A DNA stretch of 61,090 nt, from contig JAHXBT010000016.1 in NCBI GenBank assembly GCA_020054695.1, positions 3,065 through 64,154 on the forward strand, read 5' to 3'. The stretch comes from Rickettsiales bacterium (GTDB taxonomy: Bacteria > Pseudomonadota > Alphaproteobacteria > Rickettsiales > UBA1997). Every line of letters begins with the position of its first letter. Position 1 is the stretch's first letter. The notes beneath the pieces were generated by a model. The model saw only the letters and a program-made list of their open reading frames with translations, was not told where the DNA came from and did no database searches. This document shows positions 1 to 61,090 of the stretch, piece by piece. Position numbers and translations under genes: made by a program.

Positions 1-2
1 GC

Positions 3-1868
3 GCTTCTATTAATTTTAACATCTCAAATGGAGGAAAATTAGAGGTCTTTACCACTAGGCCGGAAACTATTTTTGGCGCATCCTTTATTGGCATTGCCGC
101 CGATCATCCGCTAGCCTTAGAAATTGCCAAAAATGATTCAAAAGCAGCAAATTTTATAGATCAGTGTAGTAAAGAGAACACTAATGAGGAGGATATTGAT
201 AAAAACGAGAAAAGAGGGTACCAAACTGCAATTTTTGCCAACCATCCTTTTATCGAGGGTAAAAAATTACCAGTTTATATTGCTAATTTTATCTTGCTGG
301 ACTACGGTACGGGAGCAATTTTTGCTTGCCCTGCTCATGATCAAAGAGATTTTGATTTTGCTAAAAAATATAATCTACCAATTACTCAAGTTGTGGGTAA
401 AGAACAAGAGTTAATACAGGCTCATTTGGCAGATGGTAAAATGATTAATTCATCATTTTTAAATGACCTAACTGTGTCTAATGCTAAGGAAAAAATCATT
501 AATTTATTAGAAGAAAAACAAATTGGCACCAGAAAAATCAATTATCGACTAAAAGACTGGGGGGTTTCTCGCCAAAGATATTGGGGATGCCCAATTCCAA
601 TGCTTTATGATAAAGATGGTAACGTTATACCAGTGCCACAGGAAGATTTGCCAGTTATTTTGCCAGAAGATCCCGACTTCTCCAGAGGCGGTAACCCTCT
701 TGATCATCATCAAGAGTGGCAAAAAGTAACCATTAATGGTGAAGAATTTGTACGCGAAACTGATACTTTAGATACTTTTTTTGAAAGTTCTTGGTATTTT
801 CTACGTTTTGCAGCTCAATCAAATGATAAGGCTTTTAATTTTGATGAGGTTAATGAAATTTTACCAGTTGATAATTATATTGGCGGTATCGAACATGCCG
901 TGTTACATTTACTTTATGCTAGATTTTTTACCAAGGCCTTAAAAAAATGTGGTTATTTAAATTTTGATGAGCCATTTAAAAATCTTTTAACTCAAGGTAT
1001 GGTTTGCCACAAGACTTTTAAAGATAAAAATGGTAAATGGGTAATGCCTAAAGATGTTACTTTTAAGGACAATGAGGCCTTTTATAAGGATAGTAATAAC
1101 AAAATTATTGTTGGTAGAAGCGAAAAAATGAGCAAATCCAAAAAGAATGTGATTGATCCTATGCAAATTATTGATAATTTTGGCGTTGATACAGCCAGAT
1201 TTTTTATGATGTCGGATTCTCCAGCCGAAAAAGATATTGAATGGTCAGATAATGCTCTTAACGGTTGTCATAAATTTCTTAAAAAGTTTTATAATTTAAC
1301 AACAAAATTTGCAAGTGAAGTTAAAATTTCTGATATTGATTTTTATTCTGAAAAGGATTTAGATAAGTTGTCAGAAAAACAAATTTCATTAATTAAATTA
1401 ACTCATAAAGCTATTTTTGAAGTTAAAAATGAATATGAAAAAAATGGTTTTAATGTGGTTATCGCCAAAATTCGAGAATTTACCAATAACTTGGAAAAAT
1501 TCAAAATTGATGATGAAAATGACCAAAAAGCACAATTTTTTGCATTAAAAAATCTTATTTTACTAATTTACCCAATTTGTTCACATTTATCTGAAGAGTT
1601 GTGGCAAAAATTAGGCTTTAAAACAGCGCTTTCTGATCAAGTTTTATTCCCTAAATTTAATCAAAATTTTATTACAAAAGATAAAATAAAAATCGCCATC
1701 CAAATTAGAGGAAAATTAAAAAAAGTAATAGAAATCAATAAGGATTTAGATAAAAAAGAGTTAGAAAATATTGTTTTAACTGACGACTTAATTCAAAAAA
1801 ACATTGCTGGACAAGAAATTAAAAAAATGATTTTTGTTCCTAATAAATTAGTTAATATTGTAATTTAA
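3..1868 (+). CDS. leuS: Leucyl-tRNA synthetase, 5'-truncated by the window edge
   Basis: The frame is open from base 3 (ASINFNISNGGKLEVFTTRPETIFGASFIGIAADHP), upstream of the track start at 294. Editing-domain TTRPET, DYGTGAIFACPAHDQRD and catalytic KMSKSKKN motifs are present. Confidence 0.97.
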   Translation, partial: ASINFNISNGGKLEVFTTRPETIFGASFIGIAADHPLALEIAKNDSKAANFIDQCSKENTNEEDIDKNEKRGYQTAIFANHPFIEGKKLPVYIANFILLDYGTGAIFACPAHDQRDFDFAKKYNLPITQVVGKEQELIQAHLADGKMINSSFLNDLTVSNAKEKIINLLEEKQIGTRKINYRLKDWGVSRQRYWGCPIPMLYDKDGNVIPVPQEDLPVILPEDPDFSRGGNPLDHHQEWQKVTINGEEFVRETDTLDTFFESSWYFLRFAAQSNDKAFNFDEVNEILPVDNYIGGIEHAVLHLLYARFFTKALKKCGYLNFDEPFKNLLTQGMVCHKTFKDKNGKWVMPKDVTFKDNEAFYKDSNNKIIVGRSEKMSKSKKNVIDPMQIIDNFGVDTARFFMMSDSPAEKDIEWSDNALNGCHKFLKKFYNLTTKFASEVKISDIDFYSEKDLDKLSEKQISLIKLTHKAIFEVKNEYEKNGFNVVIAKIREFTNNLEKFKIDDENDQKAQFFALKNLILLIYPICSHLSEELWQKLGFKTALSDQVLFPKFNQNFITKDKIKIAIQIRGKLKKVIEINKDLDKKELENIVLTDDLIQKNIAGQEIKKMIFVPNKLVNIVI

Positions 1869-2198
1869 ATATTTAATTTATTTGCAAGCTATACTAATTT
1901 TTATTAAAAACTTATTGTCAAGATGGTTAGTTCTTGCTAGATGTAATTACATTAACAATGTTAGTTGAAAATATTTTGCTCCACCACCAAAGGATCTTCT
2001 TAAGAGAAGTTATCCTTGGAAACATAATGATATTTTCTACCTATAAAAACAATTTCATTCCCCCTTTTTTACTAATAAAATAAACATAAAAGGTTTCTTC
2101 ATAATTATTCTTCATCGTAGCGTGTCTTGTAATGCAAGAAGTTAGAAGTAATTATGGTATTATGATAAATAGTAGAATTATTTTCATAATTTTTTAAT

Positions 2199-4337
2199 TT
2201 ATTTTTTAGTGACCAACTCCTTAACGCCAACATAATCAACCTTCCCAGTCCCAAGCAAGGGCAATTCATCAACTATCTTTATTTCTCTTGGAACAGAAAG
2301 TTCGCTAATGCCATTTTTCTTAACAAAAGAGGATATATCAGATCTTCCAGCATCCTTCTTGGTTGTAACTAACACTAATTGCTCACCTTTTTTCTTATCA
2401 GCAACTGCAATGACAGCATGCATATTATCTGGCCACATCTTACTTAAATAAGTTTCCACAGCAGTTAATGAAACCATCTCTCCACCAATTTTGGCAAATC
2501 TTTTAGCTCTACCTTTTATTGATATGTAACCATCTTCATTGATATCAACAATATCTCCAGTGTCATACCAACCATCTTTGGTCGGAATAATCTTTCCGGG
2601 TTTATCTAATAAAAGATATCCTTTCATTACATTTGGTCCTTTAACAAATAATCTTTTTCCATCTTCAATTCCAGGCACATCTTCTAGCCTATGCTCAATT
2701 CCAGGCATTAATCTTCCTACAGTTCCAGGTCTATTATGCATGGGAGTATTAGTTGAAAGTGCTGGTGATGTTTCTGTAGCTCCGTATCCCTCAAATATTC
2801 TAACACCAAATTTTTCTGACCACAATCTTCTAGTTTCTTCATCTAGTTTTTCTGCGCCAGCAAATACATATCGCAGTGAATAAAAGTCATATGCATGAGC
2901 AAATCTAGCGTAATTACTTAGGAATGTATTGGTGCCAAACATGATGGTTGCACCAACATCATAGATTAACTCTGGCACAATACGGTAATGAAGCGGTGAC
3001 GGATAAAAGAATGTTTTAATACCAGATAAAATAGGCAGCAACGTTCCTCCAGTGAGGCCAAATGAGTGAAATATAGGTAAAACGTTAAACACTACATCCC
3101 TATTACTAAAATCAACACGTGAGGCTAATTGGAATCTATTTGATTGTAAATTTTTATGACTTAAAACAACTCCCTTAGGAGCTCCTTCTGATCCAGAAGT
3201 AAATAAAATCACTGCAGGATCGCTAATTTTGGCTTTGTTTATCTTTCTAAAAGATCTATTAGCAACTTTCGATCTTACTAAATTTACAATTTTATCTGTA
3301 ATTTTAATTTCCTTTTTAACATCCTCTAAATAAATAATTTTTACTTTGTTCTTTTCCATTTCTTCTATTAAGTGACCCAGATTTCCACTATCAACAAAAC
3401 GTTTCGAGGTATAAACTATCTTAATCTTAGCTGTTTTACAGGCTGATACCAAATTATTACTTCCTGTAGAAAAGTTAAGCATAGCAGGAACTCTATTGTA
3501 GGCTTGGAAAGCAAAAAAGGTAACAATGCTAGAAGTCATATTAGGAAGCATTAATCCCACATATTCACCATCTTTAGTATTTCTAGAAATCTTATTACCC
3601 AAAGCAAAAGAACCGACGATCAATTGATTGTAAGTCATTGGTTTGCGATCAATATCAACTATAATTTCATGACCGCCTCCGTGGATTGATTTTGCATCTA
3701 AAAGAGACTCAAATAATGTTTTTTTGTAATCTGAACTTTCAAACAGCATATTTGTCATTATGTCATAAAGCTTATTGCCATTTGCTTCCCTTCTATCCCT
3801 TCCCGTTATTTCAGCTGCAACTTCAAACTTTAATGGCTCTAAAATTTTTAATGTTATTTTTGGAAATAACTTAGATTTCACCTTCCCTTTGAGTCTTGAT
3901 AATGGACTGTATTGCGCGCCATCTATTCTAATTGGAAGTATCATTGCATCAGTTTTATCAGCAATCATGCCTGGTCCTTCATAAATTTTCATCAAAGATC
4001 CAGTCACTGTAATTCTACCTTCTGGGAAAATTACGCATTTTCTATTTTTTTTGATTTCAGATATTAAAGATTTAGTTGCCATTGGATTTGTGGGATCAAG
4101 AGCGTAAGTATCAGATACCGCCAAGAATGGTTTCATCCACCACTTATTTGCAATATATGTATTTACTGCAAACATTGGCTTTTCTGGTAAAAAAACTGCT
4201 ATTAAAAGAGCATCTAAAAACGATAGATGATTGGCCACTATTAGCACTCTTTTACCAGCCTTTTTGTAGCTTTTTAAGCCTTCAATCTCAACCTTATAAA
4301 GTCTTTTTAGAATTAATTTTAGTAAGTAATTAAGCAT
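2199..4337 (-). CDS. aas: Bifunctional acyl-ACP synthetase / 2-acylglycerophosphoethanolamine acyltransferase-like (Aas-like)
   Basis: N-terminal PlsC-type acyltransferase (NHLSFLDALL, FPEGRIT) fused to an AMP-binding domain (FTSGSEGAPKGVVLSHKN, GYGATETSP, YDTGDIV). It overlaps an LplT-like gene. Confidence 0.9.
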   Translation of the reverse strand: MLNYLLKLILKRLYKVEIEGLKSYKKAGKRVLIVANHLSFLDALLIAVFLPEKPMFAVNTYIANKWWMKPFLAVSDTYALDPTNPMATKSLISEIKKNRKCVIFPEGRITVTGSLMKIYEGPGMIADKTDAMILPIRIDGAQYSPLSRLKGKVKSKLFPKITLKILEPLKFEVAAEITGRDRREANGNKLYDIMTNMLFESSDYKKTLFESLLDAKSIHGGGHEIIVDIDRKPMTYNQLIVGSFALGNKISRNTKDGEYVGLMLPNMTSSIVTFFAFQAYNRVPAMLNFSTGSNNLVSACKTAKIKIVYTSKRFVDSGNLGHLIEEMEKNKVKIIYLEDVKKEIKITDKIVNLVRSKVANRSFRKINKAKISDPAVILFTSGSEGAPKGVVLSHKNLQSNRFQLASRVDFSNRDVVFNVLPIFHSFGLTGGTLLPILSGIKTFFYPSPLHYRIVPELIYDVGATIMFGTNTFLSNYARFAHAYDFYSLRYVFAGAEKLDEETRRLWSEKFGVRIFEGYGATETSPALSTNTPMHNRPGTVGRLMPGIEHRLEDVPGIEDGKRLFVKGPNVMKGYLLLDKPGKIIPTKDGWYDTGDIVDINEDGYISIKGRAKRFAKIGGEMVSLTAVETYLSKMWPDNMHAVIAVADKKKGEQLVLVTTKKDAGRSDISSFVKKNGISELSVPREIKIVDELPLLGTGKVDYVGVKELVTKK

Positions 4338-5631
4338 GGTTTAATCTGTTTTTAACAATGTTTTTTATTACAAAAAATACTCCGATATTCATTGTTCCAA
4401 TAACTAGAAAAACCTCATTCACATTCAAATTTAAAGAAAATAGGAAGATGGCAGCGATGCTAGCAAGAACCATAAATAGGGCATTCATTACATTATTGGC
4501 AGCTATTATTCTAGCCAGGAGTTTCTCATTTGAACGATGCTGCATTATTGCATATAATGGCACTATGTAAATTCCAGAAAAGATGGATAGAGATAGCAAA
4601 CTTAAACTTATCAAAAATCCGTAGTGGTTTGAAAATAGAAAATTTGTTACACTTATTAAGCTAGTTACATCAAGAGAATTATTATAAAATATTCCAAATG
4701 TAAAAAATAGAATTATTGAAACAGTAATGCCGAAGGATCCGTAGGGAACCAACCTTCCATCAATATTTCCCTTTAGCAACTTGTTGCACAACAAAGATCC
4801 AATTGCAATTCCTATCGAAAAAATACTTAAGAATAAAGTAACTATTTTTTCATCACCATTAATGATATTTTTAGTGTAAACTGGGAATTGGGTTAAAAAT
4901 GTCATACCGATTAACCAAAACCAAGATATTCCAACGATAGATAGCCATACTGTTTTTTCTTGCTTGGCATATCTGATAATTTTCCAAGTTTGTGAAAAAA
5001 TATTAAAATTTATTTTTAAATTAGAGTCGTCATATTTGGACTGAGGAATAAATCGACTAGAAACATATCCAACAATAGAGAATAATATTACAATCAATGA
5101 AATGATTTCTATCCCATGAGTAGTTCTTATAAGTAACCCACCAATTATAGTTCCGAGCAAGATTGATATAAAAGTTCCGCCTTCAATTAAACCATTACCA
5201 GAAATAAGTTCATCCTCTTTCAAATGCATTGGAAGTAAGCTATACTTCAAAGGACCAAAGAACGTTGACTGAACTCCCATGAAAAACAATATCGTAAGTA
5301 ACAAGATTAAACTTTGCGCATAAAAACCAATAAAACACATCAGCATTAATAAAATTTCTACCTGCTTTATTCTTTGAACTAATTTAGATTTCTCAAACTT
5401 ATCAGCGAGTTGTCCAGCCAACGCAGAAAACAAAAAGAATGGTAACATAAATAAACCAGCCGCTATGGTAACAATAATTTGTGGATCTTGTCCTGTCTTA
5501 ACCGCTAAATCATATGTAAACCAAATTAAGAATGCATTTTTGAAAGCATTGTCATTAAAAGCACCAAAGAATTGTGTTATAAAAAGAGGTAGGAATCTTC
5601 TTGTTTTCAATAAATGAATTTGATCTGACAT
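4330..5631 (-). CDS. lplT: MFS transporter, LplT-like lysophospholipid transporter
   Basis: 12-TM MFS-like protein (TQFFGAFNDNAFKNAFLIWFTYDL...) lying upstream of and overlapping aas, as in the known lplT-aas arrangement. Confidence 0.8.
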   Translation of the reverse strand: MSDQIHLLKTRRFLPLFITQFFGAFNDNAFKNAFLIWFTYDLAVKTGQDPQIIVTIAAGLFMLPFFLFSALAGQLADKFEKSKLVQRIKQVEILLMLMCFIGFYAQSLILLLTILFFMGVQSTFFGPLKYSLLPMHLKEDELISGNGLIEGGTFISILLGTIIGGLLIRTTHGIEIISLIVILFSIVGYVSSRFIPQSKYDDSNLKINFNIFSQTWKIIRYAKQEKTVWLSIVGISWFWLIGMTFLTQFPVYTKNIINGDEKIVTLFLSIFSIGIAIGSLLCNKLLKGNIDGRLVPYGSFGITVSIILFFTFGIFYNNSLDVTSLISVTNFLFSNHYGFLISLSLLSLSIFSGIYIVPLYAIMQHRSNEKLLARIIAANNVMNALFMVLASIAAIFLFSLNLNVNEVFLVIGTMNIGVFFVIKNIVKNRLNHA

Positions 5632-5645
5632 AATTACTTTTTTAA

Positions 5646-6362
5646 TTAACGTTCAAATTCCCCGTTTTCCAAGAAATTAAGCGTTTGTTGCTTCACTATT
5701 TTATTTGACGGAAAGAAAGTATGTGATGCATTTACTATTATATGATCTTTCATTCCTTTTAACTTTGTCGATTCTATTGATACCTTACCATCGTCATCTC
5801 CGGGAATTATAGAAGAAGATACTGGATCAATTGTAAAATTTCCAGCAATTATTCCAAGCTCATAATCTATCTTATCAACCAAAAGATTTTTGATTTTCTT
5901 TTGGTCCGTTGTTAATTGCTGACCAGCTGGACCATATATCTTCTTATAAAACCAATTATCTTCTAAAAAGTCAGAAATCTCACTACCTTTATTAGGAGCA
6001 GCTAATTGAACAACCCTACCCATATTCTTATACTCTTGTTCATTTAAAATAATTCTGACTATCAAACCACCCATGGAATAACCAACAAAATTTATTTTTT
6101 TATCTTCCGTGATTTTTTGGGATATTTCTTTTTTCAGAATTTTAACTAGATCTTCTAAATTATGGTCAGTTGATGGGTAATCAATATTTATTACATCATA
6201 ATTGTGCCCACTTAAGTAATCTGCCAATTCTTGCATGTGGCTTTTTGATCTAGCAATGCCATGCAAAATTATCACATACTCACCTTTATCGTTGGCATAA
6301 GAAGAATTTTTGGTAGCACACAAACTCAGCAATAAAAATGTAATAGTAAATAATTTACTCAT
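5646..6362 (-). CDS. Secreted alpha/beta-hydrolase, lipase-like
   Basis: N-terminal signal-like segment; VIILHGIARSKSHM oxyanion region and GYSMGG nucleophile elbow; NASHTFFP near the C-terminus. Confidence 0.8.
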   Translation of the reverse strand: MSKLFTITFLLLSLCATKNSSYANDKGEYVIILHGIARSKSHMQELADYLSGHNYDVINIDYPSTDHNLEDLVKILKKEISQKITEDKKINFVGYSMGGLIVRIILNEQEYKNMGRVVQLAAPNKGSEISDFLEDNWFYKKIYGPAGQQLTTDQKKIKNLLVDKIDYELGIIAGNFTIDPVSSSIIPGDDDGKVSIESTKLKGMKDHIIVNASHTFFPSNKIVKQQTLNFLENGEFER

Positions 6363-6478
6363 ATTTCTTAATTCTTTAATAAATTATAATAAAGTAACAT
6401 GTAAAACTTAAAAATTACCTCGATTTCCAACTCCCCTTAGTTCACAGCTGCTAATATGTTGTTAATAACAATCGTCCC

Positions 6479-6610
6479 TTGAAAATTGCTGAAATTCTAT
6501 TAAATATTTTTTTAATCTTAGCATTAGGTTTTCTTACTGGTGTATTATCAGGAATGTTTGGCATTGGCAACGATTGGGGAGTTTATAGTTATGGCTATTA
6601 CTTTTTATAG
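6479..6610 (+). pseudogene. N-terminal remnant of a TauE/SafE (TSUP)-like membrane permease
   Basis: Translation LKIAEILLNIFLILALGFLTGVLSGMFGIGNDWGVYSYGYYFL* carries the family-like GFLTGVLSGMFGIG signature and then breaks off. Confidence 0.55.
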
Positions 6611-6839
6611 TACTAAACATAAGAATTCTCATGAATAAGATAATAAAATATTTAATAATTAGAACTACACCATTTATCTAGAGCACTTATTTCTAAAAAG
6701 TCGTAGACTTTTTTCTTAAATTTGGTTTTGAAATTTTAGAATGACTATTAACAGTCAAATTCTAAGAAGCTTTTTAAATGATAATTTTCTATTCTTAGAT
6801 TTTAATTATTTTATTTCTTAAAATCTAATTTTTTTTATT

Positions 6840-7057
6840 CTCATCATTGTAATAAATCTAGCTTGGTGTTTTAATTCTTCTATGTTGTCAGGAGGATTAA
6901 GAAAATCTATTCATATTTTATTGTTCGCCAGAACCCCTCTATTTTAACATTATCAATCCATCTACTTTTACCATCCATTGAGATTTGAATTTTGTATTTT
7001 GAATTTATTGATCCAATCATTGCTGATAAATTGACTGCCCTGATCTGACAGACGGTG
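6840..7057 (-). pseudogene. Decayed IS3-family transposase (OrfB/integrase C-terminal part)
   Basis: Reverse-strand reading gives SDQGSQFISNDW, then after a frameshift ISMDGKSRWIDNVKIEGFWRTIKYE*IFLNPPDNIEELKHQARF, matching the IS3 OrfB pattern HSDQGSQF...ISMDGKGRWxDNVxIERxWRxxKYE. Confidence 0.8.
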
Positions 7058-7460
7058 CTTTATAAAATAATATTGAAAGAAAAGCAATTAAACCAAAACT
7101 AGGTTTATTATAATTAGGCAAACAGCTTGGCAATTTATCAGAATCTTATAAAACTTTTGAATATAGTCGAGATACTTTTTATCGCTACCAAGACCTTTAT
7201 GAAAAAAAAGGGGGGGGGTTAAAAAAATTAGCAAAAAAGGTTGATCTCAAACTAAAAATAGATCTCCAAAAAGTGTTGAAAAAGCAGTAATTGAATTGCT
7301 ATTAATTTCCATCATATTGTCAACTTAGAGCTTCTAATAATACCCATTCTTCCCAAATTTTATCTTTTGAAGAGTTATCCCTTGCAGCTTGCAATAAACG
7401 ACAATATTCACTTTGATTTCTATTGATGTAGCAAGATAAATATAATATTGGAGAATCCAA
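7054..7460 (+). pseudogene. Decayed IS481-like transposase, copy 1
   Basis: Fragments in shifting frames: EYSRDTFYRYQDLYEKKGGGLKKLAKKVDLKLKI and FPSYCQLRASNN. These resemble the IS481 pattern GYSRDTFYRFKELY...PSYGQLRASNEL. The reading frame is disrupted. Confidence 0.7.
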
Positions 7461-7643
7461 TAAACCTTTTTTCTGCAAATAGTCAAACTAAAAAATTTGG
7501 TTTAAATAAATATCACAAACCGAAAAAGCGAGGAGCTTTAAATAACCAACATTTAAAGAAATCTTTGAAATTTTTTTAGATTGACTGTCCGGAAAAAGGT
7601 TGACACATCAGTCACGAAAATAATAATTAGAGAAGGCATTTTT

Positions 7644-8018
7644 TTAAGAAATTAATAAAATTAAAATATATTTAAAAAAGAGGCTGATAGTCAATATTAT
7701 CACTGATGCCCACCAAACAATCTTATTAAATTTTTTGGTTTTATTACATATCTTGGCAAGCTTTTTATCAGTTGGACAGGTTTGTGGCTTTATAAATATA
7801 AAATAACCACCAACTAAAAGCACAATTGTGGCAATAGTAAATAAATAGATACTCCTTTTGGCTAACCATGTAATAAATGGAAAATTAGCATTCAAGCTGG
7901 CAAAAACTGCCCCCATTCCCAAGGTAACTAAAATTATTGGTAACGCACAACAGAGAATCGTTGAGATTGAAGTAAATAATCCAAAAAATGGCAGTAATGA
8001 TTCTTTAATCTTAATCAT
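7644..8018 (-). CDS. MerT-like small membrane metal transporter
   Basis: 124 aa, multi-TM, with N-terminal Cys pair (STILCCALPIILVTLGMG) and a second Cys region, MerT-like. It is immediately downstream of a MerP-like gene. Confidence 0.65.
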   Translation of the reverse strand: MIKIKESLLPFFGLFTSISTILCCALPIILVTLGMGAVFASLNANFPFITWLAKRSIYLFTIATIVLLVGGYFIFIKPQTCPTDKKLAKICNKTKKFNKIVWWASVIILTISLFFKYILILLIS

Positions 8019-8020
8019 AT

Positions 8021-8305
8021 TTAACGATTAACCTTAACTACATTATAGCCATTATTAACTATGGTATCTTTTATGATTTTATCAGATAAATCTTTACCAT
8101 CTTTGAAAGTTAGAAATACTTTTTTTTGATCTAAATCAACCTTTATTTCCTCAATTTCGTCTTTCTTCTTAAAGCTTTTTTCTATTGTTACGGCACAAAA
8201 ATCACAGACTAAACCATTAACATCAACATTAATTTCTTTTGCAAAAGAGGAGGAAATATTGATTAATAATATAAGTGAAAAAAAAGTAATAAATTTTTTA
8301 AACAT
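8021..8305 (-). CDS. Periplasmic heavy-metal-associated (HMA/MerP-like) protein
   Basis: Signal peptide; EINVDVNGLVCDFCAVTIEKSF contains a CxxC metal-binding motif; 94 aa. Confidence 0.8.
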   Translation of the reverse strand: MFKKFITFFSLILLINISSSFAKEINVDVNGLVCDFCAVTIEKSFKKKDEIEEIKVDLDQKKVFLTFKDGKDLSDKIIKDTIVNNGYNVVKVNR

Positions 8306-8307
8306 AA

Positions 8308-8943
8308 TTAAAGTCTTGCAATAAAGTTAAATAAAATTCTCTTATTAGAGCTTACTCCAAATTCAGCCAAATGATCTCCTTTAAAGAACCTAGCAAGAGG
8401 AGTGACAATTACCTCATCACCTTCAAATTCTGGTTGATGAGAAACTTGAAGCATAAACCAAGTGTGAAGACTACCATAGCTTGCAACATAAGGAGCTATT
8501 CCAATTCTTGCTGATTGCTCAAAATTACTAAGAATATCTCCATCTGATTTGTAGTATCTATTTTCGTAAGAGATAAAATATTTTCTAGTCTCAAAATCCC
8601 CCGCCATTCCTGCAAAGCCATATAGTTCATTTTTGCCTGATTTATTGGCATTACCAATATTTGATTTAAGGTAAAGATTTCCTTGAGCATCTGGTAAATT
8701 CCATCTTTTTACAAGGTTGTTTAATTGAAATCCATTTAAAGCAATTTGATCTTTCCTGAAATATTCGCCTTTATAGCCAACTGAATATTTATAAGTGGGG
8801 GAATAATGAGTATGAAGAGAGTTTTTGATAGTAGTATTATTTTGCATAATTGTTGTACCGCCAGAATAGGAGATGGGGCGAGAAAAAGAATTATGAAAGG
8901 AAAATGATAAAATTAGTGTTAAAAATAATAATCTCATAAGCAA
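8308..8943 (-). CDS. Secreted protein of unknown function (possible outer-membrane protein) in the metal-transport operon
   Basis: Signal peptide (MLMRLLFLTLILSFSFHNSFS); aromatic-rich alternating pattern; 2-bp spacing to the MerP-like gene. Confidence 0.65.
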   Translation of the reverse strand: MLMRLLFLTLILSFSFHNSFSRPISYSGGTTIMQNNTTIKNSLHTHYSPTYKYSVGYKGEYFRKDQIALNGFQLNNLVKRWNLPDAQGNLYLKSNIGNANKSGKNELYGFAGMAGDFETRKYFISYENRYYKSDGDILSNFEQSARIGIAPYVASYGSLHTWFMLQVSHQPEFEGDEVIVTPLARFFKGDHLAEFGVSSNKRILFNFIARL

Positions 8944-9028
8944 CTTTAATTAATACACATACCCCCTTATAGTATAATCTATAAAATAACTAAAGGCAAT
9001 CATCTGATTAGCAAAAATTAGATCATAG

Positions 9029-9068
9029 GTAATTTTAAACAAAACCTTAAGGTTTTATTTAAAATTAC
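9029..9068. repeat. 40-bp near-perfect palindrome
   Basis: GTAATTTTAAACAAAACCTTAAGGTTTTATTTAAAATTAC. The core AAAACCTTAAGGTTTT is perfect and the outer arms match with one mismatch. Confidence 0.9.
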
Positions 9069-9094
9069 TTTTTGTAATTTTTATTAGACCTCAA

Positions 9095-9172
9095 TTTTCT
9101 ATTTGGATAATAAGCTTTTAAATTGCCATTAATTTTATTATCCTTAAAATTAGTTTTCTCTAAAATAGAAAA
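9095..9172. repeat. Nested inverted repeats
   Basis: TTTTCTATTT (9095-9104) with AAATAGAAAA (9163-9172), and GGATAATAA (9105-9113) with TTATTATCC (9135-9143). Confidence 0.85.
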
Positions 9173-9385
9173 ATCCTTTTAATTTACCACTCTCATAAAA
9201 AATTTTAAATAATCCGTTCAAATTCTTCATCTTCTCTTTATGTGCAAATAAATCAAAATGAATTTGCAGTAATTCGTCCCTTTAGATCAGAAACTAAAGA
9301 TAAATCAATCAAAAGGCATATGAAAGAAAATCCAGAAAATAGAAATGCTAAAATTAAAATAATTGACGCTTCTGTTTGGTGGTAA

Positions 9386-9607
9386 TTAAAGGGATTGAAA
9401 TAAATCTGATGTTGAAATATTAAGTGCTAAAGAAATTTTCTTAATATTTACTGTGGTCAAATTCTTTGCTCCCCATTCACTACAAACCATATAAGTTCTA
9501 TGGAAACCGCATTTATAAGCAAATAATTCTTGAGAGAATCCAGCTTGCTTTCTTAAATTACCAACCCTAGAACCAAATTTTTTCTGAATTAAATTACTAT
9601 CTATCAT
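9386..9607 (-). CDS. XRE-family (Cro/CI-type HTH) small transcriptional regulator
   Basis: IQKKFGSRVGNLRKQAGFSQELFAYKCGFHRTYM...KKISLALNISTSDLFQSL. Start taken at the MIDSNL methionine inside the 83-aa track ORF. The usual 'ER' core is altered. Confidence 0.75.
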   Translation of the reverse strand: MIDSNLIQKKFGSRVGNLRKQAGFSQELFAYKCGFHRTYMVCSEWGAKNLTTVNIKKISLALNISTSDLFQSL

Positions 9608-9899
9608 AAAATAATAGAAGCAAAATACACTCTGCACTCTATAAATATTATTTTCTTGTTTTAGATTTATAAAGTTTTATCTACAATATAAATTTCATCT
9701 TTTTAAGATTATGATAGAGTGCAATTCTAGTGATATTGAAGACCAGAATGAACAAAAAGAAGTAATAAAACTCTGCGATAATATAAACTTTTACGATAAT
9801 AAGTGCTAGATGATTGATGTTTTTTTATTTCAGAAGTGTCCCCAGAGTATCCCCGAAAATATTTAGAAAAGTAAAAAATGATTAAGACCTTATTGAAAT

Positions 9900-9976
9900 T
9901 GGTTGCGGGGGTAGGATTTGAACCTACGGCCTTCAGGTTATGAGCCTGACGAGCTACCAAACTGCTCCACCCCGCG
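9900..9976 (-). tRNA. tRNA-fMet (anticodon CAT), CCA encoded
   Basis: Reverse complement CGCGGGGTGGAGCAGTTTGGTAGCTCGTCAGGCTCATAACCTGAAGGCCGTAGGTTCAAATCCTACCCCCGCAACCA gives an initiator-type cloverleaf. Confidence 0.97.
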
Positions 9977-10035
9977 CCAATGAACTAATGTTACAATCTT
10001 TAACTTAGTTAATAAAAAAATATGGATAGAAAAAA

Positions 10036-10422
10036 TTATTGAGGAGGAGTAATGCATCTTGGCTGATTATCACCTACTCCACAAGCCTCACATGTCACAT
10101 TAGCAGAGCTAACACAGCAAATGCTTTCAGGGTTACTTCCATCACAACAGTTTCCACTATATAAAAAGTCAATAATAACATTGTCACTTTCACTTAGATT
10201 TGAACATGCGGAAATAATATCTTCCACACTAACCTCAAAAGCTTTTGCTTCAAAATACTCTTGACTTTCCAACTGAGCCTGCAAAGCCTGTTGCATCTTT
10301 ATGTCATTTGATTTATCCAAAAGCAATCTACCAGACGAAACTGCAGCAATAAAAATTGCAACTATAAACAGTACAACTGATATCTCTATTAAAGAGAAAG
10401 CTTTCTTTTGTTTAATACTCAT
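10036..10422 (-). CDS. Type IV pilin / type II secretion pseudopilin-like protein, Cys-rich
   Basis: Prepilin N-terminus KKAFSLIEISVVLFIVAIFIAAVSSGRLL (cleavage/N-methylation motif plus hydrophobic helix); eight cysteines in the C-terminal half. Confidence 0.8.
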   Translation of the reverse strand: MSIKQKKAFSLIEISVVLFIVAIFIAAVSSGRLLLDKSNDIKMQQALQAQLESQEYFEAKAFEVSVEDIISACSNLSESDNVIIDFLYSGNCCDGSNPESICCVSSANVTCEACGVGDNQPRCITPPQ

Positions 10423-10585
10423 ATCAATTAAATTAATTTAGACACGTCCACAATTTATTTATAAATTAAACAGTAAATATATACAAATCAAGTAAATTCT
10501 TATTAATTATAATGAAAAATAAAATTAATAAAGTAATTTTTCTTAGTAAAGATGTTCGGATTAAAAAATTTGATTAGAGCTATAA

Positions 10586-11308
10586 TTAAAAATCTATTTT
10601 AATACAATTAAAATCTAGGACGCCCCCTGAATCCAGCGTTGTTAAACTATCCATAACTTCTAGTAACTTTTGAACAGAATATCTTGCCGTAAATAACTTT
10701 TCTTTACTAACGGCATTTTGAAATGGCTTTGACAATTTGCTATCAACAGTTCCAGGATGTAAAGCAACTATAATTGCCTTTTTGTTAGACCTACCTATTT
10801 CTATGGATGCGTTTTTTAAGATCATATTAAGAGCCGACTTAGACGCTCTATAAGAATACCACCCACCTAGTTTATTATCCTGAATACTACCTACTCTAGC
10901 ACCCAGGGCAGCAAAAATTGACTTTGAATTCTTATTTAATTTTGGCAAGAAATGCTTGGCTATGATAGCTGGAGCTATGGTATTAATACTAAATAATTGA
11001 TGAAACTTTTCTTTTGACAAATCTCTCAAAGACTTTTCTGGATTAATATTTTGGTCATGAAGCATTCCTGTTGCAACTATAACCATATCAATATCCTTAC
11101 TTACTTTATCAGAGGCTGATTTGATTGACTCCTCATCTTCTATATCAATAAAATAGGACTCAACTTTTTTATGACTAAAATCTGTTTTTGAACGACTAAA
11201 TGCAAATATAGATCTTACTTCTTCATCTTTAGATAATTGCTTAACAAATTCACTTCCTAAGCTTCCACTGGCACCTATAACAACAATATTTAAATCTTTA
11301 TTTTGCAT
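10586..11308 (-). CDS. Short-chain dehydrogenase/reductase (SDR) family protein
   Basis: IVVIGASGSLGSEFVKQL (nucleotide-binding glycine motif), YSYRASKSALNM (YxxxK), VALHPGTVDSKLSKPF. Confidence 0.9.
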   Translation of the reverse strand: MQNKDLNIVVIGASGSLGSEFVKQLSKDEEVRSIFAFSRSKTDFSHKKVESYFIDIEDEESIKSASDKVSKDIDMVIVATGMLHDQNINPEKSLRDLSKEKFHQLFSINTIAPAIIAKHFLPKLNKNSKSIFAALGARVGSIQDNKLGGWYSYRASKSALNMILKNASIEIGRSNKKAIIVALHPGTVDSKLSKPFQNAVSKEKLFTARYSVQKLLEVMDSLTTLDSGGVLDFNCIKIDF

Positions 11309-11673
11309 TTTTGAATAGAAAAAGCATTACTTATAAGGCGTAATTGATATAATATTAAGAATATTATAATTTAAAAAGAAAGCCAAACGGTATTAAACAA
11401 AAACTGCCTTAAATGTTTTTGCAAACTATTTCTGACTGCTCGGATAAAGCAGTAAAAATTGATATAAAAACCCCGCTCATTCTTTATTTAAGTATTTAGC
11501 AAGAACAATATTTGTAAAAAAACTAAATTGCTAGTAATTTTGTCAATATTGCGATACTTTCCACCTATAATATTATTATATTTTATGATACCACTCGCTT
11601 ATCGTTAAAAGATAAATTTTAAGTAACAATGACTTACTTTTGTATCAATAATTTCTAAAAAACATTTGTAAGA

Positions 11674-12063
11674 TTAATGTTCAAAACCGATGTCATTTTT
11701 AATTAAATTCCAAAATTTGAAGAAGCTACTAGACTTTACATCACTAAACATAACAGCACTACTTTGGAAGATTTTAACGTCATGCCTCTGCTTTAATTCA
11801 TTAGCAGTTTTCAATATCTTTGCATCAGAACAATTCGGAACAATTATTCTATCAAAATCTTCCTCTATCATTGTTTTTTCTATTATTTTACAATAGTCTC
11901 CTTTAAAAATTCTTACTTTTCTTTGGCACAAATATTTGTAAACTATCTTTAATCTTTGTGGGGAGATTAGGTTTACATAATCCTCTGAAAATATAAAAAT
12001 TTTTTCTGAATTTTTATAATCAAAATTTAAATTATAATCGTTTAGCCAGAGTAGATTTTTCAT
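11674..12063 (-). CDS. Small Rossmann-like protein resembling a photolyase N-terminal (antenna) domain
   Basis: KNLLWLNDYNLNFDY...PQRLKIVYKYLCQRKVRIFKGDYCKIIEK..FDRIIVP follows a photolyase alpha/beta-domain pattern and overlaps the FAD-domain gene by 4 bp. Confidence 0.5.
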   Translation of the reverse strand: MKNLLWLNDYNLNFDYKNSEKIFIFSEDYVNLISPQRLKIVYKYLCQRKVRIFKGDYCKIIEKTMIEEDFDRIIVPNCSDAKILKTANELKQRHDVKIFQSSAVMFSDVKSSSFFKFWNLIKNDIGFEH

Positions 12064-12839
12064 AGGTTAGGAAATAGTTTGTTATTTAGCTCTTCATAAG
12101 AAAAACATAAATCAGGATTTTCTTCATCTTTAATTTCCAACTCATTAGAGAAATATTTCTTAATATTTTCCAAATTAAAAATATAAGGTTTTGAAGAAAA
12201 TGTACTTGCAATCCACTGAAAAGAGAGATTGTTAGAGGGTAAATCAGCATCAATTAAATTTTGTAAAAACCACATTGCTCCAGCTTGCCATTTAATTTTA
12301 CGAAAATGAATTATATATGATGCTAAATACATTCGCGAGTGATTGTGTAAATATCCGGTTTTGGTTAATTGTTTGATAAAATAATTAATTACGTGATTTT
12401 CAGTAGTAGCGGCTTTAATATCTTCTGGTAATTTATTATGGTATTGATCGTGACTAAACCCAGTCTTATAATCTTCAATATTAACCCAAAGAGAATTATT
12501 ATTATTGAAAAAATAAGATTGCCAAAAATAGCGCCAATAAAGCTCTTGAAGAAATTTTTCACATCTTTTAAAGCCAAATTTCTTTATTACAAAATCAGAA
12601 ATTTCTTTTGTTGAAACTAACCCGTGACGAATTAGATGTGAAAAGTTACTGATTTGTCCATTGCTATAATTACGAGTTTTAGCATATTTAATTGGATCAA
12701 ATTGGTCTAATCTTTTTTTAAAAGAATCTATTTCTAGATTAAAATTTTGCGAAACCTCTTCTAGGTTTATATTAAACTCTAGATCAAGATATCTATCTAA
12801 ATCTTTCTGGTTTTGAAAATTATTTTTTAACTCTTTCAT
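12060..12839 (-). CDS. Photolyase/cryptochrome FAD-binding domain protein lacking the N-terminal antenna domain
   Basis: SHLIRHGLVSTKEI, LYWRYFWQ, TGYLHNHSRMYLASYIIHFRKIKWQAGAMWFLQNLIDADLPSNNLSFQWIASTFSSKPYIFN: photolyase FAD-domain signature; only 259 aa. Confidence 0.88.
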   Translation of the reverse strand: MKELKNNFQNQKDLDRYLDLEFNINLEEVSQNFNLEIDSFKKRLDQFDPIKYAKTRNYSNGQISNFSHLIRHGLVSTKEISDFVIKKFGFKRCEKFLQELYWRYFWQSYFFNNNNSLWVNIEDYKTGFSHDQYHNKLPEDIKAATTENHVINYFIKQLTKTGYLHNHSRMYLASYIIHFRKIKWQAGAMWFLQNLIDADLPSNNLSFQWIASTFSSKPYIFNLENIKKYFSNELEIKDEENPDLCFSYEELNNKLFPNL

Positions 12840-12939
12840 ATGAGTGGGGGAAATTGAAATTCTTAATTTTTAATTCCTGACTCTTGCTCAAACCACTATG
12901 TCGAAGCTGATACAGTTTATATTTATTAATATTAATTAA

Positions 12940-13215
12940 AGCTCTTATAAAATAAGATAGAAAGAAAAATAATCAAATCCAAACAGGTTTATCAAAATTA
13001 GCAAAACAGCTGAGTGGTGTATTAGATTAATGTAATCATATTGATATAGGAAACACTTTTTATCGTTATAAAGATTTAAATTTAATCAGTAGAAAAGTAT
13101 ATCTCAAACCAAAAATAAAGTTCTTGTAAATGTTAAAAAAACAGCTGTTTATGTTGATATTAACTTCCACACATATTATCAATTAAGTGATTTTAATTGG
13201 ATTTAAAAAGAAGAG
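12940..13215 (+). pseudogene. Decayed IS481-like transposase, copy 2
   Basis: Aligns by eye with copy 1 at 7054-7460: GCTCTTATAAAATAAGATAGAAAGAAAA..AAACAGGTTTATCAAAATTAGCAAAACAGCT and NTFYRYKDL versus DTFYRYQDL. Confidence 0.65.
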
Positions 13216-13523
13216 TGTTTTTATCAATCACAACATAAATAAAACATGTTATCCTTACAATTAATAGAATTTCTAACAAAATTACTATGACGGATATGGT
13301 AAGTGGCAGGTCTTACATTTTAGTTGATTTTTAAGTTGTCTTCCGAGAACTTGCTCAAAAAAAGAAGAGCACTACCTTAAATTTAAAAAACTGCTAATTT
13401 TGGATTTGGAGAAGAAAATATTGCAATTGTTATAGATTGAATTAATTGCAATTTTTACTTAAACATAAACAATATAGAAATATCTTTTTTTAAAATTAAA
13501 TTTAGCATTCTTAATAGTTATAC

Positions 13524-13976
13524 ATGAGTTATTATAAATCATTTATGGATTTGGCATTAATTGAAGCACAAAATGCCTTAAAAAATAATGAGGTGCCTGT
13601 AGGGGCGGTCATAGTAAAAAATAATAAAATTATTACCTCATCTCATAATCAAAATTTAAAACTTTTAGATCCCACCGCCCATGCTGAAATAATAGCAATC
13701 AGAAATGCTTGCAAATTATTAAATAGTCAAAGATTGCCTGGATGCGACCTATACGTCACTTTAGAACCATGCTCCATGTGTGCAAGCGCTATTGCAGCAG
13801 CTAGAATTAATAATTTATATTATATATTGCCAGATGAAAAATATGGAGGAGTTGAAAATGGTGCTAAAATTTTTACACAAAAAAACTGTCATCACAAAAT
13901 TAATATTTATAACAATATAGGTAATCCAGATAAATATAAACTATTACTACAAAGTTTTTTTCGGGATAAAAGATAA
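13524..13976 (+). CDS. tadA: tRNA-specific adenosine deaminase (TadA-like)
   Basis: HAEIIAI and PCSMCASAI zinc motifs; 150 aa. Confidence 0.93.
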   Translation: MSYYKSFMDLALIEAQNALKNNEVPVGAVIVKNNKIITSSHNQNLKLLDPTAHAEIIAIRNACKLLNSQRLPGCDLYVTLEPCSMCASAIAAARINNLYYILPDEKYGGVENGAKIFTQKNCHHKINIYNNIGNPDKYKLLLQSFFRDKR

Positions 13977-14546
13977 AAATATAATATAATTTATTTAAAA
14001 ATACTGCTTATGCAGCTGAAGCTATTATATTGCACTTTAAAATATAATTCTTCTTTTAAAATTATAGTAGCGATGCTTACTCTTAACATTTTTATTCTAT
14101 CTAAATTAAAGTTGTATTTATTTTATAATTTTATTATCCGTTTTTAGATCTATTAATTTTAATAGTTGAATTAATTAATTCTTCCTTGAAAAATATCATT
14201 AATTTTTGTACTCAAGAAAAGTATGGCTAACAAAAGAGATTTAAGACTTAGAATCTGCTACGGTATTTGTTATTTTTATATTTCATGTTTTGATGGTGTT
14301 TTTCATCACATCATGTCCCAACCTAAATTTTAACTACCTTGTCATAGGGTTATTTATTTTGAAATAAAGGCGTAAAAAGATGAATATAATTCTTTTGCAA
14401 TTTTTATTACAAACTAAGAACACCCGCCACCTTCTTCTGTGGCTTTTAAGGAAATCTTAAATTTTAGGATTCTTTTGGTGCCGCCCTTTGGCCTGCACTT
14501 TTAACCATTACTAGAATATTCTTTAGGGCAACTATTCCTTGCTCAT

Positions 14547-15347
14547 TCACCTGAATTCACTTAATTTACCACCAGCAAAAATATTTTCTTCTAAGGCAAA
14601 ATTAATTAACTCTGGCTCTGACAATTCCTGATCTCTATTTTTTCTCTTAGTAATAAATTCTTCCTTATTTTGAATTTTAGCAAAAATATTGTTGTGCTTT
14701 TGTTGTAAGATGGTTGATAAATATTGTTCTTTTTCTCCTGATCTTGGATAATCATGAGCTGTTAGAATTTTATAATGATTGGGGTAAGAAAAAATCTTTT
14801 GGATAGAATCAAACAACTCTTCCGCACTACCACCAGGAAAATCAGATCTTCCAACACCAAAATTTGGCATAAATAATAAATCACCAACAAAAATATGATC
14901 ATTAATTACAAAAGAAGAGCAAGAAGATGTGTGACCGGGGGTATCAAGGAATTTTACTTTTAAGTTACCAATCAAAAATACTTCCCCACTAGAAAATAAA
15001 TAATCAAAATTCGAAATATCAGCTTTAAGATCAAATTTTTTAGCCCAAAAATTGGCAACCTCCTTAATTTTATTGCTAATGGCAATTTTACCCCCTAATT
15101 TTTCCTTTAAATAAAGTGCAGCAGAAATATGATCGGCGTGAATATGGCTTTCTAAAATCCACTCCAAAGAAAACTGCTCATCAGTAATAAATTTTATGAT
15201 CTTGTCAGCAGATTTGCTTGAAAATTTAGTAGATTTTAGATCAAAATCTAAAACAGGATCTAAAATAGCGCATTTTTTGCTATTTTCATCAAAAATTACA
15301 TAACTAAATGTAAATGTTATAGGATCAAAAAAAGATTTGTAATTCAT
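14547..15347 (-). CDS. Metallo-beta-lactamase-fold hydrolase, persulfide dioxygenase (ETHE1)-like
   Basis: ESHIHADHISAALYLKEKLGGK, DTPGHTSSCSSFV, VGDLLFMPNFGVGRSDFPGGSAEELFDSIQKI, TAHDYPRSG. Confidence 0.85.
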   Translation of the reverse strand: MNYKSFFDPITFTFSYVIFDENSKKCAILDPVLDFDLKSTKFSSKSADKIIKFITDEQFSLEWILESHIHADHISAALYLKEKLGGKIAISNKIKEVANFWAKKFDLKADISNFDYLFSSGEVFLIGNLKVKFLDTPGHTSSCSSFVINDHIFVGDLLFMPNFGVGRSDFPGGSAEELFDSIQKIFSYPNHYKILTAHDYPRSGEKEQYLSTILQQKHNNIFAKIQNKEEFITKRKNRDQELSEPELINFALEENIFAGGKLSEFR

Positions 15348-15656
15348 AATTAGTAGATTTATTTTTTGATCTTAGTTTATAGATAATTAATTAAAACGCA
15401 GCAAAACTGCTATGTAACTAGAACTAGGAAATCAAAAAAAATGTTCTATTTTTAAGGGAAGTTTCACAACGAATTTAATTAAAACAACTCTCCTTATTAA
15501 TAGAGGTAAAAAATAATCAAGACGCTTTTTTCTTCAAAGTGGCAAAACCTCTTTGTTTGAGGCTACAAATAACCATCATTTTATATTAATAATCATAAAA
15601 AATGAACAATATAGCTTTATTTATAATTTTTTTGTAATTTCTGATATTATATCCAA

Positions 15657-16916
15657 CTAAAGCAACATTGAAATTGGGTTTTCAACAATTTTCTTGAATG
15701 TTCCTAAAAATTCAGCGCCAACTGATCCATCAACAGAGCGGTGATCCGAAGATAAAGTAACATTCATAATAGTTGCTTTGGCAAAGTCGCCATCTTTGAT
15801 AATAGCTTTTTGAATACCAGCGCCAATAGCTAAAATACAACTTTGTGGCGGGTTAACAATTGCTTGAAAATTATTAATACCATACATACCAAGATTAGAA
15901 ATAGAAAAGCCGCCACCTTGAAATTCTTCCGGCTGCAATTTACCATCCCTAGCTTTTTTAATTAACTGCTTTGCTTCATTAGAAATATCAATCAAAGATT
16001 TCTGGTCAGCATTTTTAACAATTGGAGTAATTAAACCGCCGTCAATTGCTACAGCAATTGAAATGTCAACATTATTATAAAGCAAAATAGCATCATCTGT
16101 CCAAGAAGAATTAGCTGTCGGAACCTCTTTCAAAGCTAAAGCGGTTGCTTTAATAATAATATCATTAACTGATAATTTGTAATTAGGCTTACCTTTGTCA
16201 TTAATAATTGCTAAATCATTGATTGATTTACGCATTTCTAGCAATTTATCTACATTTAAATCCATTGATAAATAAAAATGCGGAACGCTCTGTTTTGATT
16301 CTAACAACCTACTAGCAATAACTTTTCTAACATTATTATTTTTAATAGCTCTAAATTCTTCAGGATGCCTTTGAATGACGCCAGATTTTGAACCAGAACC
16401 AGCATTTAAAACATCGTTTTTAATAATTCTACCGCGAGGGCCAGAACCAATTAAGCTTTGTAATGAAACGTTATTTTCAACAGCAATTCTTTTGGCCAAA
16501 GGGCTGGCATAAGTACGATCAGCAGATATAGAGTCAGCAACTGCAGGAGTCTGTATTTTTATAGATTCAGCTTTCACCTCCTCTTTAACTTCTTGTTTTG
16601 CGCCTTCATTTGCAGAAGCAGAACCTACTTGCACCTCACTCACCTTATAAGAATCTAAAACAGACTTATCTTCACCTTCTTCAAGTAAAAGAGCAATTGG
16701 AGCATTAACTGCAACATTTTCAGTGCCTGCTGCAACTAAAATTTTACCTAAAATACCCTCATCAACTGCCTCCACCTCCATTGTAGCTTTGTCAGTCTCA
16801 ATCTCAGCAATGACGTCACCTGCCTCTATATTATCACCTTCGTTTTTTAACCAATTAGCAAGGTTGCCCTCCTTCATGGTCGGAGAAAGAGCTGGCATTA
16901 AAATTTCAATAGTCAT
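15657..16916 (-). CDS. pdhC: Pyruvate dehydrogenase E2 component (dihydrolipoamide acetyltransferase)
   Basis: N-terminal lipoyl domain ([37 protein letters not shown]), E3-binding domain, catalytic [16 protein letters not shown]. Confidence 0.95.
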
Positions 16917-17236
16917 ATTTATATAATTATATTCTTAATGAGAAAGGATTATAAGTATAATTTTAGAAAATCAAAGTAAAATTTTAGGCAATCTTTTTGA
17001 TAAATAGATATCGTAATTTAAATCTTAATTGATGTATGTGGATTTTCTTTTTATGGATCATTTATATAGGCATGAAGAAGGTAGTAATATTGCAATGTTG
17101 GTGTGACACTAATATTGCACCTACAATACTTCTGTACCAAGCCATAACTAAGTATTTTTGTCTAGTTGCAGATCTTGCTCATGAAAAATAACCTTTATTA
17201 ACCCCCTAAACATAAACAACTTTCAATAAGTACAAA

Positions 17237-19396
17237 TCATAAATTCTTAATTGTTAAATTAAAACTGTAGGATCTTTGTTTTTTGGTAAAGCTTTCCAGA
17301 TTTTCTTCAGAAATAACAATCCCGTAAGAAACGCAACAGCCATTATACATTAAGCTATAATTTCTATTAATAATTTTGCCTTCTATTAAATCTTTAGAAA
17401 AGCCAATATTAACATTTAGTTTTGAAGTTAACTTTATTGATGTATTTGAATTCCACTGCTCTTTTTCATCAATACTACTGTTGCTTCTTTTGAGCAGTAA
17501 GTAATTCCCTGCAAATGTCACTGCATTAATTGGAATATTATAATTAAGATCATTTACTTCATTATTATAATCTGACTCGCTTAGATGAAAATTATAAATT
17601 AAAGATAAACTATTGTCATTTTTATAAGCAATTTTACCAACAATGTTTGACTTATCATTATCATTAAAGCCTCTAATAATTACATCTTGATTAGTATCAG
17701 TAAATCTTTGGCTTTGACCAAGGTTTAAATTAAATTTACCCAGATCATTGAATAAATACGTATTAGCACCGTAACTGACTCTTTGACCCGCCTCATTCCT
17801 ATCAAAACCTATTAAACGATCCTCCAAAAATAAATTAGCTTGCGTTAATTCATTATTATTAACATCCTCATTATATAAATCATTGCTTTTATCTTGGTCT
17901 GGACTTCCTACAAACTTTACCAGAGGTTCAAACATAATTATGTTACTATTAGATCTTCGAACCATTGGAAATTTCCAACTGAAAGAAGCTCTGGGATAAT
18001 AATTAACTTCTTTTTTCTTATAATATTTTTTATCTATTTCTGTGTATTTGTAAGCATCCTGCATATAATACACATTCCCTTGAGCATTAAACTTAACTTC
18101 AAAAAGATTACCATAAATATTATAAGGCATTTTTACTTCGGGAACTAGAGACAGCCTCTTATATTGCAACCCCTCCCTTCTATGAATGGCCGCCATATTA
18201 GATAGAAGAGAAAATTGCGTATTAAAATATTTTGGCCTGCTTTTTATATAGTGCTCCACAATGGGCAAAGCTAGAGGGGATGTTTTACGATCTGTGTTAA
18301 CAGAAATCTCTTGTATATTTAATATTTTTACAGAATAATGCTGCATCAATTCATGTTTGTTAAATTCAATGCTTGAGACAGTGTGGTCTACAAAGTCAGA
18401 TTTGTAATCACGCAAAAACTCTTTATCTCCAACGTGATTAACATTAAACATAAGATCAGAAAATTTTGACAAAACAAACTTACCTCTTGCCTTACCTTGC
18501 CACCTCAAATTACGATTTATTGGCTCATTATTAACAACTATTACTTTCTTAGATTCTGCCAAATTATTATTTGCAAACTCCAAATTAACATCATATTTGT
18601 CATATTTTATTAGATTACGAAAATTATTATTAACTAAGACATGCTTTGTATCTGGAAAATAGCTAGTTTTTATTGTTAAATCTTTGTTATCACTAATATT
18701 TAAATAGTATGGCACTGTTAAGCCCAAACCTAAATTCTGACTTTTAGAATATGAAGGAGTTAAAAAACCAGACCTCTTTTTACTTGCAGGAAATAAAGTC
18801 TTAAAATAAGGACTATATAATATTGGAACATCATAAATTTTAATTATAGAGTTTTTTAATTTAATAGTCTCTTTGTCATTATTTACTATAACCTTTCTAG
18901 ATGATATAGATATTGGCTCTGATTGCGTAAGAGGTTTGTATCTATTCTTATTGTTGTCATTAGGACAAACTGAAAATATGGATTTATCTAAAAAGGTTTT
19001 TTTATCTTTTTTAATGGCATCCTTTGCTATTATATACGATCCATCAAAAAAAACCAAAGCTGGATTTTCTATCTTCCCATCGTTTAAGTCATCCGAAAAT
19101 ATAGCTTTTGTAGCTGATATATTGCCAACCTGATAATTATTTATCTTAACATCTCCAATTGCTGTAACTAATTTCTTGGACTGGGAATATTCTATATTTT
19201 TAGCCGATATGCTGTTGCCTCCTTTTGTAAATTCTGCGCCTCCTATGGCAGATATTGTTTTTAATTGACTATCTGATTCCAAAATATCAGCTGTTAATTT
19301 AGCAGGCAGCTTATCAATTTCTTTATTCTGAGCGAGAATATTACAAGAAAACAAAAGCAAGAATATAGCTGATATTATATAGAATAATTTATTCAT
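17237..19396 (-). CDS. lptD: LPS-assembly outer-membrane protein LptD
   Basis: Signal peptide; OstA-like N-terminal region (LTADILESDSQLKTISAIGGAEFTKGGNSISAKNIEYSQSKKLVTAIGDV); VPILYSPYFKTLFPASKKRSGFLTPSYSKSQNLGLGLTVPYYLNIS. Confidence 0.92.
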   Translation of the reverse strand: MNKLFYIISAIFLLLFSCNILAQNKEIDKLPAKLTADILESDSQLKTISAIGGAEFTKGGNSISAKNIEYSQSKKLVTAIGDVKINNYQVGNISATKAIFSDDLNDGKIENPALVFFDGSYIIAKDAIKKDKKTFLDKSIFSVCPNDNNKNRYKPLTQSEPISISSRKVIVNNDKETIKLKNSIIKIYDVPILYSPYFKTLFPASKKRSGFLTPSYSKSQNLGLGLTVPYYLNISDNKDLTIKTSYFPDTKHVLVNNNFRNLIKYDKYDVNLEFANNNLAESKKVIVVNNEPINRNLRWQGKARGKFVLSKFSDLMFNVNHVGDKEFLRDYKSDFVDHTVSSIEFNKHELMQHYSVKILNIQEISVNTDRKTSPLALPIVEHYIKSRPKYFNTQFSLLSNMAAIHRREGLQYKRLSLVPEVKMPYNIYGNLFEVKFNAQGNVYYMQDAYKYTEIDKKYYKKKEVNYYPRASFSWKFPMVRRSNSNIIMFEPLVKFVGSPDQDKSNDLYNEDVNNNELTQANLFLEDRLIGFDRNEAGQRVSYGANTYLFNDLGKFNLNLGQSQRFTDTNQDVIIRGFNDNDKSNIVGKIAYKNDNSLSLIYNFHLSESDYNNEVNDLNYNIPINAVTFAGNYLLLKRSNSSIDEKEQWNSNTSIKLTSKLNVNIGFSKDLIEGKIINRNYSLMYNGCCVSYGIVISEENLESFTKKQRSYSFNLTIKNL

Positions 19397-20189
19397 TATC
19401 AATTTTTAAGAAAGTTTTATTTTTTATTCTTAAATCTATAACAGCTATATCGTTAATTAAATCCTGGTCATTATATATTTTCTCCAACCTTTTCCAAGCT
19501 TTTTCAATATTTTTTTCTGGTAGTTTAACTAAAATATTATTAATAAATCTAATGTCCCACCTTCGATTTCCAATCAAACTTGCTGAATAAACATAGCGCC
19601 CTATTTCTGGTTTGGCAGAAAATATATTAAACAGTGATTTGACTTTTAACCTGGCATTATCTCCGTTAACGATTAACAAATAACCAAAATCATCTATATT
19701 CTTTACATCAATCTTAATGCCGTCCTTGTCGATTATATATCTCTTATTATTATAATCCCAAATCGCAAAAGGACTATATTCTACAATTTTAATATCTAAA
19801 TTAGACGCAATATTACGATTAATAAATACTTCTTTAACCCAATTTATTTTCTCAATATCTACCCTTATATCATCAATTATTTTTGAACCTAAATTCTTAA
19901 AACCAATATTACTAACTTTATTTTTTACTATTTCTTTAATTTGATTTTCATCAGAATTAACAATACCAACAATATTAACTTCATCATAAGACAAATTAAA
20001 CAACTTTAAAACCCTATTCTTTTGTATTTTGAAATGTTTTTTTATTTTGTTATTTGGGTGGTCGCCAATGATATAAAAAGATATAATAGAAACCAACAAT
20101 ATAAAAAAGATAAAAAATAGACTCTTCTTCAGTAGTTTTTGATGCAAAAACAGATATCTTGTAACAAACTCTTTAAATTCTATCATCAA
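19389..20189 (-). CDS. ftsQ: Cell division protein FtsQ-like (POTRA domain)
   Basis: Single N-terminal TM; POTRA-like VNIVGIVNSDENQIKEIV..IDDIRVDIEKINWVKEVFINRNIASNLDIKIVEYSPFAIW; IDKDG; RLEKIY..LINDIAVIDLRIKNK. Confidence 0.75.
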   Translation of the reverse strand: MMIEFKEFVTRYLFLHQKLLKKSLFFIFFILLVSIISFYIIGDHPNNKIKKHFKIQKNRVLKLFNLSYDEVNIVGIVNSDENQIKEIVKNKVSNIGFKNLGSKIIDDIRVDIEKINWVKEVFINRNIASNLDIKIVEYSPFAIWDYNNKRYIIDKDGIKIDVKNIDDFGYLLIVNGDNARLKVKSLFNIFSAKPEIGRYVYSASLIGNRRWDIRFINNILVKLPEKNIEKAWKRLEKIYNDQDLINDIAVIDLRIKNKTFLKIDNE

Positions 20190-21726
20190 TCATTTTGATA
20201 AAATTATTAATACCAAATAAAGCAATGAATGATCCAATTCTTGGGCCGGATTCTTGACCAAAAAGAGTTTGATAAAAGCATATAAACCAATCTTTCATAT
20301 TTTTCTCATAACCAAACTCCCTACCTGTTTCATAGATGATATTTTGTAAAACCTTGCCATCACGAACATCTATATTGTCAACATTTTGTAATTTTCCTTT
20401 TAACGAAATCATGGCGTTTTGTTCGTTTTGGGTAATTCCTCGATATTTTTTATGTTTTTTAATAAAATCATTATAATAATTAATAGCAGACTCAACCATT
20501 TTAGCTAAAAAGGGTGAGCTTTCCTTATTTAGTCCCTTTTCATATTTAGAAATAAAACCCCACAAAATATCATCATTTTCAGGGTTACAAGCGCTAGCTA
20601 AATTTAATAAAAGTGAGTAACTAATATCACATTTTTTGCTTGGTTTTTCCTTAAAATGAATGTGATTAATGGGATTATCTAATTTTTTAATTTCATCAGA
20701 TTCTTCAAGATAAGAATTTAAAAAGGCAATGTATTCATCTGTAGCTTTTGGAATTACATCAAAATGCAACCTCTTGGCAGTTTTTGGTTTTTGAAACATA
20801 AAAAGCGATAAGGATTCGGCAGGAGCGTATTTTAACCACTGGTCAATACTAATACCGTTACCCTTAGATTTAGAAATTTTTGCACCATCTTCACTAAGAA
20901 ACATTTCATAACAATAATTAACTGGTGGAGTTTTACCCAAAATTTGGCAAATTTTACGATATAGAGGCTCGTTTGGCAAATGATCCTTGCCGTAAATTTC
21001 ATAATCAACCTCAAAAGAATACCATCTGGCACCAAAATCAATTTTCCACTGTAATTTAGCATTACCATCTAGAGCCAAAACTTCCTTTTCAGTACCATTT
21101 TCATCTTGGTAAATTACTGTGTTTTTTTCTTTATTAACGCCTTTCACGCCCTTTTCAATAACCTTACCAGAATCAGGATCGATTGGCATGACTGGACTAT
21201 AGGTTTTTCTCCTCTCTTCTCCTAAAGTTGGTAACATTAGATCCATTAACTCATCATATTTTTCAATAACTTTTATCATGGTGTTGTTAAAAGCGCCAGA
21301 TTTATATTTATCAGTTGCGGAGACAAATTCATAATCAAAATTAAATCGATCCAAAAAGTCTTTTAAGCGCTTATTCATGTGATCACCGTAGGACTTGCTT
21401 GTACCAAACGGGTCTGGAACGGCAGTCAGTGGCCTACCTATATTATCTTTTATTAAATCTTTATTGGGCAAGTTATCAGGCACCTTACGCAAGCCATCAA
21501 TATCATCAGAAATGCATAATAATTTCACTGGTATTTCTGGCGCTAATTTTTTAAAAGCATTCATCACAAAGCTGGTTCGTGCCACCTCTCCAAAAGTTCC
21601 AATATGTGGTAGGCCAGAAGGACCATACCCAGTTTCAAAAAGTACATAGCCTTTTTTAGGCGTTTTGTTTTGAATTTTTTTTAATATTCTGTTAGCTTCT
21701 ACGAAAGGCCAAGATTTTTGATTCAT
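20173..21726 (-). CDS. lysS: Lysyl-tRNA synthetase, class I
   Basis: GYGPSGLPHIGTFGEVART (HIGH-type motif), DDIDGLRKVPDNLP, KISKSKGNGIS; class I LysRS architecture. Confidence 0.95.
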   Translation of the reverse strand: MNQKSWPFVEANRILKKIQNKTPKKGYVLFETGYGPSGLPHIGTFGEVARTSFVMNAFKKLAPEIPVKLLCISDDIDGLRKVPDNLPNKDLIKDNIGRPLTAVPDPFGTSKSYGDHMNKRLKDFLDRFNFDYEFVSATDKYKSGAFNNTMIKVIEKYDELMDLMLPTLGEERRKTYSPVMPIDPDSGKVIEKGVKGVNKEKNTVIYQDENGTEKEVLALDGNAKLQWKIDFGARWYSFEVDYEIYGKDHLPNEPLYRKICQILGKTPPVNYCYEMFLSEDGAKISKSKGNGISIDQWLKYAPAESLSLFMFQKPKTAKRLHFDVIPKATDEYIAFLNSYLEESDEIKKLDNPINHIHFKEKPSKKCDISYSLLLNLASACNPENDDILWGFISKYEKGLNKESSPFLAKMVESAINYYNDFIKKHKKYRGITQNEQNAMISLKGKLQNVDNIDVRDGKVLQNIIYETGREFGYEKNMKDWFICFYQTLFGQESGPRIGSFIALFGINNFIKMIDDRI

Positions 21727-22398
21727 AACTATGTTTTGATTCGCTAATTAATAAACTTTTTTGCAAAAAATCATTTTAAAGAAATTAACTCACCCAAGCA
21801 ATGTAAGTTTACATAATAATTTGCAATTAATCACTTTGAAGTTGAGAGTTACTATCACTATTTATATCTCTTGGTCTTCAATTTAAAAAATATAAATTAC
21901 TAGCAAGTTTATGTCAACTATTTGCCAATATTAAGCATGATTTCAAAAGCATACCAACTTAACAGCTTTTTAACTATAGTATAGCTAATTACCCAACAAG
22001 ACAATTTCTAACAAGAGATCTTGACCTCAAATAGCTTTAAAAATAACGATATAAAATATGAAAAGCCAAGTTCAATTGTTAATAAACTAGAAAAACCTGA
22101 TGAATATTTTATGGAAGATAGTATTATACATACGAAATAAAAACCGCTAGAAAAAAAATATCTAACAACATAAATCCTGAATTATACAGAACAACACTTG
22201 ACTAACTGGGGATATCTTTAGTAAAGATTTTCTTGGTGGAGTAGTAAAATCAACTATAGAGTTCATTTCATAATATTTCTTAACAACCAAGCAAAATATC
22301 AGCATAGATTTTAAAATTTTTGATATTTTTTCATTGCAAATATTATTAGGTGCAATTAACCTTATTTTTTATTAGTAATATTATTACTAACTCTTATT

Positions 22399-22474
22399 GG
22401 GGATATAGCTCAGCTGGTAGAGCGCCTGCTTTGCACGCAGGAGGTCAGGAGTTCGACTCTCCTTATCTCCACCA
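22399..22474 (+). tRNA. tRNA-Ala (anticodon TGC), CCA encoded
   Basis: GGGGATATAGCTCAGCTGGTAGAGCGCCTGCTTTGCACGCAGGAGGTCAGGAGTTCGACTCTCCTTATCTCCACCA. Confidence 0.97.
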
Positions 22475-22573
22475 TTTTTGATGTTAATGTTTTTTAGGTG
22501 CCGAAAGCAAATAAGCAATAACAAATATTTTAAGTAAAATTTTATCAGCAGACTTACTTAAAGCAAAGATTGG

Positions 22574-23770
22574 CTAAAGATGGGAATTGAAACTTCCGCC
22601 ACCTGCTATTTTGATAAATAGTTTTTTTAATCTAGGCATTCTTTCAGTAATTGCCAAACCCAAATCGCGGGCAATTTTTACTGGCAAAATATTATTAGAA
22701 AACAATTTATCAAGATTATCGGTGGCTAAAATCATTTTTTTAGCCTCAAGTTTGGCAAGCTTATTATACTTTGCTATTAATTCATCAGAATTTAAATCCT
22801 CTCCTGATTTAAAATTATTTTCTATTAAGTCAGTCAAAATTACAACATCCTTAATACCAAGATTAAAGCCCTGACCAGCAATTGGATGAATTGCATGAGC
22901 TGCATCAGCAACTAAAAGAGCTTTTTTGTAAAAATATTCCTTGGGGTAGATTAATTCTAAATCATAAGAAAAAATCTTGGTTTTTATTTCTACCTTACCC
23001 AAATCATCGCCAATTTTTTTCATTAATTGATTGGTTAAATCTGCTTGATCAAAATCTAAATAAACATCTTTTAAGTCGGTTTTTACCATCCAGACAATTG
23101 AGGATTTATTTTGTTCTTTTAGCGGTAAAATTGCAAAAGCACCTTCAGGGAAAAATTTTTCATAAGCAATATTTTGGTGATCACGAGAATGCTCAATATC
23201 AAAAACTAAGGCTGTCTGATTATAGTGCTTGTAATTAGTTGCTATTTGGAATTTATCTCTGAAATAGGATTTTCTGCCATCAGCAATAATGATTAGTTTG
23301 GCAGAAATTTTAGAAGAGTCGTCAAAAATAATTTCACTTTCCTTATCGTTAAAATTAATATCTTGATAAGAATTTGGTGCAAAAATTTGAATATTTTTCT
23401 GAATTTTAATTCTCTGACAAAGCTCATTATAGATATCGTAACTTTTAAGCATGACTCCCATTTGTTTAGATCCTTGAAAAAGCTTACTATCAAAATGTAA
23501 ATGAAAAGGTGAGTTTTTATCACTAATGTCAATATCCTTAATTTTTCCCGCTTTATCTTTTAAATTATTCCAAACATTGATCTTTTGAAATAATTTTATA
23601 GAATTATTAGAAATTGCGAAATTTTTACCGTCAGAGGATTTTTTTTTGGCTAAAAAATCTGTTTTTTCAATCAAGGCAATTGAAATTTCAGGACTGATGT
23701 CAGATAGTGAAATCGCAGCTGAAAGACCGGCAAAACCAGCGCCAATAATGGCAATATCAAATTTACTCAT
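22574..23770 (-). CDS. FAD-dependent monooxygenase of the UbiH/UbiF/COQ6 family
   Basis: FDIAIIGAGFAGLSAAISL, KALLVADAAHAIHPIAGQGFNLGIKDV. Start set to the MSKFD methionine (track ORF extends to 23791). Confidence 0.9.
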   Translation of the reverse strand: MSKFDIAIIGAGFAGLSAAISLSDISPEISIALIEKTDFLAKKKSSDGKNFAISNNSIKLFQKINVWNNLKDKAGKIKDIDISDKNSPFHLHFDSKLFQGSKQMGVMLKSYDIYNELCQRIKIQKNIQIFAPNSYQDINFNDKESEIIFDDSSKISAKLIIIADGRKSYFRDKFQIATNYKHYNQTALVFDIEHSRDHQNIAYEKFFPEGAFAILPLKEQNKSSIVWMVKTDLKDVYLDFDQADLTNQLMKKIGDDLGKVEIKTKIFSYDLELIYPKEYFYKKALLVADAAHAIHPIAGQGFNLGIKDVVILTDLIENNFKSGEDLNSDELIAKYNKLAKLEAKKMILATDNLDKLFSNNILPVKIARDLGLAITERMPRLKKLFIKIAGGGSFNSHL

Positions 23771-23774
23771 AATT

Positions 23775-24026
23775 ATGCTAAATTTTATCAAAAAGACAAT
23801 TATTATTATTTTTTCAATTATTGCAATTACATTTTTTGTTAATAATCGTTATTTTATAACAATCTCTTTAAAACCCTACGGTTATGAATCTGACATTCGC
23901 CTATTTATTTTATTGATTATTTTTTTCCTTTTTGGTGTAATTTTTGCTCATATTACTAATTTTTGCTATAATTTAAGGAAAAAACTTTCTGATAGTTGTC
24001 AAAAAATATTAAAAGTTAAAAAATAA
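23775..24026 (+). CDS. Small membrane protein, LapA/DUF1049-like
   Basis: Two TM segments with [13 protein letters not shown] between a hydrophobic segment and a basic tail. The ATG at 23775 is in frame inside the track ORF at 23646. Confidence 0.55.
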
Positions 24027-25099
24027 TGTCATTAGATGCCAAACTAGATGCTCTTTTAGAGCGTTATCAGAAATTATCAGAAAAAATCATGGACCCATCT
24101 GCTTTAGGTGATAATTATGCTAAGATTTCTAAAGAATATTCTGACTTAACTCCTGTTGTTGAGTTGATTAATAAATATAAAAAAACTTCTAGCGACACTA
24201 ACGATGCTGCAGAAATGATAAAAGATATTAATGATGATGCTGAAATGAAAAAAATGCTGGAAGAAGAAAAGATTGAGGGTGAAAAAATCTTAAAAGATCT
24301 AACTGGTAAAATTAAAATTGCCCTTTTACCAAAAGATGAGACAGATGAAAAAAATGCTATTTTAGAGGTTAGGGCAGGAACTGGCGGCGAAGAAGCAGCA
24401 CTTTTTGCCACTAATTTATTTAACATGTATCAAAGATATGCCGAAAAGCAAGGCTGGAAATTTGAGATAATCTCTTTTTCTGAAACTGGTATTGGCGGCT
24501 GTAAAGAAGGCACAGCTACTATTTCAGGCAAAAATGTGTTTGCTCGTTTAAAATTTGAATCTGGGGTACATCGCGTGCAAAGAGTGCCAGAAACAGAGTC
24601 TTCTGGGCGCGTTCACACTTCAGCAGCAACTGTAGCAGTACTTCCAGAAGCGGAGGAGGTTGATATTAAAATTGACGAAAAAGATTTAAGAATTGATATT
24701 TTTAGAGCCTCTGGACCAGGCGGTCAATCAGTTAACACTACTGATTCTGCCGTTAGAATTGTTCACATTCCAACTGGTATCACCGTTTCACAGCAAGATG
24801 AAAAATCGCAACATAAAAACAAAGATAAGGCTATGAGAATTCTAAGATCTCGTCTTTATGAGGCCAAAAGAGAGGAGTTAGACAAGGAAAGATCTGAAAA
24901 CCGCAAGGGGCAAGTTGGCTCTGGCGATAGGTCTGAGCGCATCAGAACTTACAACTTCCCACAAGGTAGAGTTTCTGACCACCGAATTAATTTAACTTTA
25001 TATAAAATTGACGAAGTTATGGCTGGTGATTTGGATGAATTTATTAACAATCTAACTGCCGAGGATGAGGCAAGGAGAATGAGCGAAAGTGAAATTTAA
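24026..25099 (+). CDS. prfA: Peptide chain release factor 1
   Basis: [54 protein letters not shown] (GGQ motif), [17 protein letters not shown]. Confidence 0.97.
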
Positions 25100-25105
25100 A
25101 TAATT

Positions 25106-25522
25106 ATGCCCTGTAAGATTGAAATTAATAGAGAACATATTGATATCAAAGTTGAAAGAGATATTGTGTCTGGCAATCGTAACAAGAAATTAATAAATTT
25201 TAAGTTTATTGCCACAAATGACCAAGACGAAGTTACAGGACACTTTGCTGGTGATTATACTAATGATAATAATATAATAATATTACAAAATGGTGAGCTT
25301 ATTTTTTATCGACAAAATGAAGCCTCAATAAGACTTATAATAGAAGATAATAAAATTTTTGAATTAAAAGACAATGGCACACGAACTGAATATAATCCAC
25401 CAAATGAAGCAAATATATTTCAACCTAATGTGAGTGAAAAACCACCTTGTCCAGCAAAAAACGTATCAAAGCCAAGATCAGCCAAACCCGTAGAACAAAA
25501 AGAACCATACTTATATCAATGA
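25106..25522 (+). CDS. Hypothetical protein, 138 aa, Pro/Lys-rich C-terminus
   Basis: Intact ORF between prfA and trpC with ATGA overlap to trpC; no recognised family. Confidence 0.6.
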   Translation: MPCKIEINREHIDIKVERDIVSGNRNKKLINFKFIATNDQDEVTGHFAGDYTNDNNIIILQNGELIFYRQNEASIRLIIEDNKIFELKDNGTRTEYNPPNEANIFQPNVSEKPPCPAKNVSKPRSAKPVEQKEPYLYQ

Positions 25523-26304
25523 TTTTAGCTAAAATAATCCAGCAAAAAAAGATAGAAATTACAGAAGAAAAAATCCTGTTACCGCTCCCTAAATTAAAAA
25601 ATCAGTTAAAAATTACCAATTTTGGGAAAAATTCTTTTATTTCCAAGATTAAGTCTGACATCGCTACGCAAAATATTGCCATAATTGCCGAAGTAAAAAA
25701 ATCTTCACCAAGCAAGGGTATAATTCGTAAAAATTTTAATCATTTACAAATTGCCAAAATTTATGAAAATTCTGGAGCTAGCTGTATTTCAATTTTAACA
25801 GATAAAAAATTCTTCCATGGTTCCCAAAAATATTTAACCGAAATTAAAAAAGAGGTTAATTTACCACTTCTTCGTAAAGACTTTATTATTGATCCCTATC
25901 AAATTTATCAGGCAAAATTAATTGGTGCCGACTGTATATTATTAATTATGGCTATTTTATCTGAAGAAGAAGCTGTTAATTTGGAACGAATTGCCATTGA
26001 AAATGATTTAGATGTATTGGTAGAAATCCACAATGAAGAAGAGTTGCAAAAAGCGCTGAAGTTACAGACAAAATTAATTGGTGTTAATAATAGAAATCTT
26101 AAGAATATGACGGTTGACATTAATAACTCCATTGATTTGTCCAAGAAAATCCCAAAAGACAAGATTATTATCTGCGAAAGCGGTATTTCTAGCAAGGAAG
26201 ATATCAAATTAATGCAAAAACATAATATTAACTGCTTTTTAATTGGTGAGTTTTTTATGAGACAAAAAAATGTTGGGGAAAAGCTGCAAGAATTTATTAA
26301 TTAA
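25519..26304 (+). CDS. trpC: Indole-3-glycerol-phosphate synthase
   Basis: MILAKIIQQKKIEI, IIAEVKKSSPSKGII, SCISILTDKKFFHGS, LLRKDFIIDPYQI, LIGVNNRNLK, CESGISSKEDI. Start set to the internal Met. Confidence 0.95.
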   Translation: MILAKIIQQKKIEITEEKILLPLPKLKNQLKITNFGKNSFISKIKSDIATQNIAIIAEVKKSSPSKGIIRKNFNHLQIAKIYENSGASCISILTDKKFFHGSQKYLTEIKKEVNLPLLRKDFIIDPYQIYQAKLIGADCILLIMAILSEEEAVNLERIAIENDLDVLVEIHNEEELQKALKLQTKLIGVNNRNLKNMTVDINNSIDLSKKIPKDKIIICESGISSKEDIKLMQKHNINCFLIGEFFMRQKNVGEKLQEFIN

Positions 26305-26322
26305 CTTTTGTGAAATTAAAAA

Positions 26323-27558
26323 TTAATTAATAATAATTTTAAAGAATTTCTTTTTTCCAACTGAAAAAGTCTCCCTATTTTTAAAAATATAATTTTCATC
26401 AGAGATTTTTTTCTTATTAACCTTAACTGCTCCGGCAGTAATTAATTTCCTAGCCGCTGATTTTGAATGCGTAGCTTCTGACAAAATCATAACATCAATT
26501 AATTTTGAATTATTTTCTATTTTAATTTCTTTAAAGGCATCTTCATTTTTATTCAGAAAAATTTCCTGAGCTTTTTGCAAACAACATTTTGCTACGCCCT
26601 TACCATGGCAAATTTTTGTTGCTTCAAAAGCTAGAATTTCTTTAATTTTATTCAATCCTTGTCCTTCTAACTTTTTATATTCGTTAATTTTTTTATCCGA
26701 AATATCAGTAAAATAAAATAAAAGACGAACAACATCTTCGTCTTTGACATTTCTAAAATATTGAAAATATTCAAAAGGATTTAACATATTTTCATCAAGC
26801 CAAACTGCTCCATCTGCCGTTTTGCCCATTTTTTTACCTTCTGAATTTAACAAAAGAGGTGAAGTTAGGCCAAAAACCTCCTCATTTTTATTATTTTGAG
26901 AATTGATTCTTCTAACTAAATCAACACCACTAACAATATTACCCCACTGATCAGAACCACCAATTTGTAAATTACAGCCAAATCTTTTATTTAATTCTAA
27001 AAAATCATAAGATTGTAAAATTAAATAATTAAATTCTAAAAAACTAAGATTTTGTTCACGATCAAGACGATTTTTAACCGACTCAAAAGTAAGCATTTTG
27101 TTGATAGAAAATTGATAGCCAATATCACGCAAAAATTCAATATAATTTAAACCATTAAGCCAATCTTCATTATTAACAAATTGAAATTTTGGCAATGATG
27201 GATCCTCTTTTGATAAATCGAATTTTTCTAAAGATTTTTTAATTCCTTCTAAGTTAGAATTAATATTATCCTCACTTAAAATTTGTCTCGCCTTGTCTTT
27301 GCCAGAAGGATCACCAATTTTAGTAGTGCCTCCGCCAAGCAAAACAATTGGTTTGTGACCATTTTTTTGCATCAAGCGCAGCATCATAATTTGAATTAAA
27401 CTACCGATATGAAGTGATTTTGCCGTACAGTCAAAGCCAATATAGGCAGTAATTTTGCCCTCTACTAATTTTTGATCTAAATTCTCAAGATCAGTGGCCT
27501 GATTAATATAGTTACGATTTTGTAATATTTGTAAAAAATTTGATTTAAATTTTGTCAT
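26323..27558 (-). CDS. tyrS: Tyrosyl-tRNA synthetase
   Basis: YIGFDCTAKSLHIGSLIQ, GGSDQWGNI, KMGKTADGAVWL, C-terminal S4-like domain. Confidence 0.96.
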   Translation of the reverse strand: MTKFKSNFLQILQNRNYINQATDLENLDQKLVEGKITAYIGFDCTAKSLHIGSLIQIMMLRLMQKNGHKPIVLLGGGTTKIGDPSGKDKARQILSEDNINSNLEGIKKSLEKFDLSKEDPSLPKFQFVNNEDWLNGLNYIEFLRDIGYQFSINKMLTFESVKNRLDREQNLSFLEFNYLILQSYDFLELNKRFGCNLQIGGSDQWGNIVSGVDLVRRINSQNNKNEEVFGLTSPLLLNSEGKKMGKTADGAVWLDENMLNPFEYFQYFRNVKDEDVVRLLFYFTDISDKKINEYKKLEGQGLNKIKEILAFEATKICHGKGVAKCCLQKAQEIFLNKNEDAFKEIKIENNSKLIDVMILSEATHSKSAARKLITAGAVKVNKKKISDENYIFKNRETFSVGKKKFFKIIIN

Positions 27559-27763
27559 TTAATTATATTAAAACAATATTATTCCTATATAACTTATCCT
27601 CATAAACATATAAAATAAAGTAAAATCTAATAAAATTAAAATCACCAAGAATTTTAAACACGATTAAAAATATTATTACTTCTTGTATATTTAATCTTAG
27701 CCTTTATTTTAAAATTTAATGTATATTTAGGCAGACTCCTAATGAAGTTAATAATAAATTAAA

Positions 27764-29860
27764 ATGTCAAGACAAGTAGCTATTGAAAAATATCGTAATA
27801 TTGGGATTATGGCCCATATTGACGCAGGTAAAACAACCACAACCGAAAGAGTTTTATATTACACAGGTAAATCACATAAAATTGGAGAAGTTCACGAAGG
27901 TGACGCCACTATGGATTGGATGGAGCAAGAGCAAGAAAGAGGTATTACAATTACTTCAGCTGCCACAACTTGCTTTTGGAAAGATCACAGAGTTAATATT
28001 ATTGATACTCCAGGCCATGTTGACTTTACTATTGAGGTGGAAAGGTCTTTGAGAGTTCTTGATGGTGCGGTTGCTGTTTTTGATGCAGTAGCAGGTGTTG
28101 AGCCACAATCAGAAACTGTTTGGAGACAAGCCAATAAATACAATGTTCCTAGGATGTGTTTTGTTAACAAAATGGACAGAACTGGGGCAAATTTTTGGAG
28201 ATGTGTAGATATGTTCAAAAAAAGACTTTCTGCCAACCCATTGTTATTACAAATACCTATTGGTGATGGTGCTGAATATGGTGGATTGATTGATCTTTTA
28301 AAAATGAAATCTGTTGTTTGGGAGGACGAATCAATGGGCGCTGACTACTCTTTAAAAGACATTCCTGCCGATTTGCAAGAAAAAGCTGAAGAATATCGTA
28401 ATATCTTGATTGAAACCGCGGTAGAGCAAGATGATGATGTTATGGAAAAATATCTTGGTGGTGAAGAAGTTACAGAAGAAGAATTAAAAAAATGCATTAG
28501 AAAAGGTACTATTGCTGGTGACTTTGTACCAGTTTTAAACGGAACTGCATTTAAAAACAAAGGTGTTCAAACCTTACTTGATGCTATTGTTGACTACCTA
28601 CCAAGTCCAGTTGATATTGAATCTGTTACAGGAGAAGACGTTAAAACAGGTGACGAAATTCAAATCAGATATGATGATAAGCTATTTTCTGGCCTAGCAT
28701 TTAAAATAATGACCGATCCTTTTGTTGGCTCTTTAACTTTTGTTAGAATCTACTCTGGAACTTTAGAAAGTGGCTCTGGGGTGGTTAATACCATCAAAAA
28801 CTCTAAAGAGAGAATTGGTCGTATGCTTTTAATGCATGCTAATAATAGGGAAGACATAAAGGTTGCTCACTCTGGTGATATCATTGCTATCGCTGGCCTA
28901 AAAAACACTACAACTGGCGAAACTTTAACCGCCCCTGAAAATAAAATTATCTTGGAAAAAATGGAGTTCCCTGATCCAGTAATTGAAGTTTCGGTTGAGC
29001 CAAAATCAACAGCTGATCAGGAAAAAATGAGCATTGCTCTTCAAAGATTGGCTTCGGAAGACCCTTCTCTTAAAATTGAGAGTGACGAAGAATCTGGCCA
29101 GACTATTCTTAAAGGTATGGGTGAATTACATCTTGAGATTATTGTTGACAGAATGCAAAGAGAGTTCAAGGTTGATGCCAACATCGGTAAGCCAAAAGTA
29201 GCTTATAGAGAAACATTTACTAAACCAGTTGACGTTGAGTATGTTCATAAAAAACAATCTGGTGGCGCCGGTCAATTTGCTAAAATTAACATGACCTTTG
29301 AACCGATTCTCGACAATGATAATGACGATGAGGAAGAAACTAAAGATTATGAATTTGAAAGTAAAATTGTTGGTGGAAGAGTGCCTAAAGAATACATTCC
29401 TGGTGTTGAAAAAGGCGTTATTTCTGCCAAACAAAATGGTGTATTAGCCGGATTTCCTGTTGTTAAAATTAAAGCTATATTAACAGACGGGGCCTATCAC
29501 GATGTGGACTCCAGTGTTTTAGCATTTGAAATTGCAGCTAGATCTGCCTTTAGAGAGGCTATGGCAAAAGCTGGTCCTGTTCTTTTGGAGCCCTTAATGA
29601 AGGTTGAAGTTATTACCCCTGAAGAATATATGGGAGATGTAATTGGCGATATTAGCTCTAGAAGGGGTCAAGTTGCCAATCTTGAAGCTAGAGACAATGT
29701 ACAGGTTATTACAGCCAAAGTTCCTTTAGGAAAAATGTTTGGCTATGTTAACAATTTAAGATCATTATCTCAAGGAAGAGCTCAGTATACCATGGTCTTT
29801 GATTCTTACAGTGTGGTTCCTGAGAATGTGGCTGAAGAAATTAAAGCAGAAAGGTCCTAA
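27764..29860 (+). CDS. fusA: Elongation factor G
   Basis: [57 protein letters not shown]. Confidence 0.98.
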
Positions 29861-29877
29861 TTTTTTAGGGCTTTTTT
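29854..29877 (+). terminator. Rho-independent terminator overlapping the fusA stop codon
   Basis: GTCCTAA-TTTT-TTAGGGC stem-loop followed by TTTTTT. Confidence 0.75.
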
Positions 29878-30177
29878 GGCATATAACTATACAAATTATG
29901 TCAAAAATACCTGCTTATCTTATCCTTCTTTACGGCGCTTGAAGACTCTTCCTATAAACTATAACAATTTTGTTTTAGCTAAATTTAACACTCAACTACT
30001 CTTCTTTTGTTACAAAGTAGCAATATACTGTGCATTAATACGCCCTCTATAGTTTTAGAAAGGGTCTCTACCTTGATTTTACTCATTTTTTTTAGCAACC
30101 TTTTGGAACTCGCCCCGTATTATTTACACCACTGTCATCAGTGATATTCAAGAAATTTTAAATAAAATATAGAAAAT

Positions 30178-30531
30178 TTAATTTATATCTTCAGAGTAAT
30201 ATGTTTTAAGGGCGTTTAACTTGTTAGCTTCTGACAAAGTAGCAACATATTTATAATCACTTTTTTGTAATTGCTCTCCTAACCAACTATTAGCATTTGT
30301 GGCTATAAAAATATAAAAAAAGATATTTAGAGAAGCTAAGTTTAGTATTACTAAAATTGCCGAAATAGACATAATTATAAAAGATTTTAGCCATATTTTA
30401 TGATACAAAAACCACAAAAAACCAAAAAATAAAACATTATAGTTAATATTATCCTCTATTATCTTTATATTGTCACCGCCAATATTATTGTTTTTATAGA
30501 CATTGTATATTTTTACTGAAGAGCCAAACAT
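30178..30531 (-). CDS. Small membrane protein, DUF2628-like
   Basis: FFGFLWFLYHKIWLKSFIIM, two further TM segments, NANSWLGEQLQKSDYKYVATLSEANKLNALKTY. Confidence 0.6.
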   Translation of the reverse strand: MFGSSVKIYNVYKNNNIGGDNIKIIEDNINYNVLFFGFLWFLYHKIWLKSFIIMSISAILVILNLASLNIFFYIFIATNANSWLGEQLQKSDYKYVATLSEANKLNALKTYYSEDIN

Positions 30532-30636
30532 GATCTATATGTTATGTCAAAGTTGATCTTAAACTAGTAAGTCTGTATTGTAAGATTATAGCAGGCTAAT
30601 AAATAGTTATAACAAGATATAAAATTAAAATATCAA

Positions 30637-32574
30637 TTAATTGTCAAAAAAAGTCTTCAAGGTCTTTGATCTAGTTGGGTGCTTTAACTTAGATAGGGCT
30701 TTTGCCTCAATTTGACGAATTCTCTCTCTAGTAACCGAAAATTGTCTTCCAACCTCCTCTAAGGTGTGATCTGTTACCATACCAATACCAAACCTCATTC
30801 TTATAACCCTTTCCTCTCTTGGGGTTAAGGTTGACAAAATTTGAGTTGCGGATTCTTTCAGCTTACCGTAAGTGGCCGCATCATTTGGAGAGATTGCCGC
30901 CTTATCTTCAATAAAATCACCTAAAATACTTTCATCGTCGCCAGAAAGAGGGGTTTCTAAGCTAACCGGGTCCTTCGAAGTTTTAAGAATTTTTCTTACC
31001 CTGTCTACAGTCATATAAAGCTCCTTGGCAATTTCTTCAACGGTTGGCTCCCTTTGATTTTTTTGAACCATCTTCTTTTGGGTTTTTAAAATTTGATTTA
31101 ACCCTTCATTAATGTGAATTGGCGATCTAATCATCTTAGATTGGTCAGAAATTGCCCTAGTGATTGCTTGTCTAATCCACCATGTCGCATAAGTAGAAAA
31201 TTTATAACCCCTTTTATATTCAAACTTGTCAACTGCCTTCATTAAACCAATATTACCTTCTTGTATTAAGTCTAAAAACTGCAACCCCCTATTGGTATAT
31301 TTTTTGGCAATGGATACAACTAATCTTAAATTAGCTTTAATCATTTCTTTTTTAGCTTTAACCTCATCCCTTTGTCCTTGCCTGATAATAGATATAATGT
31401 TACGGAATTTATCTAAAGGTAGACCAGTTAACCTTACTGAATCTAAAATCTTTTTTCTAATCTTGATAACCTCCTCCTCTTTTTCAGCAATGCATTTCTT
31501 CATATGCTTATTGCCAGAAGATTTTATTTGCTCTACCCAGTTATCCTTCTCAATATTTTGATGTTTTTTCAAAAAATCAACCCTTTCACAACCATATTTA
31601 GTAAATAATCTTAACAAATCAATTTCCTTTTCTCTAACTTGCTCATCTATTTCAGATAGCTGACCAACTAAAGACTTAATTAAATCATCATTAAAATTAA
31701 TCTCTTTTGTTAAATCATCCAGATTATCAACAAGTTTTTTACTTCTTTTGTCACAATATAATTTATCATAACCGCCAGATTCTAATTTCTTAAGGATTTT
31801 TTCGGATAAATCTGAAATTTTCTGCAGTAAATCTAGCATTCTGGGCATCAATATCCTCTCCATAGAAACGAAAGATGTTATAGAATCAAACTCATCCTCT
31901 TCTCCATATAGGTCATTTTCCTCAGGCTCCTCATCTTCTATTATACCTAAATCGCTATCAATAATAATATCTCCATTGTTGCTAGCACTTTGGTCACTAT
32001 TTTTCAACATTTCTTCTAATTCAGAATTGTATGTTTCGTCAATCCTAATAATGTCTCTTAGTAGTAAATTGCCCCCAGATAGGCCATCATACCAATCAAT
32101 AAAATATTTCATTACCACTGGTGTTGAACATAGGGTTGCCACAACCTTATTCCTGCTGGCTTCAATTTTCATGGCAATCTCAACCTCATTCTCACGAGTT
32201 AATAACTTGAGGTTACTCATTGATTTAAGATAGTTTTTTACCGAATCTTCTGTTCTTTTTTGTGATTTTTCGTCATCTTCAGCTCTAGAGTCATGATCAG
32301 ATTCTTTTTCAACAATTTGAATTTTAAATTCTGATAAAATATCAAATATTTTTTCAATTTTATCAGGATCTATTGCTTCATTTTCAATGTATTTATTGAT
32401 TTTATCATAGGTAATATATCCTTTTGACTTAACGCTAGCAATTAATTTCTTCAATTTAATTGCTGCAGACTCAACATTATGTTTAGGATTAGGTTCTTTG
32501 ACAGAGGGACTTAAGGCCTTAAGGTTTTCCTTATGTTGATCTTTTGAATTTTCTATATTTATACTATCAGTCAT
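30637..32574 (-). CDS. rpoD: RNA polymerase sigma-70 factor RpoD
   Basis: Region 2 YKRGYKFSTYATWWIRQAITRAI, HINEGLNQILK, region 4 ERVIRMRFGIGMVTDHTLEEVGRQFSVTRERIRQIEAKALSKLKHP. Start set to Met-9 of the track ORF, just after the secA stop. Confidence 0.97.
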   Translation of the reverse strand: MTDSINIENSKDQHKENLKALSPSVKEPNPKHNVESAAIKLKKLIASVKSKGYITYDKINKYIENEAIDPDKIEKIFDILSEFKIQIVEKESDHDSRAEDDEKSQKRTEDSVKNYLKSMSNLKLLTRENEVEIAMKIEASRNKVVATLCSTPVVMKYFIDWYDGLSGGNLLLRDIIRIDETYNSELEEMLKNSDQSASNNGDIIIDSDLGIIEDEEPEENDLYGEEDEFDSITSFVSMERILMPRMLDLLQKISDLSEKILKKLESGGYDKLYCDKRSKKLVDNLDDLTKEINFNDDLIKSLVGQLSEIDEQVREKEIDLLRLFTKYGCERVDFLKKHQNIEKDNWVEQIKSSGNKHMKKCIAEKEEEVIKIRKKILDSVRLTGLPLDKFRNIISIIRQGQRDEVKAKKEMIKANLRLVVSIAKKYTNRGLQFLDLIQEGNIGLMKAVDKFEYKRGYKFSTYATWWIRQAITRAISDQSKMIRSPIHINEGLNQILKTQKKMVQKNQREPTVEEIAKELYMTVDRVRKILKTSKDPVSLETPLSGDDESILGDFIEDKAAISPNDAATYGKLKESATQILSTLTPREERVIRMRFGIGMVTDHTLEEVGRQFSVTRERIRQIEAKALSKLKHPTRSKTLKTFFDN

Positions 32575-32576
32575 TT

Positions 32577-35297
32577 TTAAGTAATTTTTCCGTGACAATG
32601 TTTATATTTAAGGCCGCTACCGCAAGGACATTTCTGATTTCTACCGGTATTTGCCCACTCATCTAATTTATTATCACTAGTTTTTTTAATACTCTCTGTT
32701 TTTTTAGGCAATTGCTGATCACTTAACCCCGAATCGTTAACCGAATATTTATGTTGAGCACCTTCTTTTGATTTGGATAATTTTACAAATTTATCTAGAA
32801 TCTCCTCTTTACTAACATCGCTTTGTAACTTGGCATGAGATATCCTCACTAAAGACTTTTCCTCGATATCATATATCATATCTTGAAATAGCTCAGCGGA
32901 TTCTCTTTTGTACTCAATAAAAGGATCTTTCCCAGCATACGCCCTAAGGTTAATATTGTTTCTAATTTTATCAAGAGATAAAAGATGGTTTTTCCACTCG
33001 TAGTCTAGTGTCATTAAAAAAATTTGACGCCTAACTTCTTTTTCTATTTTCTCACCATGCTCTTTTTTCTTCTCTTCAATTAATTTTTCTGATTCTTGGT
33101 TAATATAATCCAAGATTTCAATATCACTAATTCCTTCTTTTTGTGATAATGATTTAATGTCTAATTTTAAATTATAAATTCGTAATATTTCTTTTTCTAT
33201 GAATTCTAAATTCCATTTTTCTAAATAAGATTTTTTTGGAATAGCCTTGCCAACTACGTCCTGATTTACATCGTCTATTATCTTTTTTATATTCTCGGTT
33301 AAATCCTCTGATTTTATTAAATCCGCCCTCCTTTTAAAAATTTCCTTTCTTTGATCATTTACTATATCATCATACTTCAAAAGATTCTTTCTAATCTCAA
33401 AATGATGTGCCTCCACTTTTCTTTGTGCCCTTATTAAAGTTTTAGTTATTAGTGGGTGGAAAATAGCCTCGCCATCTTTCAAGCCTAATTTTGACAAAAT
33501 TATTTTCAATTTATCAGAACCAAAAATTCTCATTAGGTCATCTTCTAGTGATAAATAAAACTTAGATTTACCAATGTCACCCTGTCTTCCTGACCTTCCA
33601 CGCAGCTGGTTATCAATTCTTCTGCTTTCATGCCTCTCTGTCCCCAATACATAAAGGCCTCCAGCTTCTATCGCAATTTTTTTATCTTTAGATATCTTCT
33701 CATCTATTAATTCTATCTTTTCTTGTAATTTTGCCTTAGTTAGTTTTTTAGATTTTAGATCTTCTGTTAACGCATCTTTGTTGCCTCCTAACACAATATC
33801 AGTTCCACGTCCAGCCATATTGGTTGCAATAGTAATTGAACCCGGCATCCCTGCTTGTGAAATAATTTTTGACTCTTCCCTATGAAACTTAGCATTTAAA
33901 ACTTTATGAGGTAATTTTTCCTTTTTTAACAATCTAGACAACTGTTCAGACTGATCAATTGTTACAGTACCAACCAAAACAGGCTGTTGTTTTGTATGAC
34001 ATTCTTTGATATCTTTAATAATGGCATTATATTTTTCAGATTTTGTTTTATAAATCTCATCATCCTCATCTATTCTATTGATCTGTCGATGCGTAGGGAC
34101 TTGAACTGTTTTTAGATTATATATTTCCTCAAATTCTGCCGCTTCGGTAACCGCCGTACCTGTCATTCCAGATAGCTTATCATAGAGACGAAAGTAATTT
34201 TGAAACGTTATAGAGGAAAGGGTTTGATTCTCATTTTTTACTCTCAATCCCTCTTTGGCTTCTAATGCCTGATGTAAACCATCAGAAAAACGCCTACCCT
34301 CCTGCATTCTACCAGTAAATTCATCAATAATGACCAAGTTACCATTTTTAACTATATAGTCACTATTGTTTTTGAATAGTTTATGAGCTTTTAGGGCTTG
34401 GTTAAAATGGTGCATAATTGACATATTTTCTAGGTCAAATAGGTTTGATTCCTTTGATATCAATCCACCTCTTTTTAATATATTTTCTGCATTTTCTGAC
34501 CCAAATTCTGTTAGAAAAATATGACGTGATTTTTCCTCAATTTCATAATCATCCTTTGACAATTGAGATATAATTTTATTTACCTTTTCATACAAGTCTG
34601 AATTGTCATTAGTTGGTCCAGAAATAATTAACGGACTTCTTGACTCATCAATTAAAATTGAATCAACTTCGTCAATAATAGCAAAATTACGGCCGGTTGT
34701 TACAACTTCATCCAAGGAAAATTTCATATTATCCCTCAAATAATCAAATCCTAATTCATTATTGGTAGCATATATGATGTCACATTGATAGATTTTTTTA
34801 CGATCCTCGTCCGCAACATCTCCGGCTATACAGCCAACGGTTAGTCCTAAAAATTCATGAACTTGTCCCATCCAGCTAGAATCTCTTTTTGCAAGATAAT
34901 CATTAACTGTTACAATGTGCACAGCTTTGCCAGAAAGAGCGTTAAGATAAGAAGGTAATGTGGAAACCAAAGTTTTCCCTTCGCCTGTTTTCATCTCGGC
35001 AATCTTTCCTTGATGCAAAATAATGCCACCAATTAATTGTACATCAAAATGGCGCATATTTAGTACTCTTTTGGCAGCCTCACGGACAACGGCAAACGCC
35101 TCTGGCAAAATATCATCGAGGCTTTTGCCTGATTGGACCTGCTTCTTAAATAAATCCGTTTTTTTCTTCAAGTCATAATCGGACAACTTCGACATCCCAC
35201 CTTCTAACGAGTTGATTTTGTCAACAGTTAAATTAAAAGACTTAACCACCCTATCGTTAACAGAGCCAAAAATTTTGGTTAAAATAAAATTAATCAT
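32577..35297 (-). CDS. secA: Preprotein translocase ATPase SecA
   Basis: GEGKTLVSTLPSYLNAL, DEVDSILIDESRSPLIISG, NMAGRGTDI, C-terminal CPCGSGLKYKHCHG zinc site. Start set to MINFILTKIFG. Confidence 0.98.
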   Translation of the reverse strand: MINFILTKIFGSVNDRVVKSFNLTVDKINSLEGGMSKLSDYDLKKKTDLFKKQVQSGKSLDDILPEAFAVVREAAKRVLNMRHFDVQLIGGIILHQGKIAEMKTGEGKTLVSTLPSYLNALSGKAVHIVTVNDYLAKRDSSWMGQVHEFLGLTVGCIAGDVADEDRKKIYQCDIIYATNNELGFDYLRDNMKFSLDEVVTTGRNFAIIDEVDSILIDESRSPLIISGPTNDNSDLYEKVNKIISQLSKDDYEIEEKSRHIFLTEFGSENAENILKRGGLISKESNLFDLENMSIMHHFNQALKAHKLFKNNSDYIVKNGNLVIIDEFTGRMQEGRRFSDGLHQALEAKEGLRVKNENQTLSSITFQNYFRLYDKLSGMTGTAVTEAAEFEEIYNLKTVQVPTHRQINRIDEDDEIYKTKSEKYNAIIKDIKECHTKQQPVLVGTVTIDQSEQLSRLLKKEKLPHKVLNAKFHREESKIISQAGMPGSITIATNMAGRGTDIVLGGNKDALTEDLKSKKLTKAKLQEKIELIDEKISKDKKIAIEAGGLYVLGTERHESRRIDNQLRGRSGRQGDIGKSKFYLSLEDDLMRIFGSDKLKIILSKLGLKDGEAIFHPLITKTLIRAQRKVEAHHFEIRKNLLKYDDIVNDQRKEIFKRRADLIKSEDLTENIKKIIDDVNQDVVGKAIPKKSYLEKWNLEFIEKEILRIYNLKLDIKSLSQKEGISDIEILDYINQESEKLIEEKKKEHGEKIEKEVRRQIFLMTLDYEWKNHLLSLDKIRNNINLRAYAGKDPFIEYKRESAELFQDMIYDIEEKSLVRISHAKLQSDVSKEEILDKFVKLSKSKEGAQHKYSVNDSGLSDQQLPKKTESIKKTSDNKLDEWANTGRNQKCPCGSGLKYKHCHGKIT

Positions 35298-36498
35298 ACT
35301 TTGCTCGATATAATAATTGATGTTTTTCAAGACGGATACTGCCGATATAAATCAATATTGACCCAATTATTGCTGACAATGCAGACCCAACCATAACACC
35401 GATCCTAATTTTATTTAATATTTCAGGATCTGTAAAGGCTAAGTTACCAATAAATAGACTCATAGTAAAGCCAATTCCTGTTAAAAGCGCAACACCGTAA
35501 AATTGTAAAACATTAGCACCTCTAAAAAAATAACCCATTTTTAACTTGTTAATCAAAATAATTGCCGTGACTACGCCAACTTGCTTACCAACAAAAAGAC
35601 CAAATATTATACCCAAAACCAAAGGGTCTAACAAAACATTGATAGTGACGCTATCAAACACTATGCCAGCACTAGCAAAAGCAAAAATAGGCAATATAAC
35701 ATAATTTACTGGCTTATGCAATATATTTTCTAGAAAATAAAGTGGCACATCATTTTTTCTCTTATGTTTTAGCTTGCAAGGTAAAAACATAGCTAAAGTA
35801 ACGCCGGCAATAGTTGCGTGAATTCCAGATTTTAGGACAAAAATCCACAATACCACCCCCAAACACAAATACGGCGTAACAGCTGTCACTCTTAAGCGAT
35901 TAAGGATAAATAATAATATAAAAACAAGAAAGGAAAGCTCTATATATCCTACTACAATATTATCACTATAAAAAATAGCAATAATTAAAATTGCGACCAA
36001 GTCATCTATTACCGCAAGAGCAACTAAAAATATTTTTAAAGACTTAGGAACCTTGTCACCAAAAAGATTAAGAACCCCAACAGCAAAAGCAATGTCAGTT
36101 GCGGTTGGAATTGCCCACCCCCTCATATTACTTTCAAAACCATCATTAATATGGGCAAATATCAAGGCAGGGACAACAACTCCACCTATGGCCGCGACTA
36201 AAGGCTTAACAATTGCAGAACGATTAGATAATTCACCATTAACAATTTCATGCTTTAACTCAATACCAATGAGAAAAAAGAATATAGCCATCAGAGCATC
36301 GTCAACCCATAATTTGATTGTCATTTCCTTAAAAATACCAAAAAAAGACAGGTTTAGATTTAGTTTTGTATTAAAAAAAGATTCATAGTATGGTTGCAAT
36401 GAAGAGTTGACAACAACCATGGCCAGAAGGGCAAAAAGTAGTAAAATAATACCACTAGAAGATTGGGATTTAAAAAAATTTTTAATCAACGCTCTCAT
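35290..36498 (-). CDS. nhaA: Na+/H+ antiporter NhaA
   Basis: FFLIGIELKHEIVNGELSN, GWAIPTATDIAFAVGVL, ALAVIDDLVAILIIAIFY, GIGFTMSLFIGNLAF. Confidence 0.95.
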   Translation of the reverse strand: MRALIKNFFKSQSSSGIILLLFALLAMVVVNSSLQPYYESFFNTKLNLNLSFFGIFKEMTIKLWVDDALMAIFFFLIGIELKHEIVNGELSNRSAIVKPLVAAIGGVVVPALIFAHINDGFESNMRGWAIPTATDIAFAVGVLNLFGDKVPKSLKIFLVALAVIDDLVAILIIAIFYSDNIVVGYIELSFLVFILLFILNRLRVTAVTPYLCLGVVLWIFVLKSGIHATIAGVTLAMFLPCKLKHKRKNDVPLYFLENILHKPVNYVILPIFAFASAGIVFDSVTINVLLDPLVLGIIFGLFVGKQVGVVTAIILINKLKMGYFFRGANVLQFYGVALLTGIGFTMSLFIGNLAFTDPEILNKIRIGVMVGSALSAIIGSILIYIGSIRLEKHQLLYRAKYD

Positions 36499-36701
36499 TT
36501 ATACCAAATTCACAAAGCTATATTAATTTTAACCCCGCCTTCAAACAACTTGTTAATGTAAAAAACAAGAAATTTAAAAAATCATAAGCTATTTATAATA
36601 CAAATTATTACTAAAAACCCACTAAAGAGGTAAGCCTTACAACTATAATCTACTAAAATATAATTGCAATTAACAAAATATCTTATAGCTATACCTTATT
36701 A

Positions 36702-37532
36702 TTAATAATCCACAACACTTACTATATCAACCCTATTAACATTCTCTATCATTTTAGCAAACACCTTGTCATGCCCAACCTTACTAACTTGACCAACCAA
36801 TATGCCATAAGGCAATGAGTCGCCATCACCAGAAGTAAAAACCATGTCTCCCTTCTGTAGACCATGATCCTTATCCAAATATAAAATCTCCATTACCCCC
36901 TCATTGTTCCCTTTTGGCACGCCCCTATTTTTACTTCTAGATGTGATAATTGGTATATGTGAGTTTATGTCTGTTGGCAACAATATTCTGGATTTATTCT
37001 TCCCAACACTAGATATCCTACCAATCATCGCATATTTTCCTACCACAATTGAATCTTGTTTAATATTATGGTTAGAACCTATTTCTACAAATATTGAGTT
37101 ACTATATGTCCTATTGGACCTACCTATAATTCTAGAAGATTTATTTTGTACAGATCTTAAGCCAACATAATTGGCTAAATCTTTAAGATATTCATTTTCT
37201 TCCTTTACCTTTAGCAAATTTAAAAGCTGCTGTTTTAGATTTTTATTTTCTTTTTGTAGTATTGTATTTATTTCTTTACTTCTAACTAGTTCTTTAAGGT
37301 TAGAGGAGGAGTTAATTAGGTAGTTAATAGGGTAAAAAACAACCTCAATGACCGGCAAAGTAATGTTAACAAAAGTCATGGATACTTTATCATTAAAGCT
37401 TTTATTACCTAGACTAATTGCCAAAAATATTATAGATAAAATAGTAAATAATTTTGTTTCTATTTTTCTATAAACAGAAGATATAATATAATATATACTA
37501 AAATTATTACGATATAAATTATTATTTTTCAT
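36702..37532 (-). CDS. mreC: Rod shape-determining protein MreC
   Basis: N-terminal TM, coiled coil (ENKNLKQQLLNLLKVKEENEYLKDL), SRIIGRSNRTYSNSIFVEIGSNHNIKQDSIVVG, GDMVFTSGDGDSLPYGILVGQV. Confidence 0.9.
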   Translation of the reverse strand: MKNNNLYRNNFSIYYIISSVYRKIETKLFTILSIIFLAISLGNKSFNDKVSMTFVNITLPVIEVVFYPINYLINSSSNLKELVRSKEINTILQKENKNLKQQLLNLLKVKEENEYLKDLANYVGLRSVQNKSSRIIGRSNRTYSNSIFVEIGSNHNIKQDSIVVGKYAMIGRISSVGKNKSRILLPTDINSHIPIITSRSKNRGVPKGNNEGVMEILYLDKDHGLQKGDMVFTSGDGDSLPYGILVGQVSKVGHDKVFAKMIENVNRVDIVSVVDY

Positions 37533-38689
37533 TCTTCTAAAATATATTTTGCCGCCATATCGCTAGGCCCATCTTTAAAATTAATACCCATGGCAATTAA
37601 AGAGTCTTTAGATTTTTTAATTTGTTGTGAACACAAACTGTCATCATTTAGAAACTCTATAGCTTGGTTAGCTAAAATTTCTGGATCACACTTTTGTTGC
37701 AAAAATTCTGGGATTATTTCTTTTTTGGCTATTAAGTTAATTAAATTAGCAAACTTGACCTTGATTACCAACTTTACCAAATAATAAGTTAGATAATTTA
37801 CTTTATAAGTTACTATCATAGGCAGTTGATATAACGACATTTCAATATTATTAGTTCCAGATTTGGCTATAGCAAAATTAGCATCAGTAAATAACTCATA
37901 CTTATTATCTTGATTTATGATTATAATATCTTCTTTTGTATTTTTTAAATAATATCTAATAAACTTTTCCACTTTACTAGTTACTAAAATTGCAAATTTT
38001 ACTTCCTTGGAATATTCTTTTTTTATAATTTTTACAGCCCCAATTAATTTTGGCAATATCTTTTTCACTTCACCAAGCCTACTTCCCGCAGTTAAACAAA
38101 TCAACCCTTCCTCCTCTTTAATATTAAACCTTTTTCTAAAGGACCCTTTTTTACACATCTTCTTATTTTGTAAAATGGGATGTCCTATGAATTTACTTTT
38201 CAGGCCATATTTCTCAAATAAGGGGGGCTCAAATGGTAAAATAGTTAATAGTAAGTTATATATTTTAGATATTTTTTGAGCCCTTTTTTCTCTGTACGCC
38301 CATACTGAAGGTGCAATTAAATGACACTTTTTTGTATGTAATAAATTCTTATTATTCACAATCTTTTTTACCACTCTGAAAGAAAAGTCTGGAGAGTCAA
38401 TAGAAATTATTATGTCTGGATTAATCTCTTCGATTTTTTTAACAGTGTAATTAATTCTTCTGATTAATTTAGGTATATGAGGAACGACTTCTAAAAAACC
38501 CATTAAAGATAATTCAGAAATTGGAAAAATAGATTTTATATCATATTTTTCCTTTCTATTTCCGGCTAAACCAGAAAATTCTACGTTTTTATTTCCTGAA
38601 ATTAATGATTTTCATATTTTTTCACCCAAAAGGTCACCAGACTCTTCTCCTAAAATAAAAAATATTCTTAATTTTTTTACATCACTCAT
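37529..38689 (-). CDS. lpxB: Lipid-A-disaccharide synthase, interrupted by an in-frame TGA at codon 26 (possible pseudogene)
   Basis: From the ATG at 38689: MSDVKKLRIFFILGEESGDLLGEKI*KSLISGNKNVEFSGLAGNRKEKYDIKSIFPISELSLMGFLEVVPHIPKLI..., same frame throughout. TGA on the minus strand at 38614-38612. The track ORF begins only at the internal MGFLEVV. Confidence 0.9.
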
Positions 38690-39314
38690 GAGAAATAAAA
38701 TTTTTTAACAATTTTATTCCAGATTCACCACTTTTTTCTGGATGAAACTGTGTAGCTATAATATTATTTTTTGCAATAATTGATGTCAGCTTTTTGCCAT
38801 AATCAACAGTTGCGATAATGTCGTCACAAGACGAAGGAACAAAATGATAACTATGGACAAAATAAAAATGTTCGTTGCACGAAATACCTCCAAGAATATA
38901 ATGATCTTTCTCAATTTTTATATTATTCCAACCAATTTGAGGTATTTTTAATTTACCACTTTCGCTGTCTATTTTAACCACTTTTCCAGGAATAAATCCT
39001 AATCCTAATTTTTTACCATGTTCGTAACCAAAATCAGCTAACAATTGCATACCTACACAAATTCCTAAGAAAGATTTTTTTTTTGCAACAACCTCTTCTT
39101 TTAAAACATCCGTCATGTTGGAAATCTTAGAAAGAGAATCTATGCAATCACCAAAAGCCCCGACCCCAGGTAAGATAATTTTATCCGTCTTTTTAATATC
39201 TATTGGGTCAGAAGAAACCTGTATTTTATATTTATCATTATTTATTAATTTTAAAGCATTGTAAACTGACCTTATATTGCCAGACCCATAATCAACAATT
39301 GTAATTATTCTCAT
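38682..39314 (-). CDS. hisH: Imidazole glycerol phosphate synthase subunit HisH
   Basis: VDYGSGNIRSVYNAL, LPGVGAFGDCI, FLGICVGMQLLAD, IPQIGWNNI, FVHSYHF, ATQFHPEKSGESGIKLLKNF. Confidence 0.95.
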   Translation of the reverse strand: MRIITIVDYGSGNIRSVYNALKLINNDKYKIQVSSDPIDIKKTDKIILPGVGAFGDCIDSLSKISNMTDVLKEEVVAKKKSFLGICVGMQLLADFGYEHGKKLGLGFIPGKVVKIDSESGKLKIPQIGWNNIKIEKDHYILGGISCNEHFYFVHSYHFVPSSCDDIIATVDYGKKLTSIIAKNNIIATQFHPEKSGESGIKLLKNFISHE

Positions 39315-39328
39315 CCCAAAAAAAACTA

Positions 39329-39931
39329 TTATTCATGCCAGAAAGAACCAAAATATTTATAATTAGTACCGTAAAATACATTGCTAGACATAACCCCCTT
39401 TCCCTGACCACCACTAGCAGTACTACTCCTGGTAAAATCGAAAATATCACTAAAAATATTATTATCCGCAACAGACTGGTCTAATCCAAAACCTAGATTT
39501 TCATCTGAAGAAGTAACCATATTGTCAATACTACCTAAACTCCAATCAAAGTTACTAGGGCTAACAATATAACTATCTGAACCCGCTTCATTTAAAAACC
39601 TTATGACATAGTTAAAACAAAAACCATACCCCCTAGAAACAGCAAATTTATATTCGGAATCTTCTATTAATTTTGGATCATATCTAAAACCTTGACTATA
39701 TCTAGTTCTATAAAAACTATTACCTCTTGAATTTAACACCGTCTCACAACCGTCTCTAAAGCCTTTTTTAAATGTTGGCGTCCCCTCTGGGATCTTAATA
39801 TTAGTTCCGGATAAAAAGGTTGTGTCGGCAGCTTTTAACCACTGACAACCAGCTAAAACCGACAAGATAAGCAATATTATTATTTTAGATAAAAATATTG
39901 TTTTTATATGGGTAAAATAATTTTGACACAT
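39329..39931 (-). CDS. Putative lipoprotein of unknown function
   Basis: Lipobox-like LSVLAGC after a hydrophobic signal; FKKGFRDGCETVLNSRGNSFYRTRYSQGFRYDPKLIEDSEYKFAVSRGYGFCFNYV. Confidence 0.7.
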   Translation of the reverse strand: MCQNYFTHIKTIFLSKIIILLILSVLAGCQWLKAADTTFLSGTNIKIPEGTPTFKKGFRDGCETVLNSRGNSFYRTRYSQGFRYDPKLIEDSEYKFAVSRGYGFCFNYVIRFLNEAGSDSYIVSPSNFDWSLGSIDNMVTSSDENLGFGLDQSVADNNIFSDIFDFTRSSTASGGQGKGVMSSNVFYGTNYKYFGSFWHE

Positions 39932-41247
39932 AATCCTCCATAAGAACCCCTTCCTGCTGAAATTTGACCTCCATGAGAAGTTATAATATCCTTGGCAATA
40001 GATAATCCAAGCCCTGTTCCTATTATATCAAGATTACGAGAAGAGTCAAGCCTATAAAAGGGTTTGAAAATATTATCTATGTTGTTATCCTCCACTCCAT
40101 TGCCATCGTCGTCAATATTAATAATTATGTTATTTTTGCTGGTTTTAATCGAAATATAAATTTGATGCTTGGTATACTTAATAGCGTTGTCGATTATGTT
40201 TCTAATTGCCCTTTTTAAATTATTTACTTTACATGAAACCTTAATGCCAACTCCAACTCTGTTAATATAGCTAATATTGTTATGAATAGATTGATAAGAA
40301 TTTATAATTTCGTTAAAATATTTTTTAGCATATACGTCCCTACTGCTTTCAGATTGATTGCCCCTGTTAAACTCTAGGTATTCATTAATAATTATTTCCA
40401 TATCGTAAATATCTGCCTCCAACTTTGACAACTCTTTGCTCTTTTTCATAACAGCTATCTGTAATTTCATTCTTGTTAACAATGTGCGCAAATCATGAGA
40501 AACGCTAGATAACATAATGGTCCTTTGATTAATTTGACGACTTATTCTTTCTTTCATTCGAATCAAAGACATACCCAAAGATCTAATTTCACTAGCACCT
40601 CTTATCTTAAAATTTACAACATCCATACCCATACCTAGTTTTTGCGCATTTCTTTTTAAATATTTAATGGATTTAACTTGGTTCTTTATAAATAATATAG
40701 AAATTAATGATGTAATGCTAGACATAGCTATAATCCACGCTACAAAAACCCCTCTTCTAGAGGTAATTATTTTCTTCTTCGGCAAGTCTAATTTTAAAAT
40801 ATTATTTTTTAACTGGATTTCTATTATTGCTCGATTTTTATTCTGCGAAGGATAAATAACAAACAAATCTATACCAAACCCTTTTAAGCTCATTCTCAAA
40901 TAAGTAAACGAATCTATAACGGGGAATAGATTAATAAATCCTAAAAACTTTTTAGTTTCATAGTTGTAATATTTCGGATTTATATTTTTACTCTTTATAA
41001 TTTCTGACCTAATGCCAGTTTTTTGAAAAAATTCACTTACTAACTTACCTTCTTTATTTTTTTTATAGATATTATATATAAGGTATATTTGTCCAGACAT
41101 TGATTCTGCCATATGTTTGTTGGTGTTGCTTACATGGTTATAATAAAAAACACAGATGATAGTTACTTGAACCAGAAACAGGGGTATTAATATTATTAAT
41201 AGGAATCGGTTGAGAAGAGATTTGGGTATAAACTTTTTGAAAAACAT
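39904..41247 (-). CDS. Sensor histidine kinase, EnvZ-like
   Basis: Two TM segments flanking a sensor, HAMP-like linker, SSVSHDLRTLLTRMKLQIAVMKKSKEL (H-box), NIIDNAIKYTKH (N-box), DDGNGV, GTGLGLSIAKDIITSHGG. Confidence 0.93.
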   Translation of the reverse strand: MFFKKFIPKSLLNRFLLIILIPLFLVQVTIICVFYYNHVSNTNKHMAESMSGQIYLIYNIYKKNKEGKLVSEFFQKTGIRSEIIKSKNINPKYYNYETKKFLGFINLFPVIDSFTYLRMSLKGFGIDLFVIYPSQNKNRAIIEIQLKNNILKLDLPKKKIITSRRGVFVAWIIAMSSITSLISILFIKNQVKSIKYLKRNAQKLGMGMDVVNFKIRGASEIRSLGMSLIRMKERISRQINQRTIMLSSVSHDLRTLLTRMKLQIAVMKKSKELSKLEADIYDMEIIINEYLEFNRGNQSESSRDVYAKKYFNEIINSYQSIHNNISYINRVGVGIKVSCKVNNLKRAIRNIIDNAIKYTKHQIYISIKTSKNNIIINIDDDGNGVEDNNIDNIFKPFYRLDSSRNLDIIGTGLGLSIAKDIITSHGGQISAGRGSYGGLCVKIILPI

Positions 41248-42164
41248 TATTTTTTATCAAGCAAATCTATGATATTTGTTATTTTATCTATATCATTAAA
41301 ACATATAGTAATCTTGCCTTTATTATTTTTAGGGTTAAATTGAGACTTTATTGTAACGTTTGAACCTAATATATTTTTTAAATTTTCTGTTAAATTTTGA
41401 GCTTGTTGATTGTGTTTTTTAACACCCACCTCTTTTTTGATGTTAATGCCCTCGGAAGGAATCATCTCTTTTGTTAAGTCTGAACATAACGCTTCGGTTT
41501 GCCTTACAGACAGCGACTCAGAATTTATTATTTTAGCTATTTTAACTATGTCGTTACGATTCATTATTACCTTAACATGGCCCATTGTTAACAATTTATC
41601 TTCTATCATCTTTTGAATCTCTATAGGCAATGCAATTAATCTTAACAAATTAGCAACATGACTACGACTTTTTCCAATTTTATGCGCTATATCTTTTTGA
41701 GAATAATGAAACTCTTCTATTAATTGGTTATAAGCTCTTGATTCTTCTAGTATTGACAAATCTTCTCTTTGTATATTTTCTAATATACCCACAGCCAAAA
41801 CCTGATCATTTTCTATATCACGAATAATAGCTGGAACCTCTTTCAACTCAGCCATTTTGGCCGCCCTAAACCTTCTTTCACCAGATATAATTTCATAAAT
41901 ATCTTGACCCTTGCTAGCCTTCCTGATAATGATTGGCTGTATAATTCCATATTCTTTTATAGAATCGCATAATTCAGATATTGTATTGTTGTCAAAATTT
42001 GTTCTTGGTTGATATATTCCTGCGATAATTTTGCTAATTGGAATTTGATAAACAGTGTACCCCCTACCAATACTTGTCATCTGAACCCTATTATTATTTA
42101 ACTTTCTTTCTTCCCCAAGTAAGACCGAAAGACCCCTTCCTAATTTTGGATGATTATTGGACAT
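41247..42164 (-). CDS. parB: Chromosome partitioning protein ParB
   Basis: KLGRGLSVLLGE, IIAGIYQPRTNFD, ISGERRFRAAKMAELKEVPAIIR, LENIQREDLSILEESRAYNQLIEEF, HTH KDIAHKIGKSRSHVANLLRL. Confidence 0.95.
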   Translation of the reverse strand: MSNNHPKLGRGLSVLLGEERKLNNNRVQMTSIGRGYTVYQIPISKIIAGIYQPRTNFDNNTISELCDSIKEYGIIQPIIIRKASKGQDIYEIISGERRFRAAKMAELKEVPAIIRDIENDQVLAVGILENIQREDLSILEESRAYNQLIEEFHYSQKDIAHKIGKSRSHVANLLRLIALPIEIQKMIEDKLLTMGHVKVIMNRNDIVKIAKIINSESLSVRQTEALCSDLTKEMIPSEGINIKKEVGVKKHNQQAQNLTENLKNILGSNVTIKSQFNPKNNKGKITICFNDIDKITNIIDLLDKK

Positions 42165-42166
42165 AT

Positions 42167-43867
42167 TTATTGCTCAGTTGGTTTGTCGATTTTATCATTT
42201 AAATTCCTAAATTCATTTAAAAATACCTCTATATCTTTATTATCTGCTCCTATTGATATCAAGGCATTCTTAGCTAACTGCAAGCTTGTTTCCATATCTT
42301 GCGACACTATAGATCCTGCGCCAACCATTTTAAGCCTACCGCTATTACTGCCAGAATTCACTTTTGTTACAACATTTACATGAGGAAAGTTATCATGAAT
42401 AAATCTAGTAATCTTTAAACATGTCAAGTCATCTTCCATAGCTATAATAACAGAGTTTGCAGCATTAATACCAGAACTTATTAAAATATCTTTATTCAAA
42501 GCATCGCCATAATAAACATTGTGACTATTCTCTTTACCAGCTTGAACTGACCTATAATTATTACCAAGTGTAATATATTCAATATCTTTTTGTTTTAAAA
42601 GATTTGTAACGATTCTACCCACCTTGTCATATCCAATAATAATTATATGACCCGATAAATCGCCCACTTCTCTTTTTAATTTGTTGTCTTTTAAAGCTTC
42701 ATGGACATAAATAGTCCTTTTAATTTGGCTACCAATAATTGCCAATATTGGCGTAAAAGCCATTGTCACTGTAACCACGGTTATTAATAGTTGAGTAATA
42801 TCCGCAGACATTATTTGCATATCCTGAGCCTCCAAAAACACTACAAAAGCAAACTCTCCACCTTGCGACAATAACAATCCAGTATGAATTGCTGGTGCAA
42901 TTGGAAATCTAAAAATTCTACATAACAATATAACAACAAAGGCTTTTAAAAAGATTAACCCGGCGGACAAAAAGATTATTATATCAAACTTTTCTAATAA
43001 AAACTTAGTATCAAAATCCATTCCAACTGTCAGGAAAAACAGCCCCATTAAAAGCGATTTAAACGACGATGTTTCACTTTCAACTCGATATTTATACTCA
43101 GTTTCAGCAACTATTAAGCCAGCAATAAAAGCTCCCAATGTAAATGACATGCCCATATAATTAGTAATCGCAGCCGAACCCAAGATAACCAGCAAAGTAG
43201 TACTTAGAAATAAAGCGTCATTTCTAGTGGCAACTATAATTCTGTATATAGGTCGTAAAAATAACCTACCAACAATAAATATTATACCAAAAGCAAAAAT
43301 AGCTCTAAAAAAAGCCCCAGCTAAAGCGCTACCCAAATCCGCCCCTTGCATAGAAATCAATGGCAGCAATACTAAAATAGGTATCACAGCTAAATCCTGC
43401 ATTATTAAGGCTGAAATTGACAACCTGCCAACCCTGGTTGATTGTTCTGCATTTTCAGCAATAACCTGCATAATTATAGCCGTTGAAGATAGAGCTAAAG
43501 AAGATGCTATAATTAAAGAAACACCACTATTAAGATCAAAAATTCTAACAGCTATAACATAAAACAAAATAGTTGTTATTAGGAATTGCAGACCACCAAA
43601 ACCAATAACATACTTTCTCATAGACTTTAACTTATCAAAAGTTAATTCTAAACCTATACTAAATAGTAAAAATACAATTCCAAACTCTGCTATTGAGGTA
43701 GTAATTTCACTTGGCTCAATATATCCAAGACCCGAAGGGCCAATAGCGGCTCCTGCAAACAGATAACCAAGCACGGGACTTAATTTTAGTTGCTTAAAAA
43801 AAGCAATCATAAATATTGATGTCGATAAAAGAATTATTAAATCCTTAAGATAAGAAACTTCATGCAT
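42167..43867 (-). CDS. Monovalent cation:proton antiporter-2 (KefB/KefC-like)
   Basis: GYLFAGAAIGPSGLGYI, LLFSIGLELTFDKLKSMRKYV, GGEFAFVVF, C-terminal TrkA-N domain HIIIIGYDKVGRIVTNLL. Confidence 0.92.
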   Translation of the reverse strand: MHEVSYLKDLIILLSTSIFMIAFFKQLKLSPVLGYLFAGAAIGPSGLGYIEPSEITTSIAEFGIVFLLFSIGLELTFDKLKSMRKYVIGFGGLQFLITTILFYVIAVRIFDLNSGVSLIIASSLALSSTAIIMQVIAENAEQSTRVGRLSISALIMQDLAVIPILVLLPLISMQGADLGSALAGAFFRAIFAFGIIFIVGRLFLRPIYRIIVATRNDALFLSTTLLVILGSAAITNYMGMSFTLGAFIAGLIVAETEYKYRVESETSSFKSLLMGLFFLTVGMDFDTKFLLEKFDIIIFLSAGLIFLKAFVVILLCRIFRFPIAPAIHTGLLLSQGGEFAFVVFLEAQDMQIMSADITQLLITVVTVTMAFTPILAIIGSQIKRTIYVHEALKDNKLKREVGDLSGHIIIIGYDKVGRIVTNLLKQKDIEYITLGNNYRSVQAGKENSHNVYYGDALNKDILISSGINAANSVIIAMEDDLTCLKITRFIHDNFPHVNVVTKVNSGSNSGRLKMVGAGSIVSQDMETSLQLAKNALISIGADNKDIEVFLNEFRNLNDKIDKPTEQ

Positions 43868-44110
43868 AGTTGCTGATCAGTATTGCAAAAACAAAAATTT
43901 TTATTAAAATTAACTAGAAAGACCCAAAACTGATAAAAAATAACTTGAACTTTGGGAAAACTAACCAAAAAAATTAATTAACATCATTAGGTGTGTCTTT
44001 TTTATAATTAACTAAATCTTGTTGATTAAGTACTCAGGATTGACTTAGTTAATTATGTAGGAACAGATAATTTAAATTATCTTATTGATTCACAAATAAA
44101 TCAAGAATAA

Positions 44111-45304
44111 ATGTTTAAAATAGAGGGGATAAAATTAATGACAGCAAATAGCGGTATAAAATATAAAAATCGTGATGATTTATTATTAGTAGAATTGCCA
44201 GAAAATTCAGTTGCTGCCGGTGTTTTCACCAAATCTGACATAGTTGGAGATTGTATCATCAAAGCTCGCGAGAATATTAAAAATGGATCCGCTAGATCAT
44301 TAGTTGTTAATGCTGGGAATGCCAATGTTTTTAATGGCGAGTCTGGACAAAAATCTGTTAAAAATATTCACCAAACTATTGCCAATTTATTTAATTGCAA
44401 CCTTGAACAAATATATAGTTTTTCTACAGGTGTCATAGGTGAGGATTTAGATGATCGACTGATCACAAAAAAACTCCCCCAAATGTATCAAGATTTAAAT
44501 CAAAATGATGATATTTGGGACAAAGCAGCAGCAGCAATTTTAACTACTGACCTGACAGTAAAAAAAATCAGCAAAAAATTTAAAATCGCTGGTCAAGAAA
44601 TTAAAATCAATGCTTTTGCCAAAGGTTCTGGTATGATTGCCCCAAATATGGCAACAATGCTTTCATATATTTTTACTGACATTAACATTAACCAAAAAAT
44701 TTTGCAGCAAATTTTCAGTGAAATTAATGAGATTAGCTTTAATTCTATTACTGTTGATTCCGACACCTCAACTAGTGATGCTGCTATGATTTTTACTACT
44801 AAAGGCGCTAAAAATCAAGAAATTACAGATATTAACGATTCAGATCTAGTAATTTTTAAAGAAAACTTGAAAGAAGCTATGACTTATTTAGCTAAAGAAA
44901 TAGTTTCTGACGGCGAAGGAGCCACAAAATTAATTGAAATTAGTGTCAAAAATGCCAAATCAAAAATTTCAGCTAAAAAAATTGCTTTTTCCATAGCCAA
45001 CTCACCTTTAGTTAAAACAGCAATTGCTGGAGAAGATCCTAATTGGGGCCGAATTTTAATGGCAATTGGTAAGGTTGAAGAAAAAATTAATCCTAATAAA
45101 ATTTCTATTAAAATTGGAGATAATAAAATTGTTACCAACGGCTCTAAGGACAAATCTTATGACGAAAACCAAACTCATAATTATTTAAAAAATAAAGAAA
45201 TTTATATTGAAATTAATATAAACCTTGGTAATTTCGACAGAACGGTTTGGAGTTGTGACTTCACTGAGGCGTATGTTAAAATAAACAAAAGTTATAGAAG
45301 TTGA
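44111..45304 (+). CDS. argJ: Bifunctional glutamate N-acetyltransferase / ornithine acetyltransferase
   Basis: [71 protein letters not shown]. Confidence 0.96.
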
Positions 45305-45573
45305 AAATATTTAGATTAGATCTACTATTAACAATATTCCTTTTTATAGGTTTTCAATCTATAGATTTGCATCACGACATCGAACACCGCCACGGTGAAG
45401 AAAATCATTCTTGCCAAACATGCCTATTGCATTTTAATAACCATTTAAATTCTAGTGACTTAGTCAAAATTGAGTCTTTTTTTATATATTATCCAATAAT
45501 ATCAAAAAATACTATCTTTTTAGAAGGCCAATATTTTGATTATAGATCTCGCGCACCCCCTTTGTTTAGTTAA
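45301..45573 (+). CDS. Small secreted His/Cys-containing protein
   Basis: Signal peptide then IDLHHDIEHRHGEENHSCQTCLLHFNNHLN; TTG start overlapping the argJ stop (TTGA). Confidence 0.55.
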   Translation: MKIFRLDLLLTIFLFIGFQSIDLHHDIEHRHGEENHSCQTCLLHFNNHLNSSDLVKIESFFIYYPIISKNTIFLEGQYFDYRSRAPPLFS

Positions 45574-45639
45574 TATTGTCAAAAATTAAAGAGTTACGGG
45601 TATTAAAAAATCCCAACAAACAACTAAATAAAACTTAAT

Positions 45640-46923
45640 ATGTTAAATAAAAAACTTTGTGCTTCTGCATTGTTAGCTATTTTGGCTAGCAACTCGTCTT
45701 TTGCCGTCAGCAACTCAGAATTTCAATCTTTAAAAAAAAGGATTTTAAAACTAGAAAGAGAGTTAGATAAAAAAGAATCTAAATTATCAGGCAATAAATA
45801 TTCTAGCCGTAAAATTTTTGGTAATGAATTTAATCCCTCCATTGGCCTAGTTTTAAATGGAAAATTTAGAACTTTCTCTAAAAACGAATCCGAATTAAAA
45901 GGTTTTGGCATTGCCCACGAAGGTGAAAGAGGTGACGAAAATTTCTCTCTTGGCGAATCTGAATTAAATTTTGCATCTAATATCGATGACAAATTCTACG
46001 GTAGCCTAACTGCTGCAATCGTTAGGGAAGACGGCAAAGATAAAATAGAATTAGAAGAATCTTTTGTTAAAACTCGTCCAGAATTGGGCTTACCAACCGG
46101 TATGGAAATTAAAGCTGGACGTGCTTTTTGGAACTTAGGTTATCTCAATGAACACCACTCTCACACAGATGACTTTGCTAATCGTCCTCTAGCTTATAGA
46201 GCTTTTATGAACAAGTCATTTAATGATGATGGTGCACAAATCTCTTATATTTTACCAACTTCATTTTATAGCGAAGCTGGTGGTGGTGTTTTTAGAGGTG
46301 ACGATTTCCCATTTGGTAACGGCGATGGTACAGGATCATATTCAGCCTACTTAAGAGTTGGAGGTGACGTCACTGAAAATCAAAATTTTCGTCTTGGCGC
46401 CTCCATTCTTTCTGGAGAGGCTAAAGGAATTGGTAGGGTCAATGAAGAAGGTGTAAAATTCATTGGTAAAACTGATCTTTATATTGCTGATTTTCGTTAT
46501 AATTTTACTCCAACAGGTAATGCAAAAAATCAAGAAATTACCTTACAAGCTGAATATTTCTTCCGTAACGAGCTAGGAACTTACGAATCATCAGAGGATA
46601 GTACTAACAAAGTTAATTTTGATGATAACTCCTCTGGTTGGTACGCTCAGACAATCTATAAATTTAGCCCAAACTATAGAATTGGCGCAAGATATGCTGA
46701 GTTAAACTCTCCTTCAACTCCTGTTGGTTTGGTTGGTAGCCACTTAGATGCCGATGGTTTTGATGCTAGAACTTATACAGCCATGTTTGATTGGACCAAT
46801 AGTGAATTTAGTCGCATTAGAATACAATATGACCATGAAGAGTTAGAAAAAAACAATCATGACAATCAATTTACATTACAATATATTGTAAGCTTAGGCG
46901 CTCATTCGGCTCATAAATACTAA
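45640..46923 (+). CDS. Outer-membrane porin-like beta-barrel, possibly metal-related
   Basis: Signal peptide with N-terminal coiled coil (LKKRILKLERELDKKE); barrel-like repeats; AGRAFWNLGYLNEHHSHTDDFANRPLAYRAFM. Confidence 0.75.
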   Translation: MLNKKLCASALLAILASNSSFAVSNSEFQSLKKRILKLERELDKKESKLSGNKYSSRKIFGNEFNPSIGLVLNGKFRTFSKNESELKGFGIAHEGERGDENFSLGESELNFASNIDDKFYGSLTAAIVREDGKDKIELEESFVKTRPELGLPTGMEIKAGRAFWNLGYLNEHHSHTDDFANRPLAYRAFMNKSFNDDGAQISYILPTSFYSEAGGGVFRGDDFPFGNGDGTGSYSAYLRVGGDVTENQNFRLGASILSGEAKGIGRVNEEGVKFIGKTDLYIADFRYNFTPTGNAKNQEITLQAEYFFRNELGTYESSEDSTNKVNFDDNSSGWYAQTIYKFSPNYRIGARYAELNSPSTPVGLVGSHLDADGFDARTYTAMFDWTNSEFSRIRIQYDHEELEKNNHDNQFTLQYIVSLGAHSAHKY

Positions 46924-47113
46924 AAAACTAACTTAAACAACCTTTTTCTTTTAATCTTGTTTTTTTATTTTTGTATTCAAATAGTTTTGTTACAAGCTTC
47001 TTGAAAAAATAGACCTACTAAAGATTATTTGAAAAAGGCCTCTTGTTCTTTTTTTACAACAAGTCTTGTTTGTTGCTAAAACTTTAAAAATAACAATTTT
47101 TAATATAACTCAT

Positions 47114-47998
47114 ATGAAATTTAAAATTTTAACAATGTTTTTTGCCATTTTTGTGGTATTTTCAGCTAGTGCAAAAGAGAAAATAAATATTTTTACCTGT
47201 GAACCAGAATGGAAAGCTCTTGCTAAGGAGATTGCAAATGACCACGCCACATATTTTTCAGCAACAAACTCCAATCAAGACCCACATCATGTCAGAGCAA
47301 AACCCAGTTTAATTTCTAAAATTAGGCAGGCAGATGTATTAATTTGCACTGGTGCTGAATTAGAAGTTGGTTGGCTACCCTTATTGCTTGAAAAGGCCAA
47401 TTCTAAACTACAAGAGGGAAAGATTGGCAACATAACTGCCGCCAATTATGTTAACACCATTCAAAAACCACAAAAAATTGATAGGTCAATGGGAGATGTC
47501 CACCCACATGGCAATCCTCATATTCATCTTGATCCAAGAAATATCATTCTTGTTGCTGAAGAAATTAAAAACCGATTACAAAAAATTGATAATCAAAATT
47601 ATCAAAATTATCAAAATAATTATAATAATTTTGTTAAAAAATGGCAAAAATCTATTAAAAAATGGCAAAAACAAACGGCAAAACTAAATAATATTAATAT
47701 TATTTCTCACCACAAATCTTTTAGCTATCTTTTTAAATGGTTAAATATAAATGAAATCACAACTTTAGAGCCAAAACCTGGAATTAACCCCACTCCAAAA
47801 CATTTAAAAAATATTTTAGAATTAACTAAGAATAAAAATATTAAATTTATTATTAGAGCAACTCATGAACAAGAAAAGGCTGGTAATTGGCTTTCTAAAA
47901 GGTCAAATATTCGTCAATTGTCACTACCTATGACAACAGATAAGGATCAAAGTTTATTTGATTTATTTAACAAAATAGTCAAATTGCTTAATTCGTAA
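47114..47998 (+). CDS. znuA: Metal ABC transporter substrate-binding protein (ZnuA-like)
   Basis: FTCEPEWKALAKEI, DPHHVRAKPSLI, ICTGAELEVGWLPLLL, HPHGNPHIHLDPRN, SHHKSFSYLFKWLNI, LEPKPGINPTPKHL. Start set to MKFKIL (track starts at 47066). Confidence 0.9.
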   Translation: MKFKILTMFFAIFVVFSASAKEKINIFTCEPEWKALAKEIANDHATYFSATNSNQDPHHVRAKPSLISKIRQADVLICTGAELEVGWLPLLLEKANSKLQEGKIGNITAANYVNTIQKPQKIDRSMGDVHPHGNPHIHLDPRNIILVAEEIKNRLQKIDNQNYQNYQNNYNNFVKKWQKSIKKWQKQTAKLNNINIISHHKSFSYLFKWLNINEITTLEPKPGINPTPKHLKNILELTKNKNIKFIIRATHEQEKAGNWLSKRSNIRQLSLPMTTDKDQSLFDLFNKIVKLLNS

Positions 47999-48079
47999 AG
48001 ATATCATATTATCAATTTTTCAGATTATATGTGGTAATTAATTTAAATAAAATATCTAAACTTTGCCGAATCTAAAGCT

Positions 48080-48431
48080 TGAGGGCTATAAGCCGGATTC
48101 TGTACTGAAAATAAAATAATCAGCGATAGTCATTCATCTAGGATTGTTGTCACCAACAACCTCAAGCAACCTACCCAGATATGATTTGTAAAAGGAGTAC
48201 GCATATCTCTATTTGGTTTTGCTCCAGATGGGGTTTACCTATATTATTGTTACCAATAATATATGTGAGCTCTTACCTCACATTTTCACCCTTACCATCA
48301 AAGATGGCGGTATATTTTCTGCGGCACTGTTCCGTCACTGGCAAAGCCAATGCCCAGCTATTAACTGGCATCTTTCCTTTAGGAGTCCGGACTTTCCTCT
48401 TGTTAAAAACAAGCGACTACCCACCCTCACA
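48080..48431 (-). ncRNA. rnpB: RNase P RNA (bacterial class A)
   Basis: Reverse strand has GAGGAAAGTCCGGACTCC near the 5' end and ACAGAATCCGGCTTATAGCCCTC at the 3' end, plus GACGGAACAGTGCCGCAGAAA and GGTAAGGGTGAAAA. Confidence 0.96.
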
Positions 48432-48502
48432 GAAAATTATAATAAATTAAAAGAAATAATCAACTAGCAAAACATGCTACACTATAAAATGAGGTTATTG
48501 CG

Positions 48503-49831
48503 TTAAAGAATAAATCGAGATAAATCTATTTTATTGCCAATAAATTCTTTTAATGACTTATCAACAAATTTTTGATTTATTTTAATTTTAACTTTCTGAT
48601 CACAGTCACAATTCTCAAAACTTACTTCTTCTAACACCTTCTCTAGGATGGTATAAAGCCTTCTGGCACCTATATTTTCAACCTCAGAATTTAATTTATG
48701 AGAAATTTTAGCAATTTGACTAATACCATCCTTGGTAAAGTTCAACTCTACATTTTCAACTTCCATTAAAGCAACATATTGTTTTATTAAACTACATTCA
48801 GGCTCTGTTAGAATTCTAACCAGATCCTCTTCTGTTAAAGCTTGTAACTCAACCCTAATTGGAAACCTTCCTTGCAACTCAGGAAGTAAATCTGAAGGTT
48901 TGGCAACATGAAAAGCGCCAGAAGCGATAAATAGAATATGATCTGTTTTAATTACACCATATTTAGTGCTAACATTTGTACCCTCAACCAAAGGTAGTAA
49001 ATCCCTCTGTACGCCTTCACGAGAAACTTCACCACTCTTGTTGTTAGCACCTTTAGCACAAATTTTATCAAATTCATCAATAAAAACAATTGCATCATTT
49101 TGTACCAAATCAACGGCAATTCGGCTAATTTCATCCTTATCGATAAGATCTTCCGATTCTTCATCTACTAAAATCTTTTTAGCATCAATAATTTTTAATT
49201 TTGTCTTTTTCTTTTTATCTCCTCCTATTGCCTTACCAATAATATCACCAATATTTACCATACTAGCCTGACCACCCGATATATCAAAAGTTGAAGAAAA
49301 TGGCGACTGCCCCACGCTTTCTCTAACTTCAACTTCTATCTCTTTATCATCCAAATAATCTGTTTCTAATAATTTTTTAAATTTTTCTTTAGTTTCTTTT
49401 GAAGATTCTTTACCAACTAGAGAATTTAAAATTATATCCTTCGCTCTTTCTTTGGCTATTTTTTCAACTTCTTTTCTCTTTTTATTACTTACTTGACTGA
49501 TAGCAATTTCAACTAAATCACGGATTATAGATTCTACATCTCGTCCAACATAACCAACTTCAGTAAATTTTGTTGCTTCAACCTTAATAAAAGGTGCGTC
49601 AACTAATTTTGCCAATCTTCTGGCAATTTCAGTCTTACCTACACCGGTTGGTCCAATTGAAAGAATATTTTTTGGAACAATCTCTTCTCTCAAAGGGTTA
49701 TCTACCTGCTTTCTTCTAAATCTATTCCTAAGAGAAACAGCAACTGATTTTTTAGCCAAATTTTGACCCACTATATATCTATCTAATTCTTCGACTATTT
49801 TTTTAGGAGTTAGATTAATTTTGCTACTCAT
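48503..49831 (-). CDS. hslU: HslU/ClpY ATPase of the HslUV protease
   Basis: [75 protein letters not shown]-terminal DLSRFIL. Confidence 0.97.
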
Positions 49832-49953
49832 AATATTTTGATTTAAAAAAAACTGTTACTATTATTAAATAATTAATTTTTAACAGAAGTTGGACAAAAA
49901 AATAAAGTTTTTCACTTTTAGAATATCTTAATTATTATTATAAATACATCTCA

Positions 49954-50442
49954 ATGCAAAAATCAATTTATAAAAATATATCATTAAAATTATTAGCTAT
50001 ATTTTTTACTATGTTAAATATAGATAATTTCAACCTTACTAATGATATTAAAATTATCCCAAATATTGATATAATGCTTATTTTCTTTTTTACAATATGT
50101 AGAATAGGTATTTTTCCTATTTGGTTTATTTTTGTTTTAGGAGTTTGGGTTGATTCTCTGAACAACACCCCAGTTGGATTATCATCATTAATATATATTT
50201 TTCTAATTAAAATCTTTTTATTTTTTAACTATCCTGAAAAAAACATTAATGATTTTAAAAAAAATATATCTATCTTTGCTTTATTTTTAGCAACTTATTA
50301 TATTTTAAAATTAGGATTATTATCAATATATTATGGTCAAATATATAATATTTATAATTTTTCTATAGAATATTTAATATCTATCTCTATCTATGTTGTT
50401 TTTAGCCCAATTCTATTTAGGTACAATAAAGAGGGTTATTAA
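49954..50442 (+). CDS. mreD: Rod shape-determining protein MreD-like
   Basis: IDIMLIFFFTICRIGIFPIWFIFVLGVWVDSLNNTPVGLSSLIYIFLIKIF: MreD pattern; about 5 TM segments. Confidence 0.8.
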   Translation: MQKSIYKNISLKLLAIFFTMLNIDNFNLTNDIKIIPNIDIMLIFFFTICRIGIFPIWFIFVLGVWVDSLNNTPVGLSSLIYIFLIKIFLFFNYPEKNINDFKKNISIFALFLATYYILKLGLLSIYYGQIYNIYNFSIEYLISISIYVVFSPILFRYNKEGY

Positions 50443-50693
50443 AAATTAACAATGGTTAATATTAAATTTTAATAAATTTTCTAATATTTATTCTTTTATC
50501 ACCTTAACAACTTCTGCAAAAGATTTTATAATAACGTAAAAGTAAGATAATACTTTGTTGATTTTAACAATAACATTCTTCAAACAAATTTTAAAAAATT
50601 ATCTTCTTATAGTATAAGATCAGGTTAATCCATATGGGAAGTAAAAGATAAAATAACAATAAATTTTTAAAGTAAGGTTTATTGTTATTTAAA

Positions 50694-52103
50694 TCAAGAA
50701 TTCATTGAAGTAAAAAACTCTTTGTTATTCTGTGTGTTTTTAATTTTTTCTGATAAAAATTCCATAGCCTCAATAGAATTCATAGATCCTATTATTTTTC
50801 TTATCATCCAGGTTTTTGAAAGGGTAGATTTGTCGATTAATAAATCTTCTCTTCTTGTGCCAGATTTAGTAATATCAATAGCTGGGTAAATCCTTTTATC
50901 AGATAATTTACGATCAAGAACAATTTCTGAATTACCAGTTCCTTTAAATTCTTCAAAAATTACCTCATCCATTCTAGATCCAGTATCAACTAAAGCAGTA
51001 CCAATTATTGTTAAAGACCCTCCTTGCTCTATATTTCTAGCGGCACCAAAAAATCTTTTAGGCTTCTGTAAAGCATTAGCATCAACACCACCTGTTAGAA
51101 CCTTACCAGAAGAAGGAACAATTGTATTATAAGCCCTTGCTAATCTTGTAATTGAGTCAAGTAAAATAACTACGTCCTTTTTTGACTCAACTAATCTTTT
51201 GGCTTTTTCAATAACCATTTCAGCTAATTGTACATGTCTTATAGCGGATTCATCAAAAGTTGAACTAACAACTTCACCTTTTACAGACCTCCTCATATCA
51301 GTTACTTCTTCTGGTCTTTCATCAATTAATAACACCATTAACGTTACTTCTGGATGATTTGTAGTAATTGATCTTGCAATATTTTGCATTAAATATGTTT
51401 TACCTGTCCTAGGTGGTGCAACAATAAGAGCTCTTTGCCCTTTTCCTAATGGAGAGGTTAAATCAATCAATCTAGCACCTAATTCACTTGATTTTTTTCC
51501 TTCCATCTCTAACTTCAGTCTCTCATTAGGATATAAAGGTGTTAAATCATCAAATAAAATTCTATTTTTAGAAAAATCAACATCTTCATGATTTATTTTA
51601 CTAACTTTTAGTAAAGCAAAATACCTCTCTCCCTTCTTAGGAGCACGAACTTGCCCTGTAATTACATCACCTTTCCTAAGTCCAAATCTTTTTATTTGAT
51701 TAGGAGAGATGTAGATATCATCAGATCCTTGTTGATAATTAGTTTCATTAGTTCTTAAAAATCCAAAACCATCTACTAAAATCTCCAAAACACCCTCACC
51801 AATAATTACATTATTATAGCTTTTCATTGAAAAGCTTTTTAAAATTTGATATATTAATTCTTGCTTACCAAGTTCGTTAACATTATCAATATTATACTCT
51901 TGTGCTAATTTAATAATATCTTCAACATTACTAGATTTAAGACTTTTTAACTCCATAGTCTCTACTTCCTTAGGAGTTTTATTATTGTCTTCTCTTTCAT
52001 TTTTATTTTTATCGGTATCATTAATATTCTCCTGCTCTTTATCATTAGTGTTTTTTAAGAATCTTCTTCCTCTTGTAGGTGAGGCTGTTTTAATTATAGT
52101 CAT
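50694..52103 (-). CDS. rho: Transcription termination factor Rho
   Basis: [96 protein letters not shown]. Confidence 0.97.
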
Positions 52104-52595
52104 ATTAATTTAATAAATAAAATGAGGTGTTTGCCTTAAAATTAACTTATTTATTCGTTTATATCTAATTTTCTAATGAAAAATTAAGGCAGGGAAAATG
52201 TAATATAATAAAGAAAAATTAATATTATTTCAATAAACTTTATATAACATCTGAACATCAAAAATTACCATTCCCTGAAAAAAGGAAATAATAAAAACAA
52301 AACACAATCTAGTTGGTACTTTTTTATTCGTCAAGAAAAATGTTAATAAAATGTTAATAAATATATTAATATTAACATGGTTCAAAAAATCATAGTAAAC
52401 TAAGTTATATTAAACATTTTTTTAACAACTTTATTAACTATTAGTAAAACTTCTTAAACTATTTATTAATATTTTTGATAAAAAAATACCCTTATATATA
52501 AAGGGTTAAAAAAAATTATGTTGTTAATAAATTTGTTAATTAATATAATAAACTTAAACTTACTACTTATTACTATAATATAACTATTATATATT
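52104..52595. other. Candidate chromosomal replication origin (oriC) region
   Basis: 492-bp, extremely AT-rich rho-hemE gap; exact TTAA-N7-TTAA at 52343-52357; several more TTAA-N8-TTAA pairs; hairpin ACCCTTATATATAAAGGGT; hemE-adjacent as in characterised alphaproteobacterial origins. Confidence 0.65.
52488..52506. repeat. Inverted repeat in the rho-hemE gap
   Basis: ACCCTT-ATATATA-AAGGGT. Confidence 0.8.
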
Positions 52596-53630
52596 TTGAA
52601 ATTATTAAATACTTTAAAAGGTAAAAAAACAGTTACACCTCCAATATGGTTAATGAGACAAGCTGGTAGATACCTACCGGAATATAAAGAAATTAGAGAA
52701 AAAGAGTTAAATTTCTTAGATTTGTGTTATAATCCAAAATTAGCATCTAAAATCACTTTACAACCAATAAAAAGATATGGGTTTGATGGAGCAATATTAT
52801 TTTCTGATATCCTAGTTATACCAGATGCTTTAGGAATAAAAACAGAATTTATTAAAAATGTTGGACCTAAATTAAATCCTATTACCACAGAAAAAGACTT
52901 AAATAACCTAAGGATAAATAATATTAAAAACCATCTTAATCCAGTTTTTGAAACTATAAATCTTGTTAAGTCGCAAAAACCTAAAGAAACAAATTTAATT
53001 GGTTTTAGTGGCTCACCTTGGACAATTGCAACGTATATTATTGAAGGTGGTTCATCTAAAAATTTTGAAAAAATACGGTCTATAGCTATAAAAGATGAAG
53101 ATTTTTTTCAAAAGTTAATAGATATCTTAATAAGCTCCATTATAGAATATTTATCATATCAAATTGAGTCAGGGGTTGAAATTATTCAGCTTTTTGATTC
53201 TTGGGCAGGAATTTTGCCAGAAAGTGAATTTAGTAAATGGGTTTTAAATCCGAATAAAAAAATTATTGATACTATAAAAGAAAGATATCCAGAAATTCCA
53301 ATTATTTTATTTGCTAAAAACTCTGGTCTTTTGAATGAAAATATTTGTCAAAATATAAAATTTGATTGTCTAGCGATTGATCAAAATTTACCCAAAAAGT
53401 GGGTCAAGGATGTTATTCAAAATAAATACAGTAAAATTATACAAGGAAATTTAGATAATATTTTACTTTGCTATGGATCAAAGGATCAGATTAAAAAAGA
53501 AGTTATTAATATTTTAGATAGCTTTAATGATTACCCATTTATTTTTAATCTAGGACATGGAGTTTTAAAGGATACTCCGATTGAAAATGTTGAATTTGTC
53601 TTAGATTTAGTAAGGAGTTATAAAAAGTAG
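52596..53630 (+). CDS. hemE: Uroporphyrinogen decarboxylase
   Basis: PPIWLMRQAGRYLPEYKEIR, GFDGAILFSDILVIPDALG, GFSGSPWTIATYIIEGG, FDSWAGILPESEF, FNLGHGVLKDTPIENV; TTG start. Confidence 0.97.
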   Translation: MKLLNTLKGKKTVTPPIWLMRQAGRYLPEYKEIREKELNFLDLCYNPKLASKITLQPIKRYGFDGAILFSDILVIPDALGIKTEFIKNVGPKLNPITTEKDLNNLRINNIKNHLNPVFETINLVKSQKPKETNLIGFSGSPWTIATYIIEGGSSKNFEKIRSIAIKDEDFFQKLIDILISSIIEYLSYQIESGVEIIQLFDSWAGILPESEFSKWVLNPNKKIIDTIKERYPEIPIILFAKNSGLLNENICQNIKFDCLAIDQNLPKKWVKDVIQNKYSKIIQGNLDNILLCYGSKDQIKKEVINILDSFNDYPFIFNLGHGVLKDTPIENVEFVLDLVRSYKK

Positions 53631-53701
53631 ATTAATATATTATGTTTTTATGATCTATTTGTATAAAAAAAAAATTAACAAACTAATAAACCTATAATTT
53701 A

Positions 53702-54190
53702 TTAAGAATTACTTAGTTTCTTAAGAATTTCTACTACCTTTTTTTTATCTAATTTTTCATAGTAATCATCGTTAATTTGAAGCATAGGAGCATTTACGCA
53801 AGCTCCTAAACATTCAACTTCTCTTAAAGTGAATAAATTATCTTTTGTAGTTTGATTTGTATTTATTTTTAAATATTTCTCTATATCTTCTATTATTTTT
53901 TTTGAACCGCATAAACTACATGGAGTAGTACCGCAAACTTGAATTAAATATTTACCAACAGGTTCTAAATTATACATTGAGTAAAAGCTAGCAACTTCAT
54001 AAATATGAATTACAGGTAAATCTAACAATTCTGACAAGTGTTCAATAATATCTTTTGATATATAGTTATTATTTTGTCTTTGAGCCAAATCAAGTAATGG
54101 CATAATAGCTGATTTAAACCTTTCTTTAGGGTATTTCGCTATAATTTCTTTTGATTTTATTAAATTTTCTTCACTAAAGTTAAAAGACAT
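53702..54190 (-). CDS. nuoE: NADH-quinone oxidoreductase subunit E
   Basis: Thioredoxin-like [2Fe-2S]: VCGTTPCSLCGSKKI..REVECLGACVNAPMLQINDDYYEKL. Confidence 0.95.
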   Translation of the reverse strand: MSFNFSEENLIKSKEIIAKYPKERFKSAIMPLLDLAQRQNNNYISKDIIEHLSELLDLPVIHIYEVASFYSMYNLEPVGKYLIQVCGTTPCSLCGSKKIIEDIEKYLKINTNQTTKDNLFTLREVECLGACVNAPMLQINDDYYEKLDKKKVVEILKKLSNS

Positions 54191-54191
54191 A

Positions 54192-55106
54192 TTATTTTAT
54201 TAATTTAAAAATTCTATCAAGCCTAATATTAAAAGGCCATTTCCAAAACTGCAAAAAGGGATATTTCGCTGAGAAAAATATAATTTTTGCTTCTCCAACT
54301 AAATTTTCATGAGGAATTAATCCCACACTATTTTCAAATCTACTATCTTCAGAATTATCTCTATTATCACCCATAACAAAATAATAACCATCAGTAACAA
54401 AGTATTCTTTAGTATTATCTTTACTAAAAGTACCAAGATCTATTACCTTGACTATTTTATTATTAGGTAATGTTTCCTTAAATTGGGGAATATTAAATTT
54501 ATTACCATCTTTAAAGGTATCTTGAAAATACCCATCCTTTTCTGTTTTAATTTTTACACCATTGATAAATAACTTACCACCCATCATTTGAATTTTATCA
54601 CCAGGAAGGCCAATTATTCTCTTGATATAGTTAATATTTGTCTTGTTGGGTTTTTTAAATACAGCAACATCACCTCTTTCGGGGGTTTTATTAAAAACTC
54701 TTCCAGAAAAAAAATTTAATCCAAAAGGTAATGAATATCTACTATATCCATAAGTTAACTTAGATACGATTATATAATCATGTATTAGTAAATTAGGCTT
54801 CATAGATCCAGAAGGTATATGAAAAGGTTCTGCAACTAATGATCTGAATGATATAGCAAAAAATATAATTAATACAAAATCCTTTATCAAACCTTTTTTT
54901 TTGTAAAAGAAAGAACATATGGAAATAGCAACTAAAGAAAAGATAATTATAAATTTTAATTCTGCAAAACCATCAATAATTAACGATAATATAATAGATA
55001 AAATAAAAAAAGAATAAAGTAATAAAGATCTATTATTTTTTAAATTATTAGCTATTTGTCCTAATTTTATATCTGTTTTGTTTTTTTTCCCTTTTTTCTT
55101 AAACAT
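54192..55106 (-). CDS. lepB: Signal peptidase I
   Basis: FHIPSGSMKPNLLIHDYIIVSKLTYGYS, RGDVAVFKKPN..NYIKRIIGLPGDKI, YFVMGDNRDNSEDSRF. Confidence 0.96.
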   Translation of the reverse strand: MFKKKGKKNKTDIKLGQIANNLKNNRSLLLYSFFILSIILSLIIDGFAELKFIIIFSLVAISICSFFYKKKGLIKDFVLIIFFAISFRSLVAEPFHIPSGSMKPNLLIHDYIIVSKLTYGYSRYSLPFGLNFFSGRVFNKTPERGDVAVFKKPNKTNINYIKRIIGLPGDKIQMMGGKLFINGVKIKTEKDGYFQDTFKDGNKFNIPQFKETLPNNKIVKVIDLGTFSKDNTKEYFVTDGYYFVMGDNRDNSEDSRFENSVGLIPHENLVGEAKIIFFSAKYPFLQFWKWPFNIRLDRIFKLIK

Positions 55107-55168
55107 TAATAAATTATTATAGTACTAAAATTTGTTTTAAAGAAATTTTATATCAATTTTTTTTAAAA

Positions 55169-55190
55169 AAAAGTACTTAATAGTACTTTT
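55169..55190. repeat. Perfect inverted repeat between divergent genes
   Basis: AAAAGTACT-TAAT-AGTACTTTT. Confidence 0.85.
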
Positions 55191-55284
55191 GTGGTAATTG
55201 ATATTTTAACAAAAACATAATATAAATGTTTTTATGATTTTTTAAATACTATTAAAAATAGTTATTATTTATAATTTAATTACA

Positions 55285-55890
55285 ATGATAAAAAAAATAA
55301 AAATACTTATATTACTAATAATAATATTTCCTAAAACAATATTTGCTTTATCTGTAGAAGACTTGATGTTTAAGTCTGCTATAACATTAGAACATCAAAC
55401 TAGCTATATTGAGAAGAATAATTTTAAAAGAAAAAGCTTTGAAAATGATTTAAAAAACTTTAACAACATTGCTCTTGGATTACATTTAAGGCCTATAAAA
55501 TATTTAGGTTTTAACGCTAATTTTAGTAAATTCATATCTAAATCTACTGATTTTAAAGGTCAAATAGCAAACAAAAAATCATCTTCCAAAGTAGAGATGT
55601 TAGATATTTCTACTTTATTTTTTATACCAATTGTTGGAGATGGTTTTATAGATTTATTTTTAGAAGCTGGTATATCTGATATAAATAACAGTTTAAAAAT
55701 ACATAAAATATCAGATTTTAATAATTTTAAATCTCATGAAACTGTATTTTTATATGGTGGAGGTTTACAATTTGATCCCTATATTTTTGATTTAGCTTTT
55801 AGGGTTTCATATCAAGAAAGGCAATCGAATCTTAGTATTTTAAAATCAAACATTAGAACTTTTAGGGCTGGAATAGTGAAGTATTTTTAG
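55285..55890 (+). CDS. Hypothetical secreted outer-membrane beta-barrel protein
   Basis: Signal peptide; alternating aromatic strands; terminal aromatic residue (AGIVKYF). Confidence 0.5.
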   Translation: MIKKIKILILLIIIFPKTIFALSVEDLMFKSAITLEHQTSYIEKNNFKRKSFENDLKNFNNIALGLHLRPIKYLGFNANFSKFISKSTDFKGQIANKKSSSKVEMLDISTLFFIPIVGDGFIDLFLEAGISDINNSLKIHKISDFNNFKSHETVFLYGGGLQFDPYIFDLAFRVSYQERQSNLSILKSNIRTFRAGIVKYF

Positions 55891-55918
55891 ATATATTTGA
55901 TAATAATAAAAATAATTA

Positions 55919-56509
55919 ATGGATAATCTTAATAATTTAGTTAAAAAACTATCAAAATTACCAACATTTGGTCCTAGATCATCACGCAGATTTGTATTAC
56001 ATTTGTTACAACACAAAGATACCTTGATGGAGTCTTTAATTGAAGATATGACTTTGGTTAAAGATAAAACTAAAACATGTAATGTTTGTGGTAATCTTGA
56101 TATCACAGAGGTTTGTTCAATTTGTACAGATCCAAAAAGAGACAATAAGATGATTTGTGTAGTTGAAGATGTTTCTGATATTTGGGCTTTAGAAAAAAAT
56201 AAAATTTTTAATGGTAAATATCACGTTTTAGGCGGGGTTTTATCGGCAATTTTAGGAAAAACATTAGAAGACTTAAATATTAATTCATTGATTGAAAGGG
56301 TAAAAAATAATAATGTTGAAGAAGTTATTATTGCTATCAACCCAACAATTGATGGTATCACTACTTCCTATTATTTGTCAGAAATTTTACAAGAATTTAA
56401 TATTAAAATTTCAAAACTAGCCAATGGTATTCCAATAGGAAGTGAGTTAGATTATCTCGATGAAGGAACAATAAGTATAGCTTTTAAAGCAAGAGAAAAA
56501 TTTAATTAA
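55919..56509 (+). CDS. recR: Recombination mediator RecR
   Basis: LPTFGPRSSRRFVLHLL, CNVCGNLDITEVCSICTDPKRD, VVEDVSDIWALEK, LANGIPIGSELDYLDEGTISIAFKAR. Confidence 0.97.
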   Translation: MDNLNNLVKKLSKLPTFGPRSSRRFVLHLLQHKDTLMESLIEDMTLVKDKTKTCNVCGNLDITEVCSICTDPKRDNKMICVVEDVSDIWALEKNKIFNGKYHVLGGVLSAILGKTLEDLNINSLIERVKNNNVEEVIIAINPTIDGITTSYYLSEILQEFNIKISKLANGIPIGSELDYLDEGTISIAFKAREKFN

Positions 56510-57403
56510 ATGAAAATTTTTAAAGAAATTCGTTATATTCTAGAATATATTTTGGTTAAAATATTTATTCTAATTTTTAAAATAATAGGTTTTAAAAAAT
56601 CAACCAAACTATCTGTTTTTTTAGTGAAGTTGGTAGGAAAAACGTTATCAGTTCACAATTTAGCTAAAAAAAATATCAAAAACTCATTAAGAAAACTTAA
56701 TGATCAACAAGTAGATAATGTTTTAAATAAGATGTGGGAAAATCTAGGTATGACAATTACAGAATACTATTTTATTAATAAAAAACCTAAAAAAGAATTT
56801 AATAAAATTGTTGATCTAGATAAAAACTCCCAAAAAAACATGCAAAAATTAAAAAAATCTACAAAGGGGGGTATCTTATTTTCTGCTCACTATGGTGGCT
56901 GGGAGGTGGGTGCTAAATATTTTACTATTAATGATTTTAGGTGTAAAATTCTTTATCGACCACTAAATAATAAATATGTGGATCAACTATTATCCATTGA
57001 CCAAAGACAGGGTATTAAAATGATCAGTAAGGGATCGTCAGGAAGTAAGGAGATAATAAAATGTTTAAAAAACAATGAATTTATTATCATCATGGCTGAT
57101 CAAAGAGTTGGTGATGGTATTAGGGTCCCATTTTTTGGTCGCAATGCTTTAACTTCTCCTTCTTTAGCAAAATTATCTTTAAAATATAAAGTCCCCTTGG
57201 TTCCTGTAAGAATTATTCGCAAAGATAATACTACTAAATTTAATTTAGAAATTTCTAATTCTTTAGAGATACCTAAAGATAAAGAATTGACAATGGATAA
57301 GAAAATTTATAAAATTACCAGACAAATCAATAAAACTATTGAAAAGTGGGTTAAACAATATCCAGAGCAATGGTTCTGGGTTCATAATAGATGGAAAAAA
57401 TAA
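56510..57403 (+). CDS. Lipid A biosynthesis acyltransferase, LpxL/HtrB-like
   Basis: FSAHYGGWEVGAKYF, MADQRVGDGIRVPFFGRNALTSPSLAKLSLKYKVPLVPVRIIR, YPEQWFWVHNRWK. Confidence 0.92.
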   Translation: MKIFKEIRYILEYILVKIFILIFKIIGFKKSTKLSVFLVKLVGKTLSVHNLAKKNIKNSLRKLNDQQVDNVLNKMWENLGMTITEYYFINKKPKKEFNKIVDLDKNSQKNMQKLKKSTKGGILFSAHYGGWEVGAKYFTINDFRCKILYRPLNNKYVDQLLSIDQRQGIKMISKGSSGSKEIIKCLKNNEFIIIMADQRVGDGIRVPFFGRNALTSPSLAKLSLKYKVPLVPVRIIRKDNTTKFNLEISNSLEIPKDKELTMDKKIYKITRQINKTIEKWVKQYPEQWFWVHNRWKK

Positions 57404-57404
57404 T

Positions 57405-59291
57405 ATGATTAATCAACCAAACAAAAATAACAAAAATAACAAAAAGCCAAATAATAAAAAGAATTTTATTATATGGATTGCAATATTTATTGGATTTGTT
57501 TTATTTTCAGAGTTTTTTGTCGTTGGATCCAATGTAGGTTCCACAGAAATAAAATATCATGAATTTATTAAACAAATAAATTCAGGATCTGTTAACGAAG
57601 TTCAGATCAAAGGCAGGGAGTTAACTTTTAATTCTAACGGACAGGATTTTTATGTATTTTTACCTGACGACCCAAGATTAATTGAAAAATTAGAAGCAAA
57701 AAATGTAGCAATAGATGCTAAGCCAACAGTTAGTAAGGTAGGAAAAGTCTTAGGGAGTCTTTTAGGTTGGCTGCCTTTTATTGTTCTAATAGGTCTTTGG
57801 ATTTTTCTTTTTAAAGGAGCTGCGGGTGGTGGTGGCAAGGCCTTTGGTTTTGGTAAGTCTAAAGCAAAACTACTACAAGAAAATAAAAACAAAGTTACCT
57901 TTAAGGATGTTGCTGGTATCGATGAAGCTAAAGAAGAGTTGATTGAGATTGTTGATTTTCTTAAAAATCATAAAAAGTATACGGATTTAGGAGCAAAAAT
58001 TCCTAAAGGTTGCCTTTTGATAGGATCGCCCGGTACCGGCAAAACCCTTCTAGCAAGAGCTGTTGCTGGAGAAGCTAGTGTTCCTTTTTTTTCTATTTCT
58101 GGTTCTGATTTTGTTGAAATGTTTGTTGGTGTTGGCGCTAGCCGAGTAAGAGATATGTTTGAGCAAGGTAAACAAAACGCCCCTTGCTTAATTTTTATTG
58201 ATGAAATTGATGCGGTTGGCCGACATCGTGGTAGTGGTGTTGGTGGTGGTAATGATGAAAGGGAGCAGACTTTAAACCAGCTTTTAGTAGAGATGGACGG
58301 TTTTGCAGCAAATGAAGGAATTATTATTATTGCTGCTACTAATAGGCCGGATGTTTTGGATAACGCCCTTCTTCGTCCTGGTAGATTTGATCGTCAAGTT
58401 ACAGTTCCAAATCCAGACATTATTGGTCGTGATGAAATTCTTAAGGTTCATTTAAAAAAGATCAAATCTCATAATATTGATAGTAAAATTATCGCCCGTG
58501 GTACCCCAGCTTTTTCTGGTGCTGACCTTGCAAACTTGGTGAATGAGGCAGCTTTAACTGCCGCTAAAAATAATCAAAAAGTAGTAACGATGCAAAATAT
58601 GGAATATGCTAAGGATAAAATTATGATGGGAGCTGAAAGAAAAAAGATGGTTATGGATGATGATGAAAAGTCCTTAACAGCCTATCATGAAGCTGGACAT
58701 GCTATTGTTGCTATAAACTCTCCCAATTCTGATCCAATTCATAAAGCAACTATTGTACCAAGAGGTCGTGCTTTAGGTTTGGTTATGAGGTTGCCAGAAA
58801 AAGACCGCTTTTCATTAACTAGAGCAAAGTTAATTGATGATTTAGCTGTTGCTATGGGTGGTAGAGTAGCTGAAGAAATGATTTTTGGCTATGATAAGGT
58901 TACAACAGGAGCATCTTCTGACATTGAACAAGCAACTAAAATGGCAAGATCAATGGTTACAAAGTGGGGATTAAATGATAAAATTGGGCCTGTTGATTGT
59001 GGTAATGACAACGAAAACCCATATCAGCAATCAAAAACTCTCTCCGAAGAAACTGCTAAAAATGTTGATCAAGAAATTAAGAAAATTATTTTAAATGCCT
59101 CTAAACAAGCAAAAAATATTTTGACTAATAAAAAAGAAGATTTTGAATTGCTAGCCAAGTCTCTTTTAAAATATGAAACCTTAACAGGTAGTGAAATTAA
59201 ATCTTTATTAAAAGACAGAAAAATTGACAAGAGTGAAAAAAATACAAAACCAAAAGTAACAAATAGTTTTATTCCAAAATCAGAAAAATAA
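57405..59291 (+). CDS. ftsH: ATP-dependent zinc metalloprotease FtsH
   Basis: [53 protein letters not shown]. Start set to MINQPNK. Confidence 0.98.
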
Positions 59292-59666
59292 ATGAACTTT
59301 ATTTTTATTGCAATTGGTGGGGCATTAGGATCTCTTTTAAGATATTTATTATCTAATTTTATTCAGTTTTATTTTAAATCTCCCTTACCTTTAGCAACTA
59401 TATCTGTTAATATTATAGGGTCATTTTTAATTGGTCTTTGCTATTATTTTGCTAAAAATAGTGAGTTTTTTAATGAAAATTTAAAATTATTCCTGATAAT
59501 TGGATTGTTTGGTGGTTTTACAACCTTTTCTACCTTCTCGTTAGATATTTTAAAACTGGTAGAACAAAATCAGCTATGGACAGCTTTTATATATTTATCA
59601 TTGTCTGTTTTTCTGTCTTTGGTTGCTGTTTTTGTTGGTTATTTTATAAGTAAATTATTTCTATGA
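59292..59666 (+). CDS. crcB: Fluoride ion channel CrcB/Fluc
   Basis: IAIGGALGSLLRYLLSNF, PLATISVNIIGSFLIGLCYYFA, GLFGGFTTFSTFSLDIL. Confidence 0.94.
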   Translation: MNFIFIAIGGALGSLLRYLLSNFIQFYFKSPLPLATISVNIIGSFLIGLCYYFAKNSEFFNENLKLFLIIGLFGGFTTFSTFSLDILKLVEQNQLWTAFIYLSLSVFLSLVAVFVGYFISKLFL

Positions 59667-61090
59667 ACGTAAAAGTTACAATTAACAATAAGGAGATTGA
59701 GGTTCCTAAAGATATTACAATAATTCAGGCATGCGACATAGCTGATGTTGAGATTCCTCGCTTTTGTTATCACGAAAGATTAAAAATTGCTGGCAATTGC
59801 CGAATGTGCCTTGTCGAGCTTGAAGGTGGTCCACCAAAGCCAGTTGCTTCTTGTGCTATGAGTGTTTCTGAGGGTATGAAAATCAAGACAGATAGTCCAA
59901 TGGTTAAAAAGGCTAGAGAAGGGGCGATGGAGTTTTTGCTTGCTAACCACCCCCTTGATTGTCCAATTTGTGACCAAGGTGGAGAATGTGATTTGCAAGA
60001 TCAATCCTACATTTATGGTAAAGATCATAGTGAGTTTGATGAAGATAAAAGGGCTGTAAAAGAAAAAAACATGGGTCCACTAATTAAAACCCATATGACG
60101 AGATGTATCCATTGTACTAGGTGTGTACGTTTTATTACAGATGTTGCTGGCACAACAGAGCTTGGTGCCATTAATCGTGGTGAAGATACCGAGATTACTA
60201 CCTATATTAACAAATCTCTTACTTCAGAACTTTCTGGAAACATTATTGATCTTTGTCCAGTTGGCGCTTTAACTTCTAAACCTTACGCTTTTAAAGCTAG
60301 AAGTTGGGAATTAAAAAAGACCAATTCCATTGATATTATGGATGCTACCGGTAGCAATATCCGCATAGATTCTCGTGGTAATGAGGTAATGCGTATTTTA
60401 CCAATGGTAAACGAAGAAATTAACGAAGAGTGGATCTCTGACAAAGCTAGATTTTGTTATGATGCCCTTAAATACCAAAGATTAGATAAGTATTATATCA
60501 AAAAAGATGGTAAATTAATAGCGGCAACAAAAGATGATGCCTTAAACGTAATAAAAGAGAAGTTTTCCCGGTTGCGGGCAGAAGAAATTGCTGCTCTAAG
60601 TGGCAATTTATCAGGAGTTTATGAAGTTTTTGCCTTAAAGAAGTTAATGGAAAAAATTGGCAGTGACAATATTGATTGTCGGTCACAATCTTCTATTTTA
60701 AGTCCTAAGGATCGTTCTACTTATGTATTTAACACTGGTATAGAAAATATTGAAGAAGCTGATTCTTGTCTAATTGTTGGATGTAATGTTAGAAAAACAT
60801 CGCCAATTATTAACGCCAGGATTAGAAGTAGATACCTAAGTGGTCAGTTACAAATAGCAGCAATTGGTGTTGATGCCGACTTAACTTATAAATATGATAA
60901 CTTAGGTTTAAATATTTCAATTTTAAAAGATATTCTATTAGGTAAAAACGACTATGCTAAAATACTTAAATCATCAAAAAAGCCAATGATTATCCTCGGA
61001 GAAGAGGTTTTAAGTGGTAGTGTGGCTCATGATACCCTATCTTTAATTAAGGAAATTGTTAAAAAGTATGATTTTATTAAGCAAGGTTGG
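59663..61090 (+). CDS. nuoG: NADH-quinone oxidoreductase subunit G, 3'-truncated by the window edge
   Basis: Not in the ORF track because it runs off the end. MNVKVTINNKEIEVPKDITIIQACDIADVEIPRFCYHERLKIAGNCRMCLVELE...NHPLDCPICDQGGECDLQDQS..CIHCTRCVRF; ATGA overlap with crcB. Confidence 0.95.
   Translation, partial: MNVKVTINNKEIEVPKDITIIQACDIADVEIPRFCYHERLKIAGNCRMCLVELEGGPPKPVASCAMSVSEGMKIKTDSPMVKKAREGAMEFLLANHPLDCPICDQGGECDLQDQSYIYGKDHSEFDEDKRAVKEKNMGPLIKTHMTRCIHCTRCVRFITDVAGTTELGAINRGEDTEITTYINKSLTSELSGNIIDLCPVGALTSKPYAFKARSWELKKTNSIDIMDATGSNIRIDSRGNEVMRILPMVNEEINEEWISDKARFCYDALKYQRLDKYYIKKDGKLIAATKDDALNVIKEKFSRLRAEEIAALSGNLSGVYEVFALKKLMEKIGSDNIDCRSQSSILSPKDRSTYVFNTGIENIEEADSCLIVGCNVRKTSPIINARIRSRYLSGQLQIAAIGVDADLTYKYDNLGLNISILKDILLGKNDYAKILKSSKKPMIILGEEVLSGSVAHDTLSLIKEIVKKYDFIKQGW

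Follow-up and report, generated by a model that had tools for sequence, protein, structure and literature searches.

A putative chromosomal replication origin with predicted AT-shifted DnaA boxes in the rho-hemE intergenic region of a Rickettsiales-like genome

The intergenic gap between rho and hemE (positions 52104..52595 of the window, 492 bp, 16.7% GC) very probably serves as the origin of chromosome replication in this Rickettsiales-like bacterium. The assignment is well supported because strand asymmetry, the proximity of parS and parB, a unique cluster of nonamers, and the conservation of the layout within the family all agree with it, and the proposal of the initial annotation that this AT-rich gap is a candidate origin was thus borne out. 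We consider it highly likely that the gap functions as an oriC in which DnaA is predicted to assemble on AT-shifted boxes and in which initiation probably proceeds without CtrA and HU/IHF.

The window, i.e., the whole stretch of 61,090 nucleotides that was analyzed, covers positions 3065-64154 of contig C3 (173,667 bp) of a MAG with 44 contigs, 1.11 Mb, and a completeness of 82.6%; the gap is located at 55.2-55.7 kb of this contig. Genome-wide counts cover 1.02 of the 1.11 Mb. The genome of the window (G000) belongs to a family, f1, of which 28 genomes (G000-G027) were compared with one genome each of 21 other families of the order (G028-G048). Its genus is represented by G000, G001, and G002, the last being 97% complete. 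The gap is flanked by the divergent genes rho, encoding transcription termination factor (50694..52103, minus strand; TIGR00767, 678 bits), and hemE, encoding uroporphyrinogen decarboxylase (52596..53630, plus strand; TIGR01464, 390 bits). The apparent TTG start codon of hemE at 52596 is aligned in all three genus members, and most other family members have ATG. The gene directions are broadly as initially annotated, with parB, mreC, and secA running leftward and hemE, recR, an lpxL-like gene, ftsH, and crcB running rightward, except that a gene for a 2Fe-2S thioredoxin-like protein and one for a signal peptidase directly past hemE point leftward. Relative to the gap, the leading strand carries ~61% of the coding bases. 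The gap thus has hemE as the boundary gene of the hemE-type alphaproteobacterial origins, and rho was found at the second boundary instead of COG1806 or COG1253. The closest named HemE matches were from MAGs labelled Rickettsiales and Rickettsia typhi, each with 58% identity, so that the assignment to the order is tentative. For the latter (L114, CAMAXU010000012.1), both HemE and the upstream boxes group with the family, and the species label looks wrong from these sequences.

A cumulative GC-skew plot had been suggested as a check of the origin. On contig C3 the raw curve has its minimum at 99 kb; since it is driven by gene direction, it was replaced by an analysis of fourfold-degenerate sites by gene strand. 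This analysis revealed one strong minus-to-plus switch. The single-switch likelihood ratio was 31-32 over 53-66 kb of C3, 26 at 50 kb, and ~0 at <40 kb and >95 kb, and none of 200 permutations reached an equally high value. The gap lies inside the plateau. As the nominal best switch point was 66 kb when a finer step was used, the asymmetry places the switch in a broad zone (~50-66 kb) that contains the gap and not at the gap itself. No strong internal switch was present in any other contig examined, and in the sister species G002 alone the switch was not significant (p 0.29). In the family member G004, hemE lies at 168 kb of contig C2, but the strongest minus-to-plus switch was found at ~45 kb (40-50 kb, L195), with 72 kb of the intervening sequence masked; this second, stronger switch, ~120 kb from hemE, perhaps reflects an inversion.

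The search for parS near parB, likewise proposed at the outset, was successful. When a single mismatch was allowed, the parS-like 16-mer TGTTCCACGTGGAACA was found within the 1.02 Mb only at positions 65,215, 67,257, and 67,857 of C3, that is, 10-12 kb from the gap on the hemE side and just beyond the window. The gene for the chromosome partitioning protein ParB (41247..42164, minus strand; TIGR00180, 189 bits; PF02195 and PF17762) lies on the opposite side, and its annotated distance of about 10 kb from the gap proved correct. In G002, three exact copies of TGTTCCACGTGGAACA are located at 3,528, 4,508, and 6,678 of the contig, 9-13 kb from the gap near 16.2 kb and also on the hemE side. Both species therefore have three sites near the gap, as expected for a ParABS-linked origin region.

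Canonical DnaA boxes had not been obvious in the gap, and in fact TTATNCACA was absent from it; no pair of such boxes within 300 bp was found anywhere in the 1.02 Mb. The nonamer TTATTAACA, on the other hand, was observed three times in the gap versus 0.08-0.15 expected, and these three are the only exact nonamers there. The derived consensus TTAT[TC]AACA occurs 138 times in the 1.02 Mb; the three copies of the gap lie within 190 bp, and no other two are found within 250 bp of each other. With this consensus, the gap contains the kind of box cluster expected of a DnaA-dependent oriC. Two copies form a pair on the rho side (52341..52349 and 52352..52360, both on the minus strand), the first of which is identical in G002 and found at a comparable position in most family members. 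They are separated by 2 bp, a spacing described as optimal for the formation of a DnaA filament (PMC8235120). The third copy is hemE proximal (52522..52530, minus strand), is conserved in G001 and G002, and recurs across the family about 75 bp upstream of hemE. Further DnaA-box-like nonamers are the inverted ATATTAACA (52369..52377, plus strand; one mismatch; 8 of 9 bases shared with G002), the central TTATTAACT (52431..52439, plus strand; one mismatch; 9 of 9 bases shared with G002), the weak TTTTTAACA (52419..52427, plus strand), which is not conserved in the sister species, and a second hemE-proximal nonamer, TAATTAACA (52534..52542, minus strand). The place of the inverted nonamer is taken by an exact TTATTAACA or TTATCAACA in seven family members (G003, G004, G010, G013, G018, G020, and G024), and the place homologous to TAATTAACA holds the canonical box TTATCCACA in two relatives, G004 and G015.

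In the comparison of G000 with G002, identity amounts to 90% for the nonamers and to 65% for the gap as a whole (circular-shift p 0.002). Across the family, two sets of nonamers recur upstream of hemE at comparable distances: a group between about -240 and -330, frequently accompanied by an inverted box 17-18 bp beyond it, and a pair between about -60 and -95. The two named MAGs with the closest HemE matches carry the canonical TTATCCACA in a central position. The pair TGTTRATAA-N2-3-TGTTRATAA was present in 18 of the 28 family genomes versus 1 of the 21 others, in every case beside hemE where both share a contig. In half of the family genomes (G005, G007-G009, G011, G012, G016, G017, G019, G021, G022, and G025-G027) hemE was unmatched, and six of these contain the box pair in differing gene contexts. 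The interpretation of the repeats in the gap as putative AT-shifted, derived DnaA boxes is well supported by homology.

The initial annotation had instead emphasized CtrA. In an origin of the Caulobacter and Rickettsia type, phosphorylated CtrA would bind TTAA pairs and repress initiation, and both the hemE flank, which resembles that of Caulobacter and Rickettsia (PMC1914354), and the enrichment of 8-bp-spaced TTAA pairs speak for this explanation. The TTAA-N7-TTAA motif TTAATAAAATGTTAA is indeed present at 52343-52357; as a single distinct site with 2 strand-counted hits versus 1.2-1.4 expected (p 0.43-0.50), it is at chance level. For the 8-bp spacing, at least three further pairs had been claimed, and five distinct sites were found (52354, 52410, 52422, 52454, and 52524), corresponding to 10 strand-counted hits versus 1.2-1.4 expected (p ~0.001). 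In the N7 site and in the pairs at 52422 and 52524, both TTAA sequences lie inside DnaA-box-like nonamers; the same holds true for one TTAA of the pair at 52354, and the pairs at 52410 and 52454 are not kept in G002. It is evident directly from the sequence that two TTATTAACA boxes of the same direction 2 bp apart, such as the rho-side pair, necessarily create TTAA-N7-TTAA. The motif would then be a by-product of neighbouring boxes and not a CtrA site, a reading that we hold, jointly with the whole origin explanation, with high confidence.

The gene content argues against CtrA in the same direction. The domain Trans_reg_C (PF00486, the CtrA-type DNA-binding domain) had no match in G000, G001, or the 97% complete G002, although the controls were matched, so that the suggested search of the genome for ctrA gave a negative result. 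With a protein of G045 as CtrA query (298 bits to NF045991, by far its best family, at a cut-off of 350 that it does not reach), no ortholog was detected in the 28 family genomes; the best matches were 27-34% identical, and those scanned scored best as OmpR, KdpE, VanR, or PmrA types. In 15 other families, orthologs with 49-59% identity to the query were found, and two more had matches with 39-40%. Granulibacter and Pelagibacter are also reported to lack ctrA (PMC2877005). As the conserved elements of the gap are the nonamers and not the TTAA dyads, we rejected CtrA sites in the gap, and a CtrA-repressed origin appears very improbable. The HU/IHF family (PF00216) had no match in G000 or G002, but it was present in G045 and in all four further members of the family that were searched (G004, G010, G015, and G018), so that an IHF-assisted origin finds no counterpart in these two genomes. 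Because CtrA was not found in the family and HU/IHF not in the genus, initiation is probably achieved without these regulators. An EnvZ/CpxA-like sensor kinase is encoded next to parB (39904-41247, minus strand), and since no OmpR-type response regulator (PF00486) was matched in the genome, its usual partner seems to be absent; most other family members retain one OmpR-type regulator.

Two further types of element found no support in the gap. The annotated hairpin ACCCTTATATATAAAGGGT exists as an inverted repeat at 52488..52506, but it folds no better than shuffled sequences (z = -0.17) and is not visible in G002; it was dismissed as a functional element and is probably incidental. A search for RNA elements gave a single sub-threshold chance match.

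An origin located elsewhere in the neighborhood or the genome would leave the gap as an AT-rich divergent promoter region with nonamers of another regulatory function. The width of the asymmetry plateau, the position of the raw skew minimum, and the stronger second switch in G004 could be taken in this sense, but they are opposed by the uniqueness of the nonamer cluster, the parS distance in two species, and the canonical boxes at homologous places in relatives. The dnaA gene is located on contig C12 and not on C3. A dnaA-adjacent origin was discarded, as gene direction changes where the raw skew of this contig has its minimum near dnaA, and the contig shows neither a box cluster nor a fourfold-site switch. 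Overall, an origin outside the gap is unlikely.

The origin call is also compatible with the assumption that the drift to TTATTAACA merely follows the low GC content and that the specificity of DnaA is unchanged, which competes with a co-evolution of DnaA and its boxes. The boxes have shifted toward A/T, and the genomes concerned are AT-rich; TTATTAACA also represents putative DnaA boxes in Mycoplasma hominis, M. mobile, and M. arthritidis, where the oriC lies upstream of dnaA in an unrelated lineage (PMC2751442). Of 80 boxes from the family, 71 have A and 7 have C at position 6, compared with 15 and 42, respectively, of 61 boxes from other families. Base composition alone does not account for this shift, because G015, with 34% GC upstream, uses A at this position in five of six boxes, whereas G029, with 29% GC, has CC in 11 of 14; a DnaA protein was not found for G029. 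In E. coli DnaA, base contacts involve residues 399, 423, 432-435, and 438-439 (PMC5043019), with D433 placed at box position 7, not 6 (PMC8235120). Residue 433 is altered in all 27 readable proteins of the family (N in 22, S in 3, H in 2). Among the 19 readable proteins from other families, 18 carry D at this residue and that of G041 carries T; in place of T435, the family has mostly A and rarely S or G. In the genus of the window, the loop before the helix with residue 433 is one residue shorter (FNKNHATV versus FGGKNHATV in G004). As these changes of boxes and DnaA are family-wide and the relatives are not independent, they count as about one evolutionary event. G041, from another family (L286, L290), combines T433 with a single TGTTAATAA pair and the lack of an OmpR-type regulator, and is possibly an independent parallel case. 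G036 and G044 keep D433 without a clear CtrA, so that loss of CtrA and change of D433 are not strictly linked. Taken together, drift under an unchanged DnaA specificity has somewhat less than an even chance, and it is plausible from the comparison of proteins and boxes that DnaA specificity co-evolved with the boxes.

The origins of Caulobacter crescentus (Cori) and Rickettsia prowazekii lie in the hemE-COG1806 gap (PMC1914354). The gap described here is similarly intergenic, beside hemE, AT-richer than the genome, and ~400-500 bp long, but differs in its rho flank, in the lack of canonical boxes, and in that a CtrA gene was not found and HU/IHF were not found in the genus. In Wolbachia, Ehrlichia, and Anaplasma, the origin lies in the COG1253-hemE gap, again with hemE on one side and a changed gene on the other; these origins were predicted by TTATNCACA, CtrA, and IHF criteria (PMC1914354), which miss the origin here. 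A changed box core is also known from epsilonproteobacterial oriC regions, where it was attributed to helix 5 of DnaA domain IV (PMC5043019); there, T is found at position 5, whereas here A is found at position 6 and a conserved aspartate is replaced.

We propose that DnaA would assemble on AT-shifted boxes arranged in two groups. The rho-side group has two to three boxes and the other is a pair ~75 bp before hemE; within each pair, the boxes are spaced by 2-3 bp. The very AT-rich DNA around and between these groups may then open. Initiation would probably be run by DnaA without CtrA or HU/IHF, the two usual regulators of alphaproteobacterial origins; DnaA binding, unwinding site, and regulation at the gap are inferred. 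Predictions of Rickettsiales origins have relied on the canonical motifs of DnaA, CtrA, and IHF, and all three criteria fail here, yet the origin could be located. As TTAA-N7-TTAA can arise from TTATTAACA boxes 2 bp apart, motif-based calls of CtrA sites in AT-rich genomes should be checked against the presence of a ctrA gene. With about equal odds for and against, this Rickettsiales family may have lost CtrA, changed the near-universal D433 of DnaA to N, S, or H and T435 to A, and shifted its boxes from TTATCCACA to TTAT[TC]AACA, after which one genus would have lost HU/IHF, leaving an origin without either regulator. If the change in DnaA is real, it would represent a natural change of initiator specificity.
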